From positions 124,001-188,000 of the forward strand of contig NZ_BEWN01000004.1 in NCBI RefSeq assembly GCF_002723955.1: 64,000 nucleotides of DNA, read 5' to 3'. Both the position numbers and the translations under genes were made by a program. This DNA is from Gluconobacter frateurii (GTDB lineage: Bacteria; Pseudomonadota; Alphaproteobacteria; Acetobacterales; Acetobacteraceae). The stretch's first letter is position 1. Each line of letters starts with the position of its first letter. Positions 1-64,000 of the stretch are shown piece by piece. The notes below the pieces were generated by a model. That model was not told the origin of the DNA, made no database searches, and saw only the letters and a list, made by a program, of their open reading frames with translations.

Positions 1-338
1 ACATCAAACGGTTCGTCGTGGGAAGCATAAACGCCCTGTGCCGCCAATCTCTGGGAAAGGGGAAAAAGCTCCTGTCCCGAGGCAACTCCAAAGCCAGTCT
101 GATCTTTCAGACCAGATGCTTCCATCCGATCTGCGATTTCAGGAGAGATCCATCCAATCTGCTTCTGGGCGCAGAAAAACGGAAGCCTGTTTCCTGGCAA
201 ACGGGCGCTATTGCAGGCCTCGATATGGCGAAGAAAACGAGAAAGGGACGGGGATATGGATTTATCGAACACGATCGAAAGTTTCGCATGCGCAGGAGAG
301 ATTGCAAAGCGAAGGCTGTCTTTCTCATAGTCCGGCAT
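1..338 (-). CDS. Nudix hydrolase, DUF4743 N-terminal part (3' end outside window)
   Basis: The minus strand is open from an ATG at 338 to the left edge, giving about 112 residues. The stretch LRHIEACNSARLPGNRLPF followed by IGWISPEIADRM resembles the DUF4743 domain that precedes the Nudix box in proteins related to the yeast thiamine pyrophosphokinase-fused Nudix enzyme Tnr3. The Nudix box itself would lie outside the window, so the enzymatic role is inferred from the N-terminal domain only. The frame stays open further upstream, into the ABC gene on the other strand. The start is therefore uncertain: ATG 338, or a GTG at 272 that would give a start nearer the conserved domain. Neither has a convincing ribosome binding site. 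Confidence 0.62.
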   Translation of the reverse strand, partial: MPDYEKDSLRFAISPAHAKLSIVFDKSISPSLSRFLRHIEACNSARLPGNRLPFFCAQKQIGWISPEIADRMEASGLKDQTGFGVASGQELFPLSQRLAAQGVYASHDEPFD

Positions 339-2139
339 GTCAAAGAAATACGATTCGACCCCGGAAATGTTGCCTCTGGGGCAGCTCTGGCAGAAAATCC
401 GCCCAGAAAACCCTGCTCGCACATTCTTTTGGGTCGGTGTGGCGCTGGTTCTCCTCCTTGTTGAAAGTGGAACGACTGTCGCAACCCCCTGGGTCTTCAG
501 TCGCATGGTGGCTGCCCTTTCGGAGCATCAGGCACTTCTCGCGATTCCTGTCTGGCTGATCGCGCAATACACGGTCATTCGTGTCGTTGCCGGCATTTCC
601 ACTCCATTGCGCGAAATGCTGATTGCCCCCCTTGAGGCCGACCTTCAGCGTCGGGTGGCGCTGGTCGGGCTTGAGCATCTCCATGCCATGAGCGTGCGAT
701 TTCATCTGGATCGCCAGACCGGAGCGCTCACGAGAACTCTTGATCGTGGCTCCGACGCTGTTGGAACATTGCTCAGTCTCGTTCTCTTCAACGTGCTGCC
801 CAATACCATTGAGCTGGCAATGACGCTTTTCGTCATTCTGCGTGTGTTTGACTGGCGATATGTCGCGATTGTTGTCGTCGGCATTGGTGTTTATGCGGCT
901 GTGTCCTACGTCTTCACGCGAATGCGTATGACAGCGCGGCGGGCACGGAATACAGCCAACAGTCAGGCGCAGTATCAGCTTGTCGACAGTATGCTGAATT
1001 TCGAGACTGTCCGCAGTTTTGCTAATAGTCACCAGGAAATCCTGCGGTATGACCGCTTCAGACAAGCTCTCAAAAACGCGGAAATCAGGCTGAAAAGACT
1101 GGTCGGCTTTTCCCAGATGGCACGTAGCCTCTTGATTGCCGGTGCAACGACGGCTCTTCTGGGGTTGGCGGCTCATGATATTGTGCTGCACCGGATTGGT
1201 GTTGCTCAGTTCGTTCTGATCGGCAGTTATCTACGTGGTTTATATAGTTCTGTCGGAGCACTGAATTATGTGAGCGCCGGATGGCGCAATGCCCGGGTCG
1301 ATCTCGAAAACTATCTTGAGCTTCTAGGGACGCATTCGGAAATCGTAGAGGCACCCAAGCCCGTCCATCTTCCCGTGAGACTGGCCGACGGTGGGGCGGC
1401 AAGGATTACATTCGATCATGTCTGCTTCAGCTACGATCCAGCTCGCCAGATTCTTCATGATATCTCTCTGGAGATCCCAGCGGGCACATCTCTGGCCATT
1501 GTTGGGCATACCGGGTCAGGCAAATCGACCATGGGGCGGCTTCTGACACGGGCCTATGATCCGACATCAGGCGCGATCAGGATTGATGGTCATGATCTGC
1601 GGGATGTCGCTGTGGAAGATCTTCAGCGCGTCATCGGCACGGTTCCGCAGGACACGGTTCTGTTTAATGCAGGTGTTGGAGAGAATATCGCTTACGGCGA
1701 TCCCTTGACTCTGGAAGAAGCGGTTCATCAGGCAGCTCGAAAAGCGCAGATTCATGACTTCATCAATGAACTGCCAGAAAAATATGAAACGATTGTTGGT
1801 GAGCGCGGACTGAAACTGTCTGGCGGCGAAAAACAGCGTGTGGCGATAGCCCGTGTCCTGCTCAAAGATCCACGAATTCTGTTGCTGGACGAGGCGACCA
1901 GCGCACTCGATACGTGGACGGAAGCCGCTATTCAGCAGGAGTTGCGCGAATTGGCACAGTCACGGACGACCGTGATCGTGGCGCATCGCCTTTCAACGAT
2001 TCAGGACGCGGATCAGATCGTTGTTCTTGATGCCGGACGGATCGTTGAACGCGGTACTCATTTTGAATTGCTCCGCAAAAACGGTTATTATGCCCGAATG
2101 TGGTCGGTTCAGGCGGGCGAAACGGTCATGAGGGCTTGA
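337..2139 (+). CDS. ABC transporter permease/ATPase, Atm1 (heavy metal/glutathione exporter) type
   Basis: This is a half-size ABC exporter of 600 residues with a fused membrane domain (about residues 25-330, six predicted helices) and an ATPase domain (about 350-590). Visible motifs are Walker A GHTGSGKST, Q-loop VPQDTVLFN, signature LSGGEKQR, Walker B ILLLDEATSALD and the H-loop VAHRLST. The membrane domain stretch TGALTRTLDRGSDAV matches the Atm1/ABCB7 family, which exports glutathione-linked sulfur or metal compounds and supports iron-sulfur homeostasis. ATG 337 overlaps the start of the divergent Nudix gene; ATG 367 is an alternative start (590 residues). The suf operon lies about 9 kb away, but no direct link is visible. 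Confidence 0.85.
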   Translation: MSKKYDSTPEMLPLGQLWQKIRPENPARTFFWVGVALVLLLVESGTTVATPWVFSRMVAALSEHQALLAIPVWLIAQYTVIRVVAGISTPLREMLIAPLEADLQRRVALVGLEHLHAMSVRFHLDRQTGALTRTLDRGSDAVGTLLSLVLFNVLPNTIELAMTLFVILRVFDWRYVAIVVVGIGVYAAVSYVFTRMRMTARRARNTANSQAQYQLVDSMLNFETVRSFANSHQEILRYDRFRQALKNAEIRLKRLVGFSQMARSLLIAGATTALLGLAAHDIVLHRIGVAQFVLIGSYLRGLYSSVGALNYVSAGWRNARVDLENYLELLGTHSEIVEAPKPVHLPVRLADGGAARITFDHVCFSYDPARQILHDISLEIPAGTSLAIVGHTGSGKSTMGRLLTRAYDPTSGAIRIDGHDLRDVAVEDLQRVIGTVPQDTVLFNAGVGENIAYGDPLTLEEAVHQAARKAQIHDFINELPEKYETIVGERGLKLSGGEKQRVAIARVLLKDPRILLLDEATSALDTWTEAAIQQELRELAQSRTTVIVAHRLSTIQDADQIVVLDAGRIVERGTHFELLRKNGYYARMWSVQAGETVMRA

Positions 2140-2164
2140 CGAAAGCCCTATCGTTCGCCATAAG
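2136..2164 (+). promoter_or_regulatory. Putative sigma70 promoter for rpmB
   Basis: TTGACG at 2136-2141 and CATAAG at 2159-2164 are separated by 17 bases. The -35 box overlaps the stop codon of the ABC transporter gene, and the start of rpmB follows about 70 bases after the -10 box. This is inferred from consensus only. Confidence 0.4.
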
Positions 2165-2234
2165 CCGCGCCTGATTTACGGAACACGCCGGGCCTCGCTG
2201 TCCTGCGTCATCCAGCATCGAGGAAAGTGCTACC

Positions 2235-2537
2235 ATGTCTCGCCGTTGCCAGGTCACGGGCAAGGGCGTGCTGACGGGCAATAACGTCAGCCACGCCAAT
2301 AACAAGTCCCGCCGTCGTTTTCTCCCGAATCTGCAGGAGACCACGATGATCTCCGATATTCTTGGTTCGTCAGTGCGCATGCGCCTGTCCACCAACGGTA
2401 TCCGTACGATCGAGCACAATGGTGGGCTGGATTCGTTCCTGCTGGGAACGCCTAACCGCAAGCTTCCTGAAGAAGCCCAGGTCATCAAGCGTCGTATCCT
2501 GCGCGTTCAGGAACGCAAGGCTGCACAGACCGCCTGA
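2235..2537 (+). CDS. rpmB: 50S ribosomal protein L28
   Basis: The 100-residue basic protein begins [20 protein letters not shown], the typical L28 N-terminus, and continues with [12 protein letters not shown] and the central [11 protein letters not shown], as in alphaproteobacterial L28, which is longer than the 78-residue E. coli form. It is a component of the large ribosomal subunit. The ATG is preceded by AGGAAAG at 2221-2227. It stands apart from rpmG, its partner in enterobacteria, and is followed by a strong intrinsic terminator before fusA. Confidence 0.95.
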
Positions 2538-2651
2538 GAAATCTTTCCGGCTCTGGCTGGTTCATAAAGATTACTCTTGAAAACCATGGCGGTCTGGGTC
2601 ATTCAGCCGCCACTGGGACAAATCAGGTTCGGCTTTAACGAGCCGCAGCGG

Positions 2652-2690
2652 AGGTGTTTCAGTCCAGGCTGAAACACCTTTTATTGTTTT
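2652..2690 (+). terminator. Intrinsic terminator between rpmB and fusA
   Basis: A perfect 11-bp stem (2652-2662 with 2669-2679, six-base loop) is followed by a T-rich tract. It ends only about 13 bases before the fusA ribosome binding site, so it may terminate rpmB transcripts or attenuate entry into fusA. Confidence 0.75.
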
Positions 2691-2703
2691 TTGGAGGTTC
2701 TCC

Positions 2704-4806
<2,103 letters not shown>

Positions 4807-4830
4807 TCTTTTTCACTCCGGTGAAAGAAA

Positions 4831-4863
4831 AAACCCGTCAGAGCAATCTGGCGGGTTTTTTTA
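4831..4863 (+). terminator. Intrinsic terminator after fusA
   Basis: The arms AACCCGTCAGA and TCTGGCGGGTT pair with one G-T wobble around a four-base loop and are followed by a run of seven T. Confidence 0.85.
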
Positions 4864-4908
4864 TTAAATATCGTTCGGTTCCGATCTCTGCCTTGTGAGT
4901 GCCAGAAC

Positions 4909-5271
4909 ATGTCTCAGTCAGTCATTTCTGTTCTTCCTGTAAATCACATGGAAGAGGCAGAGAAATTTTTTGCTTTGCTGGATTTTCAACGGTTGGGAGA
5001 TAAGGCGCCGGCTTATAGGATCCTGGTTGCCCCCGATGGTGGCGAACTGCATTTGACTCAGGCTGTGCCTGGATGGGTCGATGCTAGCCGCAATCCATTT
5101 TGCCTGTATTTTCGCAGGCCAGATGTAGATCGTCTCGCGCAGGTTTTCAGCGCTCGGATCATTGGAAACAGTGCGCCGTCTCTAAAGCCGTGGGGAATGT
5201 ATGAATTTGCGGTCAATGGTCCGGACAGTGTGTTGATCCGGATCGGGTGGCCGAAGTCCTCGCCCGAGTAA
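4909..5271 (+). CDS. VOC-fold (glyoxalase/bleomycin resistance type) protein
   Basis: The 120-residue protein has the layout of a single vicinal-oxygen-chelate module pair: SVLPVNHMEEAEKFFALLDF at the start, a central ELHLTQ and a C-terminal half ending in SVLIRIGWP. Members bind small molecules or metals and include bleomycin-type binding proteins and dioxygenase-like enzymes; the substrate cannot be read from sequence. Family metal ligands are not clearly conserved, so a binding role is as likely as catalysis. It lies alone between the fusA terminator and a bidirectional terminator, with no strong ribosome binding site. Confidence 0.7.
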   Translation: MSQSVISVLPVNHMEEAEKFFALLDFQRLGDKAPAYRILVAPDGGELHLTQAVPGWVDASRNPFCLYFRRPDVDRLAQVFSARIIGNSAPSLKPWGMYEFAVNGPDSVLIRIGWPKSSPE

Positions 5272-5277
5272 AAGGCT

Positions 5278-5319
5278 GTGTCTGTGACGGGAGAATTTTT
5301 CATCTCCCGTCACAGACAC
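5278..5319. terminator. Bidirectional intrinsic terminator
   Basis: A perfect 17-bp inverted repeat (5278-5294 with 5303-5319, eight-base loop) sits between the convergent VOC and S10 peptidase genes. Confidence 0.85.
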
Positions 5320-5324
5320 ATTAA

Positions 5325-6914
5325 TTAGTGCAGGTTATCAGTGCGGCGGATAAAGGCTGCCACATTATCGTGCAGTTGCTGAAGGGCTGTTGGATCTACG
5401 TAAACCATGTGCCCCGAAGAATACTGAGCGTACTCGATGTTCTTCTGAAGGCTCAGAGGCATCGGTAGGTGCTTCATCTCGTAAATGCCCTCATAATAAG
5501 GCGTTGCGAGATCGTAGTAGCCACCGTTCAGCATGACATGCAGATTGGGGTTCGTCTTGATAGCCATGGCGAGATCGCTCATGACATTTGGGACACCTTT
5601 CGGCTGGTAGCCATGACCTGGCTGAGTGTGCTTGTTGTCCCAGTGATCTTCAGGGTTGAACAGGCGATAGGTCTCGTCCGTGCCATACTTGAGTGTGTTA
5701 CGAACATAGTCATTGAAGACCGACACATAGGCAGAACTGATCGCACTGGACTGAGGGTCGTAATCCACTTCCTTGGACATTGGATCAAGCGTCGGACTGG
5801 AATAGCGCGTGTCGAGACGACCCGTCGCCATGCCTGTCTTCGCCTGAAGCTGCTGTTCGAACTGGCCGCCATTCACGCGAAGGTCTGACCGCAAAATGTA
5901 ATCAGTCGGCAGACCCGTGTAGTTATGGAGCTTTTCCGCAATAGCCTGACGCTCATTCTCAGGCAGGTCTGCTCCCTGACGCAGCGCTACAGTGTAGTCT
6001 GTGACGGCGAAATGCTCGACTTCCTTCAGGAAGGCCTTCAGATCAGCATGCTGCTGCGGCAGGCAGTGGTGATACCAGGCGGTGGCGGCATAAGTTGGAA
6101 GTGCCAGAACGTAAGGGTCGTCAACGCCCGGATTGAACTGCGGACCATCAGCGCTGTTGTCGTAGTTCAGGATCTGGGAAAGAAGAATGACACCGTTGAA
6201 GTCGATGTTTTCTTCCTGCTCAAGGTCATTGATGACGACTGCCGAGCGCATCGTGCCATAGCTTTCACCGAACAGGTATTTCGGTGAGTTATAACGGTGA
6301 TACTTCGCCAGAAATTTGGAAATGAAATGCGTGAAGGCTTCACCGTCGCCATCGACGCCCAGGAATTCCTTGGCAGCATCCTTGCCTGCGATACGGGAAA
6401 AGCCTGTTCCGGGTGCATCGACAAACACCACATCCGAGACATCAAGAAGGGACTGCGGATTGTTGATCAGAGCGTAAGGCGCGGCAGGAAGATGCTGGTC
6501 GCCTGGCGTATTCACACGGCGTGGCCCGAACGTGCCCATATGGACCCAGACAGACGCTGAGCCGGGGCCACCATTATAGAGGAAAGTAATCGGCCGTTTG
6601 GCGGAGGGTACCCCCTCCTTGAAATAGGCTGTGTAGAACATGGAAGCGACTGGAGGATTCTTATCCTCATCGTCTTTTCCAGTTTCAATCTTGAGCCCGC
6701 GCTTAGTCAGGATTTCATTCGAATCATTATAGCCTGCACCATGAACCAGAATGGTTCCGGCGACAGCCTGATAAGGGATGGTCATGCCATCAACGACAAC
6801 CGTAGCGCGCGTGACGCTATCAGCATTCGGGGCAGGTGTGTCCTTGGCCGTCTCGGCGGCAAAAGCGGGCGTTGCCATTATGGCAACGCCTAGAAGAAGA
6901 GCCTTGCGAAGCAT
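5325..6914 (-). CDS. Exported S10 family serine carboxypeptidase
   Basis: The 529-residue protein starts with a signal peptide (MLRKALLLGVAIMATPAFAA) and is therefore likely periplasmic or secreted. Peptidase S10 features are present in order: the oxyanion loop YNGGPGSASVW, nucleophile Ser in FGESYGT, Asp in YYDLATPY and His in YSSGHMVY. S10 enzymes remove C-terminal residues from peptides, usually at acidic pH, which would suit an acid-producing organism. It is convergent with the VOC gene and lies about 86 bases downstream of the PEPC-like gene on the same strand. Its natural substrate is unknown. Confidence 0.88.
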   Translation of the reverse strand: MLRKALLLGVAIMATPAFAAETAKDTPAPNADSVTRATVVVDGMTIPYQAVAGTILVHGAGYNDSNEILTKRGLKIETGKDDEDKNPPVASMFYTAYFKEGVPSAKRPITFLYNGGPGSASVWVHMGTFGPRRVNTPGDQHLPAAPYALINNPQSLLDVSDVVFVDAPGTGFSRIAGKDAAKEFLGVDGDGEAFTHFISKFLAKYHRYNSPKYLFGESYGTMRSAVVINDLEQEENIDFNGVILLSQILNYDNSADGPQFNPGVDDPYVLALPTYAATAWYHHCLPQQHADLKAFLKEVEHFAVTDYTVALRQGADLPENERQAIAEKLHNYTGLPTDYILRSDLRVNGGQFEQQLQAKTGMATGRLDTRYSSPTLDPMSKEVDYDPQSSAISSAYVSVFNDYVRNTLKYGTDETYRLFNPEDHWDNKHTQPGHGYQPKGVPNVMSDLAMAIKTNPNLHVMLNGGYYDLATPYYEGIYEMKHLPMPLSLQKNIEYAQYSSGHMVYVDPTALQQLHDNVAAFIRRTDNLH

Positions 6915-7000
6915 TCAGAAAGGGCTTTCTGCTGATTGTGTTGCCCTTCTCTAAACGCATAGCTGCCTTGCGGACAAGACGTTGTTATAATGTTTCGTTT

Positions 7001-9823
7001 CTAGCCGAAGGCACGGTTGGCGTGCATGACGGCAATGCCAATTTCCCTTAGCAGATTGAAACAGCGTTCCAGCGGCTGGAAAATCTCGCGATGCTCGCGC
7101 GCAAAGCCACTTTCCTCACCAGCGCCGCCCGGTTCACCAAAATCAAGATTGGCGACGCTGAGGGCAGACACTGGAAACAGATCATCCAGAAGATCTAGCG
7201 ATCGCGGAATATCAAGGCACAGGATGAGGTTCGTGATGGAGTCTCGCGTCAGGTTGTTGCGTGGCCCGAAATACGGAATGCGCGTGGAAAGAATCCACAA
7301 CCGGTCAATCAGGGCAAAGCGGATAGCGTGCAGAAGCTTCTCGCGCGGTTCCATCTGTGGGGCTTCCGGCCAAGCTGCCCGCAAAGCGATGTGATCCGTC
7401 TGAATGCGGCGGAACATCGCTGGCGCGCTTGTCCAGAATTGCAGGACCTCAAGGCCATGGGAGATGGTCAGATAGTTCTGACGCTCTTCTTCGTCCTGCG
7501 CAGTTGAGGCACGGTCAAGCCATGTTCCCGGATCAAGTTGGCGCACGGTTGCGCGGAGAACTTCCAGATCCGAATGTGCGAGAGCCTGTCGCGCAAAATC
7601 CATGGCCTCGCGGAAACGGGACGAGCTATTCACGAAATGCTCGAAAGTTTCCGGATGACGTTGTGCTGCATTGCCCAGTCCGTGCAGGACATTCGCCCAC
7701 CAGCCAAGCTGCTGAAGAATAGCGTTATTTGGAATGGCGCGAAGCTGGCTTGGATGAGTGATCCGCGTCACGGTTGCGGCGTCAGACTGACGGGCTGAGG
7801 GACGCGAGCCTGTCTTGTCGATGAGGGACGGTCCGAAAGCGCTCAGAAGAGCCGCATAGCCTGGATCGTTGACGAGCGTGCCCATATCGAGCGCAATCGT
7901 GGAAAAGAAGTCGGCGGCAAAATCGGGGCGGTCATAGACCGGATCATTTACGCTGGCGGGAACATGAGCGACATGCTCAGCAAGCGTCGCAATGGTAGAG
8001 GACGCAATGCTGTTCGTACCGAAAAGCGTGTAACCGTCTCCGCCCTGAAAAGCCGTTTCTACGCGGCATCCCACGCCTGCATTGCGGAAAGCAATCCGTG
8101 TGCGGGCAGGCGAGAAGTAGTCGAGACGCTGACGCAGGCTGAACGGATGTGCGCCACGGCCAATGCTCTCCCCGTGCGTATCGAAAAGCGTGAGGGAAAC
8201 ATCTTCAAGGTCATGTTCCTTGAGAAGGTCCAGCGTGCGCATACGCAGGCGTTCGACAAGGTTGGTTGCCGCAAGCTGCCCGACATAACGACCGGAATCC
8301 GAATAGCCGAATTGCAAGGAAAGGCGACCGTTGGCGCGCAGATAGTTCCGCCAGTGCGGAGAGCGGAACGCCTCTTCAAGAATTGTCTCGCCGTTTTCCA
8401 GCGCACTTTCTGTCTCGAAAAGCGGAGAAATTTCGATCTGATGATCCTGAATCCCAAACAGGCGCGCGAGCCAAAGCGTCGCGAGAAGGGTGTAACCACT
8501 TTCCGTTTCGGCGATCAGGAAGCGGATTGGGGAGCCAGAATCAATATGCTTGAGGATCTGCGCCATCGTCATCATCAGACGGGCAGCAGAAGCGGGCTCC
8601 ACAAGGAGCGAACCGAAATCCACGTGACGTGGGGTCAGGTCATCGAGTGCATCATTGATACGCGACAGAAGCACGCGGCGTCGTGATGGGAGGGCCGGGT
8701 CATCCGTTAGGCCAAGACGCGTCCGGGCGACATTATAGATCTGTGCGGCGTTGAGACGTGTATGGATATGCGCAATGCCCAGCCCATGGCTTATGAAGCC
8801 TGCACGGATCGTGCGGAGCTTCAATGTTGCTGAAGCGTCGAGGTCGATGGCGGCATCCCGGAAAAGAGGCAGAAGCTCCTGTGCCTCGAGCAGCGCCTTC
8901 TCGCGATGTGCAATCAGGGTCTGGGCAAAATCACGGATAGCTTCAGGTGCGGCATTCTTCCCGGAAGGGCAGGCGGCATGCTGTGTTTTAACTGCCTCCA
9001 TGGCCCGACGAACGCGCATTGCAAGAGCCGAGTCCTGAAGGCTAAGACCAGCAAGACCTGCCTCAAGTCGTTCCAGTTGCGCGAGTTTGAGTTCCAGTCG
9101 GATGCGGATCGTGTCCCACCACCCGATATCGTTGCGCCCATCCGTGTCGAAGCCGACCCAGCTTGCCAGAATGACCGGAGCGGGGTCGACATGATCGGCT
9201 TCATTGGCCCATCGCGAGGTCATCTTTTCGATCAGCGAAGCACTGAGATCATCAAGCGCATCCCGGCCACGCAGGATCGCAGCCAATGCAAGAGACTGTT
9301 CGTGGGCCAGTGTGGGGGGGGCAGCGCGGCGGTGCGTTGTCAGGCAGGGTAGTGGAAGTTCCGGGTCCGAAGCCCGCTCTGCCAGAAGGGCATAAACGTG
9401 ATCGGCCAGAGCAAACGTGGGATGGGCAGTGAAAACAGCAGCGATCGCGGCTTTTGAAAGTTCTTCCGGGGATGCTGCCTGCTCTACAAGCCGGCTGGCA
9501 ACCTGTTGCAGACGGGTGGCCGGATCAGCGTCTCCAAGACCAACATACTGCCGCAGATGGGCGGCACGCTGGATGAAATGTTCATCTCGCAATGCCCGGA
9601 CCGTGTGTTCCAGCTCCTCGATTTTTTCGCCGTTGCCGACAGACAGATCCTCACCAATAGAGGCAATCAGATCACCCAGACCATTACGCTCTTTAATGAG
9701 GTGTGTGGTCAGGGTGTCGATGCGTGCGGAAAGGGATGTGTCGTGCCGGGAGGCGCAGTCAGACATCGGGAGCAGTCTCGCTTCTGCGGAAGGTAAATTG
9801 AAAACGGGCAAGTTATGTTCCAT
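7001..9823 (-). CDS. Divergent phosphoenolpyruvate carboxylase-like protein
   Basis: At 940 residues, the protein has the length and overall pattern of phosphoenolpyruvate carboxylase. Recognisable landmarks are FTAHPTF (131-137), SWVGFDTDGRNDI (221-233), FGYSDSGRYVG (505-515) and FDTHGESIGRGAHP (547-560). Each differs from the canonical motif at residues important in PEPC: TAHPTE ends in F, GYSDSAKD has lost K and D, and FHGRGGSVGRGGG has lost the catalytic HGRGG core. The C-terminus ends HANRAFG instead of the usual QNTG. The enzyme may be inactive, regulatory or altered in substrate. An automatic annotation would call it ppc; I would not assume anaplerotic CO2 fixation. Confidence 0.75.
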   Translation of the reverse strand: MEHNLPVFNLPSAEARLLPMSDCASRHDTSLSARIDTLTTHLIKERNGLGDLIASIGEDLSVGNGEKIEELEHTVRALRDEHFIQRAAHLRQYVGLGDADPATRLQQVASRLVEQAASPEELSKAAIAAVFTAHPTFALADHVYALLAERASDPELPLPCLTTHRRAAPPTLAHEQSLALAAILRGRDALDDLSASLIEKMTSRWANEADHVDPAPVILASWVGFDTDGRNDIGWWDTIRIRLELKLAQLERLEAGLAGLSLQDSALAMRVRRAMEAVKTQHAACPSGKNAAPEAIRDFAQTLIAHREKALLEAQELLPLFRDAAIDLDASATLKLRTIRAGFISHGLGIAHIHTRLNAAQIYNVARTRLGLTDDPALPSRRRVLLSRINDALDDLTPRHVDFGSLLVEPASAARLMMTMAQILKHIDSGSPIRFLIAETESGYTLLATLWLARLFGIQDHQIEISPLFETESALENGETILEEAFRSPHWRNYLRANGRLSLQFGYSDSGRYVGQLAATNLVERLRMRTLDLLKEHDLEDVSLTLFDTHGESIGRGAHPFSLRQRLDYFSPARTRIAFRNAGVGCRVETAFQGGDGYTLFGTNSIASSTIATLAEHVAHVPASVNDPVYDRPDFAADFFSTIALDMGTLVNDPGYAALLSAFGPSLIDKTGSRPSARQSDAATVTRITHPSQLRAIPNNAILQQLGWWANVLHGLGNAAQRHPETFEHFVNSSSRFREAMDFARQALAHSDLEVLRATVRQLDPGTWLDRASTAQDEEERQNYLTISHGLEVLQFWTSAPAMFRRIQTDHIALRAAWPEAPQMEPREKLLHAIRFALIDRLWILSTRIPYFGPRNNLTRDSITNLILCLDIPRSLDLLDDLFPVSALSVANLDFGEPGGAGEESGFAREHREIFQPLERCFNLLREIGIAVMHANRAFG

Positions 9824-9891
9824 GCCCGGCCTGTAAGCGCAACCTTGTTGCGGGCGCGACAGGGCTCACGGATGATGCTATCGAGGCCGAC

Positions 9892-11181
9892 ATGCATCCG
9901 GATATGAAGAAAGATGTCAGTCAGGCCAGTTCACAACGGGCCGCATCGCCCACGAAGCTCGCTGGCGCTCTGCTGATCGGCATGGGGGCTCTCGCAACAG
10001 GCACAACCTATCTCGCCGCGCATCATGTTCATGATGAGAGCTGGGTTCTCAATATTCTTCGGGCAGGCTCGAAAGCTGGCGTTGTCGGTGGACTGGCGGA
10101 CTGGTTTGCCGTCACGGCCCTTTTCCGGCATCCACTGGGTCTTCCCATTCCGCATACGGCCATTCTGCCGCGTCAGAAAGTTCGGCTGGGGCAGGCGCTC
10201 GGAAAATTTGTCTCCGGTCAGTTTTTCACCGAAGCCGACGTTCATCGTGCTCTTTCGAAAATTGATCTTCCAGGCCTTATCGCTGACGCTCTCAGCGAGT
10301 CTTCCACCCGCCTCACGCTGGTTGCTACTCTTCGAGCAAGTATTCCCAGTCTTTTCGATCGGCTTGAAGACGGCCGGGCAAGCTCTGCTTTATCTCGGGC
10401 GTTGCCTATTTTGCTGAATGGCGAGGAAATGGCCCCGCTGGTCTCACGGGCAATGCGAGCCATGGTGGACAGCGAAATGCACCAGGAGGTCCTGTCGTTC
10501 CTGCTGGCCAAGCTCAAGATGACGGTAGCGGCAAAAGAGGGGGACCTTCGGCAGTTTGTTGAAGAGCGCGTCCGGGAGCAGGGGGGGCGCTTCCTCGGAT
10601 GGGCCATTGGGGGATCTGTTTCCAATCGTGTGCTGACAGCCCTGCAGGCGGAAATCGAACGCATCGATCCTATGGATTCGGATATTCGGCACGGTTTTAC
10701 CGCATGGGTGCGGGCAGAAATTGACCGAATGGAAACTGATCCCGAGCGTCGACAGGATATGACGCAGGCTATCGGCTCAGTCCTGACCCATTCGAGTCTC
10801 AAGGCCTGGAGTGGGGAGCTCTGGGACCGGGTCCGTCGCATGGCGGAAGAGGACTGCGCAAAGGAAGATGGCTGGAGCGCATCGGTACTTGATACAGCCA
10901 TTCTGGGTCTGGCGAGTTCCATGCGGGAAAACGATGCGCTGCGAGAGCGCATCAATCAGGCCGTGGAGCGGATGGTGTCGAGGCTGCTTCCCGGCGTCCG
11001 GGACAAACTAGCCGGGTTCATAGCCAATGTTATGGCGGGTTGGGATGGTGACGACCTCGCACAGCGCTTGGAAGCGCGCGTGGGACGTGACCTTGCTTAT
11101 ATCCGAGTCAACGGAACGGTTGTTGGCTTTCTGGCGGGGGCTGGCCTTGATGTGATTTCCCGCCTGTTTTTCGGTGTCTGA
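9892..11181 (+). CDS. DUF445 family membrane protein (YjiN-like)
   Basis: This 429-residue protein has a hydrophobic N-terminal segment (about 25-45), the conserved stretch GSKAGVVGGLADWFAVTALFRHPLGLPIPHTAILP typical of DUF445, a long helical middle, and a C-terminal hydrophobic segment ending GAGLDVISRLFFGV. The topology suggests both ends are anchored in the inner membrane with a large helical domain between. The family function is not established. It is divergent from the PEPC-like gene, with only 68 bases between the two starts. Confidence 0.85.
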   Translation: MHPDMKKDVSQASSQRAASPTKLAGALLIGMGALATGTTYLAAHHVHDESWVLNILRAGSKAGVVGGLADWFAVTALFRHPLGLPIPHTAILPRQKVRLGQALGKFVSGQFFTEADVHRALSKIDLPGLIADALSESSTRLTLVATLRASIPSLFDRLEDGRASSALSRALPILLNGEEMAPLVSRAMRAMVDSEMHQEVLSFLLAKLKMTVAAKEGDLRQFVEERVREQGGRFLGWAIGGSVSNRVLTALQAEIERIDPMDSDIRHGFTAWVRAEIDRMETDPERRQDMTQAIGSVLTHSSLKAWSGELWDRVRRMAEEDCAKEDGWSASVLDTAILGLASSMRENDALRERINQAVERMVSRLLPGVRDKLAGFIANVMAGWDGDDLAQRLEARVGRDLAYIRVNGTVVGFLAGAGLDVISRLFFGV

Positions 11182-11215
11182 CAGGCTTATACCTTTTCGG
11201 GACATCACAAACTTC

Positions 11216-11254
11216 TTGACCTTTGTGACAGCATGGGTCATCTGGAACCTAATC
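11216..11254 (+). promoter_or_regulatory. Putative promoter/operator of the suf operon
   Basis: TTGACC at 11216-11221 is a candidate -35 element. TGA at 11226-11228 and TCA at 11238-11240 form a TGA-N9-TCA dyad, the arrangement described for RirA-type (Rrf2 family) iron-responsive operators in alphaproteobacteria. The site lies 60-75 bases upstream of the Rrf2 regulator gene. A short fixed motif like this can occur by chance. Confidence 0.35.
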
Positions 11255-11299
11255 AGGACTTCCTAAGTCTTGAATGAATGCAATGTGAGTGTGCAAGCT

Positions 11300-11782
11300 A
11301 TGCTGAGGCTCTCCAAACTGGCTGATTATGCCACCGTCCTCCTGGTCCATCTTGGGCAGCATGAGGGTCTGGCAACAGCCGCCGCTCTGGCCGGAGAGAC
11401 TGGCGTCCCGGAGCCCACCGTTGCGAAGCTTCTGAAAGGACTGGCCTCAAGCGGGCTCGTCATTTCCCATCGTGGAGCTCGCGGCGGATACCGTTTGTCC
11501 CGGCCGCTTGAAGAGATCACGATCGCCACAGTCATTGCTGTTGTTGATGGTCCGATTTCGATTACAGCCTGCTGCGATGGGCGTGAATGCGAGCACAGTT
11601 CCCTGTGCGGTCTTTCAGGCCAGTGGGACATGGTGAATGACGCCATTCTACGAACGCTCAACAGCATAACTCTTGCGGATATGGACAAGCATTCCGCTCT
11701 GCATAGCGGGAAGGTTTCCAGGGAGCCTTCTCTCGACACGACCGGCGCCGCGGCTATGCCCGTAGCGGATCCGGTGAACTGA
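11300..11782 (+). CDS. Rrf2/IscR-type iron-sulfur regulator of the suf operon
   Basis: The protein is a winged-helix Rrf2 regulator of about 160 residues, beginning MLRLSKLADYATVLLVHLG, with the wing stretch HRGARGGYRLSRP. Three cysteines spaced C-x5-C-x5-C (within CCDGRECEHSSLC) match the [2Fe-2S] ligand spacing of IscR. Such proteins sense cluster or iron supply and control SUF/ISC genes. The reading frame is open upstream to a TTG at 11270, but ATG 11300 gives the normal family N-terminus. It lies 12 bases before sufB and is very probably cotranscribed, making autoregulation likely. Confidence 0.88.
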   Translation: MLRLSKLADYATVLLVHLGQHEGLATAAALAGETGVPEPTVAKLLKGLASSGLVISHRGARGGYRLSRPLEEITIATVIAVVDGPISITACCDGRECEHSSLCGLSGQWDMVNDAILRTLNSITLADMDKHSALHSGKVSREPSLDTTGAAAMPVADPVN

Positions 11783-11794
11783 GGACACGAGACG

Positions 11795-13282
11795 ATGCCA
11801 GCCGTGACGGAGACCCGCGAGACAGTCGAAAAGCTCGCGAAGTCCAGCTACGAGTGGGGCTTCGAGACCGATATCGAGATGGATATCGCTCCCAAAGGCC
11901 TGAATGAAGAGACAGTTCGCCTCATTTCTGCGCGCAAGGAAGAGCCTGAGTGGATGCTGGAATGGCGTCTGAAGGCGTTCCGGATGTGGCTGGAAATGAA
12001 GGAGCCGGAATGGGCCAAGGTCAGCCATCCGCCGATCGACTATCAGGATGCCCATTATTTCGCTCAACCGAAAAAGAAGCCTGGTCCGAAGAGCCTGGAT
12101 GAAGTCGATCCAGAGCTTCTGAAAACCTACGCGAAACTCGGAATTCCCCTCCACGAGCAGGCTCTCCTGGCTGGTGTCGAGGGTGCGGACGAGCAGAAGC
12201 GTATGCCGGTTGCAGTTGATGCAGTGTTTGACAGCGTATCCGTGGCGACCACGTTCCGTAAAACTCTGGAAGAAGCAGGAGTTATCTTCTGCCCGATTTC
12301 CGAGGCCATTCGCGAGCATTCGGATCTGGTCAAGCAGTACCTTGGTTCAGTCGTTCCCGCCGGTGATAACTTTTTCGCCGCGCTGAACTCCGCTGTCTTT
12401 ACGGACGGATCTTTCGTGTATGTGCCCAAAGGCGTGCGCTGCCCGATGGAACTGTCCACGTATTTCCGCATCAATGCGCGTAATACAGGGCAGTTCGAGA
12501 GGACGCTGATCATCGTCGAAGAGCGTGCCAGCGTGTCCTATCTTGAAGGCTGCACCGCTCCTCAACGTGATGAGAACCAGCTTCATGCGGCCGTTGTCGA
12601 ACTGATTGCGATGGACGACGCCTCCATCAAGTATTCCACGGTTCAGAACTGGTATCCGGGGGATGATGAAGGTCGGGGCGGTATCTATAACTTCGTGACG
12701 AAGCGCGGTGCCTGCCGTGGCGCACGCTCCAAGATTTCCTGGACGCAGGTTGAGACAGGGTCTTCCATCACGTGGAAATATCCGTCCTGCGTTCTGGCTG
12801 GTGAAGGATCGGTTGGCGAGTTCTACTCCGTAGCTGTGACCAATAATCATCAGCAGGCCGATACGGGTACGAAGATGATCCATCTGGCGCCCAATACGCG
12901 TTCGACGATCATCGCCAAGACTATTTCAGCCGGCAAGTCGGATAGCACGTATCGCGGTCTTGTTCGCATGCAGCCAAAGGCTCGCAACGCGCGCAACTTC
13001 ACGCAGTGCGACAGCCTTCTGATCGGCGACCAGTGTGGCGCACATACCGTGCCTTACATTGAAAGCCGGAATATGACGGCTCGTATCGAGCATGAAGCAA
13101 CAACGTCAAAGATTTCCGAAGACCAGCTTTTCTATTGCCGCTCCCGTGGATTGTCTGAAGAAGACGCTGTTGGTCTGATCGTCAATGGATTTTGCCGCGA
13201 GGTGCTCAAGGAGCTGCCGATGGAGTTCGCGGTCGAGGCTCAGAAGCTGTTGCAGATCAGCCTCGAAGGAAGTGTGGGTTAA
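11795..13282 (+). CDS. sufB: Fe-S cluster assembly scaffold SufB
   Basis: This 495-residue protein is the SufB subunit of the SufBC2D scaffold, on which iron-sulfur clusters are built in the cytosol. Recognisable stretches include [45 protein letters not shown] and [13 protein letters not shown], which contains the conserved Cys thought to take up sulfur, and the C-terminal [13 protein letters not shown]. Length is normal for the family. It is the first structural gene of the operon, three bases before sufC. Confidence 0.97.
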
Positions 13283-13285
13283 GAC

Positions 13286-14056
13286 ATGAGTGATTTTCTG
13301 AAAATCCAGGGTCTTGAGGCCCGCATTGATGCCGATGGTACCCCGAAGGAAATCCTCAAGGGGATCGATCTCGAGATTCCCAAGGGTGAAATCCACGCCA
13401 TCATGGGCCCAAACGGCTCTGGCAAGTCCACGTTGTCTTATGTGCTGTCCGGCCGTGAAGACTACGAAGTGACGGGCGGTAGCGCGACCTTTAAGGGCGA
13501 AGACCTGCTGGCGCTTGAGCCTGAAGAGCGTGCGGCGCTGGGCATGTTTCTGGCATTCCAGTCCCCAGTCGAGCTTCCGGGCGTGAACAACGCGAATTTC
13601 CTGCGCACAGCTGTCAATGCCGTCCGCCGGGCGCGTGGTGAAGACGAGCTGGACGCAGTTGCTTTCCTCAAGGCCGTTCGTGCAGAGACAAAGCGCCTTT
13701 CCATGTCGGACGAGATGCTGAAGCGTGCTGTCAATGTGGGCTTCTCGGGTGGTGAAAAGAAGCGCAATGAAGTGCTTCAGATGCGCCTGTTGCAGCCGTC
13801 TTTCGCCATTCTTGACGAGACGGATAGTGGGCTGGACATTGATGCGCTGCGTATTGTTGCGGATGGCGTAAACTCGCTGCGTGGCCCGGATTTCTCCGCT
13901 CTGGTCATTACCCATCATCAGCGTCTGCTCGACTATATCGTGCCAGACCGTGTGCATGTGATGGCCAAGGGCAAGATCATTTATAGCGGCGGCCCGGAAG
14001 TAGCGAAGACGCTTGAGAAGCAGGGTTATACGCAGTTCCTCGAGGCAGCAGCGTGA
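13286..14056 (+). CDS. sufC: Fe-S cluster assembly ATPase SufC
   Basis: This 256-residue cytosolic ABC-type ATPase powers conformational change in the SufBC2D scaffold. Motifs are Walker A MGPNGSGKST, signature-like FSGGEKKRNEVLQM (the SufC form), Walker B FAILDETDSGLDID and the H-loop TH in VITHHQRLL. The stop codon overlaps the GTG start of sufD, indicating translational coupling. Confidence 0.97.
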   Translation: MSDFLKIQGLEARIDADGTPKEILKGIDLEIPKGEIHAIMGPNGSGKSTLSYVLSGREDYEVTGGSATFKGEDLLALEPEERAALGMFLAFQSPVELPGVNNANFLRTAVNAVRRARGEDELDAVAFLKAVRAETKRLSMSDEMLKRAVNVGFSGGEKKRNEVLQMRLLQPSFAILDETDSGLDIDALRIVADGVNSLRGPDFSALVITHHQRLLDYIVPDRVHVMAKGKIIYSGGPEVAKTLEKQGYTQFLEAAA

Positions 14057-15246
14057 GCATAGCGACAACAGTTCAGGCCTCGTTAGGGCTAGAGGCTTTT
14101 GTCGCACGTTCCGCAGGGCACGGAACTGCGCTCTCTGCCATGGGTATTCCGACGCGCCGTGTGGAGGAGTGGCGTTATACGCCGCTTCGTGCGTTTGCGG
14201 ATACCGTCTGGGCTGAATCTCCGGCGCTTTCGGATGCGCACGCGCAGACATTACTTGCCGGTCTTCCTTTGCCGGAGGCCGGAAGTCATGTGGTTTTCGC
14301 CAATGGTCGGAAGGTCGAAGCGCTCAGCAGCCTGTCGGACAGTATTTCTCAGTCCGCAGTAGAAACAGCGGAGCCGTTTGAAGATCGCTTCTCGGCAGTG
14401 CTCAATGCAGCGCTTATGCAGGATGGTCTGTCTGTTCGCGTACCTGCGGGAACAGACGCTGGCCTGCTGACACTGGTGTCTCTGACAGCTGGCGAGAACA
14501 TCTCCACGCATCTGCGTCATCAGATCGTACTTGAAGAAGGTGCGTCTCTGACGTTGTTTGACGTTAATGCGGGAGAGGGGCGTTATGTCACCAATCCACG
14601 CTTTGACATTGTCGTCGGCAAGAGCGCGCGTCTGACGCATGTGAAGCTGCAACAGGAAAGCCTGACAGCAGGGCATCTCGCCATTGTCGCGGCTTCTGTC
14701 GATGCCAACGGCAATTATGATAGCTTCACCCTGAACAACGGTAGTGAACTGGCCCGTCATGAAGTCGTGGCGACGCTGACAGCTGCCCATGCACAGGTCC
14801 ATGTCAACGGGATACAGATTGTCGATGGCAGTCGCCTGAATGATCTGACGTCCATGATCCATCATGCCGCGCCAGATTGTGGTTCGCGTCAGACCGTTAA
14901 GACTGTGCTGTCCGAAAACGGGCAGGGCGTGTTCCAGGGCAAGATCCTCGTAGATCGCATTGCCCAGAAGACTGATGGCTACCAGATGAATCAGGCCCTT
15001 CTTCTGTCTGAAAAAGCGCAGATCAACAGCAAGCCTGAGCTGGAAATCTATGCGGACGATGTAAAGTGCAGCCACGGGGCGACCGTGGGGGCGCTGGACG
15101 ACGAGCAGCTTTTTTATCTGCGGTCCCGCGGTATTCCTGAAGCCGAAGCGCGGGACATTCTTGTCCGGGCCTTTTTGCTGGATGCACTGGATCTGGTGAC
15201 CGACGAGACCCTGCGTGCTCTGCTTCAGGGGAGCATTCGGGCATGA
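14053..15246 (+). CDS. sufD: Fe-S cluster assembly protein SufD
   Basis: This 397-residue paralogue of SufB forms the SufB-SufD heterodimer of the scaffold. The N-terminal helical part contains GIPTRRVEEWRYTPL, the beta-helix core follows, and the C-terminal CSHGATVGALDDEQLFYLRSRGIPEAEAR is diagnostic. The start is GTG within a four-base GTGA overlap with sufC; the end overlaps the ATG of sufS in an ATGA. Both overlaps suggest coupled translation of the complex. Confidence 0.95.
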   Translation: MSIATTVQASLGLEAFVARSAGHGTALSAMGIPTRRVEEWRYTPLRAFADTVWAESPALSDAHAQTLLAGLPLPEAGSHVVFANGRKVEALSSLSDSISQSAVETAEPFEDRFSAVLNAALMQDGLSVRVPAGTDAGLLTLVSLTAGENISTHLRHQIVLEEGASLTLFDVNAGEGRYVTNPRFDIVVGKSARLTHVKLQQESLTAGHLAIVAASVDANGNYDSFTLNNGSELARHEVVATLTAAHAQVHVNGIQIVDGSRLNDLTSMIHHAAPDCGSRQTVKTVLSENGQGVFQGKILVDRIAQKTDGYQMNQALLLSEKAQINSKPELEIYADDVKCSHGATVGALDDEQLFYLRSRGIPEAEARDILVRAFLLDALDLVTDETLRALLQGSIRA

Positions 15247-16454
15247 CCCCGGAGGTGCGTTCCCAGTTTCCGATCCTGTCCGAGCGGGTACATGGACGCC
15301 CGCTAGTCTTTCTCGATAGTGCTGCGTCGGCCCAGAAGCCCGAACGTGTGATTGAAGCGATGCGTGAGGCTGCATATCACCAGTACGCCAATATCCACCG
15401 CGGGCTGCACTGGATGAGCGAGCGCACGACGGAAGCCTACGAAAGCACGCGGGATGCTGTAGCGCGACTTCTGAATGCGCCCGACCGGCATGAAGTCGTT
15501 TTCACACGAAACAGTACTGAAGCCATCAATCTGGTGGCGCATAGCCTAGGTTCGCTTCTCAAGCCCGGACAGGCTGTCCTGATTTCTGAACTTGAGCACC
15601 ATGCCAATATTGTTCCATGGTTGATGCTGAAGGACCGCGCAGGGATCGAACTGCGTGTCGCTCCCATGGCGGAGAATGGCGACCTGGATCCTGAAGCGTA
15701 TGAAGCGCTTCTTGAAGACGGCAATGTCGCTCTTGTTTCCATCACGCATATGTCCAATGTGCTTGGAACAGTCACGCCGGCGAAGAAGTTGGCAGAAATT
15801 GCTCATGCCCATGGAGCACGTATTCTGTTTGATGGGTCGCAGTCCGTAGTGCATCGCAAAATCGATGTTCAGGACATAGGGGCCGATTTCTTTACCTTCA
15901 CGGGTCACAAGCTCTACGGACCCACTGGCATTGGTGTGCTCTGGGGCAAAAAAGAGCTTCTGGATGTGATGCCGCCTTTTCTGGGCGGTGGAGAAATGAT
16001 CCAGAATGTCTCTTTCGAGCGTGCGACCTGGGCAACGGTGCCCCATAAGTTCGAAGCTGGGACCCCTGCCATTCTCGAAACGATCGGCCTCAAAGCGGCG
16101 ATCGAGTTTGTGGAAGATATTGGTTATGACGCCATTTCCACCCATGAAACCGAACTGACCGCTTACGCGGAACAACGGCTTGGTGAGGTGCAGGGGCTTA
16201 CGGTCCTTGGATCTCCGGATGTGCGTGGCGGTGTCCTATCGTTCACCCTCGATGGAGCGCATCCTCATGATCTGGCGACTCTGCTGGACCAACTGGGAAT
16301 TGCCATCCGGGCTGGACAGCACTGCGCGGAACCGCTGATCCGTCGGCTTGGTCTGCATGCTACGGCTCGTGCCAGTTTTGGCATCTACACAACGCAGGAC
16401 GAGATTGACGTTCTGATCACAGGCCTTGAACGGGCCCGGATGATGCTCACATGA
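15243..16454 (+). CDS. sufS: Cysteine desulfurase SufS
   Basis: This 403-residue PLP-dependent class V aminotransferase-fold enzyme takes sulfur from cysteine for cluster assembly. The PLP lysine lies in FTFTGHKLYGPTGIGVLWG and the active-site cysteine in RAGQHCAEPL, as in group II (SufS/CsdA) desulfurases. These enzymes need a sulfur acceptor such as SufE or SufU; no such gene is present in this operon. The start is coupled to sufD, and the end overlaps sufT by four bases. Confidence 0.96.
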   Translation: MTPEVRSQFPILSERVHGRPLVFLDSAASAQKPERVIEAMREAAYHQYANIHRGLHWMSERTTEAYESTRDAVARLLNAPDRHEVVFTRNSTEAINLVAHSLGSLLKPGQAVLISELEHHANIVPWLMLKDRAGIELRVAPMAENGDLDPEAYEALLEDGNVALVSITHMSNVLGTVTPAKKLAEIAHAHGARILFDGSQSVVHRKIDVQDIGADFFTFTGHKLYGPTGIGVLWGKKELLDVMPPFLGGGEMIQNVSFERATWATVPHKFEAGTPAILETIGLKAAIEFVEDIGYDAISTHETELTAYAEQRLGEVQGLTVLGSPDVRGGVLSFTLDGAHPHDLATLLDQLGIAIRAGQHCAEPLIRRLGLHATARASFGIYTTQDEIDVLITGLERARMMLT

Positions 16455-16816
16455 GTGAAGCCATGACCGAAAATCCAGTTGAAGAAACGGCCGTACCTGC
16501 ACCTGACGGAACACCTCCGGACCAGGATGCTGTTATTGCGGCAATTGCCACGGTCTATGATCCCGAAATCCCGGTCAATATTTACGAACTGGGCCTGATC
16601 TACGCCATCGATCTGCATGATGACGGCCGGGTCAACGTGGAAATGACGCTGACGGCACCTAACTGTCCAAGTGCTCAGGAACTGCCGGAAATGGTGCGGG
16701 ATGCCATTCTGAAGGTTCCAAATGTGACAATGGCCACGGTGGAAATCGTCTGGGATCCGCCTTGGGATATGAGTCGCATGAGTGATGATGCGCGCCTTGC
16801 GCTCAATATGTTCTGA
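16451..16816 (+). CDS. sufT: SUF maturation protein SufT (MIP18/DUF59 family)
   Basis: This 121-residue protein has a charged N-terminal tail followed by a DUF59 domain: AAIATVYDPEIPVNIYELGLIY, MTLTAPNCPSAQELPEMV and VEIVWDPPWD. The conserved Cys of the family is in APNCP. SufT proteins assist cluster delivery or maturation under high demand and usually lie next to suf genes. It is joined to sufS by an ATGA overlap and followed 18 bases later by the A-type carrier gene. Confidence 0.92.
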   Translation: MSEAMTENPVEETAVPAPDGTPPDQDAVIAAIATVYDPEIPVNIYELGLIYAIDLHDDGRVNVEMTLTAPNCPSAQELPEMVRDAILKVPNVTMATVEIVWDPPWDMSRMSDDARLALNMF

Positions 16817-16834
16817 TCTGAAAGGGCAAAAACG

Positions 16835-17191
16835 ATGTCCGAAACTCTGACGCGTCGGCCGCTTCCGGCGCTTATGACCGTATCCGACCGCGCTGCTCAA
16901 AGATTACGGGTGCTTTATGCCGGGGCTCATCAAGGTGAACTGCTGCGGATCGGCGTAGGAACACGGGGTTGTTCAGGCCTGTCCTACGAGATGACTTTCG
17001 TTAAGGAACCGGCTGACACTGATGAGCGCGTGGAAGATCAGGGCGTAACCCTGCTGGTGGACCGCAAGGCTACCCTGTTTCTGACAGGAACGGTGATGGA
17101 CTACGAGGTCAAAGACCTCGAAGCCGGGTTCACGTTCAGGAATCCAAATGAGAAGGGGCGTTGTGGCTGCGGCGAGAGTTTTCACGTTTGA
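16835..17191 (+). CDS. sufA: A-type Fe-S carrier SufA (HesB/IscA family)
   Basis: This 118-residue HesB/IscA-fold protein delivers clusters to target proteins. The three conserved cysteines are visible: GTRGCSGLSY in the middle and CGCGESF at the C-terminus. It closes the suf operon. Its last 56 bases overlap the 3' end of the convergent RNA methyltransferase gene, and a large hairpin spans its stop codon. Confidence 0.93.
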   Translation: MSETLTRRPLPALMTVSDRAAQRLRVLYAGAHQGELLRIGVGTRGCSGLSYEMTFVKEPADTDERVEDQGVTLLVDRKATLFLTGTVMDYEVKDLEAGFTFRNPNEKGRCGCGESFHV

Positions 17192-18461
17192 TCCGTTTCG
17201 GATCACGTGAAAACACAAGAACCGTTTCCACTTCCGTGGACCAGAGGAACTGATCCACGACCGTCCAGTTCAGAAGGGAGTATCCCGCCTCCTTCAGAGC
17301 TCGGCCATCTTTTTCCAAAGCTGCCGGATTGCAACTGATATAGACAATGTCCTTCACGCCAGACTTGGCGAGCGGGATTGTTTGAGCTCCAGCGCCCGCA
17401 TATGGCGGATCCAGAACGACAGCACGCGTCGATTTCAGATCATGCGGAAGAAGCGGCTGACGCATGAGGTCCCGCTGATAGCCTTCAACGCGTCGACCAC
17501 CAGCGGCGGCTTTCAGACAATTCGCAGCAGCGAGTTCGCCTTCATACGCGAGCACACGTCCCTTTTCTGAGAGCGGGAAGGTCAGGGTGCCGCAGCCCGC
17601 AAAAAGCTCTACGGTGATGTCTTTTTTGTTAAGGGATGGCAGTCCCTCAACAGCAGCCTGAACAATGGCGTTTTCAGCGTCGCGTGTTGCCTGAAGGAAA
17701 GCAGCAGGCGGCGGAGATGTTTCTACCTCTCCAAAGCGCTCCCTGACGGGTTTCGTCTGAGAAACCGTTTCAATCGAACGGTCTTTCGGATTCTGCCATG
17801 ATATTCTTGGAAGATTGTAAGTCCGACCAAAAGCCGCCAGCTTGCTGCGATCAGCACTCGTCAGTTCTGCCGGCGTGGAAAGCGTCAGGTCTGGGCCGCT
17901 ATCCAACAGGTTCAGCACCAGACTGCCGCGCCCTGTCAGGGCACCGAGCGTTCCAAGCACTTCTCGTAACGGGGTGAGAAGTGCAAAAAGGTCTGGATGC
18001 AGAAGGTGGCATTCCGTCATATCGACGGGGTCACCATTTCGGCGATGCAGCCCCAGAATAATGCCTCCGGGAATACGCTGAACTGCGAGATCCATCCGTC
18101 GACGCGTATAGGGCGCTGTCTGGTACTGCGTGGGAAGCGCAATGTCTTCAAAGCCAGCGGCGTCCAGAGCGGCGGAAACTCGGGCTGTCTTCCAGTTCAG
18201 AAGGGCCGGAAGCGCCATTTCCTGGATCGCGCATCCTCCACACTCACCAAAAAGGCTGCATGGTGGCGTTACGCGATCCGCAGATGGATGTGTAATTTCG
18301 ATCAGTTCAGGACGAGTCCCCGAAAAGCGGGCAAGTACCTCTTCCCCCGGCAGTGTGCCAGGCAGAAAAAGAACATGCCCATCATGATGGGCGACGCCGT
18401 CACCTGCGGCGCCGAGACCTTCAATCCGGAGGGGGAAAGCTCCGGTCCCGGGGTTATTCAT
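17136..18461 (-). CDS. SAM-dependent RNA methyltransferase, TrmA/RlmD (m5U) family
   Basis: The protein has about 441 residues from ATG 18461 (an ATG at 18479 is also possible). It carries an N-terminal TRAM-like RNA-binding part, an iron-sulfur cysteine cluster CSLFGECGGC, and a C-terminal Rossmann methyltransferase with LFAGCGTLTFPLS, LDPPYAGAG and the catalytic-loop cysteine in YISCNPAAL. Family members methylate uridine C5 in rRNA or tRNA. The chosen start overlaps the upstream helicase gene by eight bases. The C-terminus extends about 20 polar residues beyond VETVLVFSR, and this extension is antisense to sufA. The exact RNA target is not determinable. Confidence 0.85.
   Translation of the reverse strand: MNNPGTGAFPLRIEGLGAAGDGVAHHDGHVLFLPGTLPGEEVLARFSGTRPELIEITHPSADRVTPPCSLFGECGGCAIQEMALPALLNWKTARVSAALDAAGFEDIALPTQYQTAPYTRRRMDLAVQRIPGGIILGLHRRNGDPVDMTECHLLHPDLFALLTPLREVLGTLGALTGRGSLVLNLLDSGPDLTLSTPAELTSADRSKLAAFGRTYNLPRISWQNPKDRSIETVSQTKPVRERFGEVETSPPPAAFLQATRDAENAIVQAAVEGLPSLNKKDITVELFAGCGTLTFPLSEKGRVLAYEGELAAANCLKAAAGGRRVEGYQRDLMRQPLLPHDLKSTRAVVLDPPYAGAGAQTIPLAKSGVKDIVYISCNPAALEKDGRALKEAGYSLLNWTVVDQFLWSTEVETVLVFSRDPKRIKRENSRRSHNAPSHLDS
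17178..17214. terminator. Large hairpin at the sufA stop, inside the opposing gene
   Basis: Arms 17178-17187 with 17205-17214 (10 bp) and 17190-17195 with 17199-17204 (6 bp) make a 16-bp stem with a two-base bulge and three-base loop. It lacks a T-tract on either strand, so terminator function is uncertain. It could instead protect the suf mRNA 3' end. Confidence 0.45.
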
Positions 18462-21123
18462 CACCGTAGTGACGAGCATCGTGCTGAACAGGAAGCGTCA
18501 GATCTGTTTCTCCAGAAACTGAAAGCCGACGCCGACGGGGAACCAGCATGAAGGCTGGAGTATCGCCCCCAAAACCGGTCTTCGGAGCATCGTTCTCAAA
18601 GGCAGGCGCCAGCTCAATGGATTTGCGAGTCTGAACCGGCTGAAGAGCGGGGACTTCTTCCGTGATAGAGACAGATGTCTCCATCACGTCATCCCGGCGG
18701 TTGCGCTTGCGACCACCACGGCGTCGTTTTCTGCGCTGTCCTTCCAAGTCGTCATCATTACTGGTTTCGACTGCGTTCTGTTGAGCCGGAAGAGGCTGCT
18801 TGGGCGCCATGATTGGACGACCGTTTTCGTCTTCCTGTGCCCAATCAACGGAGCGAATCTCAGGAACCTCAAGCCGTGCAATAACCTTGCCCGTTAGCGT
18901 CTCAATGGCCTCGAGCAGTCGACGATCACGCGGGCCAGCAATGCTGAATGCATGACCGTGCTTACCTGCACGGCCTGTCCGGCCGATGCGATGCACATAA
19001 TCTTCCGCATTGAAGGGAAGATCGAAATTGAAGACGTGAGAGAGGCCGCCAATGTCAATTCCGCGTGCGGCGACATCCGAGCAGACGAGAATTTTCAGCT
19101 CTCCTGACTTGAAGCTGTCTAGCGTCGAGAAGCGCAGGGACTGCGCCAGATCACCATGCAGGTGACCGGCTGCAAAGCCATGCTTCGTCAGGTAGCGCTG
19201 CAGCATGTCCACATCACGCTTGCGATTGCAGAACACGATTGCACTTTGAACATCCTGCGAGCGGAGGAGTTTACGAAGAGCTCGGCGCTTCTCGTCCTCT
19301 TCCACAACGATCAGCCCTTCTTCAATCGTCGTTGCTACGGAAGAAGGGCGTGAGACCGTAATCTGCACCGGGTTGTTCAGAAACGCGTCCGCCAAACGAC
19401 GGATTTCTGGAGCCATTGTCGCCGAGAAGAACAATGTCTGACGGTTCCGGGGCAGCAGACCGACAATTTTCTCAATGTCAGGAATGAAGCCCATGTCCAG
19501 CATACGATCTGCCTCGTCGATCACGAGCGTGCTCGTCTGCGTTAGCAGGAGGCCACCGCGACCAAACAGGTCAAGAAGACGACCAGGTGTCGCAATGAGG
19601 ACATCTACACCGCGGTTCAGCACCTCTCGCTGCTCAGCCATGCTTTCGCCACCGATCAGCAGCGCATGGGTCAGTCGGAGATATTTGCCGTAGAGCTTGA
19701 AGTTATCGGCCACCTGCAATGCAAGTTCCCGTGTCGGTTCAAGAATGAGCGAACGGGGCATTCTTGCACGAGCGCGGGACCCCGAGAGCTTCTCAAGCAT
19801 GGGCAGCGTAAAGGAGGCTGTCTTTCCAGTGCCAGTCTGGGCCACACCCAATACATCGTGGCCTTTCAGGACTTCAGGAATTGCCTGCGCCTGAATTGGA
19901 GTCGGATGTTCGTATCCCAGCTCCTGAATAGCCCGCATGATGGGTTCTGCAAGGCCCAGATCTGCAAAGCGTGGCTGATCGGCAAGTGCCTTCGGTGTTT
20001 CAGAAGGCTCCGGTGCTGCAGGCGATGTCGTGTCGATTTCCACGACAGCTGCAACTTCAGTTACGGGGGTTTCTACGGATACTTCGACAGGACGAGAATT
20101 TTTTCTTGGTCGCCCACGACGTGAGGGGGCTTTGGTCGTCTCGACTGCGGAACTCGTTGGTAGCTCAGAGTTTTCTACGCTAACTGATGCTATTTCTTCT
20201 GCAACGGGTGTCGGTTCAGGAACGTGCTTTGGTTTCCGTCCGCGCTTTTTAGGCGCTGAGTTGGGAACATTTTCAGTTACAGCTATTGCGTTGGGTCTAC
20301 GGCCACGACGTGCTTTGGGAGTTTCAGCAGCAACAGGTTCTTCGACAGCTGGAGTGTCCTCAACAACTATCTTGGGCTTGCGTCCGCGCTTCTTAGGCGC
20401 TGTGGAGGTACTATCTTCCGTGGTGACCTCAGCCACCACTTTGGGTTTCCGACCACGACGCGGTTTAGCCGCTTCAACGGCCGCAGGTTCTTTGATAGCT
20501 GGAGTTTCCTCAACAGCGACCTTTGGCTTCCGTCCACGTTTCTTTGGCGCCGGAGGAATATTCTCTTCTGCTACAGGTTCAATGGTAGCAGTTTTAGGCT
20601 TCCGGCCCCTACGTTTTGGTGCGGGAGAATCGGGAATTTCTTGAGATGCTGTTTCAGCCACGTCTTCGACAACGCTGTCGGCTTTGCGCGTCCGACGGCG
20701 TGATGGAAGAACAGCCTCGGCTGTAGTGTCGTCGGTCTGCGCTTTTGTGGACCGGGTACGACGAACCCGAGTCGGCTCCGCAGAATCGGTTTCCGTTTCG
20801 GATGCGATCTTTTCTGCTGTCTTTGCACGGCGGCGAACCGGCGTGGTGGCTGTCTCAGTGGCAGCCTTTTCCGCAGCGACGCGGCGGACGCGCGCCTTCT
20901 TTTCCGTAGCGGCCGGCTCGGAGGTCACCGCATCTAGGCCCTCTGTCTCGGTCGTTGAATTCTTGGTTGCCTTTGCACGAACGCCAGCGGGACGGCCGCG
21001 TTTTGCAGGGGCAGAGGTACGGGACTTGGAAGGACCGGAGGTCGTTTTCGCGCTCAAATGACTCTCGAGACTCTCGTTGACGGCACAGACCTGACGGACT
21101 GGGCCGGAGTTGAGGGCGGGCAC
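18454..21123 (-). CDS. DEAD-box RNA helicase with AT-hook-rich N-terminal extension
   Basis: The C-terminal part (about 385-760) is a complete RhlE-like DEAD-box helicase: Q motif near 404-412, AQTGTGKT, EPTREL, ATPGR, VIDEADRMLD, FSAT, SDVAARGID and HRIGRTGRAG. The tail after it holds a basic QRRKRRRGGRKRNRR stretch. The first 380 residues are low-complexity and rich in Ala, Glu, Pro and Lys, with about eight AT-hook-like cores (RGRKPK or RGRP). RNA unwinding in ribosome biogenesis or mRNA turnover is the family role; DNA binding by the tail is an inference. The listed start is GTG; a TTG at 21057 (giving SAKTTSG...) is a plausible alternative. Confidence 0.88.
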   Translation of the reverse strand: MPALNSGPVRQVCAVNESLESHLSAKTTSGPSKSRTSAPAKRGRPAGVRAKATKNSTTETEGLDAVTSEPAATEKKARVRRVAAEKAATETATTPVRRRAKTAEKIASETETDSAEPTRVRRTRSTKAQTDDTTAEAVLPSRRRTRKADSVVEDVAETASQEIPDSPAPKRRGRKPKTATIEPVAEENIPPAPKKRGRKPKVAVEETPAIKEPAAVEAAKPRRGRKPKVVAEVTTEDSTSTAPKKRGRKPKIVVEDTPAVEEPVAAETPKARRGRRPNAIAVTENVPNSAPKKRGRKPKHVPEPTPVAEEIASVSVENSELPTSSAVETTKAPSRRGRPRKNSRPVEVSVETPVTEVAAVVEIDTTSPAAPEPSETPKALADQPRFADLGLAEPIMRAIQELGYEHPTPIQAQAIPEVLKGHDVLGVAQTGTGKTASFTLPMLEKLSGSRARARMPRSLILEPTRELALQVADNFKLYGKYLRLTHALLIGGESMAEQREVLNRGVDVLIATPGRLLDLFGRGGLLLTQTSTLVIDEADRMLDMGFIPDIEKIVGLLPRNRQTLFFSATMAPEIRRLADAFLNNPVQITVSRPSSVATTIEEGLIVVEEDEKRRALRKLLRSQDVQSAIVFCNRKRDVDMLQRYLTKHGFAAGHLHGDLAQSLRFSTLDSFKSGELKILVCSDVAARGIDIGGLSHVFNFDLPFNAEDYVHRIGRTGRAGKHGHAFSIAGPRDRRLLEAIETLTGKVIARLEVPEIRSVDWAQEDENGRPIMAPKQPLPAQQNAVETSNDDDLEGQRRKRRRGGRKRNRRDDVMETSVSITEEVPALQPVQTRKSIELAPAFENDAPKTGFGGDTPAFMLVPRRRRLSVSGETDLTLPVQHDARHYGDE
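20101..20613 (-). repeat. Degenerate coding repeat of AT-hook motifs in the helicase N-terminus
   Basis: Seven AT-hook-like motifs, five of them with the core RGRKPK, recur every 20-43 residues (mostly 23-27) between residues 171 and 341, each followed by an acidic/proline linker such as VEETPA or VEDTPA. The spacing suggests expansion by duplication of a roughly 75-base unit. Confidence 0.75.
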
Positions 21124-21212
21124 GTGTCCCGCAACTTTAAATTGGTGCGTTATCGGCTAAACGCTGGAAAAGCAAGCGATACAGCCCATGAAGCGCCATA
21201 TCGCTACCACAA

Positions 21213-21665
21213 TCACATGCCGTGCGCCATGGCTGCAATCAGAATGTTCAGAAGACCTAGTCCCGCCATCAGGACGGTCCTGTTGCGCAGAGTGTCAAAA
21301 ATGGCTGCCTGTGGGCGGAGCGCCCGTCTGGCGCGCAGGAAGGGGCCACGGGCAGTGGTAATGAAAACGATCGCCATTGCGATACCGATCAATTGCATAG
21401 CGTTGATCGTCCAGTTCACGGCGCCAAAGCCACCTTCATGGATTACCAGCGCCCAGCCGCTGACCAGCGAAAACGGTACAACCTGCCAGAGTCCCTTGAA
21501 GAACCGGGTGTAGTTCTGCAGCAGAACGGATGCGCGTGGCCCGGGATCAAGCAAGCCAACCGTGGAGCGGACGACCAAGGCTGAATAGATGGAACCACCA
21601 ATCCAGTAAGTCATGCAGAGAAGATGGATTGCGAGCACAAGGCTCCAGACAATTGAACCGGTCAT
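21213..21665 (-). CDS. Small four-helix membrane protein (CopD-like)
   Basis: This 150-residue protein has four predicted membrane helices, starting MTGSIVWSLVLAIHLLCMTYWIGGSIYSALVV. The early His-x7-Gly pattern and overall shape resemble the CopD or cytochrome-b561-like four-helix families, but no clear set of haem or copper ligands is visible and I cannot assign a function. It lies upstream of the helicase gene on the same strand and is divergent from nnr. Confidence 0.65.
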   Translation of the reverse strand: MTGSIVWSLVLAIHLLCMTYWIGGSIYSALVVRSTVGLLDPGPRASVLLQNYTRFFKGLWQVVPFSLVSGWALVIHEGGFGAVNWTINAMQLIGIAMAIVFITTARGPFLRARRALRPQAAIFDTLRNRTVLMAGLGLLNILIAAMAHGM

Positions 21666-21821
21666 TGATCCTCATCATGGTCAGGTGCGTAAAGGAAAGG
21701 CAGGGCTTATCCCTGACGTGTCGTTGCAAGATTACCCGACCCCATCGTCAGAAGGCCATAGGGAACGCGGGAGTGCTCTCTGCTTTCTGTAAACAGTGAT
21801 GCCATCAGGAGAAACATAATC

Positions 21822-23291
21822 GTGTCCTCATATCCATTTGCCCTGCTGACACCTCAAGAAAGCGACATGATGGATCATGCTGCTTCAGCGGTAGTTCCCG
21901 TTTCTCAACTGATGGAAAATGCGGGATGGGCAGTTGCGCGCGCCATCCGCAAGCGGTTCGCACCCTGTCGGGTCGCTGTGGTGTGCGGTCCGGGAAATAA
22001 TGGCGGGGATGGTTATGTCGTTGCCCGACTTCTTGCTCAGTGGGGGTGGCCAGTGCGTGTCGTGGCGATGGCGGCTCCCAGAGAGGGGAGCCCCGCTTAT
22101 GATGCTGCCAGTCACTGGAATGGGCCAGTACTGCCGTTCGATGTCCGCTCTGTTGAAGGGGCCGATATGGTTGTGGATGCCGTTTTTGGCTCAGGCCTCA
22201 AACGAGCTGTTCAGGAGAACGTAGCAACCGTATTGCAGGCCGTTCCTCTTCGGGTCGCCATTGATATGCCGAGTGGAGTGTCCGGGCTGACAGGTGAGCT
22301 GCTGGGGCAGGCGCAGTCCTGTGCGTTGACTGTAACGTTCGTTCGCCCGCGTCCGGGGCATCTGCTTGAGCCGGGTAAAGGTCTGTGCGGAGAGCTGGTC
22401 TGTGCGGACATTGGTATGCCCGCAGAGGCATGGCATGGGCTTGCGCCGAAAATCAGCCTGAACTGGCCTGGTCTTTGGACGCTCCCCGTCTCCGAAGACG
22501 GAGATTACAAATATCGTCGGGGTGTCGTGAGCGTGTGTAGCGGAACTGTTATGCCGGGAGCGACGCGGCTGGCTGCAAAGGCTGCACGTCGGACTGGTGC
22601 GGGGCTCGTCAGGATTGCAGCAGGCAAGGCTGCGGAGGCATACCGACTCGGTGATCCCGGATTGATTGTCGATGATGGGCCGTTGTCATCGCTTTTGGAA
22701 GATCAGCGGCGAAAAGTCTGGATCTGTGGGCCGGGCCTGACACCTGATGAAGTGGCAGAGGTGCTGCCTGAACTTCTGGAGGGCAACCGAACTGTCCTGG
22801 CAGATGCAGGAGCGCTTGCATGGGGCGCTGAAGATCTTTCCCGCCTAAAGGGGGTTGCGGCCGTTACCCCCCATATCGGGGAATTTAGGAAGCTGTTCGG
22901 CCCGGTTGAGGGAAGTCGGCCGGATGCGGCTCTCGCTGCGGCACGACAGCTTAATGCGGTTATGGTCATGAAAGGGCCGGATACCATTATTGCGGCACCT
23001 GACGGCCGGATTGCCATCAATGCACATGCGACATCCGCACTGGCGACCGCCGGATCGGGTGACACACTGACCGGCGTGATCGCAACCCTCATGGCGGCGG
23101 GGATGGACGTCTGGGAAGCCTGTTGTGCGGGTGTGTGGCTGCATGGGGAAGCAGGAATACAGGCCGCCAGGCAGCATGGTGGTTGGCCCGTGGCAGAGGA
23201 TCTGGATCTTCCGCTGGGAGCCGCCCGGAGGCGTGCAACAGAGCTTTCCGAGGCCGATTTAAGCAAAAACCCGGTGGCCGCCCTGTTGTGA
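21822..23291 (+). CDS. nnr: Bifunctional NAD(P)H-hydrate repair enzyme
   Basis: The 489-residue protein joins an N-terminal NAD(P)HX epimerase (YjeF_N; VVCGPGNNGGDGYVVARLL and IDMPSGVSG) to a C-terminal ADP-dependent NAD(P)HX dehydratase of the ribokinase-like fold (TPHIGEFRKLFG, VMKGPDTIIAAPDGR, ATAGSGDTLTGVIA). Together they repair hydrated NADH and NADPH in the cytosol. The start is GTG, nine bases after AGGAG at 21808-21812. It is followed by the tRNA-Leu promoter, which overlaps its stop codon. Confidence 0.95.
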   Translation: MSSYPFALLTPQESDMMDHAASAVVPVSQLMENAGWAVARAIRKRFAPCRVAVVCGPGNNGGDGYVVARLLAQWGWPVRVVAMAAPREGSPAYDAASHWNGPVLPFDVRSVEGADMVVDAVFGSGLKRAVQENVATVLQAVPLRVAIDMPSGVSGLTGELLGQAQSCALTVTFVRPRPGHLLEPGKGLCGELVCADIGMPAEAWHGLAPKISLNWPGLWTLPVSEDGDYKYRRGVVSVCSGTVMPGATRLAAKAARRTGAGLVRIAAGKAAEAYRLGDPGLIVDDGPLSSLLEDQRRKVWICGPGLTPDEVAEVLPELLEGNRTVLADAGALAWGAEDLSRLKGVAAVTPHIGEFRKLFGPVEGSRPDAALAAARQLNAVMVMKGPDTIIAAPDGRIAINAHATSALATAGSGDTLTGVIATLMAAGMDVWEACCAGVWLHGEAGIQAARQHGGWPVAEDLDLPLGAARRRATELSEADLSKNPVAALL

Positions 23292-23313
23292 AGTAGCGTG
23301 TCATGCGCTAAAG
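23286..23313 (+). promoter_or_regulatory. Putative promoter of tRNA-Leu (and possibly tig)
   Basis: TTGTGA at 23286-23291 and CTAAAG at 23308-23313 are separated by 16 bases, about 50 bases upstream of the tRNA. A short hairpin (GGTTCG with CGAACC, 23327-23344) lies in the leader. Inferred from consensus only. Confidence 0.35.
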
Positions 23314-23360
23314 GCCGCGCTTCCAAGGTTCGGTAACACGAACCCCGGAGACGGGGCTGA

Positions 23361-23445
<85 letters not shown>

Positions 23446-23501
23446 ACCCGGTTTCCTGAGAAGAGATTTTAACTTACCCGACCGAGAGGATCGCCTGGCT
23501 C

Positions 23502-24833
23502 ATGCAGGTTACGCCCACGCTCAACGAAGGACTTAAGCGCGCCTTCACTGTCGTTGTTCCGTCTGCCGACCTGCAGGCTCGTCGTGAAGCCCGACTCGCT
23601 GAAGTTGCGCGCACGATCAAGCTTCCGGGCTTCCGTCCGGGCAAGGTTCCGGCCTCTCTCGTCAAGCAGCGTCACGGTGCTGCCGTCAACGCAGAGCTGA
23701 TGGAAGAAGTCATCAACGACACCGTTGGCAAGCTGGTACAGGAACAGGACGTTCGGCCGGCAATGCAGCCGAAGGTCGAACTAGTTTCCGCTCCAGAGTC
23801 CGACGGCGATCTTGAGTTCAAGATCGAGATGGAAATTCTGCCGGAAATCGGCGTTCCGGATCTGTCCGGTCTGAAGCTGACGCGTCTGACCTCCAAGGTT
23901 GACGAAGACGTTGTGAACAAGGCTCTGGCTGACCTTGCTCGTCGTAGCCGCAAGTTTGACGCTATCGAAGAAGATCGTGCTGCCGTAAAGGGCGACGTAG
24001 TCTGCGTTGACTTCGTGGGCAAGCTTGATGGCACGCCGTTCGACGGTGGCACGGCTGAAGATGTGAACGTCGAAATCGGTGGTGAAGGCTTCATCCCGGG
24101 TTTTGCCGAGCAGATGGAAGGCATGAAGGCTGGGGAAGAACGCGTTATCAACGTGACGTTCCCGGAAGACTATCAGGCTGAAGAACTGGCTGGTAAGGCC
24201 GTGACCTTCGACATCAAGGCGAAGTCCCTGAAGAAGCCTGTTGATCCGGAAATCAACGACGATCTGGCCAAGGAGATCGGTCTCGATAGCATCGAGCAGA
24301 TCCGTTCCCTGATCACGGAGCAGGCTGAAGGCGAGTACAAGCAGCTTTCCCGTCTGCGCATCAAGCGCGAGCTTCTGGACGCACTGTCCGAGAAGACCGA
24401 CTTTGAAGCACCGCAGAGCATGGTTGATGCAGAGTTTGGTCAGATCTGGGCCCGCGTCGAGCAGGACCGTGAAGCCGGTCGTATGGACGAAGAAGACGCA
24501 GGCAAGGACGAAGAGACCCTGCGTGCAGATTACCGTCGCATTGCAGAGCGTCGCGTGAAGCTGGGTCTTCTGCTGGCTGAAATCGGCCGCAAGCAGGAAA
24601 TCCAGGTCTCCCGCGAAGAACTGCTGGGTGCAATGCAGCAGGAAGCCCAGCGTTACCCGGGCCAGGAAAAGATGGTTTTCGAGTTCTTCTCCAAGAACCC
24701 GCAGGCTGTTGAGGGTCTCCGTGGCCCGATCCTGGAAAACAAGGTTGTTGACTATCTGATCGAGCTGGCTGATGTCACCGAGAAAGAAGTCACGCCGGAA
24801 GAACTCGCAGAAATCCCGCCTGCAGAGCTCTGA
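23502..24833 (+). CDS. tig: Trigger factor (ribosome-associated chaperone, PPIase)
   Basis: The 443-residue chaperone binds ribosomal protein L23 at the exit tunnel. The ribosome-binding signature is seen in KLPGFRPGKVPASLV. The central FKBP-type PPIase domain shows GDVVCVDFVGKLDGTPFDGG and FIPGFAEQMEGMKAGEER, and the long helical C-terminal arms follow. Start ATG 23502 gives the family N-terminus MQVTPTLNEGLKR. Codon use is strongly biased, as expected for an abundant protein. It precedes clpP and clpX, the usual bacterial order, and ends at an intrinsic terminator. Confidence 0.97.
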   Translation: MQVTPTLNEGLKRAFTVVVPSADLQARREARLAEVARTIKLPGFRPGKVPASLVKQRHGAAVNAELMEEVINDTVGKLVQEQDVRPAMQPKVELVSAPESDGDLEFKIEMEILPEIGVPDLSGLKLTRLTSKVDEDVVNKALADLARRSRKFDAIEEDRAAVKGDVVCVDFVGKLDGTPFDGGTAEDVNVEIGGEGFIPGFAEQMEGMKAGEERVINVTFPEDYQAEELAGKAVTFDIKAKSLKKPVDPEINDDLAKEIGLDSIEQIRSLITEQAEGEYKQLSRLRIKRELLDALSEKTDFEAPQSMVDAEFGQIWARVEQDREAGRMDEEDAGKDEETLRADYRRIAERRVKLGLLLAEIGRKQEIQVSREELLGAMQQEAQRYPGQEKMVFEFFSKNPQAVEGLRGPILENKVVDYLIELADVTEKEVTPEELAEIPPAEL

Positions 24834-24853
24834 GAGCACTGACGCAGGAAAGG

Positions 24854-24880
24854 CGGGCACTCCTCGGAGTGCCCGTTTTG
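24854..24880 (+). terminator. Intrinsic terminator after tig
   Basis: A 10-bp perfect stem (24854-24863 with 24866-24875) with a two-base gap is followed by TTTT. Confidence 0.75.
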
Positions 24881-24964
24881 CTGTCTGCTCCCTTTGACGG
24901 AACGCTCTCCCGGGTCCATGTTAGAGAGTACAGACAGCCCATCGGGCATTGAGGAACAGACAGT

Positions 24965-25609
24965 ATGACCATTGGGGACCGCGATCCCGTCGAGGTGTTC
25001 AACAACTCTCTGGTGCCGATGGTAGTCGAGCAGACTGCCCGCGGAGAGCGAGCTTTCGACATTTTTTCACGTCTCCTTCAGGAGCGTATCATCTTCCTGA
25101 CCGGTCCGGTTTACGATCAGGTTGCTTCCCTGATCAGTGCACAGCTCCTTTATCTTGAGAGCGTGAACCCGACCAAGGAAATCTCTTTTTATATCAATAG
25201 TCCGGGCGGTGTCGTTTCTGCCGGTCTCGCGATCTATGACACGATGCAGTATATCCGTTGCCCGGTTAGCACGGTCTGTATCGGTCAGGCGGCATCCATG
25301 GGCTCGCTTCTTCTTGCTGGTGGCGAGAAGGGGCATCGGTACTGCCTTCCGAATGCGCGTGTGATGGTGCATCAACCCTCTGGTGGTGCACAGGGTCAGG
25401 CGTCTGATATCGAAATTCAGGCTCGTGAAATCCTACTGATCCGTCAGCGCCTGAACGAGATCTATCGTGAGCACACGGGGCAGACGCTGGAAGAAATCGA
25501 GCGCAAGCTCGAGCGTGACAGCTATCTGTCCGCAGAGGAAGCAAAGGAATTTGGTCTGATCGATGCGGTTGTACGGCGTCATCCCAATGTGGCCGCAAGC
25601 CAGGACTAA
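24965..25609 (+). CDS. clpP: ATP-dependent Clp protease proteolytic subunit
   Basis: This 214-residue serine peptidase forms the tetradecameric chamber that degrades substrates unfolded by ClpX or ClpA. Catalytic Ser lies in [12 protein letters not shown], His in [15 protein letters not shown], and the Asp toward the end of the next helix region. FYINSPGG is the conserved strand. An AG-rich stretch at 24951-24959 precedes the ATG. A strong terminator separates it from clpX, so the two genes are probably independently transcribed. Confidence 0.97.
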
Positions 25610-25654
25610 GTTCATTTATAAGGTGAGGGGGGCTGGTTGCTCCCCTTGGAATGG

Positions 25655-25685
25655 AAAAGCGGCATCCCGATATGCCGCTTTTCAT
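25655..25685 (+). terminator. Intrinsic terminator after clpP
   Basis: The 11-base arms AAAAGCGGCAT and ATGCCGCTTTT (25655-25665 with 25672-25682) pair perfectly around a six-base loop. Confidence 0.8.
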
Positions 25686-25808
25686 GTCTTGGAGCTGTAT
25701 GCTCCGGGGTTGCCGAAGGCTGAGACCTCGGCCTAAAGTTTTTAAGTGCTTCCGCATGTCTGCTGCCGAAAGCGGTCGGTGCGTGCGTGAGGGGAAAGAG
25801 GAACAGCG

Positions 25809-27074
25809 ATGAGCAACAAATCCGGCGATTCCAAAAACACCCTGTATTGCTCGTTCTGTGGGAAATCCCAGCACGAAGTTCGCAAGCTGATCGCTGGTCC
25901 GACAGTTTTCATCTGTGATGAATGCGTCGAGCTTTGCATGGATATCATTCGCGAGGAGCACAAGACGCACCTCGTGAAGTCTCGTGACGGTGTTCCGACA
26001 CCGAAAGAAATCTGCAAGGTCCTGGATGATTACGTAATCGGGCAGTTTGAGGCCAAGCGTGCGCTTTCGGTTGCCGTTCACAATCACTACAAGCGTCTTG
26101 CTCACGCTCAGAAGAACAGTGACATCGAAATCGCGAAGTCCAACATCCTTCTGATTGGCCCGACCGGTTCCGGTAAGACCCTTCTTGCGCAGACGCTGGC
26201 CCGTATTCTCGACGTCCCATTCACAATGGCGGATGCTACGACGCTGACTGAAGCCGGCTACGTGGGTGAAGACGTCGAAAACATCATTCTGAAACTGCTG
26301 CAATCTGCGGACTACAATGTAGAACGCGCGCAGCGTGGCATTGTCTATATCGACGAAATCGACAAGATTTCCCGCAAGTCCGACAATCCTTCCATCACCC
26401 GTGACGTTTCGGGTGAAGGTGTGCAGCAGGCTCTGCTGAAACTGATGGAAGGGACGGTTGCGTCCGTTCCTCCGCAGGGTGGCCGTAAGCATCCGCAACA
26501 GGAATTCCTGCAGGTTGATACCACGAACATGCTGTTCATCTGTGGTGGTGCTTTTGCAGGGCTAGACAAGATCATTTCCGCACGTGGCAAAGGGTCCGGC
26601 ATCGGGTTTGGTGCAGATGTGCGTTCGGATGACGAACGTCGTCTGGGTGCCATTCTCCAGACAGTAGAACCTGAAGATCTGCTGAAGTTCGGTCTGATTC
26701 CGGAGTTCATCGGTCGTCTGCCGGTTATTGCCGCGCTGAACGATCTCGATGAAGCTGCGCTGATCCAGATTCTGAGCAAGCCTAAGAATGCTCTGACCAA
26801 GCAGTACGGGCGCCTGTTCGAAATGGAGGGGGTTAAGCTGTCCTTCACGGAAGATGCACTTTCTGGCATCGCGAAGCGTGCGATCGAGCGCAAGACCGGT
26901 GCTCGTGGGCTTCGCTCCATCATGGAAAACATCCTGCTGGGAACGATGTTCGATCTTCCCGGGCTGGAAGGTGTTGAGGAAGTCGTCATCAATCGTGAAG
27001 TGGCGGAGAGCAAGGCCAACCCGGTTTATGTGTACGGGAAGGGTAAAAGCGAGCCGACTGAACAGTCTGCTTAA
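25809..27074 (+). CDS. clpX: ATP-dependent Clp protease unfoldase ClpX
   Basis: This 421-residue AAA+ unfoldase feeds substrates, including SmpB/tmRNA-tagged proteins, to ClpP. The N-terminal zinc domain has two CxxC pairs (CSFCGKS and CDECVELC). The AAA+ core shows [16 protein letters not shown], the pore loop GYVGEDVEN, Walker [12 protein letters not shown] and the C-terminal [12 protein letters not shown]. The ClpP-binding IGF-type loop corresponds to [10 protein letters not shown]. SmpB, which acts upstream in tagging, is encoded at 58.5 kb in the same window. Confidence 0.97.
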
Positions 27075-27082
27075 AGATGTCG

Positions 27083-27112
27083 AAAAGGCCGTCTTGTCAG
27101 TCGGCCTTTTTG
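27083..27112 (+). terminator. Intrinsic terminator after clpX
   Basis: Arms AAAAGGCCG (27083-27091) and CGGCCTTTT (27102-27110) pair around a ten-base loop and end in a T run. Confidence 0.75.
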
Positions 27113-27231
27113 TCACAACATTGAAGACAGACGCTGTCTGAATTCGTGCCTTTCTGCATGAAGAGACATTACGGTGCTCGCGCTGCCAGGCGGGCGGGGG
27201 CCGTAAGATCGTCCCTACGGAGATCAAGTGA

Positions 27232-29784
27232 ATGACTGACGATACCAAGCCCAAGACGCGTCGCCGCACAAAGAAAGTGGACGATGCTGCGGTTGTTGAA
27301 AAAAAGACCGTCCGTAAACCTCGTGCGCCCAAGGCCGCTAAAGAGGTTGCTCCGGCAGAAGTTCTGACGGAGGCAGCCTCACCTGTTCGTCACGATGTCA
27401 TGGCTGTCCTTCCACTGCGGAACATTGTCGTTTTCCCGCATATGATTGTTCCGCTCTTCGTTGGGCGTGAGAAATCTGTAAAAGCCCTTGAGGCGGTTAC
27501 GCGGGACAGCAAACAGATCCTGCTTGTCGCGCAGAAGGATGTCTCGCAGGATGATCCGTCTGTTGACGATATCTATCGCTACGGAACTGTCTCAACCATT
27601 CTTCAGCTTCTCAAGCTGCCAGACGGAACCGTAAAGGTTCTCGTCGAGGGTACGCGCCGGGTCCATATCACTCGACTGTTTGACGTGGATGGGCATTTCG
27701 AGGCCGAGGTTGAGGAAATTGCAGACGCGCCGTTGTCCGCAACGCCGGGTAGCGACCTGGAGGCTCTGGGGCGTTCGACGGTTTCTCAGTTCGAGCAATA
27801 TATCAAGCTGAACAAGAAGATTCCGCCTGAGGTCATGGTCTCGATCAACCAGATCGATGATCTGTCCAAGCTTGCGGATACGATTGCGAGCCATCTGAAC
27901 CTCAAGATTTCCGAAAAGCAGGAAATTCTTGAAATGCCCTCCGCCGAGCAGCGTCTCGAGCGGGTTTTTGCTCATATCGAGACGGAAATCGGCGTTCTGC
28001 AGGTTGAGAAGCGCATCCGGAACCGCGTGAAGCGGCAGATGGAGAAGACGCAGCGCGAATACTATCTCAACGAACAGCTCAAGGCGATCCAGAAGGAGCT
28101 TGGCGAAGGCGAAGACGGCAAGGACGAACTTGCCGAGCTTGAAGAGAAGATCAACAAGACGCGGCTGAGTCGTGAAGCCAAGGAAAAGGCCCATGCCGAG
28201 CTGAAGAAGCTGCGCGGTATGAGCCCGATGTCTGCAGAGAGCACGGTGGTCCGGAATTATCTGGACTGGCTGCTGGGTATTCCGTGGAAAAAGCGTTCCA
28301 AGATCACCAAGGAATTCACGCACGCCGAAGACGTGCTTGAGGCTGAGCACTACGGTCTTGAGAAGGTCAAGGAACGCATTCTTGAATATCTCGCCGTTCA
28401 GACACGGTCCCAGAAGATCAAAGGACCGATCCTGTGTCTGGTAGGGCCTCCCGGTGTCGGTAAAACATCGCTGGCGCGGTCTATCGCAAAAGCAACGGGT
28501 CGTCAGTACGTGCGTATGTCTCTGGGCGGTGTGCGGGACGAATCGGAAATCCGTGGGCATCGCCGGACGTATATTGGTTCCATGCCAGGAAAAATTATTC
28601 AGGGCATGAAAAAGGCAAAGACGTCCAATCCGCTGTTCTTGCTCGATGAGATCGACAAGCTGGGTGCTGACTGGAGAGGCGATCCGTCTTCCGCGCTTCT
28701 TGAAGTGCTGGATCCGGAACAGAACTCCACCTTTGCCGATCATTATCTGGAGGTCGATTATGATCTTTCAGACGTGATGTTTGTGACAACGGCCAATAGC
28801 CTCAACATGCCTCAGCCGCTTCTGGACCGTATGGAGATCATCAATCTCTCCGGGTACACGGAAGACGAAAAGGTACAGATTGCACGCCGACACCTGCTGT
28901 CGAAGCAGGCCGAGGCTCACAATCTGAAGCCGAGTGAATGGACGGTTTCTGACGAGACGCTTCTCGAACTGATCCGGTCTTATACCCGTGAAGCGGGTGT
29001 CAGAAATCTCGAGCGTGAAATTGCCCGACTGGCCCGCAAGGTCGTGAAGGAGATCATCACGACGGGCGTCACGCATGTTGAGATCACACCGGAAAATCTG
29101 GGCAAATACGCAGGTGTGCGGCGTTTCCGTCATGGGGAAACCGAGACAGAAGATATGGTCGGTGTCGTCACTGGTCTCGCCTGGACACAGGTTGGCGGTG
29201 AAATCCTGACCATTGAAAGTGTTATGGTTCCCGGCAAGGGGCAGGTGAAACAGACGGGTAAGTTAGGTGACGTGATGCAGGAAAGCATCGCGGCAGCCCT
29301 GTCTTATGTCCGATCTCGCGCTCAAGACTTTGGGATCCGGCCACCGCTTTTTGAAAAGCGGGACATCCACGTCCACCTTCCCGAGGGCGCCACACCGAAG
29401 GACGGTCCGTCTGCAGGTATCGCACTTGCAACGTCTCTCGTCAGCATCATGACGCAGATCCCCATTCGCCGGGATGTTGCGATGACGGGCGAGATTACGC
29501 TGCGTGGTCGTGTGCTCGAGATCGGTGGTCTGAAGGAAAAGCTCTTGGCTGCGCTACGTGCCGGGATCAAGACCGTGTTGATTCCGAAAGACAATGAAAA
29601 GGATCTCGCAGAGGTTCCTGAGAATGTCCGTCATGCACTCAAAATCATCCCGGTGGCTCATGTCGACGAGGTCTTGAAGATTGCCCTCACGCGGATGCCA
29701 GAGGCGATTGAATGGGATGAAAGCATGGATCCGATGAGCGGAATTGCTGGTGAGAAAGCCTCTCCAGCGGTACTTCCGCACTAA
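27232..29784 (+). CDS. lon: ATP-dependent Lon protease with basic N-terminal extension
   Basis: The 850-residue LonA protease degrades damaged and regulatory proteins. The N-terminal substrate domain begins at VMAVLPLRNIVVFPHMIVPLFVGR; the AAA+ domain has GPPGVGKTSLARSIA and LFLLDEIDKLG; the protease domain has catalytic Ser in PKDGPSAGIAL and Lys in GGLKEKLLAALRAG. About 50 residues before the conserved start are unusually rich in Lys, Arg and Ala (PKTRRRTKKVDD, KKTVRKPRAPKAAKE), resembling histone-tail or nucleic-acid-binding segments. A short inverted repeat (27201-27220) overlaps the region just before its ribosome binding site. Confidence 0.96.
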   Translation: MTDDTKPKTRRRTKKVDDAAVVEKKTVRKPRAPKAAKEVAPAEVLTEAASPVRHDVMAVLPLRNIVVFPHMIVPLFVGREKSVKALEAVTRDSKQILLVAQKDVSQDDPSVDDIYRYGTVSTILQLLKLPDGTVKVLVEGTRRVHITRLFDVDGHFEAEVEEIADAPLSATPGSDLEALGRSTVSQFEQYIKLNKKIPPEVMVSINQIDDLSKLADTIASHLNLKISEKQEILEMPSAEQRLERVFAHIETEIGVLQVEKRIRNRVKRQMEKTQREYYLNEQLKAIQKELGEGEDGKDELAELEEKINKTRLSREAKEKAHAELKKLRGMSPMSAESTVVRNYLDWLLGIPWKKRSKITKEFTHAEDVLEAEHYGLEKVKERILEYLAVQTRSQKIKGPILCLVGPPGVGKTSLARSIAKATGRQYVRMSLGGVRDESEIRGHRRTYIGSMPGKIIQGMKKAKTSNPLFLLDEIDKLGADWRGDPSSALLEVLDPEQNSTFADHYLEVDYDLSDVMFVTTANSLNMPQPLLDRMEIINLSGYTEDEKVQIARRHLLSKQAEAHNLKPSEWTVSDETLLELIRSYTREAGVRNLEREIARLARKVVKEIITTGVTHVEITPENLGKYAGVRRFRHGETETEDMVGVVTGLAWTQVGGEILTIESVMVPGKGQVKQTGKLGDVMQESIAAALSYVRSRAQDFGIRPPLFEKRDIHVHLPEGATPKDGPSAGIALATSLVSIMTQIPIRRDVAMTGEITLRGRVLEIGGLKEKLLAALRAGIKTVLIPKDNEKDLAEVPENVRHALKIIPVAHVDEVLKIALTRMPEAIEWDESMDPMSGIAGEKASPAVLPH

Positions 29785-29812
29785 TGGTTGGGTCCTTCTG
29801 CGATTCTTACAG

Positions 29813-29841
29813 TTGACGCGGCCAAAAAGCGCTTCATAGTG
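29813..29841 (+). promoter_or_regulatory. Putative promoter for the HU gene
   Basis: TTGACG at 29813-29818 and ATAGTG at 29836-29841 are separated by 17 bases, giving a leader of about 75 nucleotides before the HU start. Consensus-based inference. Confidence 0.45.
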
Positions 29842-29859
29842 CGGCCGCAGATCGAACAA

Positions 29860-29900
29860 GCACCTGAGCTGCAAGACTCTTCGGAGGCAGGCTTAGGTGC
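29860..29900 (+). promoter_or_regulatory. Structured 5' leader hairpin of the HU gene
   Basis: GCACCTGAGC (29860-29869) pairs with GCTTAGGTGC (29891-29900) with one mismatch around a 21-base loop, ending 10 bases before the ribosome binding site region. It may stabilise or regulate the mRNA. Confidence 0.4.
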
Positions 29901-29922
29901 TCTAACACCAGAAAGGCACATC

Positions 29923-30210
29923 ATGGAGAAGCCCCTCAACAAGCAGGAACTGATCGCCGCCGTTGCAGACGCTGCCGATCTTCCGAAGGCAAAGGCCAGC
30001 GAAGTTGTCGATGCGGTGTTCAGCACGATCGAGAAGACGCTTGCCAAGAAGCAGGAAGTCCGTCTCGTTGGCTTCGGTAGCTTCGTGACCGCTACGCGTA
30101 AGGCTGCCAAGGGCCGCAACCCGCGCACGGGCGAAGAGATCGACATTCCGGCATCCACCTCTGTCCGTTTCAAGCCGGGCAAGGGTCTTAAGGACGCCGT
30201 AAGCGAATAA
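29923..30210 (+). CDS. hup: DNA-binding protein HU
   Basis: This 95-residue histone-like protein begins MEKPLNKQELIAAVADAADL and carries the HU/IHF signature VGFGSFVTATRKAAKGRNPRTGEEIDIPAS, whose arm residues (RNPRTG) insert in the DNA minor groove, and the FKPGKGLKDAV end. It compacts and bends nucleoid DNA. The frame is open further upstream to 29788, but ATG 29923 gives the normal family length and follows GAAAGG at 29911. HU downstream of lon is a widespread bacterial arrangement. Confidence 0.96.
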   Translation: MEKPLNKQELIAAVADAADLPKAKASEVVDAVFSTIEKTLAKKQEVRLVGFGSFVTATRKAAKGRNPRTGEEIDIPASTSVRFKPGKGLKDAVSE

Positions 30211-30239
30211 AAAAATTCGCTTTTATGGTTCTGGGTGTC

Positions 30240-30267
30240 TTTACGGGCGCTCAGAACCGTGTATATA
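30240..30267 (+). promoter_or_regulatory. Putative promoter of tRNA-Val and birA
   Basis: TTTACG at 30240-30245 and the near-perfect -10 box TATATA at 30262-30267 are separated by 16 bases; the tRNA begins 18 bases later. An inverted repeat GGTTCTG (30227-30233) / CAGAACC (30252-30258) overlaps the promoter and may end HU transcripts. Confidence 0.45.
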
Positions 30268-30284
30268 GACCACGTGTTTTCTGA

Positions 30285-30359
30285 GGGCGATTAGCTCAGC
30301 GGTAGAGCGTCTCGTTTACACCGAGAGGGTCGGCAGTTCAATCCTGTCATCGCCCACCA
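30285..30359 (+). tRNA. tRNA-Val, anticodon UAC
   Basis: This 75-base cloverleaf has the acceptor stem GGGCGAT/ATCGCCC, D arm TTAGCTCAGCGGTAGAGC, anticodon stem TCTCG/CGAGA around TTTACAC (anticodon TAC), T arm GGCAGTTCAATCCTGTC and an encoded CCA. birA starts only about 20 bases after the CCA. Confidence 0.97.
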
Positions 30360-30379
30360 CATGAAGACTGACTGCACAT

Positions 30380-31102
30380 ATGACCTGGCGTTTCGAGTTT
30401 TATGAGACGTTGGGATCGACTTCCGATCTCCTGAAAGAGAAAGCCGAGGCTGGAGCGCAAGAAAAGCTCGCTATTCAGGCTTTTGCCCAGACATCAGGGC
30501 GCGGAACTCGAGGTAGAAGCTGGGTAGATCCCGGTGGAAACCTAGCAATATCCCTTCTTTTCCGACCTGAAAAATCAACAGATTTCCTAGCCGCCATTCC
30601 TTTCCTGACCGCCCTGAGTCTTTACGAGACTGCACGTCAGTTCAGTAGTGGTGAAGCTGACTTCATGCTGAAATGGCCGAATGATCTTCTGCTCTCTGAA
30701 CGCAAGATGGCAGGCGTTCTGATTGAAGCGGGAGGAAGCGCGGATCATAAATGGGTCGTCGTTGGCATTGGAGCCAATCTTCGGCAGGCTCCGCAAATTG
30801 AAGGCCGCAAGCTTTCTGCATTGTCCGAAGTGGCTGTGGTACCTGACCCGGCAGTCTTTGGGCGTAGCCTGACCCTTCAGATGGATCATTGGATCAGTAT
30901 TTGGGAAGCTCAAGGATTCGCCCCAATCCGGGAGGCATGGCTTGAACGTGCCCATCCTGTCGGGCGTCATCTTGCGGTTCAGCGTGGTGAAACATATATA
31001 TCAGGTTCATTTTCAGGGTTGGATGAGCAGGGGCGTCTGTTTCTCGCTCTCCCAAATGGTGAGACCATACCGGTTGTAACCGGCGATATCCTGCTGGACT
31101 GA
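30380..31102 (+). CDS. birA: Biotin--[acetyl-CoA carboxylase] ligase
   Basis: This 240-residue cytosolic enzyme activates biotin with ATP and attaches it to the carboxyl carrier protein of acetyl-CoA carboxylase. The biotinoyl-AMP loop GRGTRGRSWVDPGGN is clear, followed by LKWPNDLLLSERKMAGVLIEAG and the VVGIGANLRQ strand. It lacks the N-terminal DNA-binding domain of E. coli BirA, so it is a class I ligase that cannot act as a repressor. It starts about 20 bases after tRNA-Val with no room for its own promoter, and 16 bases before coaX. Confidence 0.93.
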   Translation: MTWRFEFYETLGSTSDLLKEKAEAGAQEKLAIQAFAQTSGRGTRGRSWVDPGGNLAISLLFRPEKSTDFLAAIPFLTALSLYETARQFSSGEADFMLKWPNDLLLSERKMAGVLIEAGGSADHKWVVVGIGANLRQAPQIEGRKLSALSEVAVVPDPAVFGRSLTLQMDHWISIWEAQGFAPIREAWLERAHPVGRHLAVQRGETYISGSFSGLDEQGRLFLALPNGETIPVVTGDILLD

Positions 31103-31118
31103 AGGACCGGATTGAAAC

Positions 31119-31916
31119 GTGCTTCTCGTCATTGATGCTGGCAACACCAACGTTGTGTTCGCAGTCCACGATGGATCGTCGTGGGCCGGTCAATGGCGCA
31201 TGTCCACGAGCGACTCCCGTACTGCTGACGAATATGCTGTGTGGCTTCTGGGTCTGTTTGACCGCATCGGGCTGAAGGCTGGCTCCATCACGCGTGCCAT
31301 CATCGGAACCGTTGTTCCTGCCGCCTTATACGATCTGCGTCGTTTCTGTCGGCAATGGCTGGATGTTGAGCCGCTTGTGGCTAATGCGGGGCTGGACTGG
31401 GGTATAGAGGCACTGGTTGATAACCCGGCTGAGCTCGGGGCAGACCGTCGTTTGAATGGTCTTGCTGCCCAGCACTTTTACGGTGGTCCTCTCATTGTTG
31501 TTGATTTTGGCACGGCGACGACGTTTGATGTCGTGAATGAACATGGCCAGTACTGTGGTGGAGCGATTGCTCCGGGCGTCAATCTTTCCATCGACGCCTT
31601 GCACAGAGCGGCTGCCCGTTTGCCACGCATGAGCATCGGGCGTCCTCTGAACGCTATTGGCCGAAGCACAAGCGTTGCCATGCGTTCCGGACTCTTCTGG
31701 GGCTATGTGGGCCTGGTTGAAGGGATCGTAGGAAGAATTTCCGAAGAAATGGGCGGACGCCCCAAGATTATTGCAACGGGTGGTCTCGCGCCTCTGTTTT
31801 CGGAGGGCACCAACCTGTTTGACGTGATGGCCCCGGATCTGACCCTGGATGGCCTCCGTCTTCTGGCTGATCGTAATGCGATGGCACAGCACACCAATTC
31901 CCCCGAAGGCATGTAG
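31119..31916 (+). CDS. coaX: Type III pantothenate kinase
   Basis: This 265-residue ASKHA-fold kinase performs the first step of coenzyme A synthesis and belongs to the CoaX type, which is insensitive to CoA feedback and requires a monovalent cation. The N-terminal phosphate loop [19 protein letters not shown], the central [12 protein letters not shown] and [12 protein letters not shown], and the C-terminal [10 protein letters not shown] are diagnostic. The start is GTG. Neighbouring birA and rnj match the standard alphaproteobacterial order. Confidence 0.95.
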
Positions 31917-31967
31917 GCTTTCGGCAATGAATATCACTGATGATGTTAACACACGTAAGGAACAACT

Positions 31968-33626
31968 ATGACGGATACACCTGACGGTTTGTCCTTCCTG
32001 CCTCTGGGCGGGACGGGCGAGATCGGCATGAATTTCAATCTTTATCGCCTCACAAAAAACAACAAGGAAACCTGGCTCGCCATTGATTGTGGCATTGGTT
32101 TCTCGGGCAATGATACGCCTGAAGCCGAAGTTCTTATGCCAGACCCCACGTTTATTGCGGATCGGGCTAAAGACCTGTGCGGTCTTGTCATTACCCATGC
32201 TCATGAAGATCACCTTGGGGCCGTAGCGCATCTGTGGCCGTATCTGCGCTGCCCGGTTTATGCCACGCCATTTGCCGCAGCTGTTCTGCGTCGCAAACTG
32301 CATGAGGCTCACCTAGTCAATCAGGTGAAGATCCATGTTGTGATGCCGGGATCGCGCTTCCATGTTGGTCCCTTTGATCTTCAGTTCGTCTCGGTAACCC
32401 ACTCTGTCGCCGAGGCGCAGGCTGTTGCTCTCCGGACGCCGCATGGTCTCATCGTCCACACGGGTGACTGGAAGCTTGACGAGAACCCGCTGGTCGGCCC
32501 GACGACGGATCTTGAAGAATTCGGTCGCCTCGGAGACGAGGGCGTTCTGGCTATGGTGGGTGACAGCACCAACGTCATGAAGGAAGGTCGCTCTGAGTCC
32601 GAAGCTGATGTCCGCAAAGGCCTGACGGATCTGATCACAAGCCTTCAGGGGCGTGTGGCTGTAACGTGCTTTGCCAGTAACGTGGCGCGTGTTGAGAGCA
32701 TTGCGAAGGCTGCCATGGCGGCTGGTCGCGCGGTCATGATCGTCGGCCGTTCCTTGCGCAATCTTGAAACGGCTGCCCGTGAGTGCGGTTACTTCAGCGA
32801 TCTGCCACCGTTCCTGACGGAGCAGGATGCTCGCGACGTCCATGATGACAATCTTCTGATGATCATCACAGGAAGCCAGGGTGAGCCTCGGTCTGCCCTG
32901 TCCCGTATCGCATCCGATACCCATCCAAACATTTCCCTCGGTGAGGGCGACACGGTTATTTACAGCTCACGCGTTATTCCGGGGAATGAACAGGCTGTCA
33001 TGGCCGTACAGGACAACCTGTCCCGTCGTGGCGTGACTGTTCTGACGGACAAGGATGCAAAGGTGCATACGTCCGGCCATGCAACGGGCGACGATATTCG
33101 TGTCCTGTATGGCATCGTCCGACCGAAATACAGCATTCCGACCCATGGTGAATGGCGCCATCTGACGGCTCACGCGGCTCTGGCCCATGAAATGGGTTCT
33201 GAACCGATCCTGCTGGAAGATGGCGATATCCTGAACCTGTCTCCGGGTGAGGTGAAAGTTGTCGATACGGCACCGACTGGTCGCCTGGCGCTGGATGGTG
33301 GCCGTCTTCTGCCCATGACGGGTGGCGTTCTGGCCGCACGTCGCAAGATGCTCTTCAACGGCATGGTTATTGCAAGCTTTGCTGTTGATGACGAAGGCTA
33401 TGTCATCGGCGAGCCGAAGATCAGCGCACCTGGCCTACTTGAGTCGGAAGATCCAGAAAGCATTCGCATTCAGGAAGAATTCGCTGATTCCATTGACGAA
33501 ATCCCGGATGAGCTGCGACAGGACGACACGGCATTCCGTGATGCAGCCAAGACGGCCCTGCGCCGTGCACTGGGGCGCAAGCTTCAGAAGCGTCCGCTCG
33601 TCGATGTTCATCTGCTGCGCGTCTAA
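31968..33626 (+). CDS. rnj: Ribonuclease J
   Basis: This 552-residue metallo-beta-lactamase/beta-CASP nuclease has both endonuclease and 5'-3' exonuclease activity in RNA decay and rRNA processing. The zinc-binding motif THAHEDHLGAV, later HTGDWKLDENP, the beta-CASP core with CFASNVARVESI and TGSQGEPRSAL, and HTSGHATGDD are all present. The C-terminal domain follows the family length. It is located between coaX and proS, as in other alphaproteobacteria, with 15 bases to proS. Confidence 0.96.
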   Translation: MTDTPDGLSFLPLGGTGEIGMNFNLYRLTKNNKETWLAIDCGIGFSGNDTPEAEVLMPDPTFIADRAKDLCGLVITHAHEDHLGAVAHLWPYLRCPVYATPFAAAVLRRKLHEAHLVNQVKIHVVMPGSRFHVGPFDLQFVSVTHSVAEAQAVALRTPHGLIVHTGDWKLDENPLVGPTTDLEEFGRLGDEGVLAMVGDSTNVMKEGRSESEADVRKGLTDLITSLQGRVAVTCFASNVARVESIAKAAMAAGRAVMIVGRSLRNLETAARECGYFSDLPPFLTEQDARDVHDDNLLMIITGSQGEPRSALSRIASDTHPNISLGEGDTVIYSSRVIPGNEQAVMAVQDNLSRRGVTVLTDKDAKVHTSGHATGDDIRVLYGIVRPKYSIPTHGEWRHLTAHAALAHEMGSEPILLEDGDILNLSPGEVKVVDTAPTGRLALDGGRLLPMTGGVLAARRKMLFNGMVIASFAVDDEGYVIGEPKISAPGLLESEDPESIRIQEEFADSIDEIPDELRQDDTAFRDAAKTALRRALGRKLQKRPLVDVHLLRV

Positions 33627-33641
33627 GAGAAGAAATAGAGT

Positions 33642-34958
33642 ATGCGTCTGAGTAAAGCCTTTCAGCCGACGCTGAAGGAAGTCCCGGCGGAGGCGCAGAT
33701 TGCGTCTCATCGCCTCATGCTGCGTGCAGGTCTGGTTCGTCAGACATCGTCCGGTATTTACGCCTGGCTGCCAGCTGGTCTGCGCGTTCTGCGGAACATC
33801 GAGCAGATCATCCGCGAAGAGCAGGACGCCATTGGTGCTCAGGAAGTCCTGATGCCGACGCTTCAGTCCGCCGATCTGTGGCGTCGTTCGGGTCGTTATG
33901 ATGCTTACGGTCCGGAAATGCTGCGTATTCAGGACCGTCATGGTCGTGAGCTGCTTTATGGGCCGACCAATGAGGAAATGATCACGGATATCTTTGGATC
34001 GTCCGTAAGTTCCTACAAGCAGCTTCCCAAGGCGCTGTATCACATCCAGTGGAAGTTCCGTGATGAGGTTCGTCCGCGCTTCGGTGTGATGCGTGGCCGT
34101 GAATTCCTGATGAAGGATGCCTATTCCTTTGATGCGGACTATCAGGGGGCGGTCAACAGCTATCGCCGCATGATGCTGTCCTATCTGCGGATCTTTCAGC
34201 GTCTTGGCGTTCGTGCTGTTCCGATGGTTGCCGATACCGGCCCCATTGGTGGTGATCTCAGCCATGAGTTTCTGGTTCTGGCACCGACAGGTGAAAGCGG
34301 CGTGTTCTTTGACGCTGCTCTTGAAGAGCAGGATTGGCTGGGCCGTCCGGTGGATTGTGACAACGAGGAAGATCTCGCTGCATTCTTCTCTTCCGTGACG
34401 GATCACTATGCTGCAACGGATGAGAAGCACGACGAGGCTGCTTGGGCGGAAGTGCCGGATGAGCGCAAGCGGGAAGGGCGTGGCATCGAAGTTGGCCACA
34501 TCTTTTACTTCGGCACCAAGTATACGGAATCTATGGGTATCGAAGTCAGCGGTGCCGATGGTGCGAAATTCTCGCCTCACATGGGCTCTTATGGCGTCGG
34601 TGTCTCTCGTTTGGTTGGTGCTATCATCGAAGCGTCTCACGACGATGCGGGCATCATCTGGCCGGATTCCGTCGCGCCGTACAAAGCTGCGATCCTGAAT
34701 CTGCGCCCGGGTGACGAAGCCTGTGATGCCATTTGCGAAGAGATCTACGGGGCTGATCCTGAGAACTTCATGTACGATGACCGCTCCGAGCGTGCAGGCG
34801 TGAAGTTCAATGATGCTGATCTGATGGGTCATCCCTGGCAGATCATCGTTGGTCCGCGTGGTGCCAAGGAAGGCAAGGTTGAACTGAAGCGTCGTGCAGA
34901 CGGCGAGCGGTTTGAACTGCCGGTGGCTGAAGCACTGGCCAAGATCGGAGCCGCCTGA
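33642..34958 (+). CDS. proS: Prolyl-tRNA synthetase, short alphaproteobacterial form
   Basis: This 438-residue class II synthetase charges tRNA-Pro. Motif 1 and 2 regions are visible ([71 protein letters not shown]), and motif 3 is in [16 protein letters not shown]. It is about 130 residues shorter than the E. coli enzyme because the INS editing insertion between motifs 2 and 3 is almost absent, the known state in this class; a free-standing deacylase normally compensates. Its stop overlaps the start of lolC by one base. Confidence 0.96.
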
Positions 34959-36205
34959 TGTTCGGCCGCTTCGAGCGTATGGTGGCGGGGCGCTATCTGC
35001 GTGCCCGCCGTGGCGAACGCTTCGCCTCGATCATTGCAGTTTTCTCATTGGTCGGAATTGCGCTCGGGGTGGCCACACTCATCATCGTCATGTCGGTGAT
35101 GAATGGGTTTAAGGCTGATCTGATGGGGCGTATTCTTGGCCTGCACGGTGATCTCACCGTGTTTGGCTACGGTCGTCCTATCGAGGCCTATCAGAACGAC
35201 GTCGAGGCTATTCGTTCTGTGCCGGGCGTGAAATCTGTCATTCCCATGGCGCAGGGGACTGTGCTCGTGGAAGCCGGGCGGTACTCGACGGGCGCGGAAG
35301 TTCAGGGTGTCGCGCAGCAGGATCTTCGTGATTGGCGCGCTCTGAGTAACGGAATTATTGCAGGATCGATTGATCGTTTCACTGGAGACGACGCGGTTGC
35401 CATTGGGACGACCATGGCGGATCGCGCCGGCCTGACGGTTGGCTCTCCGATCACGCTGCTGTCCCCTGATGGTCAGGCAACGCCGTTTGGCACGATGCCG
35501 CGCGTAAAGACGTATCATGTGGCCGCGATTTTCGATGCCAACTGGAACGACTATAATTCAAACATCGTTCTGGTGCCGCTTCCTGCCGCACAGAAGTTTC
35601 TGATGCTCGGGAACGCCGTTTCCCTGATTCAGGTCTCGACCAACGACCCGTCGAATGTCCAGCCTACGCGTCAGGCCATTGCGCAGCGCCTCGATGACCC
35701 ACGTCTTCGGGTTCTGGACTGGACGCAGAGCGCAAATGGTTTTCTCGATGCCGTCACGGTCGAACAGAACGTGATGTTCCTCATCCTGACGCTCATCATT
35801 CTGGTTGCGGCCTTCAACGTGATTTCCTCCCTCATCATGATGGTGAAGGACAAGACGCGCGATATCGCTGTGCTGCGCACGCTTGGTGCAAGCCGGGGCG
35901 CGATCATGCGGATCTTCCTGATGAACGGTGCCTTCGTCGGGATCGTCGGCACCGCTGCGGGGTCTGCGCTGGGTATTGCTTTCGCGCTGAATATCGAGCG
36001 CATCCGCCAGTGGCTCCAGTCCCTGACGGGAACCAATCTCTTCAATCCGGAAGTCTATTTTCTGGAGAGGCTGCCAGCCAAACTCGTCTGGTCGCAGGTT
36101 GGGGAAGTGATAGCGATGTCGTTGGTCCTCTCGCTTCTGGCCACACTTTATCCGTCCTGGAGAGCCGCCCGGACCGACCCGATTGAGGCCCTGCGTCATG
36201 AGTGA
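34958..36205 (+). CDS. lolC: Lipoprotein-releasing ABC permease LolC/LolE
   Basis: This 415-residue inner-membrane permease has one N-terminal helix, a large periplasmic MacB-like domain and three C-terminal helices (about 270-400), the topology of LolC/LolE. Conserved stretches are [44 protein letters not shown] and [27 protein letters not shown]. With LolD it extracts outer-membrane lipoproteins from the inner membrane for LolA. Only one permease gene is present here, suggesting a homodimeric form. It overlaps lolD by eight bases. Confidence 0.94.
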
Positions 36206-36887
36206 AGCCCGAATGACGGCCTTACGGTTAGAAAATCTGACCCGTCGTTTCCAGTCTGGCGAGGAAACGCTGGAAATTCTCTCTGGGGCAGAATTTTCGT
36301 TGTTTTCCGGAGAGATCGTGGCGCTGGTTGCGCCTAGCGGAACTGGCAAGTCCACACTGTTGCATCTGGCGGGCCTGCTTGAAGCGCCGACTGAAGGTAC
36401 GGTTTACATTGATGAGAAGCCGGTCAGCGGCCTGAGTGATGCCGTGCGCACTGCTGTGCGTCGGGATCAAATTGGCTTTGTGTATCAGTTCCATCACCTG
36501 CTGGGTGAGTTTACCGCCTGCGAGAACGTGATGCTACCCCAGCTTGTCGCAGGGGTCTCCGCAAAGGTCGCGAAGGCGCGTGCGGAAGATCTTCTAGGCC
36601 GCTTTGGGCTGTCACATCGCCTGAATTCGCTACCGGGACGACTGTCTGGGGGCGAGCAGCAGCGCACCGCCATTGCCCGCGCACTTGCTAACCGTCCGAA
36701 GCTTCTTCTCGCTGATGAGCCCACGGGTAATCTGGATATCGGAACGTCCGATCATGTGTTCGATGAATTGCTCCGTGTTGTTAGGGAAGAAGGTGTTGCG
36801 GCACTGATCGCGACCCATAACAAGGAGCTTGCTGCCCGGATGGATCGGACGGTGACGTTACGAGACGGAAAACTCGTCGCGTTCTAA
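36198..36887 (+). CDS. lolD: Lipoprotein-releasing ABC ATPase LolD
   Basis: This 229-residue ATPase energises the Lol release complex. Motifs are Walker [11 protein letters not shown], signature [15 protein letters not shown], Walker [13 protein letters not shown] and the H-loop IATHNKELA. The reading frame extends upstream to a TTG at 36183, but ATG 36198 gives the usual [18 protein letters not shown] start and a short overlap with lolC. The Ala at the first Walker A glycine position is common in alphaproteobacterial LolD and is unlikely to mean inactivity. Confidence 0.95.
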
Positions 36888-36948
36888 ACCGTCATGGACC
36901 GGCAAGAAGAACGCTGCATCTGCTCGCCGGTCCTGATAGAAGAGTGGC

Positions 36949-39900
36949 ATGTCTCATGCCGATTTCGTCCATCTTCGTAATCACTCAGCGTACTCCCTGA
37001 GTCAGGGAGCCATTCGCATTTCTGACCTCGTGAGTCTGGCTGCGAAAAACGGAATGCCTGCCGTTGCCCTGACGGATAGTGGCAATCTCTTTGGTGCTCT
37101 CGAATTCTCTCTCTACTGCCGCAACGCTGGCGTCCAACCGATTGTCGGCTGCCAGCTTTCTTTGCCATCACGTAGTACGAAACCAGGCGCGCCCTCTGAG
37201 CCGTTGGTTGTGTTGGCCAGAAATGAGACGGGGCTCGCCAACCTCCAGATTCTGTCATCGCATGGTTTTCTCAACGGAGACCCTGCTGATCCGACAGTGG
37301 CCGCTGATGTGCTCTGTCAGCATGCGGACGGTCTCTTTCTGCTTACCGGCGGTAACCGCGGTCCGATCAATCGGCTGATCTATGATGAGCAGAAAGACGA
37401 GGCAGAGGCGCTGCTGCGTCGTCTGGCTGAAGCCTTTCCCGGGAATATTGCCGTCGAGTTGAATCGACTGGGTGAGGCGGGTGAGCAGGAGATTGAGAGC
37501 GTTCTGATTCCGCTTGCGGACAAGCTCGATATTCCCCTCGTGGCTACAAACGAGTGCTTCTTTCCGACGCCTCAGATGCATGAAGCCCATGACGCGCTCA
37601 TTTGTATCGCGCAGGGCCGGACGATGGCCGAAGCAGATCGTTGGCATGTTTCTCCACAGGCATGGTTCAAAACGCCCACTGAGATGCGTGAGATTTTCAA
37701 GGATCTGCCTGAGGCCTGTGACAATACGCTGATTATTGCGCAGAAATGTGCCGTTGCTGCCTGTACACGCAAACCTCTGCTGCCAATCTGCCCCAAGGTT
37801 CGCGAAGGCTCCACCGAAGAGGAAACTCTTCGGGCCATGGCATGGGAAGGGCTGGAAAAGAGGCTTGAGGCCATCAGTGCGAACGAGGACAAGCGAAAAG
37901 TCTACTCCGACCGCCTGCAGACGGAACTCGATATCATCGCGAAGATGGGGTTCCCAGGATACTTCCTGATCGTCGCCGACTTTATTCAGTGGGCCAAAGC
38001 TCACGATATTCCTGTCGGACCAGGACGTGGTTCGGGCGCAGGATCGCTGGTGGCTTATGCCCTGACCATCACGGATATCGATCCGCTGCCTTTCGGGCTT
38101 CTGTTCGAGCGCTTTCTGAATCCGGAGCGTGTCTCGATGCCTGACTTCGATATCGACTTCTGTCAGGATCGGCGAGACGAAGTTATTCGCTATGTCCGTG
38201 AAGAGTACGGGGGCAGTCGTGTCGCCCAGATCATTACCTTCGGAAAACTTCAGGCGAAGGCGGCTGTCCGGGACGTCGGACGTGTACTCGGTCTGCCTTA
38301 CGGCATGGTTAATCGCGTTGCCGAGCTTATTCCGAACAATCCTGCCAAACCCGTCACGCTGGCGCAGGCGATTGAAGGGGAGCCGCGTCTGCAGGAAATG
38401 CGGGATAGCGATGAGTCATTAAAACGGCTTCTGGAAATCGCTCTCCAGCTTGAAGGTCTCTATCGTCACGCGTCCACTCATGCCGCAGGTGTGGTGATCG
38501 GGGACCGTGAACTGGTCGAACTTGTGCCGCTCTATCGTGATCCAAAGAGCGACATGCTGGTTACCCAGTACAACATGAAATTTGTGGAACAGGCCGGTCT
38601 TGTAAAGTTCGACTTCCTCGGACTGACGACATTGACGATCTTGAAGAGAGGGTTGGATTTCCTTAAAGAACAGGGGGTTATCGTCGATCTCTCACGTATT
38701 CCATTAGATGATGCAAAGACCTTCGAAATGCTTGCCAAAGGTGATACGGCAGGCGTGTTCCAGTTCGAAGGCGCCGGTATGCGCGACATGCTCAAGCAGA
38801 TGGCCGCCAGCCGTCTGGAAGATCTGATCGCGGGGGTGTCTCTGTACCGTCCGGGCCCAATGGCCAACATTCCGGATTATTGTCGCCGCAAACATGGGGA
38901 ACCATGGGAACCGCCACACGAAGAGATCCGTGATATCCTCGAAGAGACCTATGGCATCATGGTCTATCAGGAACAGGTCATGCAGATCGCCCAGAAGATG
39001 GCGGGTTACAGTCTGGGGGGCGCTGACCTTCTGAGACGTGCCATGGGCAAGAAGATCGCGTCTGAAATGGAAAAGCAGCGCGAGATTTTTACGGAAGGTG
39101 CAACGGCAAGAGGAATCCCCAAAGACAAGGCTGTCGAAGTCTTTGATCTTATGGCTCGTTTTGCTGATTATGGCTTCAATAAGTCTCATGCTGCAGCCTA
39201 TGCGCTGGTCTCCTATCAAACAGCGTGGATGAAGGCGAACCACCCTGTTGCCTTCCTTGCTGGCTGCATGTCACTGGCGCGGGAAAAGACCGACAAGCTG
39301 GCGGCTCTCTGTCAGGAAGCGCGGCGGATGAAAATTCCTGTCTTTCCTGTGGATATCAACAAGTCGATGGCTGACTTCTCCATTGAGACACTTGCAGATG
39401 GTCGACAGGGGATCCGTTATGCACTCTCCGCCATCAAGCGTGTCGGTGCCGCTGCAATGGAATCCGTTGTCGCTGCCCGCGGAAACAAACCTTTTCAGGA
39501 CCTGACGGATTTTGCAGAGCGCTGTGATCCAAAGAGCCTAAATAAGATACAGATAGAAAGTCTTGCAAAATCAGGGGCTTTTGACAGTCTTCTTAAAGAG
39601 CGACATATCGTTTTTTCCAGTGCTGACATCCTGCTGCGTCGCGCGCAGTCTCGCGCTCAGGAACAGCAGATGGGCCAGTCCGGCTTGTTCGGCGGAACTG
39701 GTCAGGAGCGAGAAATTCTGCGGCTGAATGAAGGGCGTCCGTGGCCTGATTTCGAGCGCCTGTCGCTTGAAGCATCGGCCATTGGCTTTCATATGAGCGC
39801 CCATCCGCTGGACGCTTATCGCACTGTTCTGAGAAGACTGGGTGTTACACCCTCTAACGCCTTGGAAAATGCTGCAAAAACAGGGACTACGCGCGTCAAG

Positions 39901-40371
39901 ATCGCAGGATGCGTTGTTGACAAGAAAGAGCGCCCGACACGCACGGGCAAGAAGATGGCATGGGTCAATCTTTCTGATAGTGGCGGCGGCTGTGAGGTCA
40001 CGCTTTTTGCAGAAACGCTAGTATCCTGCCGTGAATTGCTAGTCGCTGGGCAGGCAATTCTTGTTCAGGCGGAACTCAAACTTGATGGAGACGCTCTGCG
40101 GATCACGGCGCAGAGTGTCATGGATCTTGAAACAGCCGCAGCGGCTGAACGGTCGGAAATGCGTGTCTGGCTGAAGCAGATGGACGCACTTCCAACGCTT
40201 TCTGAGATGCTGGCAGACATGCGAGGAGGTCATGGAAAGGTTGTTTTCCTGCCCTCTCTTGAAGAAACGAGAGATGTTGAAATCGCGCTTCCGGGTACAT
40301 ATCGCGTAACGCCGCGTCTTGCGGAACGCCTGCGCACCATTCGCGGGGTCGAGAAGGCTGAACAGCGCTGA
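36949..40371 (+). CDS. dnaE: DNA polymerase III subunit alpha
   Basis: The 1140-residue replicative polymerase has an N-terminal PHP domain (FVHLRNHSAYSLSQGAI, then ALTDSGNLFGALEF), the Pol III palm with PDFDIDFCQDRR (two catalytic aspartates), FDFLGLTTLTILKR, the finger region with YRPGPMANIPDYCRRKHG and YGIMVYQEQVMQIAQKMAGYSLGGADLLRRAMGKK, and a C-terminal OB fold (KIAGCVVDKKERPTRTGKKMAWVNLSDSGG). Length and order are those of DnaE1. It follows lolD after about 60 bases, the standard alphaproteobacterial neighbourhood. Confidence 0.97.
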   Translation: MSHADFVHLRNHSAYSLSQGAIRISDLVSLAAKNGMPAVALTDSGNLFGALEFSLYCRNAGVQPIVGCQLSLPSRSTKPGAPSEPLVVLARNETGLANLQILSSHGFLNGDPADPTVAADVLCQHADGLFLLTGGNRGPINRLIYDEQKDEAEALLRRLAEAFPGNIAVELNRLGEAGEQEIESVLIPLADKLDIPLVATNECFFPTPQMHEAHDALICIAQGRTMAEADRWHVSPQAWFKTPTEMREIFKDLPEACDNTLIIAQKCAVAACTRKPLLPICPKVREGSTEEETLRAMAWEGLEKRLEAISANEDKRKVYSDRLQTELDIIAKMGFPGYFLIVADFIQWAKAHDIPVGPGRGSGAGSLVAYALTITDIDPLPFGLLFERFLNPERVSMPDFDIDFCQDRRDEVIRYVREEYGGSRVAQIITFGKLQAKAAVRDVGRVLGLPYGMVNRVAELIPNNPAKPVTLAQAIEGEPRLQEMRDSDESLKRLLEIALQLEGLYRHASTHAAGVVIGDRELVELVPLYRDPKSDMLVTQYNMKFVEQAGLVKFDFLGLTTLTILKRGLDFLKEQGVIVDLSRIPLDDAKTFEMLAKGDTAGVFQFEGAGMRDMLKQMAASRLEDLIAGVSLYRPGPMANIPDYCRRKHGEPWEPPHEEIRDILEETYGIMVYQEQVMQIAQKMAGYSLGGADLLRRAMGKKIASEMEKQREIFTEGATARGIPKDKAVEVFDLMARFADYGFNKSHAAAYALVSYQTAWMKANHPVAFLAGCMSLAREKTDKLAALCQEARRMKIPVFPVDINKSMADFSIETLADGRQGIRYALSAIKRVGAAAMESVVAARGNKPFQDLTDFAERCDPKSLNKIQIESLAKSGAFDSLLKERHIVFSSADILLRRAQSRAQEQQMGQSGLFGGTGQEREILRLNEGRPWPDFERLSLEASAIGFHMSAHPLDAYRTVLRRLGVTPSNALENAAKTGTTRVKIAGCVVDKKERPTRTGKKMAWVNLSDSGGGCEVTLFAETLVSCRELLVAGQAILVQAELKLDGDALRITAQSVMDLETAAAAERSEMRVWLKQMDALPTLSEMLADMRGGHGKVVFLPSLEETRDVEIALPGTYRVTPRLAERLRTIRGVEKAEQR

Positions 40372-40462
40372 TCTGGCGGAAATTTCTTGCAATCTGACTG
40401 AAGATCGGCCATATCGCGCTCGTCCGCTGGAATCCCGCATGGGAGAAGGCGGTCAATCCGCA

Positions 40463-40511
40463 CGCATGGCCCTGAGGTTTTCTGGTGTTCCGCAAGGGAC
40501 GTCGCCATGCG
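40463..40511 (+). promoter_or_regulatory. Structured leader upstream of rpsB
   Basis: CGCATGGC (40463-40470) pairs perfectly with GCCATGCG (40504-40511), with further CCT/AGG pairing inside, and the hairpin ends about 30 bases before the rpsB ATG. Position and form fit a ribosomal protein leader that could bind S2 for autoregulation, but I cannot match it to a named family. Confidence 0.4.
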
Positions 40512-40542
40512 GAGGCCCAACCAGATGCTAGGAATTTGAATC

Positions 40543-41328
40543 ATGGCAATGCCAGAATTCACCATGCGTCAGCTGCTTGAAGCTGGCGTTCACTTCGGTC
40601 ACCACACCCGTCGCTGGAACCCGGCCATGGCGCCGTACCTGTTCGGCGTTCGCAACCAGGTCCACATCATCGACCTGCAGCAGACGGTTCCGCTGCTTGA
40701 TCGCGCCCTGAAGCTGGTCCGCGATACGGTTGCCAACGGCGGTCGCGTTCTTTTCGTTGGTACAAAGCGCGCTGCTGCTGAGCATGTTGCTGAAGCTGCA
40801 CAGCGTTGCGGCCAGTACTATGTGAACCACCGCTGGCTCGGTGGCATGCTGACGAACTGGAAGACCATCACGGGTTCCATCAAGCGTCTGCGCCAGATCG
40901 ATGAAATGCTGAGTGGGGACACGGCTGGTCTGACGAAGAAGGAAGTTCTCGACATCACGCGTGACCGCGAGAAGCTCGAGCGTTCCCTCGGCGGCATCAA
41001 GGAAATGGGCGGCCTGCCAGACCTGATCTTCGTGATCGACACGAACAAGGAAAAGCTGGCTGTTGAAGAAGCCAACAAGCTGGGCATCCCGGTCATCGGC
41101 ATTCTGGACAGCAACTCCAACCCGGCTGGCGTTACGTTCCCGATCCCGGGCAACGATGATGCAATCCGTGCGATCACGCTGTATTGCGACCTGATCTCCG
41201 GTGCGGTTCTGGACGGTATTTCCGCTGAGCTGGCCGCTTCTGGTCATGACATCGGCGCTGAAGAAGAACTGCCGGCTGAAACGGCTGTTCTGGAAGCCGC
41301 TGAAGAGCAGGCTCCAGCCGCTAACTGA
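40543..41328 (+). CDS. rpsB: 30S ribosomal protein S2
   Basis: The 261-residue S2 protein begins [29 protein letters not shown], with [13 protein letters not shown] in the middle and the nucleotide-like domain stretch [13 protein letters not shown]. The C-terminal tail is Glu/Ala-rich ([22 protein letters not shown]). It joins the small subunit late in assembly with S1. It precedes tsf, the nearly universal bacterial order, separated by a hairpin that may attenuate transcription. Confidence 0.97.
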
Positions 41329-41377
41329 GACAGCGTGCCGTGTCCTCTCTGAAGATACGGCAACTGGAAAAAACATG

Positions 41378-41416
41378 CATGCGGTCGGGCGTTTACGCTC
41401 GGCCGCATGATCTTTT
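41378..41416 (+). terminator. Attenuator-like hairpin between rpsB and tsf
   Basis: Arms 41378-41391 and 41396-41409 pair over 14 bp (two G-T wobbles) around a TTTA loop, followed by a short TTTT. A partial terminator here would set the S2 to EF-Ts ratio. Confidence 0.6.
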
Positions 41417-41432
41417 CGAGGGATAAGAGAAC

Positions 41433-42341
41433 ATGGCAGAAATCACCGCAGCCCTGGTTCGCGAACTGCGCGAGAAGACCGGCGCAGGCATGATGGATTG
41501 CAAGAAGGCTCTGACGGAAGCTGCTGCTGACATGGAAGCAGCCATCGACTGGCTGCGCACCAAGGGTCTGTCCCAGGCTGCCAAGAAGTCCGGCCGTACC
41601 ACGGCTGAAGGTCTGGTTGGTGTCGTTTCCGGCCCGAACCGCGCCGCCATGGTCGAAGTCAACGCTGAGACGGACTTCGTTGGCCGTAACGAAGCATTCC
41701 AGGCATTCGTTGAGCAGGTTGCTCACGTTGCTCTGGAAGTTGGCGAAGACCTGGAAGCCATCAAAGCTGCCAAGGTTCCGTCTGGCCGTACGGTTGCTGA
41801 CGAACTGACGCACCTGATCGCTACGATCGGCGAAAACATGTCGATCCGTCGCGCTCGCGTTCTGTCCGTTGAGTCCGGTGTTGTTGCCAGCTACGTTCAC
41901 AGCGCACTGCGCCCGGGCATTGGCAAGATCGGTGTTCTCGCAGCTCTTCAAGCTCCGTCCGAGTCCGATGCTCTCCTGACGCTCGGCCGCCAGATTGGCA
42001 TGCACGTTGCTGCAACCCGTCCGGCTGCTCTGGACGTTGCAAGCGTCGATCCGGAGGCTCTGGAGCGTGAGCGCGCTGTTCTGATCGATCAGGCTCGTGA
42101 TTCTGGCAAGCCGGAAGCCATCATCGAGAAGATGGTCGAAGGTCGTATCCGCAAGTTCTACGAAGAAGTTGTTCTTCTGGAGCAGGTCTGGGTTCTCGAT
42201 GGCGAAAGCCGCGTGGCCAAGGTTGTGGACAAGGCTGGCGCGAAGCTGGTTGGCTTCGAGCGCTTCCAGCTTGGTGAAGGCATCGAGAAGGAAGAAAACG
42301 ACTTCGCTGCCGAAGTGGCTGCTGCTGCTGGCACGAAGTAA
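41433..42341 (+). CDS. tsf: Elongation factor Ts
   Basis: This 302-residue guanine nucleotide exchange factor recycles EF-Tu. The N-terminal UBA-like module [24 protein letters not shown] and the core [14 protein letters not shown] (with the Asp-Phe pair that wedges into EF-Tu) are typical, as is the [12 protein letters not shown] and [16 protein letters not shown] region. Codon bias is strong. It ends at an intrinsic terminator; recO follows with its own start. Confidence 0.97.
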
Positions 42342-42401
42342 GATCTTTCTTCCTTTCCGGTCGGCAGGCGTGCCTATCCGGTCGGAACTGAAAAAGACTG
42401 G

Positions 42402-42436
42402 AAACTCCCGTGCGGTAATCGCGCGGGAGTTTTTCT
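42402..42436 (+). terminator. Intrinsic terminator after tsf
   Basis: A 13-bp stem (42402-42414 with 42420-42432, one G-T wobble, five-base loop) is followed by T residues. Confidence 0.85.
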
Positions 42437-42468
42437 GTTTTTTGGCGTCTTTTTAGGGCTGTTTCGCA

Positions 42469-43266
42469 ATGATGGAATGGGAAGCTGCCGCACTTGTCCT
42501 GTCCGTTCGGCCGTACGGGGAGGGAAGTGCTCTTGTTCACCTGTTGAGCGAAGAGCAAGGTATTTCACATGGCATGGTGCGTGGCGGCGGCTCGAGAAAG
42601 CAGGCTCCGCTGTGGCAAACGGGTAACCTCGTCATGGCCCGCTGGCGGGCCCGGCTGTCTGATCAGCTTGGGGCCGTGACGGCTGAGCCTGTTCAGAGTG
42701 TGGGGGCGAGACTGCTTGATCTGCCGCTCCAGTTGGCAATGGTCAGCAGTGCATGCGCTCTGGCTGATGGCGCACTTCCACAAGGTGAAGCACATCCCGA
42801 ACTCTTCATGAGGCTTATCCGGCTTCTGACGTTGATTGGTGTCGCCCCAGAGCCGCCTCCCATAGCCGCATATCTGCGGTGGGAGCGGGAATTGCTGGCA
42901 GAACTGGGTTACGGGCTGGATCTTTCCGCCTGCGCCGTTACCGGAGCTTGCGACAACCTGCATTTCGTGTCCCCTAAATCTGGCCGGGCCGTGAGTGAGG
43001 AGGGGGCGGGTGTCTGGAGGGACCGTCTACTGCCACTTCCTGTGTTTCTGGCGAATGAGACGGAGGATGGAAATCCGGAAGACTGGTTTGCGGGAATGAC
43101 CCTGACGGGCCATTTCCTTTCAAGGTGGGTTTTTGGCGTTCGTCATCAGCCATTGCCTGCAGCGCGCGAAAGACTTTTCGAGCGTGTCCGCAGGTTGGCC
43201 GGAAAAGACGATGCGACCGCTGACCTCAATACCGAACCTGAACTGGACCCGGACGAACCCCGCTGA
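42469..43266 (+). CDS. recO: DNA repair protein RecO
   Basis: This 265-residue recombination mediator works with RecR to load RecA on gapped DNA. The N-terminal OB fold is recognised by MEWEAAALVLSVRPYGEGSALVHLLSEEQG and GARLLD; the helical C-terminal part includes FMRLIRLLTLIG and LGYGLDLSACAVTGA. The single Cys pair seen in zinc-containing RecO is reduced here. Its last 41 bases overlap the 3' end of a convergent lipoprotein gene. Confidence 0.9.
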   Translation: MMEWEAAALVLSVRPYGEGSALVHLLSEEQGISHGMVRGGGSRKQAPLWQTGNLVMARWRARLSDQLGAVTAEPVQSVGARLLDLPLQLAMVSSACALADGALPQGEAHPELFMRLIRLLTLIGVAPEPPPIAAYLRWERELLAELGYGLDLSACAVTGACDNLHFVSPKSGRAVSEEGAGVWRDRLLPLPVFLANETEDGNPEDWFAGMTLTGHFLSRWVFGVRHQPLPAARERLFERVRRLAGKDDATADLNTEPELDPDEPR

Positions 43267-43702
43267 CGACATCCGGGTCAGCAGTCCAGTTCCAGACTGA
43301 CCAGTCCCATCCCGGATGCTGGTTGATTTCTGCTGTCATCCGCTGTTCTTCATCGTGGGAAACATGATGGCTCATCTGATAAGCGTGGTATGCTGCGGTG
43401 TTGCCCATATAGACGCATCCACATGCGGTCGGGTCAGCATAGAGCATCACGGCGATATTGCTCTGCATACGATAGGTCATGGTGTTCGGAGGCAGCAGGT
43501 TCATCATCTGCCACCGGGCCGTGGTATCAGCCGGATGGGCAACAAAGCCATTGCGGGCGAGGGTATCTTCTTCATGGAGGATCGGTCGGTAAGGCGAACA
43601 GGCTGAAAGAAGAACGAGCGCAGCGCTGGACAGGAGCGGGCGCCAGTGTCTAAGTCCTGCTGAGAAAAGGGGAAGTGCATGGGCGTTGATCTGGCGGGTC
43701 AT
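43226..43702 (-). CDS. Small predicted lipoprotein of unknown function
   Basis: From ATG 43702 the product has 158 residues, with a signal peptide and lipobox (SSAALVLLSAC, Cys near residue 33), followed by SPYRPILHEEDTLARNGF. The mature part is rich in Met, His and Trp (YHAYQMSHHVSHDEEQRM, WDWSVWNW) and contains a CGC motif. No family is recognised; the Met/His richness could suit metal contact but this is speculation. Its 5' end overlaps the start of the divergent parC by 24 bases and its 3' end overlaps recO, so it is squeezed between essential genes. The frame continues upstream to 43816, which would place 38 non-signal residues before the helix. Confidence 0.65.
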   Translation of the reverse strand: MTRQINAHALPLFSAGLRHWRPLLSSAALVLLSACSPYRPILHEEDTLARNGFVAHPADTTARWQMMNLLPPNTMTYRMQSNIAVMLYADPTACGCVYMGNTAAYHAYQMSHHVSHDEEQRMTAEINQHPGWDWSVWNWTADPDVVSGVRPGPVQVRY

Positions 43703-45889
43703 ATTGAGGATACCAAGCTCGCGGAGGCTCTGAGCGAGCGATATATTGCGTATGCGATGTCGACGATCATGTCGCGGTCCCTTCCGGATGTGCGTGATGG
43801 TCTCAAGCCGGTGCACCGGCGCCTCCTCTATGCGATGCAGCAGCTACGCCTTGATCCCACATCAGGGTTTAAAAAGTGTGCACGTGTCGTCGGTGACGTG
43901 ATCGGTAAGTTTCACCCACACGGTGATGCGTCCGTTTACGAAGCACTGGTGCGTCTGGCGCAGGATTTTGCTGTCCGTTATCCGCTCGTCGAAGGCCAGG
44001 GCAATTTTGGCTCCATCGACGGTGATGGCGCAGCCGCCATGCGGTATACGGAAAGCCGTCTGACCGAGATTGCGCAGACGCTGCTGGATGGCATCAATGA
44101 TGATGCTGTAGATTTCCGCCCAACTTACGATAATGAAGATCACGAACCCGTTGTTCTTCCTGGTACATTCCCGAACCTGCTGGCCAACGGCGCTGCGGGC
44201 ATTGCTGTGGGCATGGCAACGAGTATTCCGCCTCATAACGCAGCGGAAATCTGTCGTGCTGCCAAATATCTGATTGAAAAGCCGGACGCCTCGGTGGCGG
44301 AACTGGTGGATTTCATCCCCGGTCCGGATTTCCCGACAGGCGGAATTCTGGTCGAGGATCGCGATTCGATTATTCGATCCTATGAAACCGGTCGTGGCAG
44401 CTTCCGGACACGCGCGCGCTGGGAAGTGGAGCAGGGACGGTTCGGGACCTGGTGCATCGTTGTCACGGAAATTCCCTATCAGGTTCAGAAGTCCCGTTTG
44501 ATCGAGCAGATTGCCGAGCTGATGGAGCAGCGTAAGCTCCCGCTGCTTGGAGACGTTCGGGATGAAAGCACGATGGATATCCGTCTTGTGCTGGAGCCCA
44601 AGACCAAGGGATGTGACCCTGAAGTTCTGATGGAGACGATGTTCCGTAATACCGCGTTGGAGAACCGGTTCAGCCTGAACATGAATGTTCTGGGCGGTGA
44701 CCGGGTGCCGGGTGTGCTGTCGATCAAGCAGGTTATTCAGGCCTGGCTGGCGCATGTCCATGAAGTGCTGGTTCGTCGATCAAACCATCGTCTGGCAGCT
44801 GTTATGCGCCGACTGGAAATTCTGGACGGCTTTCTTGCGGTCTATCTGAACCTGGATGAGGTCATTCGGATTATCCGGGAAGAGGACGAGCCGAAGGTCA
44901 GTCTGATGAAGACCTTTAGCCTGACGGATATTCAGGCGGAGGCTGTTCTGAACATGCGTCTGCGTTCGCTGCGTAGGCTGGAAGAAATGGAAATCCGCAA
45001 GGAGCGTGACGCTCTTGCAAATGAACGCAAAGCACTTGAGACCCTTCTGGGCTCTGAAAAGCGTCGGTGGACCCGGATTGGCAAGGATCTGGATGCAACG
45101 ATCAAGAAGTTCGGAAGTGGCCCGCTGGGTGATCGGCGGACGCAGATTGCTGCGCCACCCAAAGCCGTCGATATTTCTGCCGCGTTTGAAGTGGATCGTG
45201 AACCTCTGACGATTCTCCTATCCCGCGAAGGATGGATCCGCGCCATGAAGGGGCATGGGCTGGATCCGCAGGGACACCGTTTCAAGGAAGGCGACGACGC
45301 TGGTTTCATGACGGAATGTCAGAGTACGGATCGGGTCTGCCTGATTGCCAGCGGCGGCAAGGCCTTCACGATTAAGGCTGCTGATCTACCACGTGGACGT
45401 GGGTTCGGTCAGCCGGTCCGGACGCTTGTTGATATTGCGCAGGAAGAGCGCGTGGTTGCGATGTTCCCGGTTACGGAAGACGGCAAACGTCTGATCGCGT
45501 CTGAAAGCGGGCGTGGCATGATCGTCACGGAAGCCGGGATTGTGGCAGAGAAGCGGACGGGTAAGCAGGTTTTCAACGTCAAGGACGGAGAAAGCATCTT
45601 TGCCTGTATCCCTGCTATTGGAACCCATGTGCTGGCTCTCGGACATAACAAGCGCGCCCTGATTTTCCCGATGGAGCAGGTGCCGGAAATGACCCGTGGG
45701 TCCGGTGTGTCTCTTCAGAAACTCGGAGACAGCACATTGCGGGATCTGCGGACTTTCACGCTTGAAAGTGGTCTCCTCTGGCAGGAAGGGCAACGTATTC
45801 GTCCCGCCGCCGATCTTGCACCATTGGAAGGGCGTCGCGGGGCGGTCGGTCGTGCAGCGCCGCAATGGATGCTGCGCAAGCCGAGTTAA
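43679..45889 (+). CDS. parC: DNA topoisomerase IV subunit A
   Basis: This 736-residue subunit cuts and rejoins DNA to separate daughter chromosomes. The breakage domain has [59 protein letters not shown] and the catalytic Tyr in [10 protein letters not shown]; the C-terminal beta-pinwheel is short, as in ParC rather than GyrA, and the GyrA box is absent. ATG 43679 follows GGGGAAG. The last four bases overlap the 3' end of bpt. Confidence 0.95.
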
Positions 45890-46608
45890 GTTTCAGACGG
45901 GATATTCAGGGGGGTCCAGTGGCCACTCTGAAAGATCTCGGCAGGCCGGAATTTGGCTTTGTAAGCCATTTTCTGGCTGCCAGGCACATAATAGCCGAGG
46001 TACAGGTGAAGGTATCCGCGCTGTTCGGCCAAATTAAGCAGCCAAAGAATTGAGAACGTTCCCCAGGATTCCGCAGTTATCGTGGTGTCGTAGAATGTAT
46101 AGACGGCGGAAAGGCCGTCCGACATTACGTCAACAAGAGACACACAGATGAGTTGATCCGCCGGAGTGCGAAATTCGACAACAATGGTTTCGACGGGCGT
46201 GTTTGAGATCAGATCGGCATATTCCTGCCAAGACATATGGGCCATATCCCCGTCTGTATGACGGTTTTTCTGATAGGCCTGAAACAGGACAAACTGTTCC
46301 TGTGTTGGAACCGGCGCTGCAATGGTGATCTTGATATCCTGATGACGTTTCCAGAGTCGCTGCTGTGTCCGCGAGGGGTGGAAGAGAGCGACAGGAAGGC
46401 GCATCGGTTTACACGCCCGGCAGTCCATGCACACTGGCGCATAGGCAATGGTGTGGCTCCGTCTGAAGCCGGCCTGGGAGAGACGGTCATGCAGGGACGC
46501 AGCTTCGGGTCCGGAAAGATCTGTCAGGACCTTGCGTTCCATGCGGTTGGGCAGGTACGGGCAGGGCGCTGGCTCCGTCGTGTAGAAGAGCTGAGGACGA
46601 TGCTGCAC
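45886..46608 (-). CDS. bpt: Aspartate/glutamate leucyltransferase (N-end rule pathway)
   Basis: This 240-residue protein belongs to the Bpt/ATE family, which attaches leucine from Leu-tRNA to proteins with N-terminal Asp or Glu, marking them for ClpAP degradation. The start FYTTEPAPCPYLPNRMERKVLTDL, CMDCRACKPMRLPVALF (the Cys cluster of ATE proteins) and YQKNRHTDGDM, then LYLGYYVPGSQKMAYKAKFRP, are characteristic. It is convergent with parC, overlapping by four bases. Confidence 0.92.
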   Translation of the reverse strand: MQHRPQLFYTTEPAPCPYLPNRMERKVLTDLSGPEAASLHDRLSQAGFRRSHTIAYAPVCMDCRACKPMRLPVALFHPSRTQQRLWKRHQDIKITIAAPVPTQEQFVLFQAYQKNRHTDGDMAHMSWQEYADLISNTPVETIVVEFRTPADQLICVSLVDVMSDGLSAVYTFYDTTITAESWGTFSILWLLNLAEQRGYLHLYLGYYVPGSQKMAYKAKFRPAEIFQSGHWTPLNIPSET

Positions 46609-46723
46609 AGGGTCGCTCCTCTCGGAAAATGCCGGGTTGGTTTCCTAGCGTAGCCCAGACATCAGGCTGACGCATCCATCATCTTCGCGGGAAGGGTACA
46701 GCCTCGGCCTGGCAGGGAGTTTT

Positions 46724-48136
46724 ATGAGCCACTGGACTGTTCTGGATTTCATTCTGATATGCCTGCGATGGGCACTTCCCATCATGGTTACGCTTCATGC
46801 CCTCCGCCATAAACGCAATACATCCGCCTGTGCGGCATGGATTGGTGTCTGTTGGATCGGGCCCTTTCTGGGTACCGCCCTGTATCTGATGTTTGGCATC
46901 AATCGCGTTCATCGCCGGGCTCGCAAAATGATTGACCATCATTCCTGGGAAGGGCGGGAGCTTCTCGCCAAATACCGGCAGGTCATGGAAGGAGATCTGG
47001 CACCACTCGCAAAAATGCTGGGCCGCCTCACAGAACGACCGTTGATGCGCGGGAACTCCGTAAAGGTTCTTCATGATGGAGATAATGCCTATCCTATTAT
47101 GATTGAGGCCATCCGGCATGCAAAAACGTCGGTTATTCTCTGCTCCTATATTTTCCGCGCAGACCGGATTGGCGAGCAGTTCGCTGAAGTCCTTGTCGAC
47201 GCCCACAAACGTGGCGTGGAAGTTCGTGTTCTGGTGGACGGTATCGGGAGTGGGTATTTCCGGTGTGCGATAGAGCGTCGGCTTCGGCGGGATGGCGTCA
47301 AATGCTCCCGGTTCATGCACTCCGTCTGGCCGTGGCGCATGCCGTTCATCAACCTGCGAAACCATCGCAAAATTCTGGTTGTAGATGGCCAGGTCGGTTT
47401 CATGGGCGGATTGAATATTGGCGAAGAAAACATGCTTCGCCTTCGGACAAAGCTCCCTGTCGCGGACACACATTTCGAGCTGCGTGGCCCGGTCGTGCAC
47501 CAGTTGTCCGTCGCTTTTGCATGGGACTGGTCATTTACGACTGGGGAAGAGCTCAAGGGCGAGCCTTATTTGCCTGAGCCGCTTCCGGTTGGCGATATTC
47601 CGATGCGGATCGTGACGTCGGGGCCAGATGCTGATCTTGAGAAGATTGAATACGGCATGTTGCAGGCCATTACCCTGGCCAAGAAACATGTGCGCCTCAT
47701 GACGCCCTATTTTTTGCCGGATGACCGGTTTTCGTCGGCGCTCAATTTGGCGGCTCTACGAGGCGTTGTGATTGACATTGTCGTGCCCAAAAGCAGCAAT
47801 CACGCGATCATTGATTTTGCGCGTGATGCCAATCTGCGACCATTTCTTGATGCAGGTTGCCGGGTCTGGATGGCTGATCCGCCGTTTAATCACTCGAAGC
47901 TGATGGTCGTGGATGATGAGTGGAGTTTTGTTGGCAGCACCAATCTGGATGTTCGATCCCTCCGCCTGAATTTCGAGATCAATCTTGAGGTTTATGATCG
48001 CGATGTGGCCCGGGACCTGTCAGCTTTCATGGATACACACAGAAAGAACCGACTGACCCATCATGATATTGATCGGACGCCCTATGTGATCCAGATCCGG
48101 AACGCGGCGCTCAGGCTTTTCCTGCCTTATCTGTGA
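46724..48136 (+). CDS. cls: Cardiolipin synthase
   Basis: This 470-residue phospholipase D-type enzyme makes cardiolipin from two phosphatidylglycerols at the inner membrane. It has two N-terminal helices (about 5-60) and two HKD motifs: NHRKILVVDGQVGFMGGLNIG and NHSKLMVVDDEWSFVGSTNLD. The C-terminus ends ALRLFLPYL, typical of the family. It is convergent with the next gene with a gap of only three bases. Confidence 0.94.
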   Translation: MSHWTVLDFILICLRWALPIMVTLHALRHKRNTSACAAWIGVCWIGPFLGTALYLMFGINRVHRRARKMIDHHSWEGRELLAKYRQVMEGDLAPLAKMLGRLTERPLMRGNSVKVLHDGDNAYPIMIEAIRHAKTSVILCSYIFRADRIGEQFAEVLVDAHKRGVEVRVLVDGIGSGYFRCAIERRLRRDGVKCSRFMHSVWPWRMPFINLRNHRKILVVDGQVGFMGGLNIGEENMLRLRTKLPVADTHFELRGPVVHQLSVAFAWDWSFTTGEELKGEPYLPEPLPVGDIPMRIVTSGPDADLEKIEYGMLQAITLAKKHVRLMTPYFLPDDRFSSALNLAALRGVVIDIVVPKSSNHAIIDFARDANLRPFLDAGCRVWMADPPFNHSKLMVVDDEWSFVGSTNLDVRSLRLNFEINLEVYDRDVARDLSAFMDTHRKNRLTHHDIDRTPYVIQIRNAALRLFLPYL

Positions 48137-48139
48137 GGT

Positions 48140-48766
48140 TTAGGGGCTGAGCCGCAGCGTGACGGAAATCGGACGATGATCCGAGCCGAAACGTGGGAGC
48201 GCGCGGGCCTCAAGACGGTTCACACCGCGTACAAGGCAGCGGTCCAGCCGCAAGGGAAGACGATCCAGCATCCGATGGGTTTTTTCCTTGGGGCCGACAT
48301 CGTGAAATCCGGGCAACATGACCGGCCCGACCAGATTGAAATCCCCCATGATGACGGCACGCCGATGCATGCTCGTCGTCAGGCTGCGAAGCTGCCGACG
48401 GTTAAGGATCTGTCCGTGCGACAGATGCACATTGGCCAGCGAGAAACTTCCGAAATCGATGATCTGCGCTGTGCGCTTCACAACCAGCCCCCGTGGCAGA
48501 TGGCAGAAAGAAGGCGGTCGCGTGAACGGCAGACGGCTCCAGCATGCTGTGCCATGTGGGCGGCCAGGAAGCGGAATGCGGTCGTAATAGCCGCCCAGAA
48601 TTTCAGGCAGGACGTCGACAGGTTCCTGTGCTTCCTGCATCAGCACAACATCCGGATCTTCCGAACGGATAACGGTCAGAACATCTTCCAGTGATGCGCC
48701 ATCCCAGCGAAGGAGATTCCAGCTCAGGATGCGAAAGGGTGAACCGGACAGAAGGGATGCCGTCAC
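48140..48766 (-). CDS. Endonuclease/exonuclease/phosphatase family protein
   Basis: This 208-residue single-domain protein shows the EEP fold: RILSWNLLRWD (Asn), DVVLMQEAQE (metal Glu), LANVHLSHG, VIMGDFNLVGP and the C-terminal FGSDHRPISV (catalytic Asp-His). EEP enzymes cleave phosphodiester bonds in nucleic acids, phospholipids or phosphoinositides. There is no signal peptide, so a cytosolic role is likely. The stop of the AI-2E permease gene overlaps its start by four bases; next to cls, a link to phospholipids is possible but unproven. Confidence 0.82.
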   Translation of the reverse strand: MTASLLSGSPFRILSWNLLRWDGASLEDVLTVIRSEDPDVVLMQEAQEPVDVLPEILGGYYDRIPLPGRPHGTACWSRLPFTRPPSFCHLPRGLVVKRTAQIIDFGSFSLANVHLSHGQILNRRQLRSLTTSMHRRAVIMGDFNLVGPVMLPGFHDVGPKEKTHRMLDRLPLRLDRCLVRGVNRLEARALPRFGSDHRPISVTLRLSP

Positions 48767-49839
48767 TTGGGAGACTCCGAAATATAAAGATGTCGCGGTT
48801 CAGGTCGATGCGGACCAGCAGCAAACTCACTGGTGAGCGTATAGCCGACAGCAAGTAGGACCGGCCCAAGAAAGATGCCGAGCCCACCAAAAGCCACAAC
48901 GCCACCCAGGACGCCCAGCACAGTCAGCAGATAGGGCAACTGAGCACCCCGTGAAATGAAAATGGGCCGGATCAGATGGTCTGCCCCGGAAATGACGATG
49001 ATGCCGTAAGCGGCAAGGAAAAGGCCGTGCCCAACGTGATGGTTCATGCCGAGCCAGAGAGCCGCCGGGATCCAGATCAGGGGGGCGCCAATTGGGAAGA
49101 CTGCGACGAAAGCGGCAATCCCCGCGAGAAGAACCGGTGAGGGAACGCCTGCAATCATGAGGCCGATGCCCGTCAGGACGCCCTGAATGATTGCTGTGCC
49201 CAGAACGCCATAAACCGTACCCCTGATTGTCCGTCCGATGACGTTGATCAGGCGTGGTGTGGCCCGGGGACCGGCGATCCGGGCAATCAGCGCCGTGATG
49301 GTAAGACCGAGTGAATCGCCATTCAGCCAGAGAAAGAATGCCACGAACAAAGCCATGACAAGCTCCACCAGACCACTGGCAAGCTTCATCAGAATGGCGA
49401 GTGTGTAATGGGCGATCTGGCCAAAATAGGGACGCAACATTTCTGTAGCCGCACCGACATCATGAGTCAGATGGTGCCACCATTCGACCAGATGAGGTCC
49501 TGCCAGCGGAATATGAGCCATCCATGCCGGAGGCGGTCCGGCCGAGCCCGCTTTAAGAAGCAGACTATCCAGCGTGCCAATGGTTTCCGGGATGTCACTG
49601 ATGCCAGCAGACGTCAGAACCGACAGTGGGACGATGATGGTCACCGCACTGAGGACCATCATGGCCAGTGCGGCGAGGGAGGGACGAATGTGACGTCTCA
49701 GCCACCGGTAGATCGGCCAGCTGGAGAAGGTCAGGATAGCCGCCCAGAGGATGGCCGAAAGAAACGGCCAGAGGATGACGCCGCATCCATAGGCAATTCC
49801 GACAAGGACGAAGCCCAGAATGATCCGCTCGGTTGTCAT
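48763..49839 (-). CDS. AI-2E family transporter (PerM-like permease)
   Basis: The product has 358 residues from ATG 49839, which follows GGAAG; the frame extends upstream to 49929 without family similarity. About eight predicted helices and the family stretches ILWPFLSAILWAAILTFSSWPIYRWL, GVPSPVLLAGIAAFVAVFPIGAPLIWIPAALWL and LGVLGGVVAFGGLGIFLGPVLLAV place it in the AI-2E/UPF0118 group. Despite the name, substrates vary (autoinducer export, Na+/H+ antiport, unknown). It is cotranscribed with the EEP gene and divergent from sseA. Confidence 0.85.
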   Translation of the reverse strand: MTTERIILGFVLVGIAYGCGVILWPFLSAILWAAILTFSSWPIYRWLRRHIRPSLAALAMMVLSAVTIIVPLSVLTSAGISDIPETIGTLDSLLLKAGSAGPPPAWMAHIPLAGPHLVEWWHHLTHDVGAATEMLRPYFGQIAHYTLAILMKLASGLVELVMALFVAFFLWLNGDSLGLTITALIARIAGPRATPRLINVIGRTIRGTVYGVLGTAIIQGVLTGIGLMIAGVPSPVLLAGIAAFVAVFPIGAPLIWIPAALWLGMNHHVGHGLFLAAYGIIVISGADHLIRPIFISRGAQLPYLLTVLGVLGGVVAFGGLGIFLGPVLLAVGYTLTSEFAAGPHRPEPRHLYISESPK

Positions 49840-49950
49840 GGGGCGGACTTCCAGCGGATCAGTGGCTTCAAGGCAGGGACCTGCATGTTCATGGCTGAAC
49901 AGTCTGCCACGCTCTGGCGTCCTGCGCATCCCTCGACCTATGGTAGTAGA

Positions 49951-50787
49951 ATGATGAATTCACCGCTTCTTGCCGCACAGGACCTCCTTGCAGGGACTAC
50001 GGCGTATGTTCCGCTGGATGCCAGCGTTCTCCTGCCCGGTCAGAACGGAAATCCGGACGCTGCGTTCCGTGAGGCCCGTATTCCGGGTGCACGCCGATTC
50101 GACATTGATGTCTTTGCCGATCCGGAAAGCAGCTTGCCCCATACCGTGCCGGGTGCAGCCCGGTTCGCGCGTCTGATGGGCGAACTTGGCCTGACCGAAG
50201 ACACGCCGATCGTCTTTTATGATGGAAAAGGAAGTGTCGGAGCCTGTCGGGGATGGTGGCTGGCATGCCTGTTCGGGCACCGGACTGTTCGAATTCTTGA
50301 TGGCGGACTGAAGGCTTGGCAGGAAGCCGGTGGCACTATCGAGCATGGTGAACCCGCTCTGGTATCGCCCGCCCGATACAGAACGCGCCCACGATATGGC
50401 CTGCTGGCGGGAAGCGGAGACATTCTGGAAGCTCCCTCCCAGACAGTCGTACTGGACGCCCGCAGTCATGGGCGCTTTACGGCGTCTGTACCTGAACCGA
50501 GACCGGGGGTGCGTGGCGGTCATATGGCCGGTGCCCTTAGTATGGACTGGACACGGCTTGTCGATGAGCATGGTCATTTCCTGCCTGCGGAAACGCTTCG
50601 CTCCTTGTTTGCGCCAGTCGCCGGGCGTCGCGTCATTACAAGCTGCGGGTCGGGACTGACAGCTGCCACGCTTCTGGCTGGACTGGCCATCGCCGGGCTT
50701 CCGGATGGAGCACTGTATGATGGATCATGGGCAGAATGGGGAAGCGATCCGGACGCGCCAATTGTAACGGGAGAAGATCAGGTATGA
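49951..50787 (+). CDS. sseA: 3-mercaptopyruvate sulfurtransferase
   Basis: This 278-residue two-rhodanese-domain protein transfers sulfur from 3-mercaptopyruvate. The N-terminal domain has GRNGNPD-like and ARIPGARRFDID stretches; the C-terminal domain has the active-site loop TSCGSGLTAAT, the CG(S/T)G(V/T)T form of mercaptopyruvate rather than thiosulfate sulfurtransferases. The frame is open far upstream (to 49408), antisense to the permease gene, but the family begins near ATG 49951 or 49954. The stop overlaps metC in an ATGA, linking it to sulfur amino acid metabolism. Confidence 0.92.
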   Translation: MMNSPLLAAQDLLAGTTAYVPLDASVLLPGQNGNPDAAFREARIPGARRFDIDVFADPESSLPHTVPGAARFARLMGELGLTEDTPIVFYDGKGSVGACRGWWLACLFGHRTVRILDGGLKAWQEAGGTIEHGEPALVSPARYRTRPRYGLLAGSGDILEAPSQTVVLDARSHGRFTASVPEPRPGVRGGHMAGALSMDWTRLVDEHGHFLPAETLRSLFAPVAGRRVITSCGSGLTAATLLAGLAIAGLPDGALYDGSWAEWGSDPDAPIVTGEDQV

Positions 50788-52001
50788 GCGATATTGAAAC
50801 ACGTGTGAGCACCGGTTGGAAACGCCTGGCTTCAACCTTGGTACAGGGGGCAAGAGAAGACGCCAGTGACGGTGGAACCCTGGTAAATATTCCTCCTACG
50901 CGAGGCTCCACTGTTCTGTTTCCCACGCTGGAAGCCATGAATCGCATGGATGGTCGGAGCCATGCTCATAAAGCGGTGTATGGTGCCATGGGCACCCCTA
51001 TTCAACATGAGCTTGAAAAGCTGCTGGCATCCATTGAAGGGGGAACACATACACAGGTCGTAAATTCTGGCCTGAGTGCATGCACAACGGCACTTTTGGC
51101 GTTTTTAGGACAAGGGGACCATCTGCTTCTACCTGACTCAGTTTATGGGCCAACCCGTCGTTTTGCTGACACCATGCTCAAGCGTATGGGAATAAACACC
51201 ACGTATTATGCCCCGCTGGCGACGCGTGAAGAGGTAGAGGCGTTGATCAAGCCGGAAACACGCATCGTTCTAGCGGAAAGTCCAGGTAGCCACACGTTTG
51301 AAGTGCAAGACGTCCCTATGCTCGCAGACGTTGCTCATCAGGCAGGGGCGTTGCTGTTCCTCGATAACACTTGGGGAATCGGTGTTTTTCAGCCGTTCGA
51401 GCATGGTGTGGATTTGTCCATTCAGGCTCTCTCAAAATATCCCGGCGGCCACTCGGATGTCATTATCGGGTCTATAACCGTTAACGATGAGGGACATTGG
51501 AAGACCTTGCGTGACGCCTCCATCCAACTTGGGCAATGTTCCAGCCCGGACGATTGCTGGCTTACTCTACGCGGTCTCAGGACAATCGGCGTGCGACTGG
51601 CGCACCAGGCCCGTTCGGCACTTGAAATTGCCCAGTGGTTGAAGACACGTCCGGAAGTGGCGCGTGTGCTGCACCCGGCTCTGGAAGACTGTCCGGGGCA
51701 CGAAATCTGGAAGCGTGATTTTACAGGCGCATGCGGCCTGTTTGGTGTCGAGCTTAAGCCGGACATCAGTGTCGCGGCTGCGGAGCGGATGATCGACGGT
51801 CTGAGCATGTTCGGGATTGGAGCCTCCTGGGGAGGTTATGAAAGCCTTGTGCTTCCCACGACGGGGCATGTTCGCCGCGTGACGGGAGAAGGTGGCCCGA
51901 AGGCGGCAACCTTCCGCCTGCATATCGGTCTGGAAAGCGTGGATGATCTCAAGGCTGATCTGGCGCGAGGGCTGGATGGTCTTGCCGGGGTGGATCAGTA
52001 A
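50784..52001 (+). CDS. metC: Cystathionine beta-lyase
   Basis: This 405-residue PLP enzyme of the Cys/Met metabolism family cleaves cystathionine to homocysteine, pyruvate and ammonia. The PLP lysine is in SIQALSKYPGGHSDVIIGS, with the FLDNTWGIGVFQPFEHGVD (PLP Asp) strand and the N-terminal GSTVLFPTLEAM. The Tyr/Arg/Gly pattern of the family in AVYGAMGTPIQHELE is present. ATG 50784 is coupled to sseA. The first 700 bases use more rare codons (AGA, CTA, TTA, ATA) than the second half, which hints at a mosaic. Confidence 0.9.
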   Translation: MSDIETRVSTGWKRLASTLVQGAREDASDGGTLVNIPPTRGSTVLFPTLEAMNRMDGRSHAHKAVYGAMGTPIQHELEKLLASIEGGTHTQVVNSGLSACTTALLAFLGQGDHLLLPDSVYGPTRRFADTMLKRMGINTTYYAPLATREEVEALIKPETRIVLAESPGSHTFEVQDVPMLADVAHQAGALLFLDNTWGIGVFQPFEHGVDLSIQALSKYPGGHSDVIIGSITVNDEGHWKTLRDASIQLGQCSSPDDCWLTLRGLRTIGVRLAHQARSALEIAQWLKTRPEVARVLHPALEDCPGHEIWKRDFTGACGLFGVELKPDISVAAAERMIDGLSMFGIGASWGGYESLVLPTTGHVRRVTGEGGPKAATFRLHIGLESVDDLKADLARGLDGLAGVDQ

Positions 52002-52210
52002 TGCCAAGCAAGGAATGGATTATCTGGTGGGTCATGGTGGTCGGTTATGCCGTCATGACCGCGACCCTGCTTTATGGGGTGTGGCTGTACGGCACGGCTT
52101 TGTTCCATCAGATCAATTTCTGGATCACGCTGTTTATCATGGTGGCTATGATCCCGTCCTTCCGGGATCTGGGTCGTCGCAAGAACGGATTACCTCCGCC
52201 GAAAGCCTAA
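52001..52210 (+). CDS. Small two-helix membrane protein, unknown function
   Basis: This 69-residue protein has two predicted membrane helices (about 9-30 and 37-52) and a basic tail FRDLGRRKNGLPPPKA. It starts at the last base of the metC stop (TAATG), so it is translationally coupled to metC, and its 3' end overlaps the convergent comM gene by 21 bases. I recognise no family. Confidence 0.6.
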   Translation: MPSKEWIIWWVMVVGYAVMTATLLYGVWLYGTALFHQINFWITLFIMVAMIPSFRDLGRRKNGLPPPKA

Positions 52211-53731
52211 GGCCTCGGCAACATGATGGCGCTGGATCTGCTGCGTGCCTTCCAGATCAGCAATGGTTCGGGAAACACGCATCAGGCGTGTCAGCCCGCG
52301 GTTGGAAAGGCGCATTTTCTCGGCGGCCTGTTCAGCCATGGAACGAGCATCATCATCCATGACGAACAGGTCTGGTGAGACCTGAGCATTACAAGCACCC
52401 TGCCGTTCGATCTGCCGTGCCCGCGTCTTTTCAACACGGGCGCGGACCGTCGCGCTGTCCTCACCTCGTGGTGCCCGGCTGATTTCGACGGGCGAAAGTG
52501 GGTCAATCTGCACGCAGATATCCATGCGATCGAGCATGGGGCCTGAGATTTTTGCACTGTAATCTTCCCCGCAACGAGGAGCCTTGCGGCAACTCCGTTC
52601 CGGGTCTCCCAGATAGCCGCAACGGCAGGGGTTCATCGCGGCAATAAACTGGAAACGGGCCGGATAAGTCGTGTGCTGGGCCGCACGCGCAATGCAGATG
52701 GACCCCGTCTCAATAGGCTGACGCAGCGATTCCAGACAGGACCGGGAGAATTCGGGCAGTTCATCCAGGAACAGCACCCCGTTATGCGCCAGACTGACTT
52801 CGCCGGGCCTCGCTTTCGCTCCTCCGCCGACCATGGCGGGAAGGCTCGCACTGTGATGTGGGGCGCGATAAGGCGGCCGAACCGTCAGGCGTCCCTCTTT
52901 CAGAAGACCGGAGACGCTGTGAATCCGGCTTGTCTCCAACATTTCTTCCGTTGTGAGATCCGGCAGGATACTCGGCAGACGACATGCCAGCATGGATTTG
53001 CCAGCGCCGGGCGGTCCGCTCATGAGAACGGAATGTCCACCGGCTGCTGCGATCTCCAGTGCGCGCCGACCCAGCGCCATACCTTTGACGTCTGCGAGGT
53101 CCGGCCCGTAATCAGGCGTGTAGCCCTGCGCAGGCGGAACGGGCGTCAGAACCTGTTCGCCCCGGAAATGAGACACAAGCGATAGGAGTGTTTCTGGTGC
53201 CAGAATGTCATGACCGGGATTACCCCATCGTGCTTCCGTGCCCTGAAGCGAAGGACAGATCAGGCCTAAGCCCTCTGTTGCGGCACCCAGAGCTGCGGAC
53301 AGAACACCGTTGATTGGATTAACGCGCCCATCCAGAGAAAGCTCGCCAACGGCGGCATAAGCGGACACGGCCTCGAAGGGGAGAAGTCCCATCGCCACAA
53401 GCAGTCCAAGGGCAATGGGAAGGTCAAAATGCGCGCCTTCCTTGATGAGGTCGGCCGGGACCAGATTGACCAGAATTCGTTTGGGCGGAAGCGCCAGACC
53501 CATTGCCGTCAGGGCGGCACGGACGCGTTCGCGGGCTTCCCCGACAGATTTGTCCGCCATACCCACGACCAGAAACGCGGGTAATCCGGTCGAAACCTGA
53601 ACTTCGACCGTCACCGGAACAGCTTCAATTCCTGAAAAGGCAAAGCTCTGGATACGGGCGAGAGCAGGTGTGGTCTTGGGAGGTGTGTTCTGGCCGGATG
53701 TCGTCATAGGGCGAGATCGTAGCCAGAACAT
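52190..53731 (-). CDS. comM: YifB/ComM family magnesium-chelatase-like AAA+ ATPase
   Basis: The 513-residue protein has an N-terminal Lon-protease-like fold domain (QSFAFSGIEAVPVTVEVQVSTGLPAFLVVGMADKSVGEARERVRAAL) and a Mg-chelatase-like AAA+ domain (SGPPGAGKSMLACRLPSILP, GVLFLDELPEF, RYPARFQFIAAMNPCRCGYLGD, with four Cys). The C-terminal helical domain includes RAPRGEDSATV and LSNRGLTRLMRVSRTIADLE. ComM is a hexameric helicase that promotes branch migration during natural transformation. ATG 53707 is an alternative start. Confidence 0.9.
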   Translation of the reverse strand: MFWLRSRPMTTSGQNTPPKTTPALARIQSFAFSGIEAVPVTVEVQVSTGLPAFLVVGMADKSVGEARERVRAALTAMGLALPPKRILVNLVPADLIKEGAHFDLPIALGLLVAMGLLPFEAVSAYAAVGELSLDGRVNPINGVLSAALGAATEGLGLICPSLQGTEARWGNPGHDILAPETLLSLVSHFRGEQVLTPVPPAQGYTPDYGPDLADVKGMALGRRALEIAAAGGHSVLMSGPPGAGKSMLACRLPSILPDLTTEEMLETSRIHSVSGLLKEGRLTVRPPYRAPHHSASLPAMVGGGAKARPGEVSLAHNGVLFLDELPEFSRSCLESLRQPIETGSICIARAAQHTTYPARFQFIAAMNPCRCGYLGDPERSCRKAPRCGEDYSAKISGPMLDRMDICVQIDPLSPVEISRAPRGEDSATVRARVEKTRARQIERQGACNAQVSPDLFVMDDDARSMAEQAAEKMRLSNRGLTRLMRVSRTIADLEGTQQIQRHHVAEALGFRRR

Positions 53732-53743
53732 GTTACCGGATGG

Positions 53744-54991
53744 TTAACGTTGGTAAATCAGGCGCGCACGAAGCGTGCCGTCCATGGCGCGCAGGCCGTC
53801 CAGCAGGTGCTGGTCCATGTCCGGACCCGTCGACTCGGCTTCGACGACAACGTAGCCGACTTCACCGTCTGTTTGCAGATACTGCGCCGTGACATTGCAG
53901 TTCTCGGCTGCGAACAGTTCGTTGATCTGTCGCATGATGCCTGGGCGGTTGGCGTGAACGTGCATGAAACGCGTGCCACGTGGCCGCTCCGGAAGCTGTA
54001 CGCTCGGAAAATTTACGGCACCGATGGTGGAGCCAACATCCGAATAGTCCACCAGTTTGCGCGCGACTTCAACGCCGATCCGCTCCTGTGCTTCCATCGT
54101 GGAACCGCCGATATGCGGGGTGAGAAGCACATTTTCCAGACCCTGAAGGGGGGAAACAAAACGCTCACCTGCAGCCTTCGGCTCGACCGGGAAGACGTCA
54201 ACACCGGCTCCCATCAGATGACCGTCCTTGAGAGCCGCAGCCAGAGCATCCAGGTCCACGACAGTGCCGCGGGCGTTGTTGAGCAGGATGGAGTTGGGCT
54301 TCATCGCCCGGATCTCGGCCTCACCGATGAGCAGGTTCGTATCCGGCGTCTGGGGAACATGCAGTGTGACGACGTCGGACTGGGCCAGCAGGTCCTTCAG
54401 CGTGGCAACGGCTACGGCGTTCCCGTGCGGAAGACGCGGCATGATATCGTAATACAGGACGCGCATGCCAAAGGCTTCGGCCAGAACGGAAAGCTGCGAG
54501 CCGATAGAGCCATAACCGACGATACCCAGCGTCTTACCGCGAACTTCCCATGCGTTGATGGCAGATTTGTCCCAGCCACCCTGATGGCACTGCTCGGAAC
54601 GGGACGGGATGCGGCGCATCAGCATGACGACTTCGCCCATCACCAGTTCGGCGACGGAACGGGTGTTGCTGTACGGGGCGTTGAAGACCGGAATGCCGGC
54701 CATGCGAGCGGCTTCCAGATCGACCTGATTCGTTCCGATGCAGAAGCAGCCGATAGCCATGAGGCGGTCAGCGGCTTCGATGACGTCCCGTGTCAGCTGG
54801 GTGCGGCTGCGGATGCCGACCATGTGTACGCCCTGAAGCGCTTCTTTGAGGGCATCGCCTTCAAGGGCGCCTTTCAGCCGTGTGACCTCTGCATAACCCT
54901 GCACATTGAAATGCTCGACAGCACTCTCATGGATGCCTTCAAGCAGGAGAATGCGGATCTTGTTCTTGGGGAGAGAGAATTGCGCGTCCAT
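53744..54991 (-). CDS. serA: D-3-phosphoglycerate dehydrogenase
   Basis: This 415-residue enzyme oxidises 3-phosphoglycerate, the first step of serine synthesis. The NAD-binding domain shows TLGIVGYGSIGSQLSVLAEAFGM, the catalytic region NNARGTVVDLDALAAAL, and LLTPHIGGSTMEAQERIG with the catalytic His. A C-terminal ACT domain (FMHVHANRPGIMRQINELFAAENCNV) resembles the serine-feedback domain of the E. coli-type 410-residue enzyme rather than the long alphaproteobacterial form. It is transcribed in the same direction as hisN. Confidence 0.95.
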   Translation of the reverse strand: MDAQFSLPKNKIRILLLEGIHESAVEHFNVQGYAEVTRLKGALEGDALKEALQGVHMVGIRSRTQLTRDVIEAADRLMAIGCFCIGTNQVDLEAARMAGIPVFNAPYSNTRSVAELVMGEVVMLMRRIPSRSEQCHQGGWDKSAINAWEVRGKTLGIVGYGSIGSQLSVLAEAFGMRVLYYDIMPRLPHGNAVAVATLKDLLAQSDVVTLHVPQTPDTNLLIGEAEIRAMKPNSILLNNARGTVVDLDALAAALKDGHLMGAGVDVFPVEPKAAGERFVSPLQGLENVLLTPHIGGSTMEAQERIGVEVARKLVDYSDVGSTIGAVNFPSVQLPERPRGTRFMHVHANRPGIMRQINELFAAENCNVTAQYLQTDGEVGYVVVEAESTGPDMDQHLLDGLRAMDGTLRARLIYQR

Positions 54992-55083
54992 ATTTCCATC
55001 CCGGTCCTGAACCGGAAGGCTCCGGCTCTCATTCCAACCTGTCCCGGCCCATGATCACCGGGGCGTCATGCCTAACGCATCGT

Positions 55084-55890
55084 TCACGGATGGGAAAGGT
55101 GGCTCACGATTTCTGTGAGCAGGGCAGGGTTGCCACAGGCCAGAACCGTTCCGTCGCTATCGAGGCTGAGAGGCTGACCCTGCCAGTCTGTGATGCTGCC
55201 TCCCGCGCCCTCGATAACGGGCACCAGTGCACCCCAGTCCCACGGGTTCATCGTGCATTCCGCAATGACGTCAATCTGGCCGAGCGCCAGCAGTCCATAG
55301 GCGTAGCAGTCGCCACCCCAGGATGTTCTCCGGACGCGCTTCTGAAGGTTCGCAAAGCGTGGGGTGTGGGACGGTGTCATAATCTCCGGGGACGTGCAGG
55401 ACAGCTCGGCTTCTTTCAATACCCGGCAGAGGCGTGTGCCAATCTGACCAGGAAGGCGATCTGAAACGAAGCGGGTTTTCTCTCCTGCCACACCAATCCA
55501 GCGCTCCCCGGTGAGAGGCTGGTCAATCAGACCGAGCACCGGACGGCCTTTATGAAAAAGCGAAATCAGGGTGCCGAAGGTGGGGCGCCCCGTGAGGAAA
55601 GCGCGTGTTCCGTCAATCGGGTCGAGAACCCACAGCCAGTCGCCTTCATGTCCGCTCATGCCGCTTTCTTCGCCAAGAATGGCGTGCTCGGGGAGGGCTT
55701 CTTCCAGAATGGACCGCATGACCTTTTCAGCCGCACGATCAGCCACGGTGACGGGGCTGTCATCGGATTTGGCATCGGCCTGTAAGGATGTCCGGAAATG
55801 GGGGATGACAGTCCTGCGGGCAGCATCGGCACAGGCTTCGGCGACGGCAAGCGCCTTGTTCAGAACTGTTTGAGTCATATTTTCCTTCAA
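55084..55890 (-). CDS. hisN: Histidinol-phosphatase, inositol monophosphatase fold
   Basis: This 268-residue metal-dependent phosphatase of the IMPase family shows the metal sites AILGEESG and WVLDPIDGTRAFLTGRPTFGTLIS and the C-terminal NPWDWGALVPVIEGAGG. It closely resembles HisN, which completes histidinol formation in alphaproteobacteria and actinobacteria. Inositol-phosphate activity cannot be excluded by sequence alone. ATG 55878 is an alternative start (MTQTVLNKALAVAEACADAARR). It is divergent from kdsB with about 70 bases between. Confidence 0.88.
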   Translation of the reverse strand: MKENMTQTVLNKALAVAEACADAARRTVIPHFRTSLQADAKSDDSPVTVADRAAEKVMRSILEEALPEHAILGEESGMSGHEGDWLWVLDPIDGTRAFLTGRPTFGTLISLFHKGRPVLGLIDQPLTGERWIGVAGEKTRFVSDRLPGQIGTRLCRVLKEAELSCTSPEIMTPSHTPRFANLQKRVRRTSWGGDCYAYGLLALGQIDVIAECTMNPWDWGALVPVIEGAGGSITDWQGQPLSLDSDGTVLACGNPALLTEIVSHLSHP

Positions 55891-55963
55891 TTTTCGTCAG
55901 AAAGCCCACAGAAAACCCAGAGTCAGATTGACGCCCGATCAGGTGGGCGGCATCAGAAGGGCC

Positions 55964-56689
55964 ATGCGTCCGATCATCGTCATTCCCTCCAGACTTGCCT
56001 CGACCCGCCTTCCACGCAAGCCCCTTGCAGATATTGGCGGTCTTCCCATGATTGTCCGTGTTGCGAAACGGGCTCTTGAGGCAAAAATCGGGAAAGTGGT
56101 GGTCGCCGCTGGTGATCAGGACATTCTTGACGCGGTCAGTGGACTGGAAGGCGTTCAGGGTGTCCTGACCGACTCGTCTCTTGCCAGCGGTTCAGACCGT
56201 GTGCACGCGGCCCTCGAGCAGGTGGACCCGGCTCGAGAACATGATGTGGTCATCAACCTTCAAGGCGACTTGCCGCTCATTGAGCCTGGCAGTCTAACGG
56301 CTGTTCTGGAGCCTCTGAAACAGGGTGGCTTCGACATTGGAACGCTTGCTGCGCCCGTGCAGAGCGAATGGGAGCGGAATGCCGAGCAGGTGGTGAAGAT
56401 CGCCTGTGACTTCGGGGATGCTTCTGTCGCACGGGCACTCTATTTTTCGCGTATGCCGATCCCATGGGGAACTGGTCTGCACTGGCACCATGTCGGAGTC
56501 TACGCATGGCGTCGGGAAGCGCTTGAACGCTTTGTGTCTCTGCCTCCCTCTGCATTGGAGCAGAGGGAAAGTCTGGAGCAGCTTCGTGCGCTGGAAGCGG
56601 GAATGACCGTTGGGTGCGCGCGTATTGAACATGCACCTCAGGGGGTTGATACGCCTGAGGATCTGGAACGAGTGAGAGGACTGGTCTGA
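55964..56689 (+). CDS. kdsB: 3-deoxy-manno-octulosonate cytidylyltransferase
   Basis: This 241-residue enzyme activates KDO with CTP for lipopolysaccharide core synthesis. The start MRPIIVIPSRLASTRLPRKPLADIGGLPMIVRV is typical, followed by ASGSDRVHAAL, VVINLQGDLPLIEP and HHVGVYAWRREALERFV. ATG 55964 is chosen; the frame is open upstream to a TTG at 55928. The stop overlaps the pheA start in TGATG, and this gene pair is conserved among alphaproteobacteria. Confidence 0.94.
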   Translation: MRPIIVIPSRLASTRLPRKPLADIGGLPMIVRVAKRALEAKIGKVVVAAGDQDILDAVSGLEGVQGVLTDSSLASGSDRVHAALEQVDPAREHDVVINLQGDLPLIEPGSLTAVLEPLKQGGFDIGTLAAPVQSEWERNAEQVVKIACDFGDASVARALYFSRMPIPWGTGLHWHHVGVYAWRREALERFVSLPPSALEQRESLEQLRALEAGMTVGCARIEHAPQGVDTPEDLERVRGLV

Positions 56690-57525
56690 TGCCGGTAATT
56701 GCTTTTCAGGGGCAGCCTGGCGCCTATTCAGACCTCGCGTGCCGTCAGGCCCGTCCTGGCTGGACAACGCTCCCCTGCGCAAGTTTCGCAGCCGCGATCG
56801 AAGCCGTTCACGATGGGCGTGCAGACGAAGCTCTGCTGGCCTGTGAGAACTCTCTCGCCGGGCGTGTGCCGGACATTCACTCCCTGCTGCCGGAGGCTGG
56901 CCTGCACATTGTGGGAGAGCATTTCCAGCGCGTTGAGCACTGCCTTCTGGCTGTTCCGGGGACTGAAATTTCAGATATCCGCCGCTTGCATACGCATCCA
57001 GTGGCACTCGGGCAGGTTCGTAAGCTCATTCGTGAACTGAATCTGGAAGTCGTGCCGGAATTTGATACAGCCGGCGCAGCGGAACTGGTGGCAAAGTGGG
57101 GACGCAAAGAGGATGCAGCAATTGCGTCTTCTCTCGCGGGCGAACTGAACGGCCTTACGGTTCTGAGGCGGAATGTGGAAGATGCCGCACATAATACCAC
57201 GCGGTTTTACCGAGTGGCGCCTGTGCCGAACTTTCCGGATGTCAGCCGGGACGACACGCTGACCACACTTCTGATGCGGGTCGGAAACACGGCTGGTGCG
57301 CTATACGCGGCATTGGGTGGATTTTCGCGGCATGGTATAAACATGACCCGAATTGAGAGCTACATGCTGAACGGCTCTTTCACGGCGACGCAGTTCCTGA
57401 TGGATGTTGAAGGACATCCGGAGCAGCCTGCGCTTGCAGCCGCTTTGAAAGAGCTGGAGCAGTCCAGCGACAATTTGAAGATTCTGGGTGCATACCCACG
57501 CAGTCTTGCTCGTTCCGGCACATGA
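56689..57525 (+). CDS. pheA: Prephenate dehydratase (monofunctional)
   Basis: This 278-residue enzyme converts prephenate to phenylpyruvate for phenylalanine synthesis. The N-terminal FQGQPGAYSDLACRQ, ALLACENSLAGRVPDIHSLL and DTAGAAELVAKW and the catalytic HNTTRFYRV are present, followed by a C-terminal ACT domain with GALYAALGGFSRHGINMTRIES for phenylalanine feedback. There is no fused chorismate mutase domain. It is coupled to kdsB upstream and to dapA downstream (ATGA). Confidence 0.95.
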   Translation: MPVIAFQGQPGAYSDLACRQARPGWTTLPCASFAAAIEAVHDGRADEALLACENSLAGRVPDIHSLLPEAGLHIVGEHFQRVEHCLLAVPGTEISDIRRLHTHPVALGQVRKLIRELNLEVVPEFDTAGAAELVAKWGRKEDAAIASSLAGELNGLTVLRRNVEDAAHNTTRFYRVAPVPNFPDVSRDDTLTTLLMRVGNTAGALYAALGGFSRHGINMTRIESYMLNGSFTATQFLMDVEGHPEQPALAAALKELEQSSDNLKILGAYPRSLARSGT

Positions 57526-58472
57526 CGCTGGCGGATCGGAAGAGCAGGATGGAACGCATGATGAGCAGAGGCGAGACGATGGTGGAGACGGGCATGTATC
57601 AGGGGTCGCTGACGGCTCTGATTACCCCGATGGATACGGATGGACGTATCGATTTCGGTGTGGCGACAAAGCTCATCGAGCGCCAGATTAAAGCCGGCAC
57701 CAGTGGTCTTGTTCCAGCAGGGACTACGGGCGAAAGCCCGACCCTGTCTCATGAAGAGCATGGTCAGATTATCGCGCACTGCGTCGAGACATCCAACGGG
57801 CGTGTGCCTGTCATGGCGGGTGCGGGTTCAAACAGCACCTCCGAAGCTGTTCAGATGGCGAAGCATGCTCATTGTGTGGGCGCGAATAGCCTGCTGGTCG
57901 TCGTGCCCTATTACAACAAGCCGACGCAGGAAGGGCTTTACCGCCATTTCATGGCGATTGCGGATGCAACCCCGCTTCCGATGTACCTCTACTGCATCCC
58001 GGGCCGCTCAGTCGTGGATCTGACGCCTGAAACGCTGGGTCGTCTGGGCGAGCATCCGAATATCGTGGGTGTGAAGGACGCGACCGCCAACATGGCGCGC
58101 CCGATTGCCGTGCGTCGTCATGTGAAGAAGCCGCTCAATCAGCTTTCCGGGGACGACAACACGGTTGTTTCTTTCCTGGCTGCTGGCGGTGATGGTTGCA
58201 TCGGTGTGACCTCCAACGTCGTACCGGATCTCTGTGCACAGATGCATGCTGCCTGGAACGAAGGACGTGTGAAGGATGCCATTGCTCTTCAGGACCGTCT
58301 GTCCCCCCTGCATGATGCTATGTTCATGGAAAGCAACCCGGGGCCGGTGAAATACGCTATGTCCAGGCTGGGTCTATGCACAGCCACGTTGCGTCTGCCG
58401 CTGGTTGAGCCTCAGGATGCAACGCGTAAGGCCATTGACGCAGCTTTGCGCTCTCTCGATCTATTGGACTGA
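57522..58472 (+). CDS. dapA: 4-hydroxy-tetrahydrodipicolinate synthase
   Basis: The enzyme condenses pyruvate and aspartate semialdehyde for lysine and peptidoglycan synthesis. The TIM-barrel motifs are present: GSLTALITPM, PAGTTGESPTLSHEEH, VVVPYYNKPTQEGLYRHF (catalytic Tyr), YCIPGRSV (substrate Arg) and the Schiff-base lysine in IVGVKDATANMARP. ATG 57522 is coupled to pheA but gives about 24 residues before the usual start; ATG 57594 (MYQGSLTALITPM) preceded by GGAG fits the family length of about 292 better. smpB follows nine bases after its stop. Confidence 0.94.
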   Translation: MTLADRKSRMERMMSRGETMVETGMYQGSLTALITPMDTDGRIDFGVATKLIERQIKAGTSGLVPAGTTGESPTLSHEEHGQIIAHCVETSNGRVPVMAGAGSNSTSEAVQMAKHAHCVGANSLLVVVPYYNKPTQEGLYRHFMAIADATPLPMYLYCIPGRSVVDLTPETLGRLGEHPNIVGVKDATANMARPIAVRRHVKKPLNQLSGDDNTVVSFLAAGGDGCIGVTSNVVPDLCAQMHAAWNEGRVKDAIALQDRLSPLHDAMFMESNPGPVKYAMSRLGLCTATLRLPLVEPQDATRKAIDAALRSLDLLD

Positions 58473-58481
58473 TATTTCTAA

Positions 58482-58976
58482 ATGGCCGGAAAAAAAGAGA
58501 AGAGCGGCATGATCTCTCATGGGATCGTCGCTCAGAACCGTAAAGGCCGGTTCGATTATACGATTCTTGAAACCACGGAAGCAGGCATTGTTCTGAAAGG
58601 CCCTGAGGTGAAAAGTCTCAGATTAGGTCGTTCAACGATCACGGAAGCCTATGCCGCTGAACGTGACGGCGAGATCTGGCTCTTCAATGCCTATATTCCT
58701 GAGTATCAGGGCGGTGTCCTGTCTCGTTTCGAGCCAAGAGCGCCTCGCAAACTTCTGATGCACAAGAAGCAGATTGCCCATTACCTGTCCGCTGTGACGC
58801 GTGCCGGCGCCTCATTGGTGCCGTTAGATATCCACTTTAATGCTCGCGGAGTCGCGAAAGTCACGATTGGGCTGGGGCAGGGGCGCAAGAAAGAGGACAA
58901 GCGTCACGCGATTGCCGAGCGTGACTGGCAGCGCGACAAGGCGCGTTTGATCCGAAGCAAGGGCCGAGATTACTAA
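58482..58976 (+). CDS. smpB: SsrA-binding protein SmpB
   Basis: The 164-residue RNA-binding protein escorts tmRNA to stalled ribosomes, producing tagged peptides degraded by ClpXP. The OB-fold stretches SHGIVAQNRKGRFDYTILETTEAGIVLKGPEVKSLRLGRSTI, AYIPEYQ and PRKLLMHKKQI and the basic C-terminal tail with GRKKEDKRHAIAERDWQRDKARLIR are clear. No tmRNA gene is visible within the window. Two short imperfect hairpins and a strong terminator follow. Confidence 0.96.
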   Translation: MAGKKEKSGMISHGIVAQNRKGRFDYTILETTEAGIVLKGPEVKSLRLGRSTITEAYAAERDGEIWLFNAYIPEYQGGVLSRFEPRAPRKLLMHKKQIAHYLSAVTRAGASLVPLDIHFNARGVAKVTIGLGQGRKKEDKRHAIAERDWQRDKARLIRSKGRDY

Positions 58977-59058
58977 ATTTTCGGTAGTGTTAGCGTTTTG
59001 AAACGCGAGTGAGGTCGCCTCATTTCGCTAAAAGTCATTCCTGATCATGCAGAAACAA

Positions 59059-59093
59059 AAAACCGCTGTGGACATAGTCCACAGCGGTTTTTC
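59059..59093. terminator. Bidirectional intrinsic terminator between smpB and the cold-shock gene
   Basis: A perfect 15-bp stem (59059-59073 with 59077-59091), three-base loop, with A/T tracts on both sides, serves both convergent genes. Confidence 0.9.
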
Positions 59094-59122
59094 TATTCGT
59101 TCAGCAAAGTGCCGAAGCTGGA

Positions 59123-59824
59123 TCAGTCAGCGCTGATGACTGCAGCTTCCGGACCCTTCTGACCCTGAACAACCTTGACGTTGATCGTCTGGCCTTCGTC
59201 GAGGGTAGCAAGCTGTGAGCGCTCGAGAGCGGAAGCATGGACGAAGATATCCTTGCCGCCGGAATCAGGCGTAATGAAGCCGAAGCCCTTTGTGGAGTTG
59301 TACCACTTCACGGTGCCACGGATGTCCTGTGCGTCGGACAGGTCAGGAGCCGGACGGCCCGGACGAGCGGACGGACCACCGAAGCGCGGCTGCTGCGGAG
59401 CGCCGAACTGAGCGCGCGGACGCGGTGCTTCAGCCGTGCTTTCGTCAACGGAAAGAACTTCCGCAACCTGGCGACCCTTCGGGCCCTGGCCGATGCGAAC
59501 AACAACGGTTGCGCCTGGGTTGACGCTGCTTACGCCCGCGTTGCCGAGAGCGTTGGCGTGCAGGAACACGTCACCGGAGCCGTCAGCCAGTTCAACGAAG
59601 CCGAAGCCCTTTTCCGTGTTGAACCACTTAACGCGGGAGCTGATTTCTGGGCCGGATGCTGTGACGAAGCTGCTGCCTGCACTACGACGAGGAGCGCCGA
59701 AGCCACCACCACCACCGCCGCCGAAGCCACCACGGTCACCATAGGACGGCTGGGACGAATAGTCCCCGTCAAACCCGCCGCGGCGAGGTGAGTTAAAGCT
59801 GCGGTCGGTTCTGTTGTTTCTCAA
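59123..59824 (-). CDS. Double cold-shock-domain protein with Gly/Arg-rich N-terminus
   Basis: This 233-residue protein has two cold-shock domains (about 62-128 and 167-232), each with RNP1/RNP2-like motifs: KGFGFVEL with DVFLHANAL, and KGFGFITPDSGG with IFVHASALERS. The N-terminal 50 residues are rich in Gly, Arg, Ser and Tyr (RRGGFDGDYSSQPSYGDRGGFGGGGGGGFG), and the linker is rich in Pro, Arg, Gln and Phe. It should bind single-stranded RNA/DNA as a chaperone. Duplicated CSDs are common in alphaproteobacteria; the RGG-like tail is less so. Confidence 0.9.
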   Translation of the reverse strand: MRNNRTDRSFNSPRRGGFDGDYSSQPSYGDRGGFGGGGGGGFGAPRRSAGSSFVTASGPEISSRVKWFNTEKGFGFVELADGSGDVFLHANALGNAGVSSVNPGATVVVRIGQGPKGRQVAEVLSVDESTAEAPRPRAQFGAPQQPRFGGPSARPGRPAPDLSDAQDIRGTVKWYNSTKGFGFITPDSGGKDIFVHASALERSQLATLDEGQTINVKVVQGQKGPEAAVISAD

Positions 59825-60101
59825 CGGTCTAATCCCGAGACTGGGGCGCCGCGGAGGGGGTCAATTCCCTGCCGTGACGTATTACAAAAAAGGTGAGTCC
59901 AGCGTCAGCGCCTTCCTCTGTGGGAATCACTAGCATGCTTTTTTGCCCCACTGCCACAACGAAAGTGAGAGAAACGCCCAACTCGCGCGGATTTTAAGAT
60001 TGTCACGCATACCAGAAGGCTTTGCTTCATAGCCCGGAGATGACATACAGGCGCAATACAAGCCCCAAGACCCTGATCGTGCGCGAGATACAGAGGTGCC
60101 C

Positions 60102-61106
60102 ATGCAGACCCGACTGACTCTTTCCCTTGGGGCGACAGCCCTGCTTGCACTGGCATCTTCATCCGCCATGGCGACCCCTCTTCAGGATCCGTATGGCACC
60201 TGGACCATTCAGGGTGAAAACGATGCAGTTTCAACGCTCAAGGGAACGTCAGACCAGTATTATACCTCGGGTCTGCGCATTAACTGGACGTCCGGTACCG
60301 ACAATCTGCCGCTTCCGATTGCGAATCTGAATCATTTCCTGATGGGTAATGGACAGCAGCGTATCAGCATTGGACTGCAACAACTGATCTTCACACCGCG
60401 TGAAACCCAGATGGCTCAGCCGCCACAAGGCGACCGTCCATACGCCAGTCTGATGCTTGGCACCGTCAATCTCATTAATGACACGGATCTTTCCCGCACC
60501 GTGATGGGAATCCAGTTTGGTGTCATGGGGCCGGCCGGCCTGGGACGCCAGGTGCAGAATGGGTTTCACAATCTGATCAGTGACACGCCGAATAAGGGCT
60601 GGAGCCATCAGCTTGCCAATCAGCCGATCATGCAGATTCAGGCTGGACGTATCTGGCGTTTGCCCATTGTGAATCTTTATGGCGTCGGAATGGATGTTCT
60701 CCCTGCCGTTTCTGGCGCAGCGGGTGATTACCGGACCTATGCTGACGCGGCAGCGACGTTCCGTATTGGTCAGGGTCTGAACAGTGACTTCGGAAATTCG
60801 ACAATCGGTCCAGGAACTGACGGAACTGACGCCTTCCGTGCGACTCGCCCACTCGCATGGTATTTCTACGGTGGTGTTGAAGGTCAGGCTGTTGGTTATG
60901 ACTCCAGCCTTCAAGGCAGCACGGTTCGTGCAAACGCACCGCATGTCGACAAGGTCTGGGATGTAGGTGAAATTCACGCTGGTGTGGCTGTGATGTGGCA
61001 CGGGGTACGGCTGTCTTATAGCCAGAACTGGCAGACCGCTCAGTTCAAGACTCAGAAAGCAGGACTGTTCAACTATGGATCAGTGAAGCTGTCCGTGAAG
61101 TTCTGA
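60102..61106 (+). CDS. LpxR-like outer-membrane lipid A 3'-O-deacylase
   Basis: The 334-residue protein begins with a signal peptide (MQTRLTLSLGATALLALASSSAMA) and continues with GENDAVSTLKGTSDQYYTSGLRINW, the pattern of the LpxR/DUF2219 barrel, with an early Asn-Asp pair and YTSGL. Aromatic-rich alternating strands end in YGSVKLSVKF, a typical barrel C-terminus with final Phe. It would remove the 3' acyl chains of lipid A from within the outer membrane. ATG 60102 follows AGAGG; a GTG at 60096 is also in frame. A strong terminator follows. Confidence 0.85.
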   Translation: MQTRLTLSLGATALLALASSSAMATPLQDPYGTWTIQGENDAVSTLKGTSDQYYTSGLRINWTSGTDNLPLPIANLNHFLMGNGQQRISIGLQQLIFTPRETQMAQPPQGDRPYASLMLGTVNLINDTDLSRTVMGIQFGVMGPAGLGRQVQNGFHNLISDTPNKGWSHQLANQPIMQIQAGRIWRLPIVNLYGVGMDVLPAVSGAAGDYRTYADAAATFRIGQGLNSDFGNSTIGPGTDGTDAFRATRPLAWYFYGGVEGQAVGYDSSLQGSTVRANAPHVDKVWDVGEIHAGVAVMWHGVRLSYSQNWQTAQFKTQKAGLFNYGSVKLSVKF

Positions 61107-61125
61107 CCCCGTCGGGACTATTTTG

Positions 61126-61152
61126 AAGCCCCGGGTCCCCGGGGCTTTTTTT
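61126..61152. terminator. Intrinsic terminator after the LpxR-like gene
   Basis: AAGCCCCG and CGGGGCTT pair around a five-base loop (61126-61146), followed by seven T. It also ends the convergent EAL gene on the minus strand, via the A-rich complement. Confidence 0.85.
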
Positions 61153-62896
61153 ATATGGGCTGAGAAGTTGGCTGTGTTTGATCCCGAACGGGCGAGCCCA
61201 GCAGATAACCTTGGACTTCCTCACAGCCATACGCATCCAGAAACGCCATCTGATACTCGGTCTCCACGCCTTTTGCGCAGGTCGTGATGTTTAATGCGCG
61301 CGCCAGGGCCAAGACTGCGCTCATGACTTCGTTTGCACGGTCGTTTTCGCCCAGCCCCTTGATAAAGCCTCTATCCAGTTTGATTTGATCCAAAGGATAA
61401 AAGCGAAGACGCTCAAGGGAAGAATGCCCCGAACCAAAATCGTCTAGAGCCAGGCGCACCCCGAGTGCGCGAACCCGGGCCAGTTCGCGAAAGGTAATAT
61501 CTTCGGGTCCGAAAAACCGGGATTCTGACATTTCAATTTGAAGACGGCTCGGGGCGAGGCCGGTCTCTTGCAGGATTTCTGCAATGAGCTTTGAAAGTCT
61601 CTCGCTTGCCAGCCAGACGGGAGAAATATTGACGCAGATCCGGTAAGGCGTTTCCCAATACGCAGCTGCCTTGCACGCCTGTCGAAGACTCCATGTATCA
61701 AGAACTTCAACCATGCCGGCTTCTTCGGCGCAGCGAATGAAGAGCTCGGGAGAAACTTCGCCATGACCAGGCCGGTTCCATCGAAGCAATGCTTCGTGAG
61801 CAACGATTTTCTGCGTGGCCGTATTGACGATTGGCATCCAATTTAAAAAGAGAGCGTTATCTTCTGCGGCTTTCGCTAAATCCTGCTCAAGGCTTGAAGA
61901 TAGAAGATGGAGTTCGGTTGTTTCTGCTGTTGCGCGTCTCTCGTGGCCTCCGCCAGCTCTTTGAGCCTCAGCCAACGCGGCTTTGGCACCTGTAAGCAGG
62001 TCTTCGACTGATTTTCCATCTTCTGGAAACATGCTCCAGCCAACGGAGAGAGAAAAAGGAAGCGACATTCCGGCTGCAGCAATAGGAGTGTCGGACGTCC
62101 TTAGGATTGAAGTCATCAGGGAGCGTGTCGTCACCACGGTGTGCCCAGGGGGAGTTAGAACGACAAAATTACCTCCCCCCATACTACCGAAAAAGCTTTC
62201 CTGGGGCAGAAGCTTATTAATACGTCTGATGATTTCCTCAAGCATGAGGTCCGCAGTATCCCAGCCGTATCTTTCGTTAATAAACGAGAGATGATCCAGA
62301 TTGAAGCGGATCACGCCAAAGCTCGCCCGTTTCGTAAGATCTTTCGTGCGATCAATATGGGATTGAATGGCTTCCAGGCTCTGCAACCGGTTTGGCATCA
62401 CAGAACCTGAAGTGCTGATGAGATCGTTTGTCAGCGCCGCTAGGTCTACGAGGGCGACATCACTATCAGAGTGTAACTCAGTGCCAGAAGGCTCGAACAC
62501 CAGAAGAAAAGTTGCGGAAGTTCGTTGCTGATGGGAGGGGCGACCAAGGAGTATGCCACAAATGCGATGACCCTCCTCAGTCTTGAAGTTTACGACTGAG
62601 GAGGAGTGGGTCAAATCGGGAAACGAACATTTTCCAATTTGGTGCGCAAAGGAAGGGCCGAGATGAGAAATCTCAATGGCAGTATTTGTTCTGGCAGGGA
62701 TACTAAATACAGCCGCTGCTGAAGAACCAGTAAGGGCGAGTGCCAGTCTAAGGATTGGGTGGTAACTGGCAGATACGTTTTCTTTCAGAAGAGAGGCTGC
62801 ATGCCGGTCTGTGCCAGGTAAAGTCATACTTTGATGCCCAATTCCTCTAAACCTTTGTAACTCTCGAAGAGCGAAAAAGTTTCTCCTCTCCCACAT
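61151..62896 (-). CDS. c-di-GMP phosphodiesterase (EAL) with degenerate GGDEF domain
   Basis: This 581-residue protein has an N-terminal sensory-like region (about 30-165, no clear membrane helix), a GGDEF-fold domain (about 170-330) and an EAL domain (about 335-575). The diguanylate cyclase signature is GGGNF instead of GGDEF, so cyclase activity is unlikely. The EAL domain keeps the family residues: HEALLRW, ICVNISP, IEMSESRF, LALDDFGSG, IKLDRGFIKG, CAKGVETE and EVQGYLLG, so it probably degrades c-di-GMP, perhaps with GTP binding in the GGDEF domain as control. ATG 62827 is an alternative start with a better ribosome binding site. Confidence 0.9.
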   Translation of the reverse strand: MWERRNFFALRELQRFRGIGHQSMTLPGTDRHAASLLKENVSASYHPILRLALALTGSSAAAVFSIPARTNTAIEISHLGPSFAHQIGKCSFPDLTHSSSVVNFKTEEGHRICGILLGRPSHQQRTSATFLLVFEPSGTELHSDSDVALVDLAALTNDLISTSGSVMPNRLQSLEAIQSHIDRTKDLTKRASFGVIRFNLDHLSFINERYGWDTADLMLEEIIRRINKLLPQESFFGSMGGGNFVVLTPPGHTVVTTRSLMTSILRTSDTPIAAAGMSLPFSLSVGWSMFPEDGKSVEDLLTGAKAALAEAQRAGGGHERRATAETTELHLLSSSLEQDLAKAAEDNALFLNWMPIVNTATQKIVAHEALLRWNRPGHGEVSPELFIRCAEEAGMVEVLDTWSLRQACKAAAYWETPYRICVNISPVWLASERLSKLIAEILQETGLAPSRLQIEMSESRFFGPEDITFRELARVRALGVRLALDDFGSGHSSLERLRFYPLDQIKLDRGFIKGLGENDRANEVMSAVLALARALNITTCAKGVETEYQMAFLDAYGCEEVQGYLLGSPVRDQTQPTSQPI

Positions 62897-62924
62897 GAAT
62901 TACACACTTATCTTTAATGATCTT

Positions 62925-64000
62925 CTAACCAGAGATCAAAAGTCGGTCTGGTTCATTGCGATCGAAAAGAAGCAGAAGTGTTCGTAGGGCGCGCCCTCTA
63001 TCCCCCTCGAGATGTGGGTTGCGTCTTAGTTCTCGCTCGGAATCCTGCTGCATAGCCGTCACCAGAAGAGAGAGGCGTGCGCCCTGAGCCAGACGAAAAC
63101 CAGGGAGTCCAGACTGACGATTTCCTGCAAGATCTCCCCCCCCGCGAATCCGGTAATCTTCGTCAGCGATCATAAATCCATCGTTTGTATCCCGCAAAAG
63201 GGTCAAGCGTCTGACGGCGGTTGGTGTGGCCATGCCATCGTGCAGCAGAAGGCAGAAAGACTTTTTGGCACCGCGCCCGACACGGCCGCGAAGCTGATGA
63301 AGCTGGGCCAGGCCGAAGCGCTCCGCTTGCTCAATCACCATGACGGACGCATTTGGAATATCCACACCCACCTCAATCACGGTGGTGGCAACCAGGATGC
63401 GTGTCTCGCCAGTGCGGAAGGCTTCGAGTGCTGCCTGTCTGATTGCGATGTCCTGCTTGCCGTGGGCCAGCCCGACGGCACCGGGAAAGCGCTCGCTCAA
63501 CATGGCCCAGCGCTCTTCGGCTGCAGCCGCGGACTGGGTTTCGCTGTTTTCAATCAGGGGGCAGACCCAGAAAACCTGTACACCATCCGATACGGCACGG
63601 GAGATGGCGGACAGGATGTCTGGCATGGCGTCCATGCTATGAAGCGTTGTGCGAATGGGTTGACGTCCAGCCGGTTTGGAATCCAGCCGGCTCACACTCA
63701 TTTCGCCCCACTCCATCAGCTGAAGCGTCCGCGGAATAGGTGTGGCCGTCATGACAAGGATATCCGTGGCCTCGCCCTTGGCACTGAGGTTCATCCGCTG
63801 TGCGACACCGAACCGATGCTGCTCGTCGATGACGGCAAGCCCGAGATCCGCGAAGGTGACACCGTCCTGAAACAGGGCATGTGTCCCAACTACGATGCGC
63901 GCTGTGCCATCCGCAATCGCTGCCAGAGTATCGCGCCGGGATGCTCCTTTGATGGTTCCGCTCAGATAAACACATTCCGCAGGACAGAGACGGGATAACG
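62925..64000 (-). CDS. recG: ATP-dependent DNA helicase RecG, C-terminal part (5' end outside window)
   Basis: The frame is open from the right edge to the stop at 62925, about 358 residues of the roughly 690-residue helicase. It includes GTHALFQDGVTFADLGLAVIDEQHRFGVAQR (the DEQH Walker B box), VMTATPIPRTLQL, ILVATTVIEVGVDIPNASVMVIEQAERFGLAQLHQLRGRVGRG (motifs V and VI) and the wedge of conserved RIRGGGDLAGNRQSGLPGFRLA. RecG regresses stalled replication forks and processes Holliday junctions. The ATG at 63794 is internal, not the start. It lies just upstream of the EAL gene. Confidence 0.95.
   Translation of the reverse strand, partial: LSRLCPAECVYLSGTIKGASRRDTLAAIADGTARIVVGTHALFQDGVTFADLGLAVIDEQHRFGVAQRMNLSAKGEATDILVMTATPIPRTLQLMEWGEMSVSRLDSKPAGRQPIRTTLHSMDAMPDILSAISRAVSDGVQVFWVCPLIENSETQSAAAAEERWAMLSERFPGAVGLAHGKQDIAIRQAALEAFRTGETRILVATTVIEVGVDIPNASVMVIEQAERFGLAQLHQLRGRVGRGAKKSFCLLLHDGMATPTAVRRLTLLRDTNDGFMIADEDYRIRGGGDLAGNRQSGLPGFRLAQGARLSLLVTAMQQDSERELRRNPHLEGDRGRALRTLLLLFDRNEPDRLLISG

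Follow-up and report, generated by a model that had tools for sequence, protein, structure and literature searches.

A variant phosphoenolpyruvate carboxylase-fold protein of Gluconobacter and other Alphaproteobacteria is probably a working carboxylase with a remodelled active site

The window, a 64,000-nucleotide stretch of Gluconobacter frateurii DNA, contains a gene for a protein of phosphoenolpyruvate carboxylase (PEPC) length with altered motifs. Is the product a working PEPC, an enzyme for another substrate, or a protein retained for a noncatalytic role? The product, here called the variant, probably works as a metal-dependent PEP carboxylase; it would represent a distinct type, found in Alphaproteobacteria, whose active site has been remodelled. 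The features of the gene are listed in Table 1.

The first-pass annotation gave the reading frame and the motifs of the gene correctly. The open reading frame of 940 codons lies on the reverse strand, and the quoted motifs were exact (TAHPTF at residues 132 to 137, GYSDSGRY at 506 to 513, FDTHGESIGRGAH at 547 to 559, and the C-terminal HANRAFG). Met20 is a possible start. In one alignment, 15 of 17 database proteins begin in the Met20 column, where the alignment is loose, and residues 1 to 22 of the predicted model have pLDDT values below 50. Against this start, the closest protein, P0001 from G. cerinus (90% identity), is likewise 940 residues long.

Table 1. Features of the variant gene and its neighbors (window positions; residue counts from an alignment of 51 variant proteins, E. 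coli numbering for equivalents)
Feature	Position	Strand	Remarks
Variant PEPC-fold protein gene	7001..9823	(-)	940 aa as called; 921 aa if the start is Met20 (base 9766)
TAHPTF (residues 132-137)	9413..9430	(-)	His of H138 kept in 51/51; E141 site Phe in 51/51
HTRLN (354-358)	8750..8764	(-)	Arg of R396 kept in 51/51; D394 site His in 50/51
PLFET (467-471)	8411..8425	(-)	metal ligand E506 kept in 51/51
GYSDSGRY (506-513)	8285..8308	(-)	metal ligand D543 kept; A545G, K546R, D547Y
FDTHGESIGRGAHP (547-560)	8144..8185	(-)	loop Arg R587 and G582/G586/G588 kept; changes H579D, G580T, R581H, G583E, A590H
Glu589 at E. coli Lys620 position	8057..8059	(-)	Glu in 50/51
GSRPSARQ (672-679)	7787..7810	(-)	R699 and R703 kept, 51/51 each
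LRAIPNN (694-700)	7724..7744	(-)	R713 kept; W717/I718 changed to N/N
C-terminus HANRAFG	7004..7024	(-)	terminal Gly (G883) kept in 51/51; QNT lost
DUF445 gene	9892..11181	(+)	divergent from the variant
S10-type peptidase gene	5325..6914		downstream of the variant

The name "phosphoenolpyruvate carboxylase" or "ppc" is an automatic name from a weak match. It is weakly based because PF00311 covers residues 417 to 560 only (72.6 bits; cut-off, 22.4) and the PEPC equivalog NF000584 gives a score below its threshold (79 bits; cut-off, 815). Six other variant proteins score 55.8 to 73.2 bits with NF000584. E. coli Ppc scores 1224.9 bits. The canonical protein P0121 also falls below the cut-off, with 764.6 bits, and has 779.6 bits with PF00311. 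In protein profile scans (E 0.001), the window protein had no match to PF14010 or TIGR02751. Membership in the PEPC superfamily is indicated by the predicted model, which has the full-length PEPC fold. The model has pLDDT values below 50 at residues 552 to 555, 675 to 685, and 695 to 702, which are the catalytic loops, so active-site geometry was not taken from it.

The variant differs from known PEPCs. It shares 15% identity with E. coli Ppc (PF00311, NF000584; 1FIY/1JQN) in a structural alignment. It differs from the bacterial and plant enzymes by E141F, K546R, H579D, G580T, R581H, G583E, and K620E and forms a separate clade on a long, well-separated branch of 1.86 in the tree. It shares the fold family with the canonical PEPCs of Granulibacter and Methylobacterium (P0121 and P0138), which are 19 to 20% identical to the window protein. 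The archaeal-type PEPC (PF14010, 3ODM) is much shorter (target, 524 residues) and was beyond the reach of a sequence profile for residue comparison.

Residues were compared after aligning 51 variant proteins with 13 canonical ones. In E. coli PEPC we take H138 and R587 to be obligatory, E506 and D543 to bind the metal, R396, R581, and R713 to contact the phosphate, and K546 and H579 to lie on the bicarbonate side. The equivalents of H138, R396, E506, D543, R587, R699, R703, R713, and the terminal glycine G883 are kept in all 51 variants. E141F, A545G, K546R, G580T, R581H, and G583E are likewise present in all 51. The D394 site is His in 50 of 51 and the K620 site is Glu in 50 of 51. The H579 site is Asp in 38, Asn in 12, and Ser in 1. 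All 13 canonical rows keep E141, K546, H579, and R581, whereas the variant does not. The alignment is poor at the E. coli inhibitor sites K773, R832, and N881, and K773 and N881 also vary among the canonical rows.

The same pattern was found in a second set of 240 database proteins, made up of the 120 nearest to the window protein and the 120 nearest to a G185 protein that has Dongia proteins as its closest named relatives; at least 10 of these overlap with the 51. R396, E506, D543, and R587 are kept in 240/240, and K546R and G580T are present in 240/240. E141F is present in 237 (2 gaps) and R581H in 237 (0 gaps). The 120 best homologs contain FTAHPTF in 117 cases and FTAHPTC in 1; the pattern was unmatched in 2. 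The first-pass statement that nearly all catalytic motifs are lost was thus overstated, since the His of TAHPT, R587, E506/D543, R396, R713, and the terminal Gly are all retained. Judged from the aligned residues, the motifs are rebuilt rather than lost. The suggested loss of catalysis is unsupported, as the core catalytic residues are kept and the substitutions are fixed across the clade.

The gene is under purifying selection. Between named acetic-acid bacteria, dN/dS was 0.029 to 0.113 across 13 pairs. These values and the identical substitutions in the 240 proteins speak against family-wide decay of ppc.

The variant is the sole PEPC homolog in its own genome, so its description as a paralog of a canonical ppc did not hold. 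Profile searches of this genome (3.31 Mb, 99.97% complete) gave no second PF00311 match, no PF14010 match, and no pyruvate carboxylase over the cut-off. A scan of named genomes retrieved the variant from Komagataeibacter, Novacetimonas, Gluconacetobacter, Acetobacter, Commensalibacter, Rhodopila, Stella, and others, among the best 80 of at least 554 matches. Thirteen whole genomes drawn from these 80 were searched for PEPC homologs and pyruvate carboxylase: three K. xylinus, K. europaeus, N. hansenii, G. diazotrophicus, G. liquefaciens, A. tropicalis, A. pasteurianus, A. senegalensis, Commensalibacter intestini, Rhodopila globiformis, and Stella vacuolata. The variant was the only PF00311 match in 13 of 13, and pyruvate carboxylase over the cut-off was found in 0 of 13. 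PF14010 was matched in none of the 14 genomes searched (the window's own and the 13 named).

Variant proteins have the full-length PEPC fold and form a large, overlooked clade of their own in Alphaproteobacteria. Among 150 Acetobacteraceae genomes, 109 contained the variant, 3 contained canonical PEPC, and 6 contained pyruvate carboxylase (5 over the cut-off). The variant was missing from 41, and 37 lacked all three. Among 385 genomes of the class, 57 contained the variant, 37 canonical PEPC, and 59 pyruvate carboxylase; 237 contained none of the three. Two candidates were scored per genome at class level, so single misses are possible. The role in oxaloacetate supply is therefore not universal, given the 37 family and 237 class genomes without all three. 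The class count of the variant was reduced from 60 to 57 by dropping G347, G461, and G487, which are weak matches to canonical PEPC, and it includes G465, an odd long-branched row in the tree. G450, G310, G258, G159, G529, G194, G454, G292, and G318 had low PF00311 scores and were counted as neither form. In a sample of 349 genomes of the phylum, for which the share of genomes from outside the class is not given, 24 of 24 matches were within Alphaproteobacteria. A Burkholderia plasmid copy is a variant outside the class.

Very divergent PEPC-like proteins were also observed. G529 (locus L200, G529:C7:96500-104500) contains two adjacent open reading frames of 1109 and 1158 aa with TQHPTN, and related single frames are present at L201, L202, and L203. 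In an uncertain alignment, these four loci keep the equivalents of H138, R396, E506, D543, R587, and R713; the R581 position is Glu in L200 and L201 and His in L202 and L203.

The variant and the other carboxylases rarely occur together. Within the class, the variant was found with canonical PEPC or pyruvate carboxylase in 2 of 385 genomes (G429 and G403), against 13.8 expected (Fisher 8.6e-6, kinship ignored). When genomes were collapsed to 173 families, by highest family label as read, 8 co-occurrences were found against 9.2 expected, and the exclusion was gone. Seven families hold both PEPC forms, and in six of them no single genome has both. This either/or pattern within families is the pattern of one PEPC gene replacing the other. 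Exclusion as proof of function is weakened by the family-level control, and only the within-family pattern remains. Within Acetobacteraceae there is no exclusion: the variant is also present in 2 of 3 genomes with canonical PEPC and 3 of 6 with pyruvate carboxylase.

Both forms were found in one genome in G100 (Granulibacter-like), G049, and G429 (Methylobacterium-like). The canonical PEPC of G100 (L003) is 95% identical to P0121 of Granulibacter bethesdensis and about 59 to 62% identical to Methylobacterium proteins. In G429 (L216, L073), the canonical copy hardly differs from P0138 of Methylobacterium, and the variant shares 98.7% identity with that of Methylobacterium bullatum. The Methylobacterium serine-cycle PEPC was considered as a founding member of the variant clade and rejected. 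The Methylobacterium PEPCs listed came from a canonical query, P0138 is among the canonical rows, and both G429 and a Methylobacterium bullatum replicon carry the variant as a gene of its own. This rejection rests on Methylobacterium sequences other than that of M. extorquens itself.

No conserved operon partners were found across 41 loci, and chromosomal neighbors are shared only among close relatives. Genes that neighbor the variant in the window were found near it in few of the other 40 loci (DUF445 in 4, EF-G in 3, suf in 2, and the S10 peptidase in 0). The four DUF445 homologs (L107 to L110) are from the window's family and are 39 to 56% identical. Ten neighbors chosen from nine other loci have no relation to this metabolism.

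The surroundings of three copies on plasmids and of one in a chromosome (G185) are more informative. On a Sphingobium sp. TomTYG74 plasmid (L222, AP027342.1), the variant is annotated as "hypothetical protein" and is preceded by genes for a 2-hydroxyacid dehydrogenase, an APH-family kinase, an enolase (523.5 bits; equivalog cut-off, 300), and a FAH-family protein. On a Phyllobacterium zundukense plasmid (L221, NZ_CP104969.1), a SucC-SucD-type CoA-ligase pair is followed by the variant without a gap, near oxalate genes (formyl-CoA transferase and oxalate/formate antiporter). The ligase beta subunit is over the succinate model and below the malate-CoA ligase cut-off. The same type of pair is directly upstream of the chromosomal copy in G185; this copy shares 93% identity with a Dongia rigui protein. 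On a Burkholderia pyrrocinia plasmid (L220, NZ_CP150851.1), the variant lies between RraA-family and glyoxylate-reductase-like genes. Its host is a betaproteobacterium, and its closest relative among the aligned rows is alphaproteobacterial (64%). These four copies contain the variant residues at the checked sites, except for Gln instead of His at the D394 site in Sphingobium. The further plasmid-collection copy in Methylobacterium bullatum has no annotated neighbors. A PEP-forming enolase beside the variant and an adjoining malate- or succinate-using ligase are consistent with an enzyme that makes oxaloacetate from PEP. The cassette in Sphingobium could alternatively serve a substituted PEP.

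PEPC activity has been reported from acetic-acid bacteria. Crude extracts of G. xylinus CGMCC 2955 are reported to show it in an NADH-coupled kit (PMC4047042), and aspartate and malate are reported to inhibit a purified PEPC sold as an Acetobacter enzyme (PMC5259782, which cites Benziman 1969 for PEP carboxylation in Acetobacter xylinum). These activities, measured on an extract of a strain outside the genomes searched and on a commercial preparation, may belong to the variant gene. For G. oxydans 621H, GOX0102 is described as ppc and its expression as rather low (PMC6191907); it is presumably the ortholog of the window gene. Genome-scale models of Acetobacter assign EC 4.1.1.31, and the PEPC gene of A. 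pasteurianus 386B is reported to have been annotated as a frameshifted pseudogene (PMC6915089 and PMC9729256). In its section 9, a 2020 review names four PEPC types without the variant among them (PMC8100219). In the open-licence literature, we found no description of the variant subfamily and no assay of a sequence-verified member.

A working PEPC is favored because the predicted fold is full length, the core residues are kept, a second set of substitutions is fixed in the clade, and selection is purifying, and also because, of the anaplerotic carboxylases searched for, few others occur in the same genomes. PEP would be bound at the E506/D543 metal site and by R396 and R713. His550 (R581 position) and Arg512 (K546 position) may take on the third contact to the phosphate and the role on the bicarbonate side. 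The phosphate would be moved to bicarbonate, and the enolate would be carboxylated via His134 and Arg556. Weighing against this reading, R581H, H579D/N, K620E, and D394H alter charges near what we take to be the substrate site, and a frameshift and low expression have been reported. The 41 family genomes without the variant, the genomes with both PEPC forms, the missing exclusion within Acetobacteraceae and at family level, and the low pLDDT of the catalytic loops also count against it. It is possible, and we propose it tentatively, that the variant is a further PEPC class beyond the four reviewed types, with the third phosphate Arg replaced by His, the loop His by Asp or Asn, and the TAHPTE Glu by Phe. 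Such a class would carboxylate PEP with a rearranged bicarbonate/phosphate pocket, or another phosphoenol, and would replace canonical PEPC across much of Alphaproteobacteria.

The main alternative is a carboxylase of the same chemistry, or a C-C bond enzyme, acting on another phosphoenol or 2-oxo substrate, with R581H, H579D, G583E, and E141F as a specificity switch. It would account for altered positions that are fixed together, for the genomes with both PEPC forms, and for the Sphingobium cassette, whose enzymes could produce and consume a substituted PEP. We consider it unlikely, however, as two observations point to PEP itself: the genome-level exclusion with canonical PEPC and pyruvate carboxylase (gone at family level) and the PEPC activity reported from organisms whose relatives hold only the variant homolog. 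A pseudoenzyme retained for a scaffolding or regulatory role, which the first-pass annotation proposed, fits the three altered classic motifs, as well as the reported low expression in G. oxydans and the one A. pasteurianus strain with a reported frameshift. It is improbable given catalytic and metal residues that are invariant over a deep clade, and neither the window's own genome nor the 13 named genomes contain a canonical PEPC that it could regulate. A decaying ppc heading for loss could explain that reported frameshift and the 41 family genomes without the variant, but the low dN/dS, the shared substitutions, and the long, well-separated clade make it scarcely credible. We rank an active PEPC of a distinct type ahead of an enzyme for another substrate, and the latter ahead of a pseudoenzyme.

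In Gluconobacter, the enzyme may serve as a source of oxaloacetate for amino-acid synthesis. Studies of metabolism in Gluconobacter and Acetobacter attribute PEPC to a gene that, from the genome searches, is presumably the variant. If the variant uses another substrate, oxaloacetate supply would be open in many acetic-acid bacteria, and annotations and flux models would need correcting. If it is active as a PEPC, the PEPC-characteristic K546, H579, and R581 would be replaceable as a set, which would offer a naturally occurring test of how this enzyme, central to CO2 fixation, works and is regulated.
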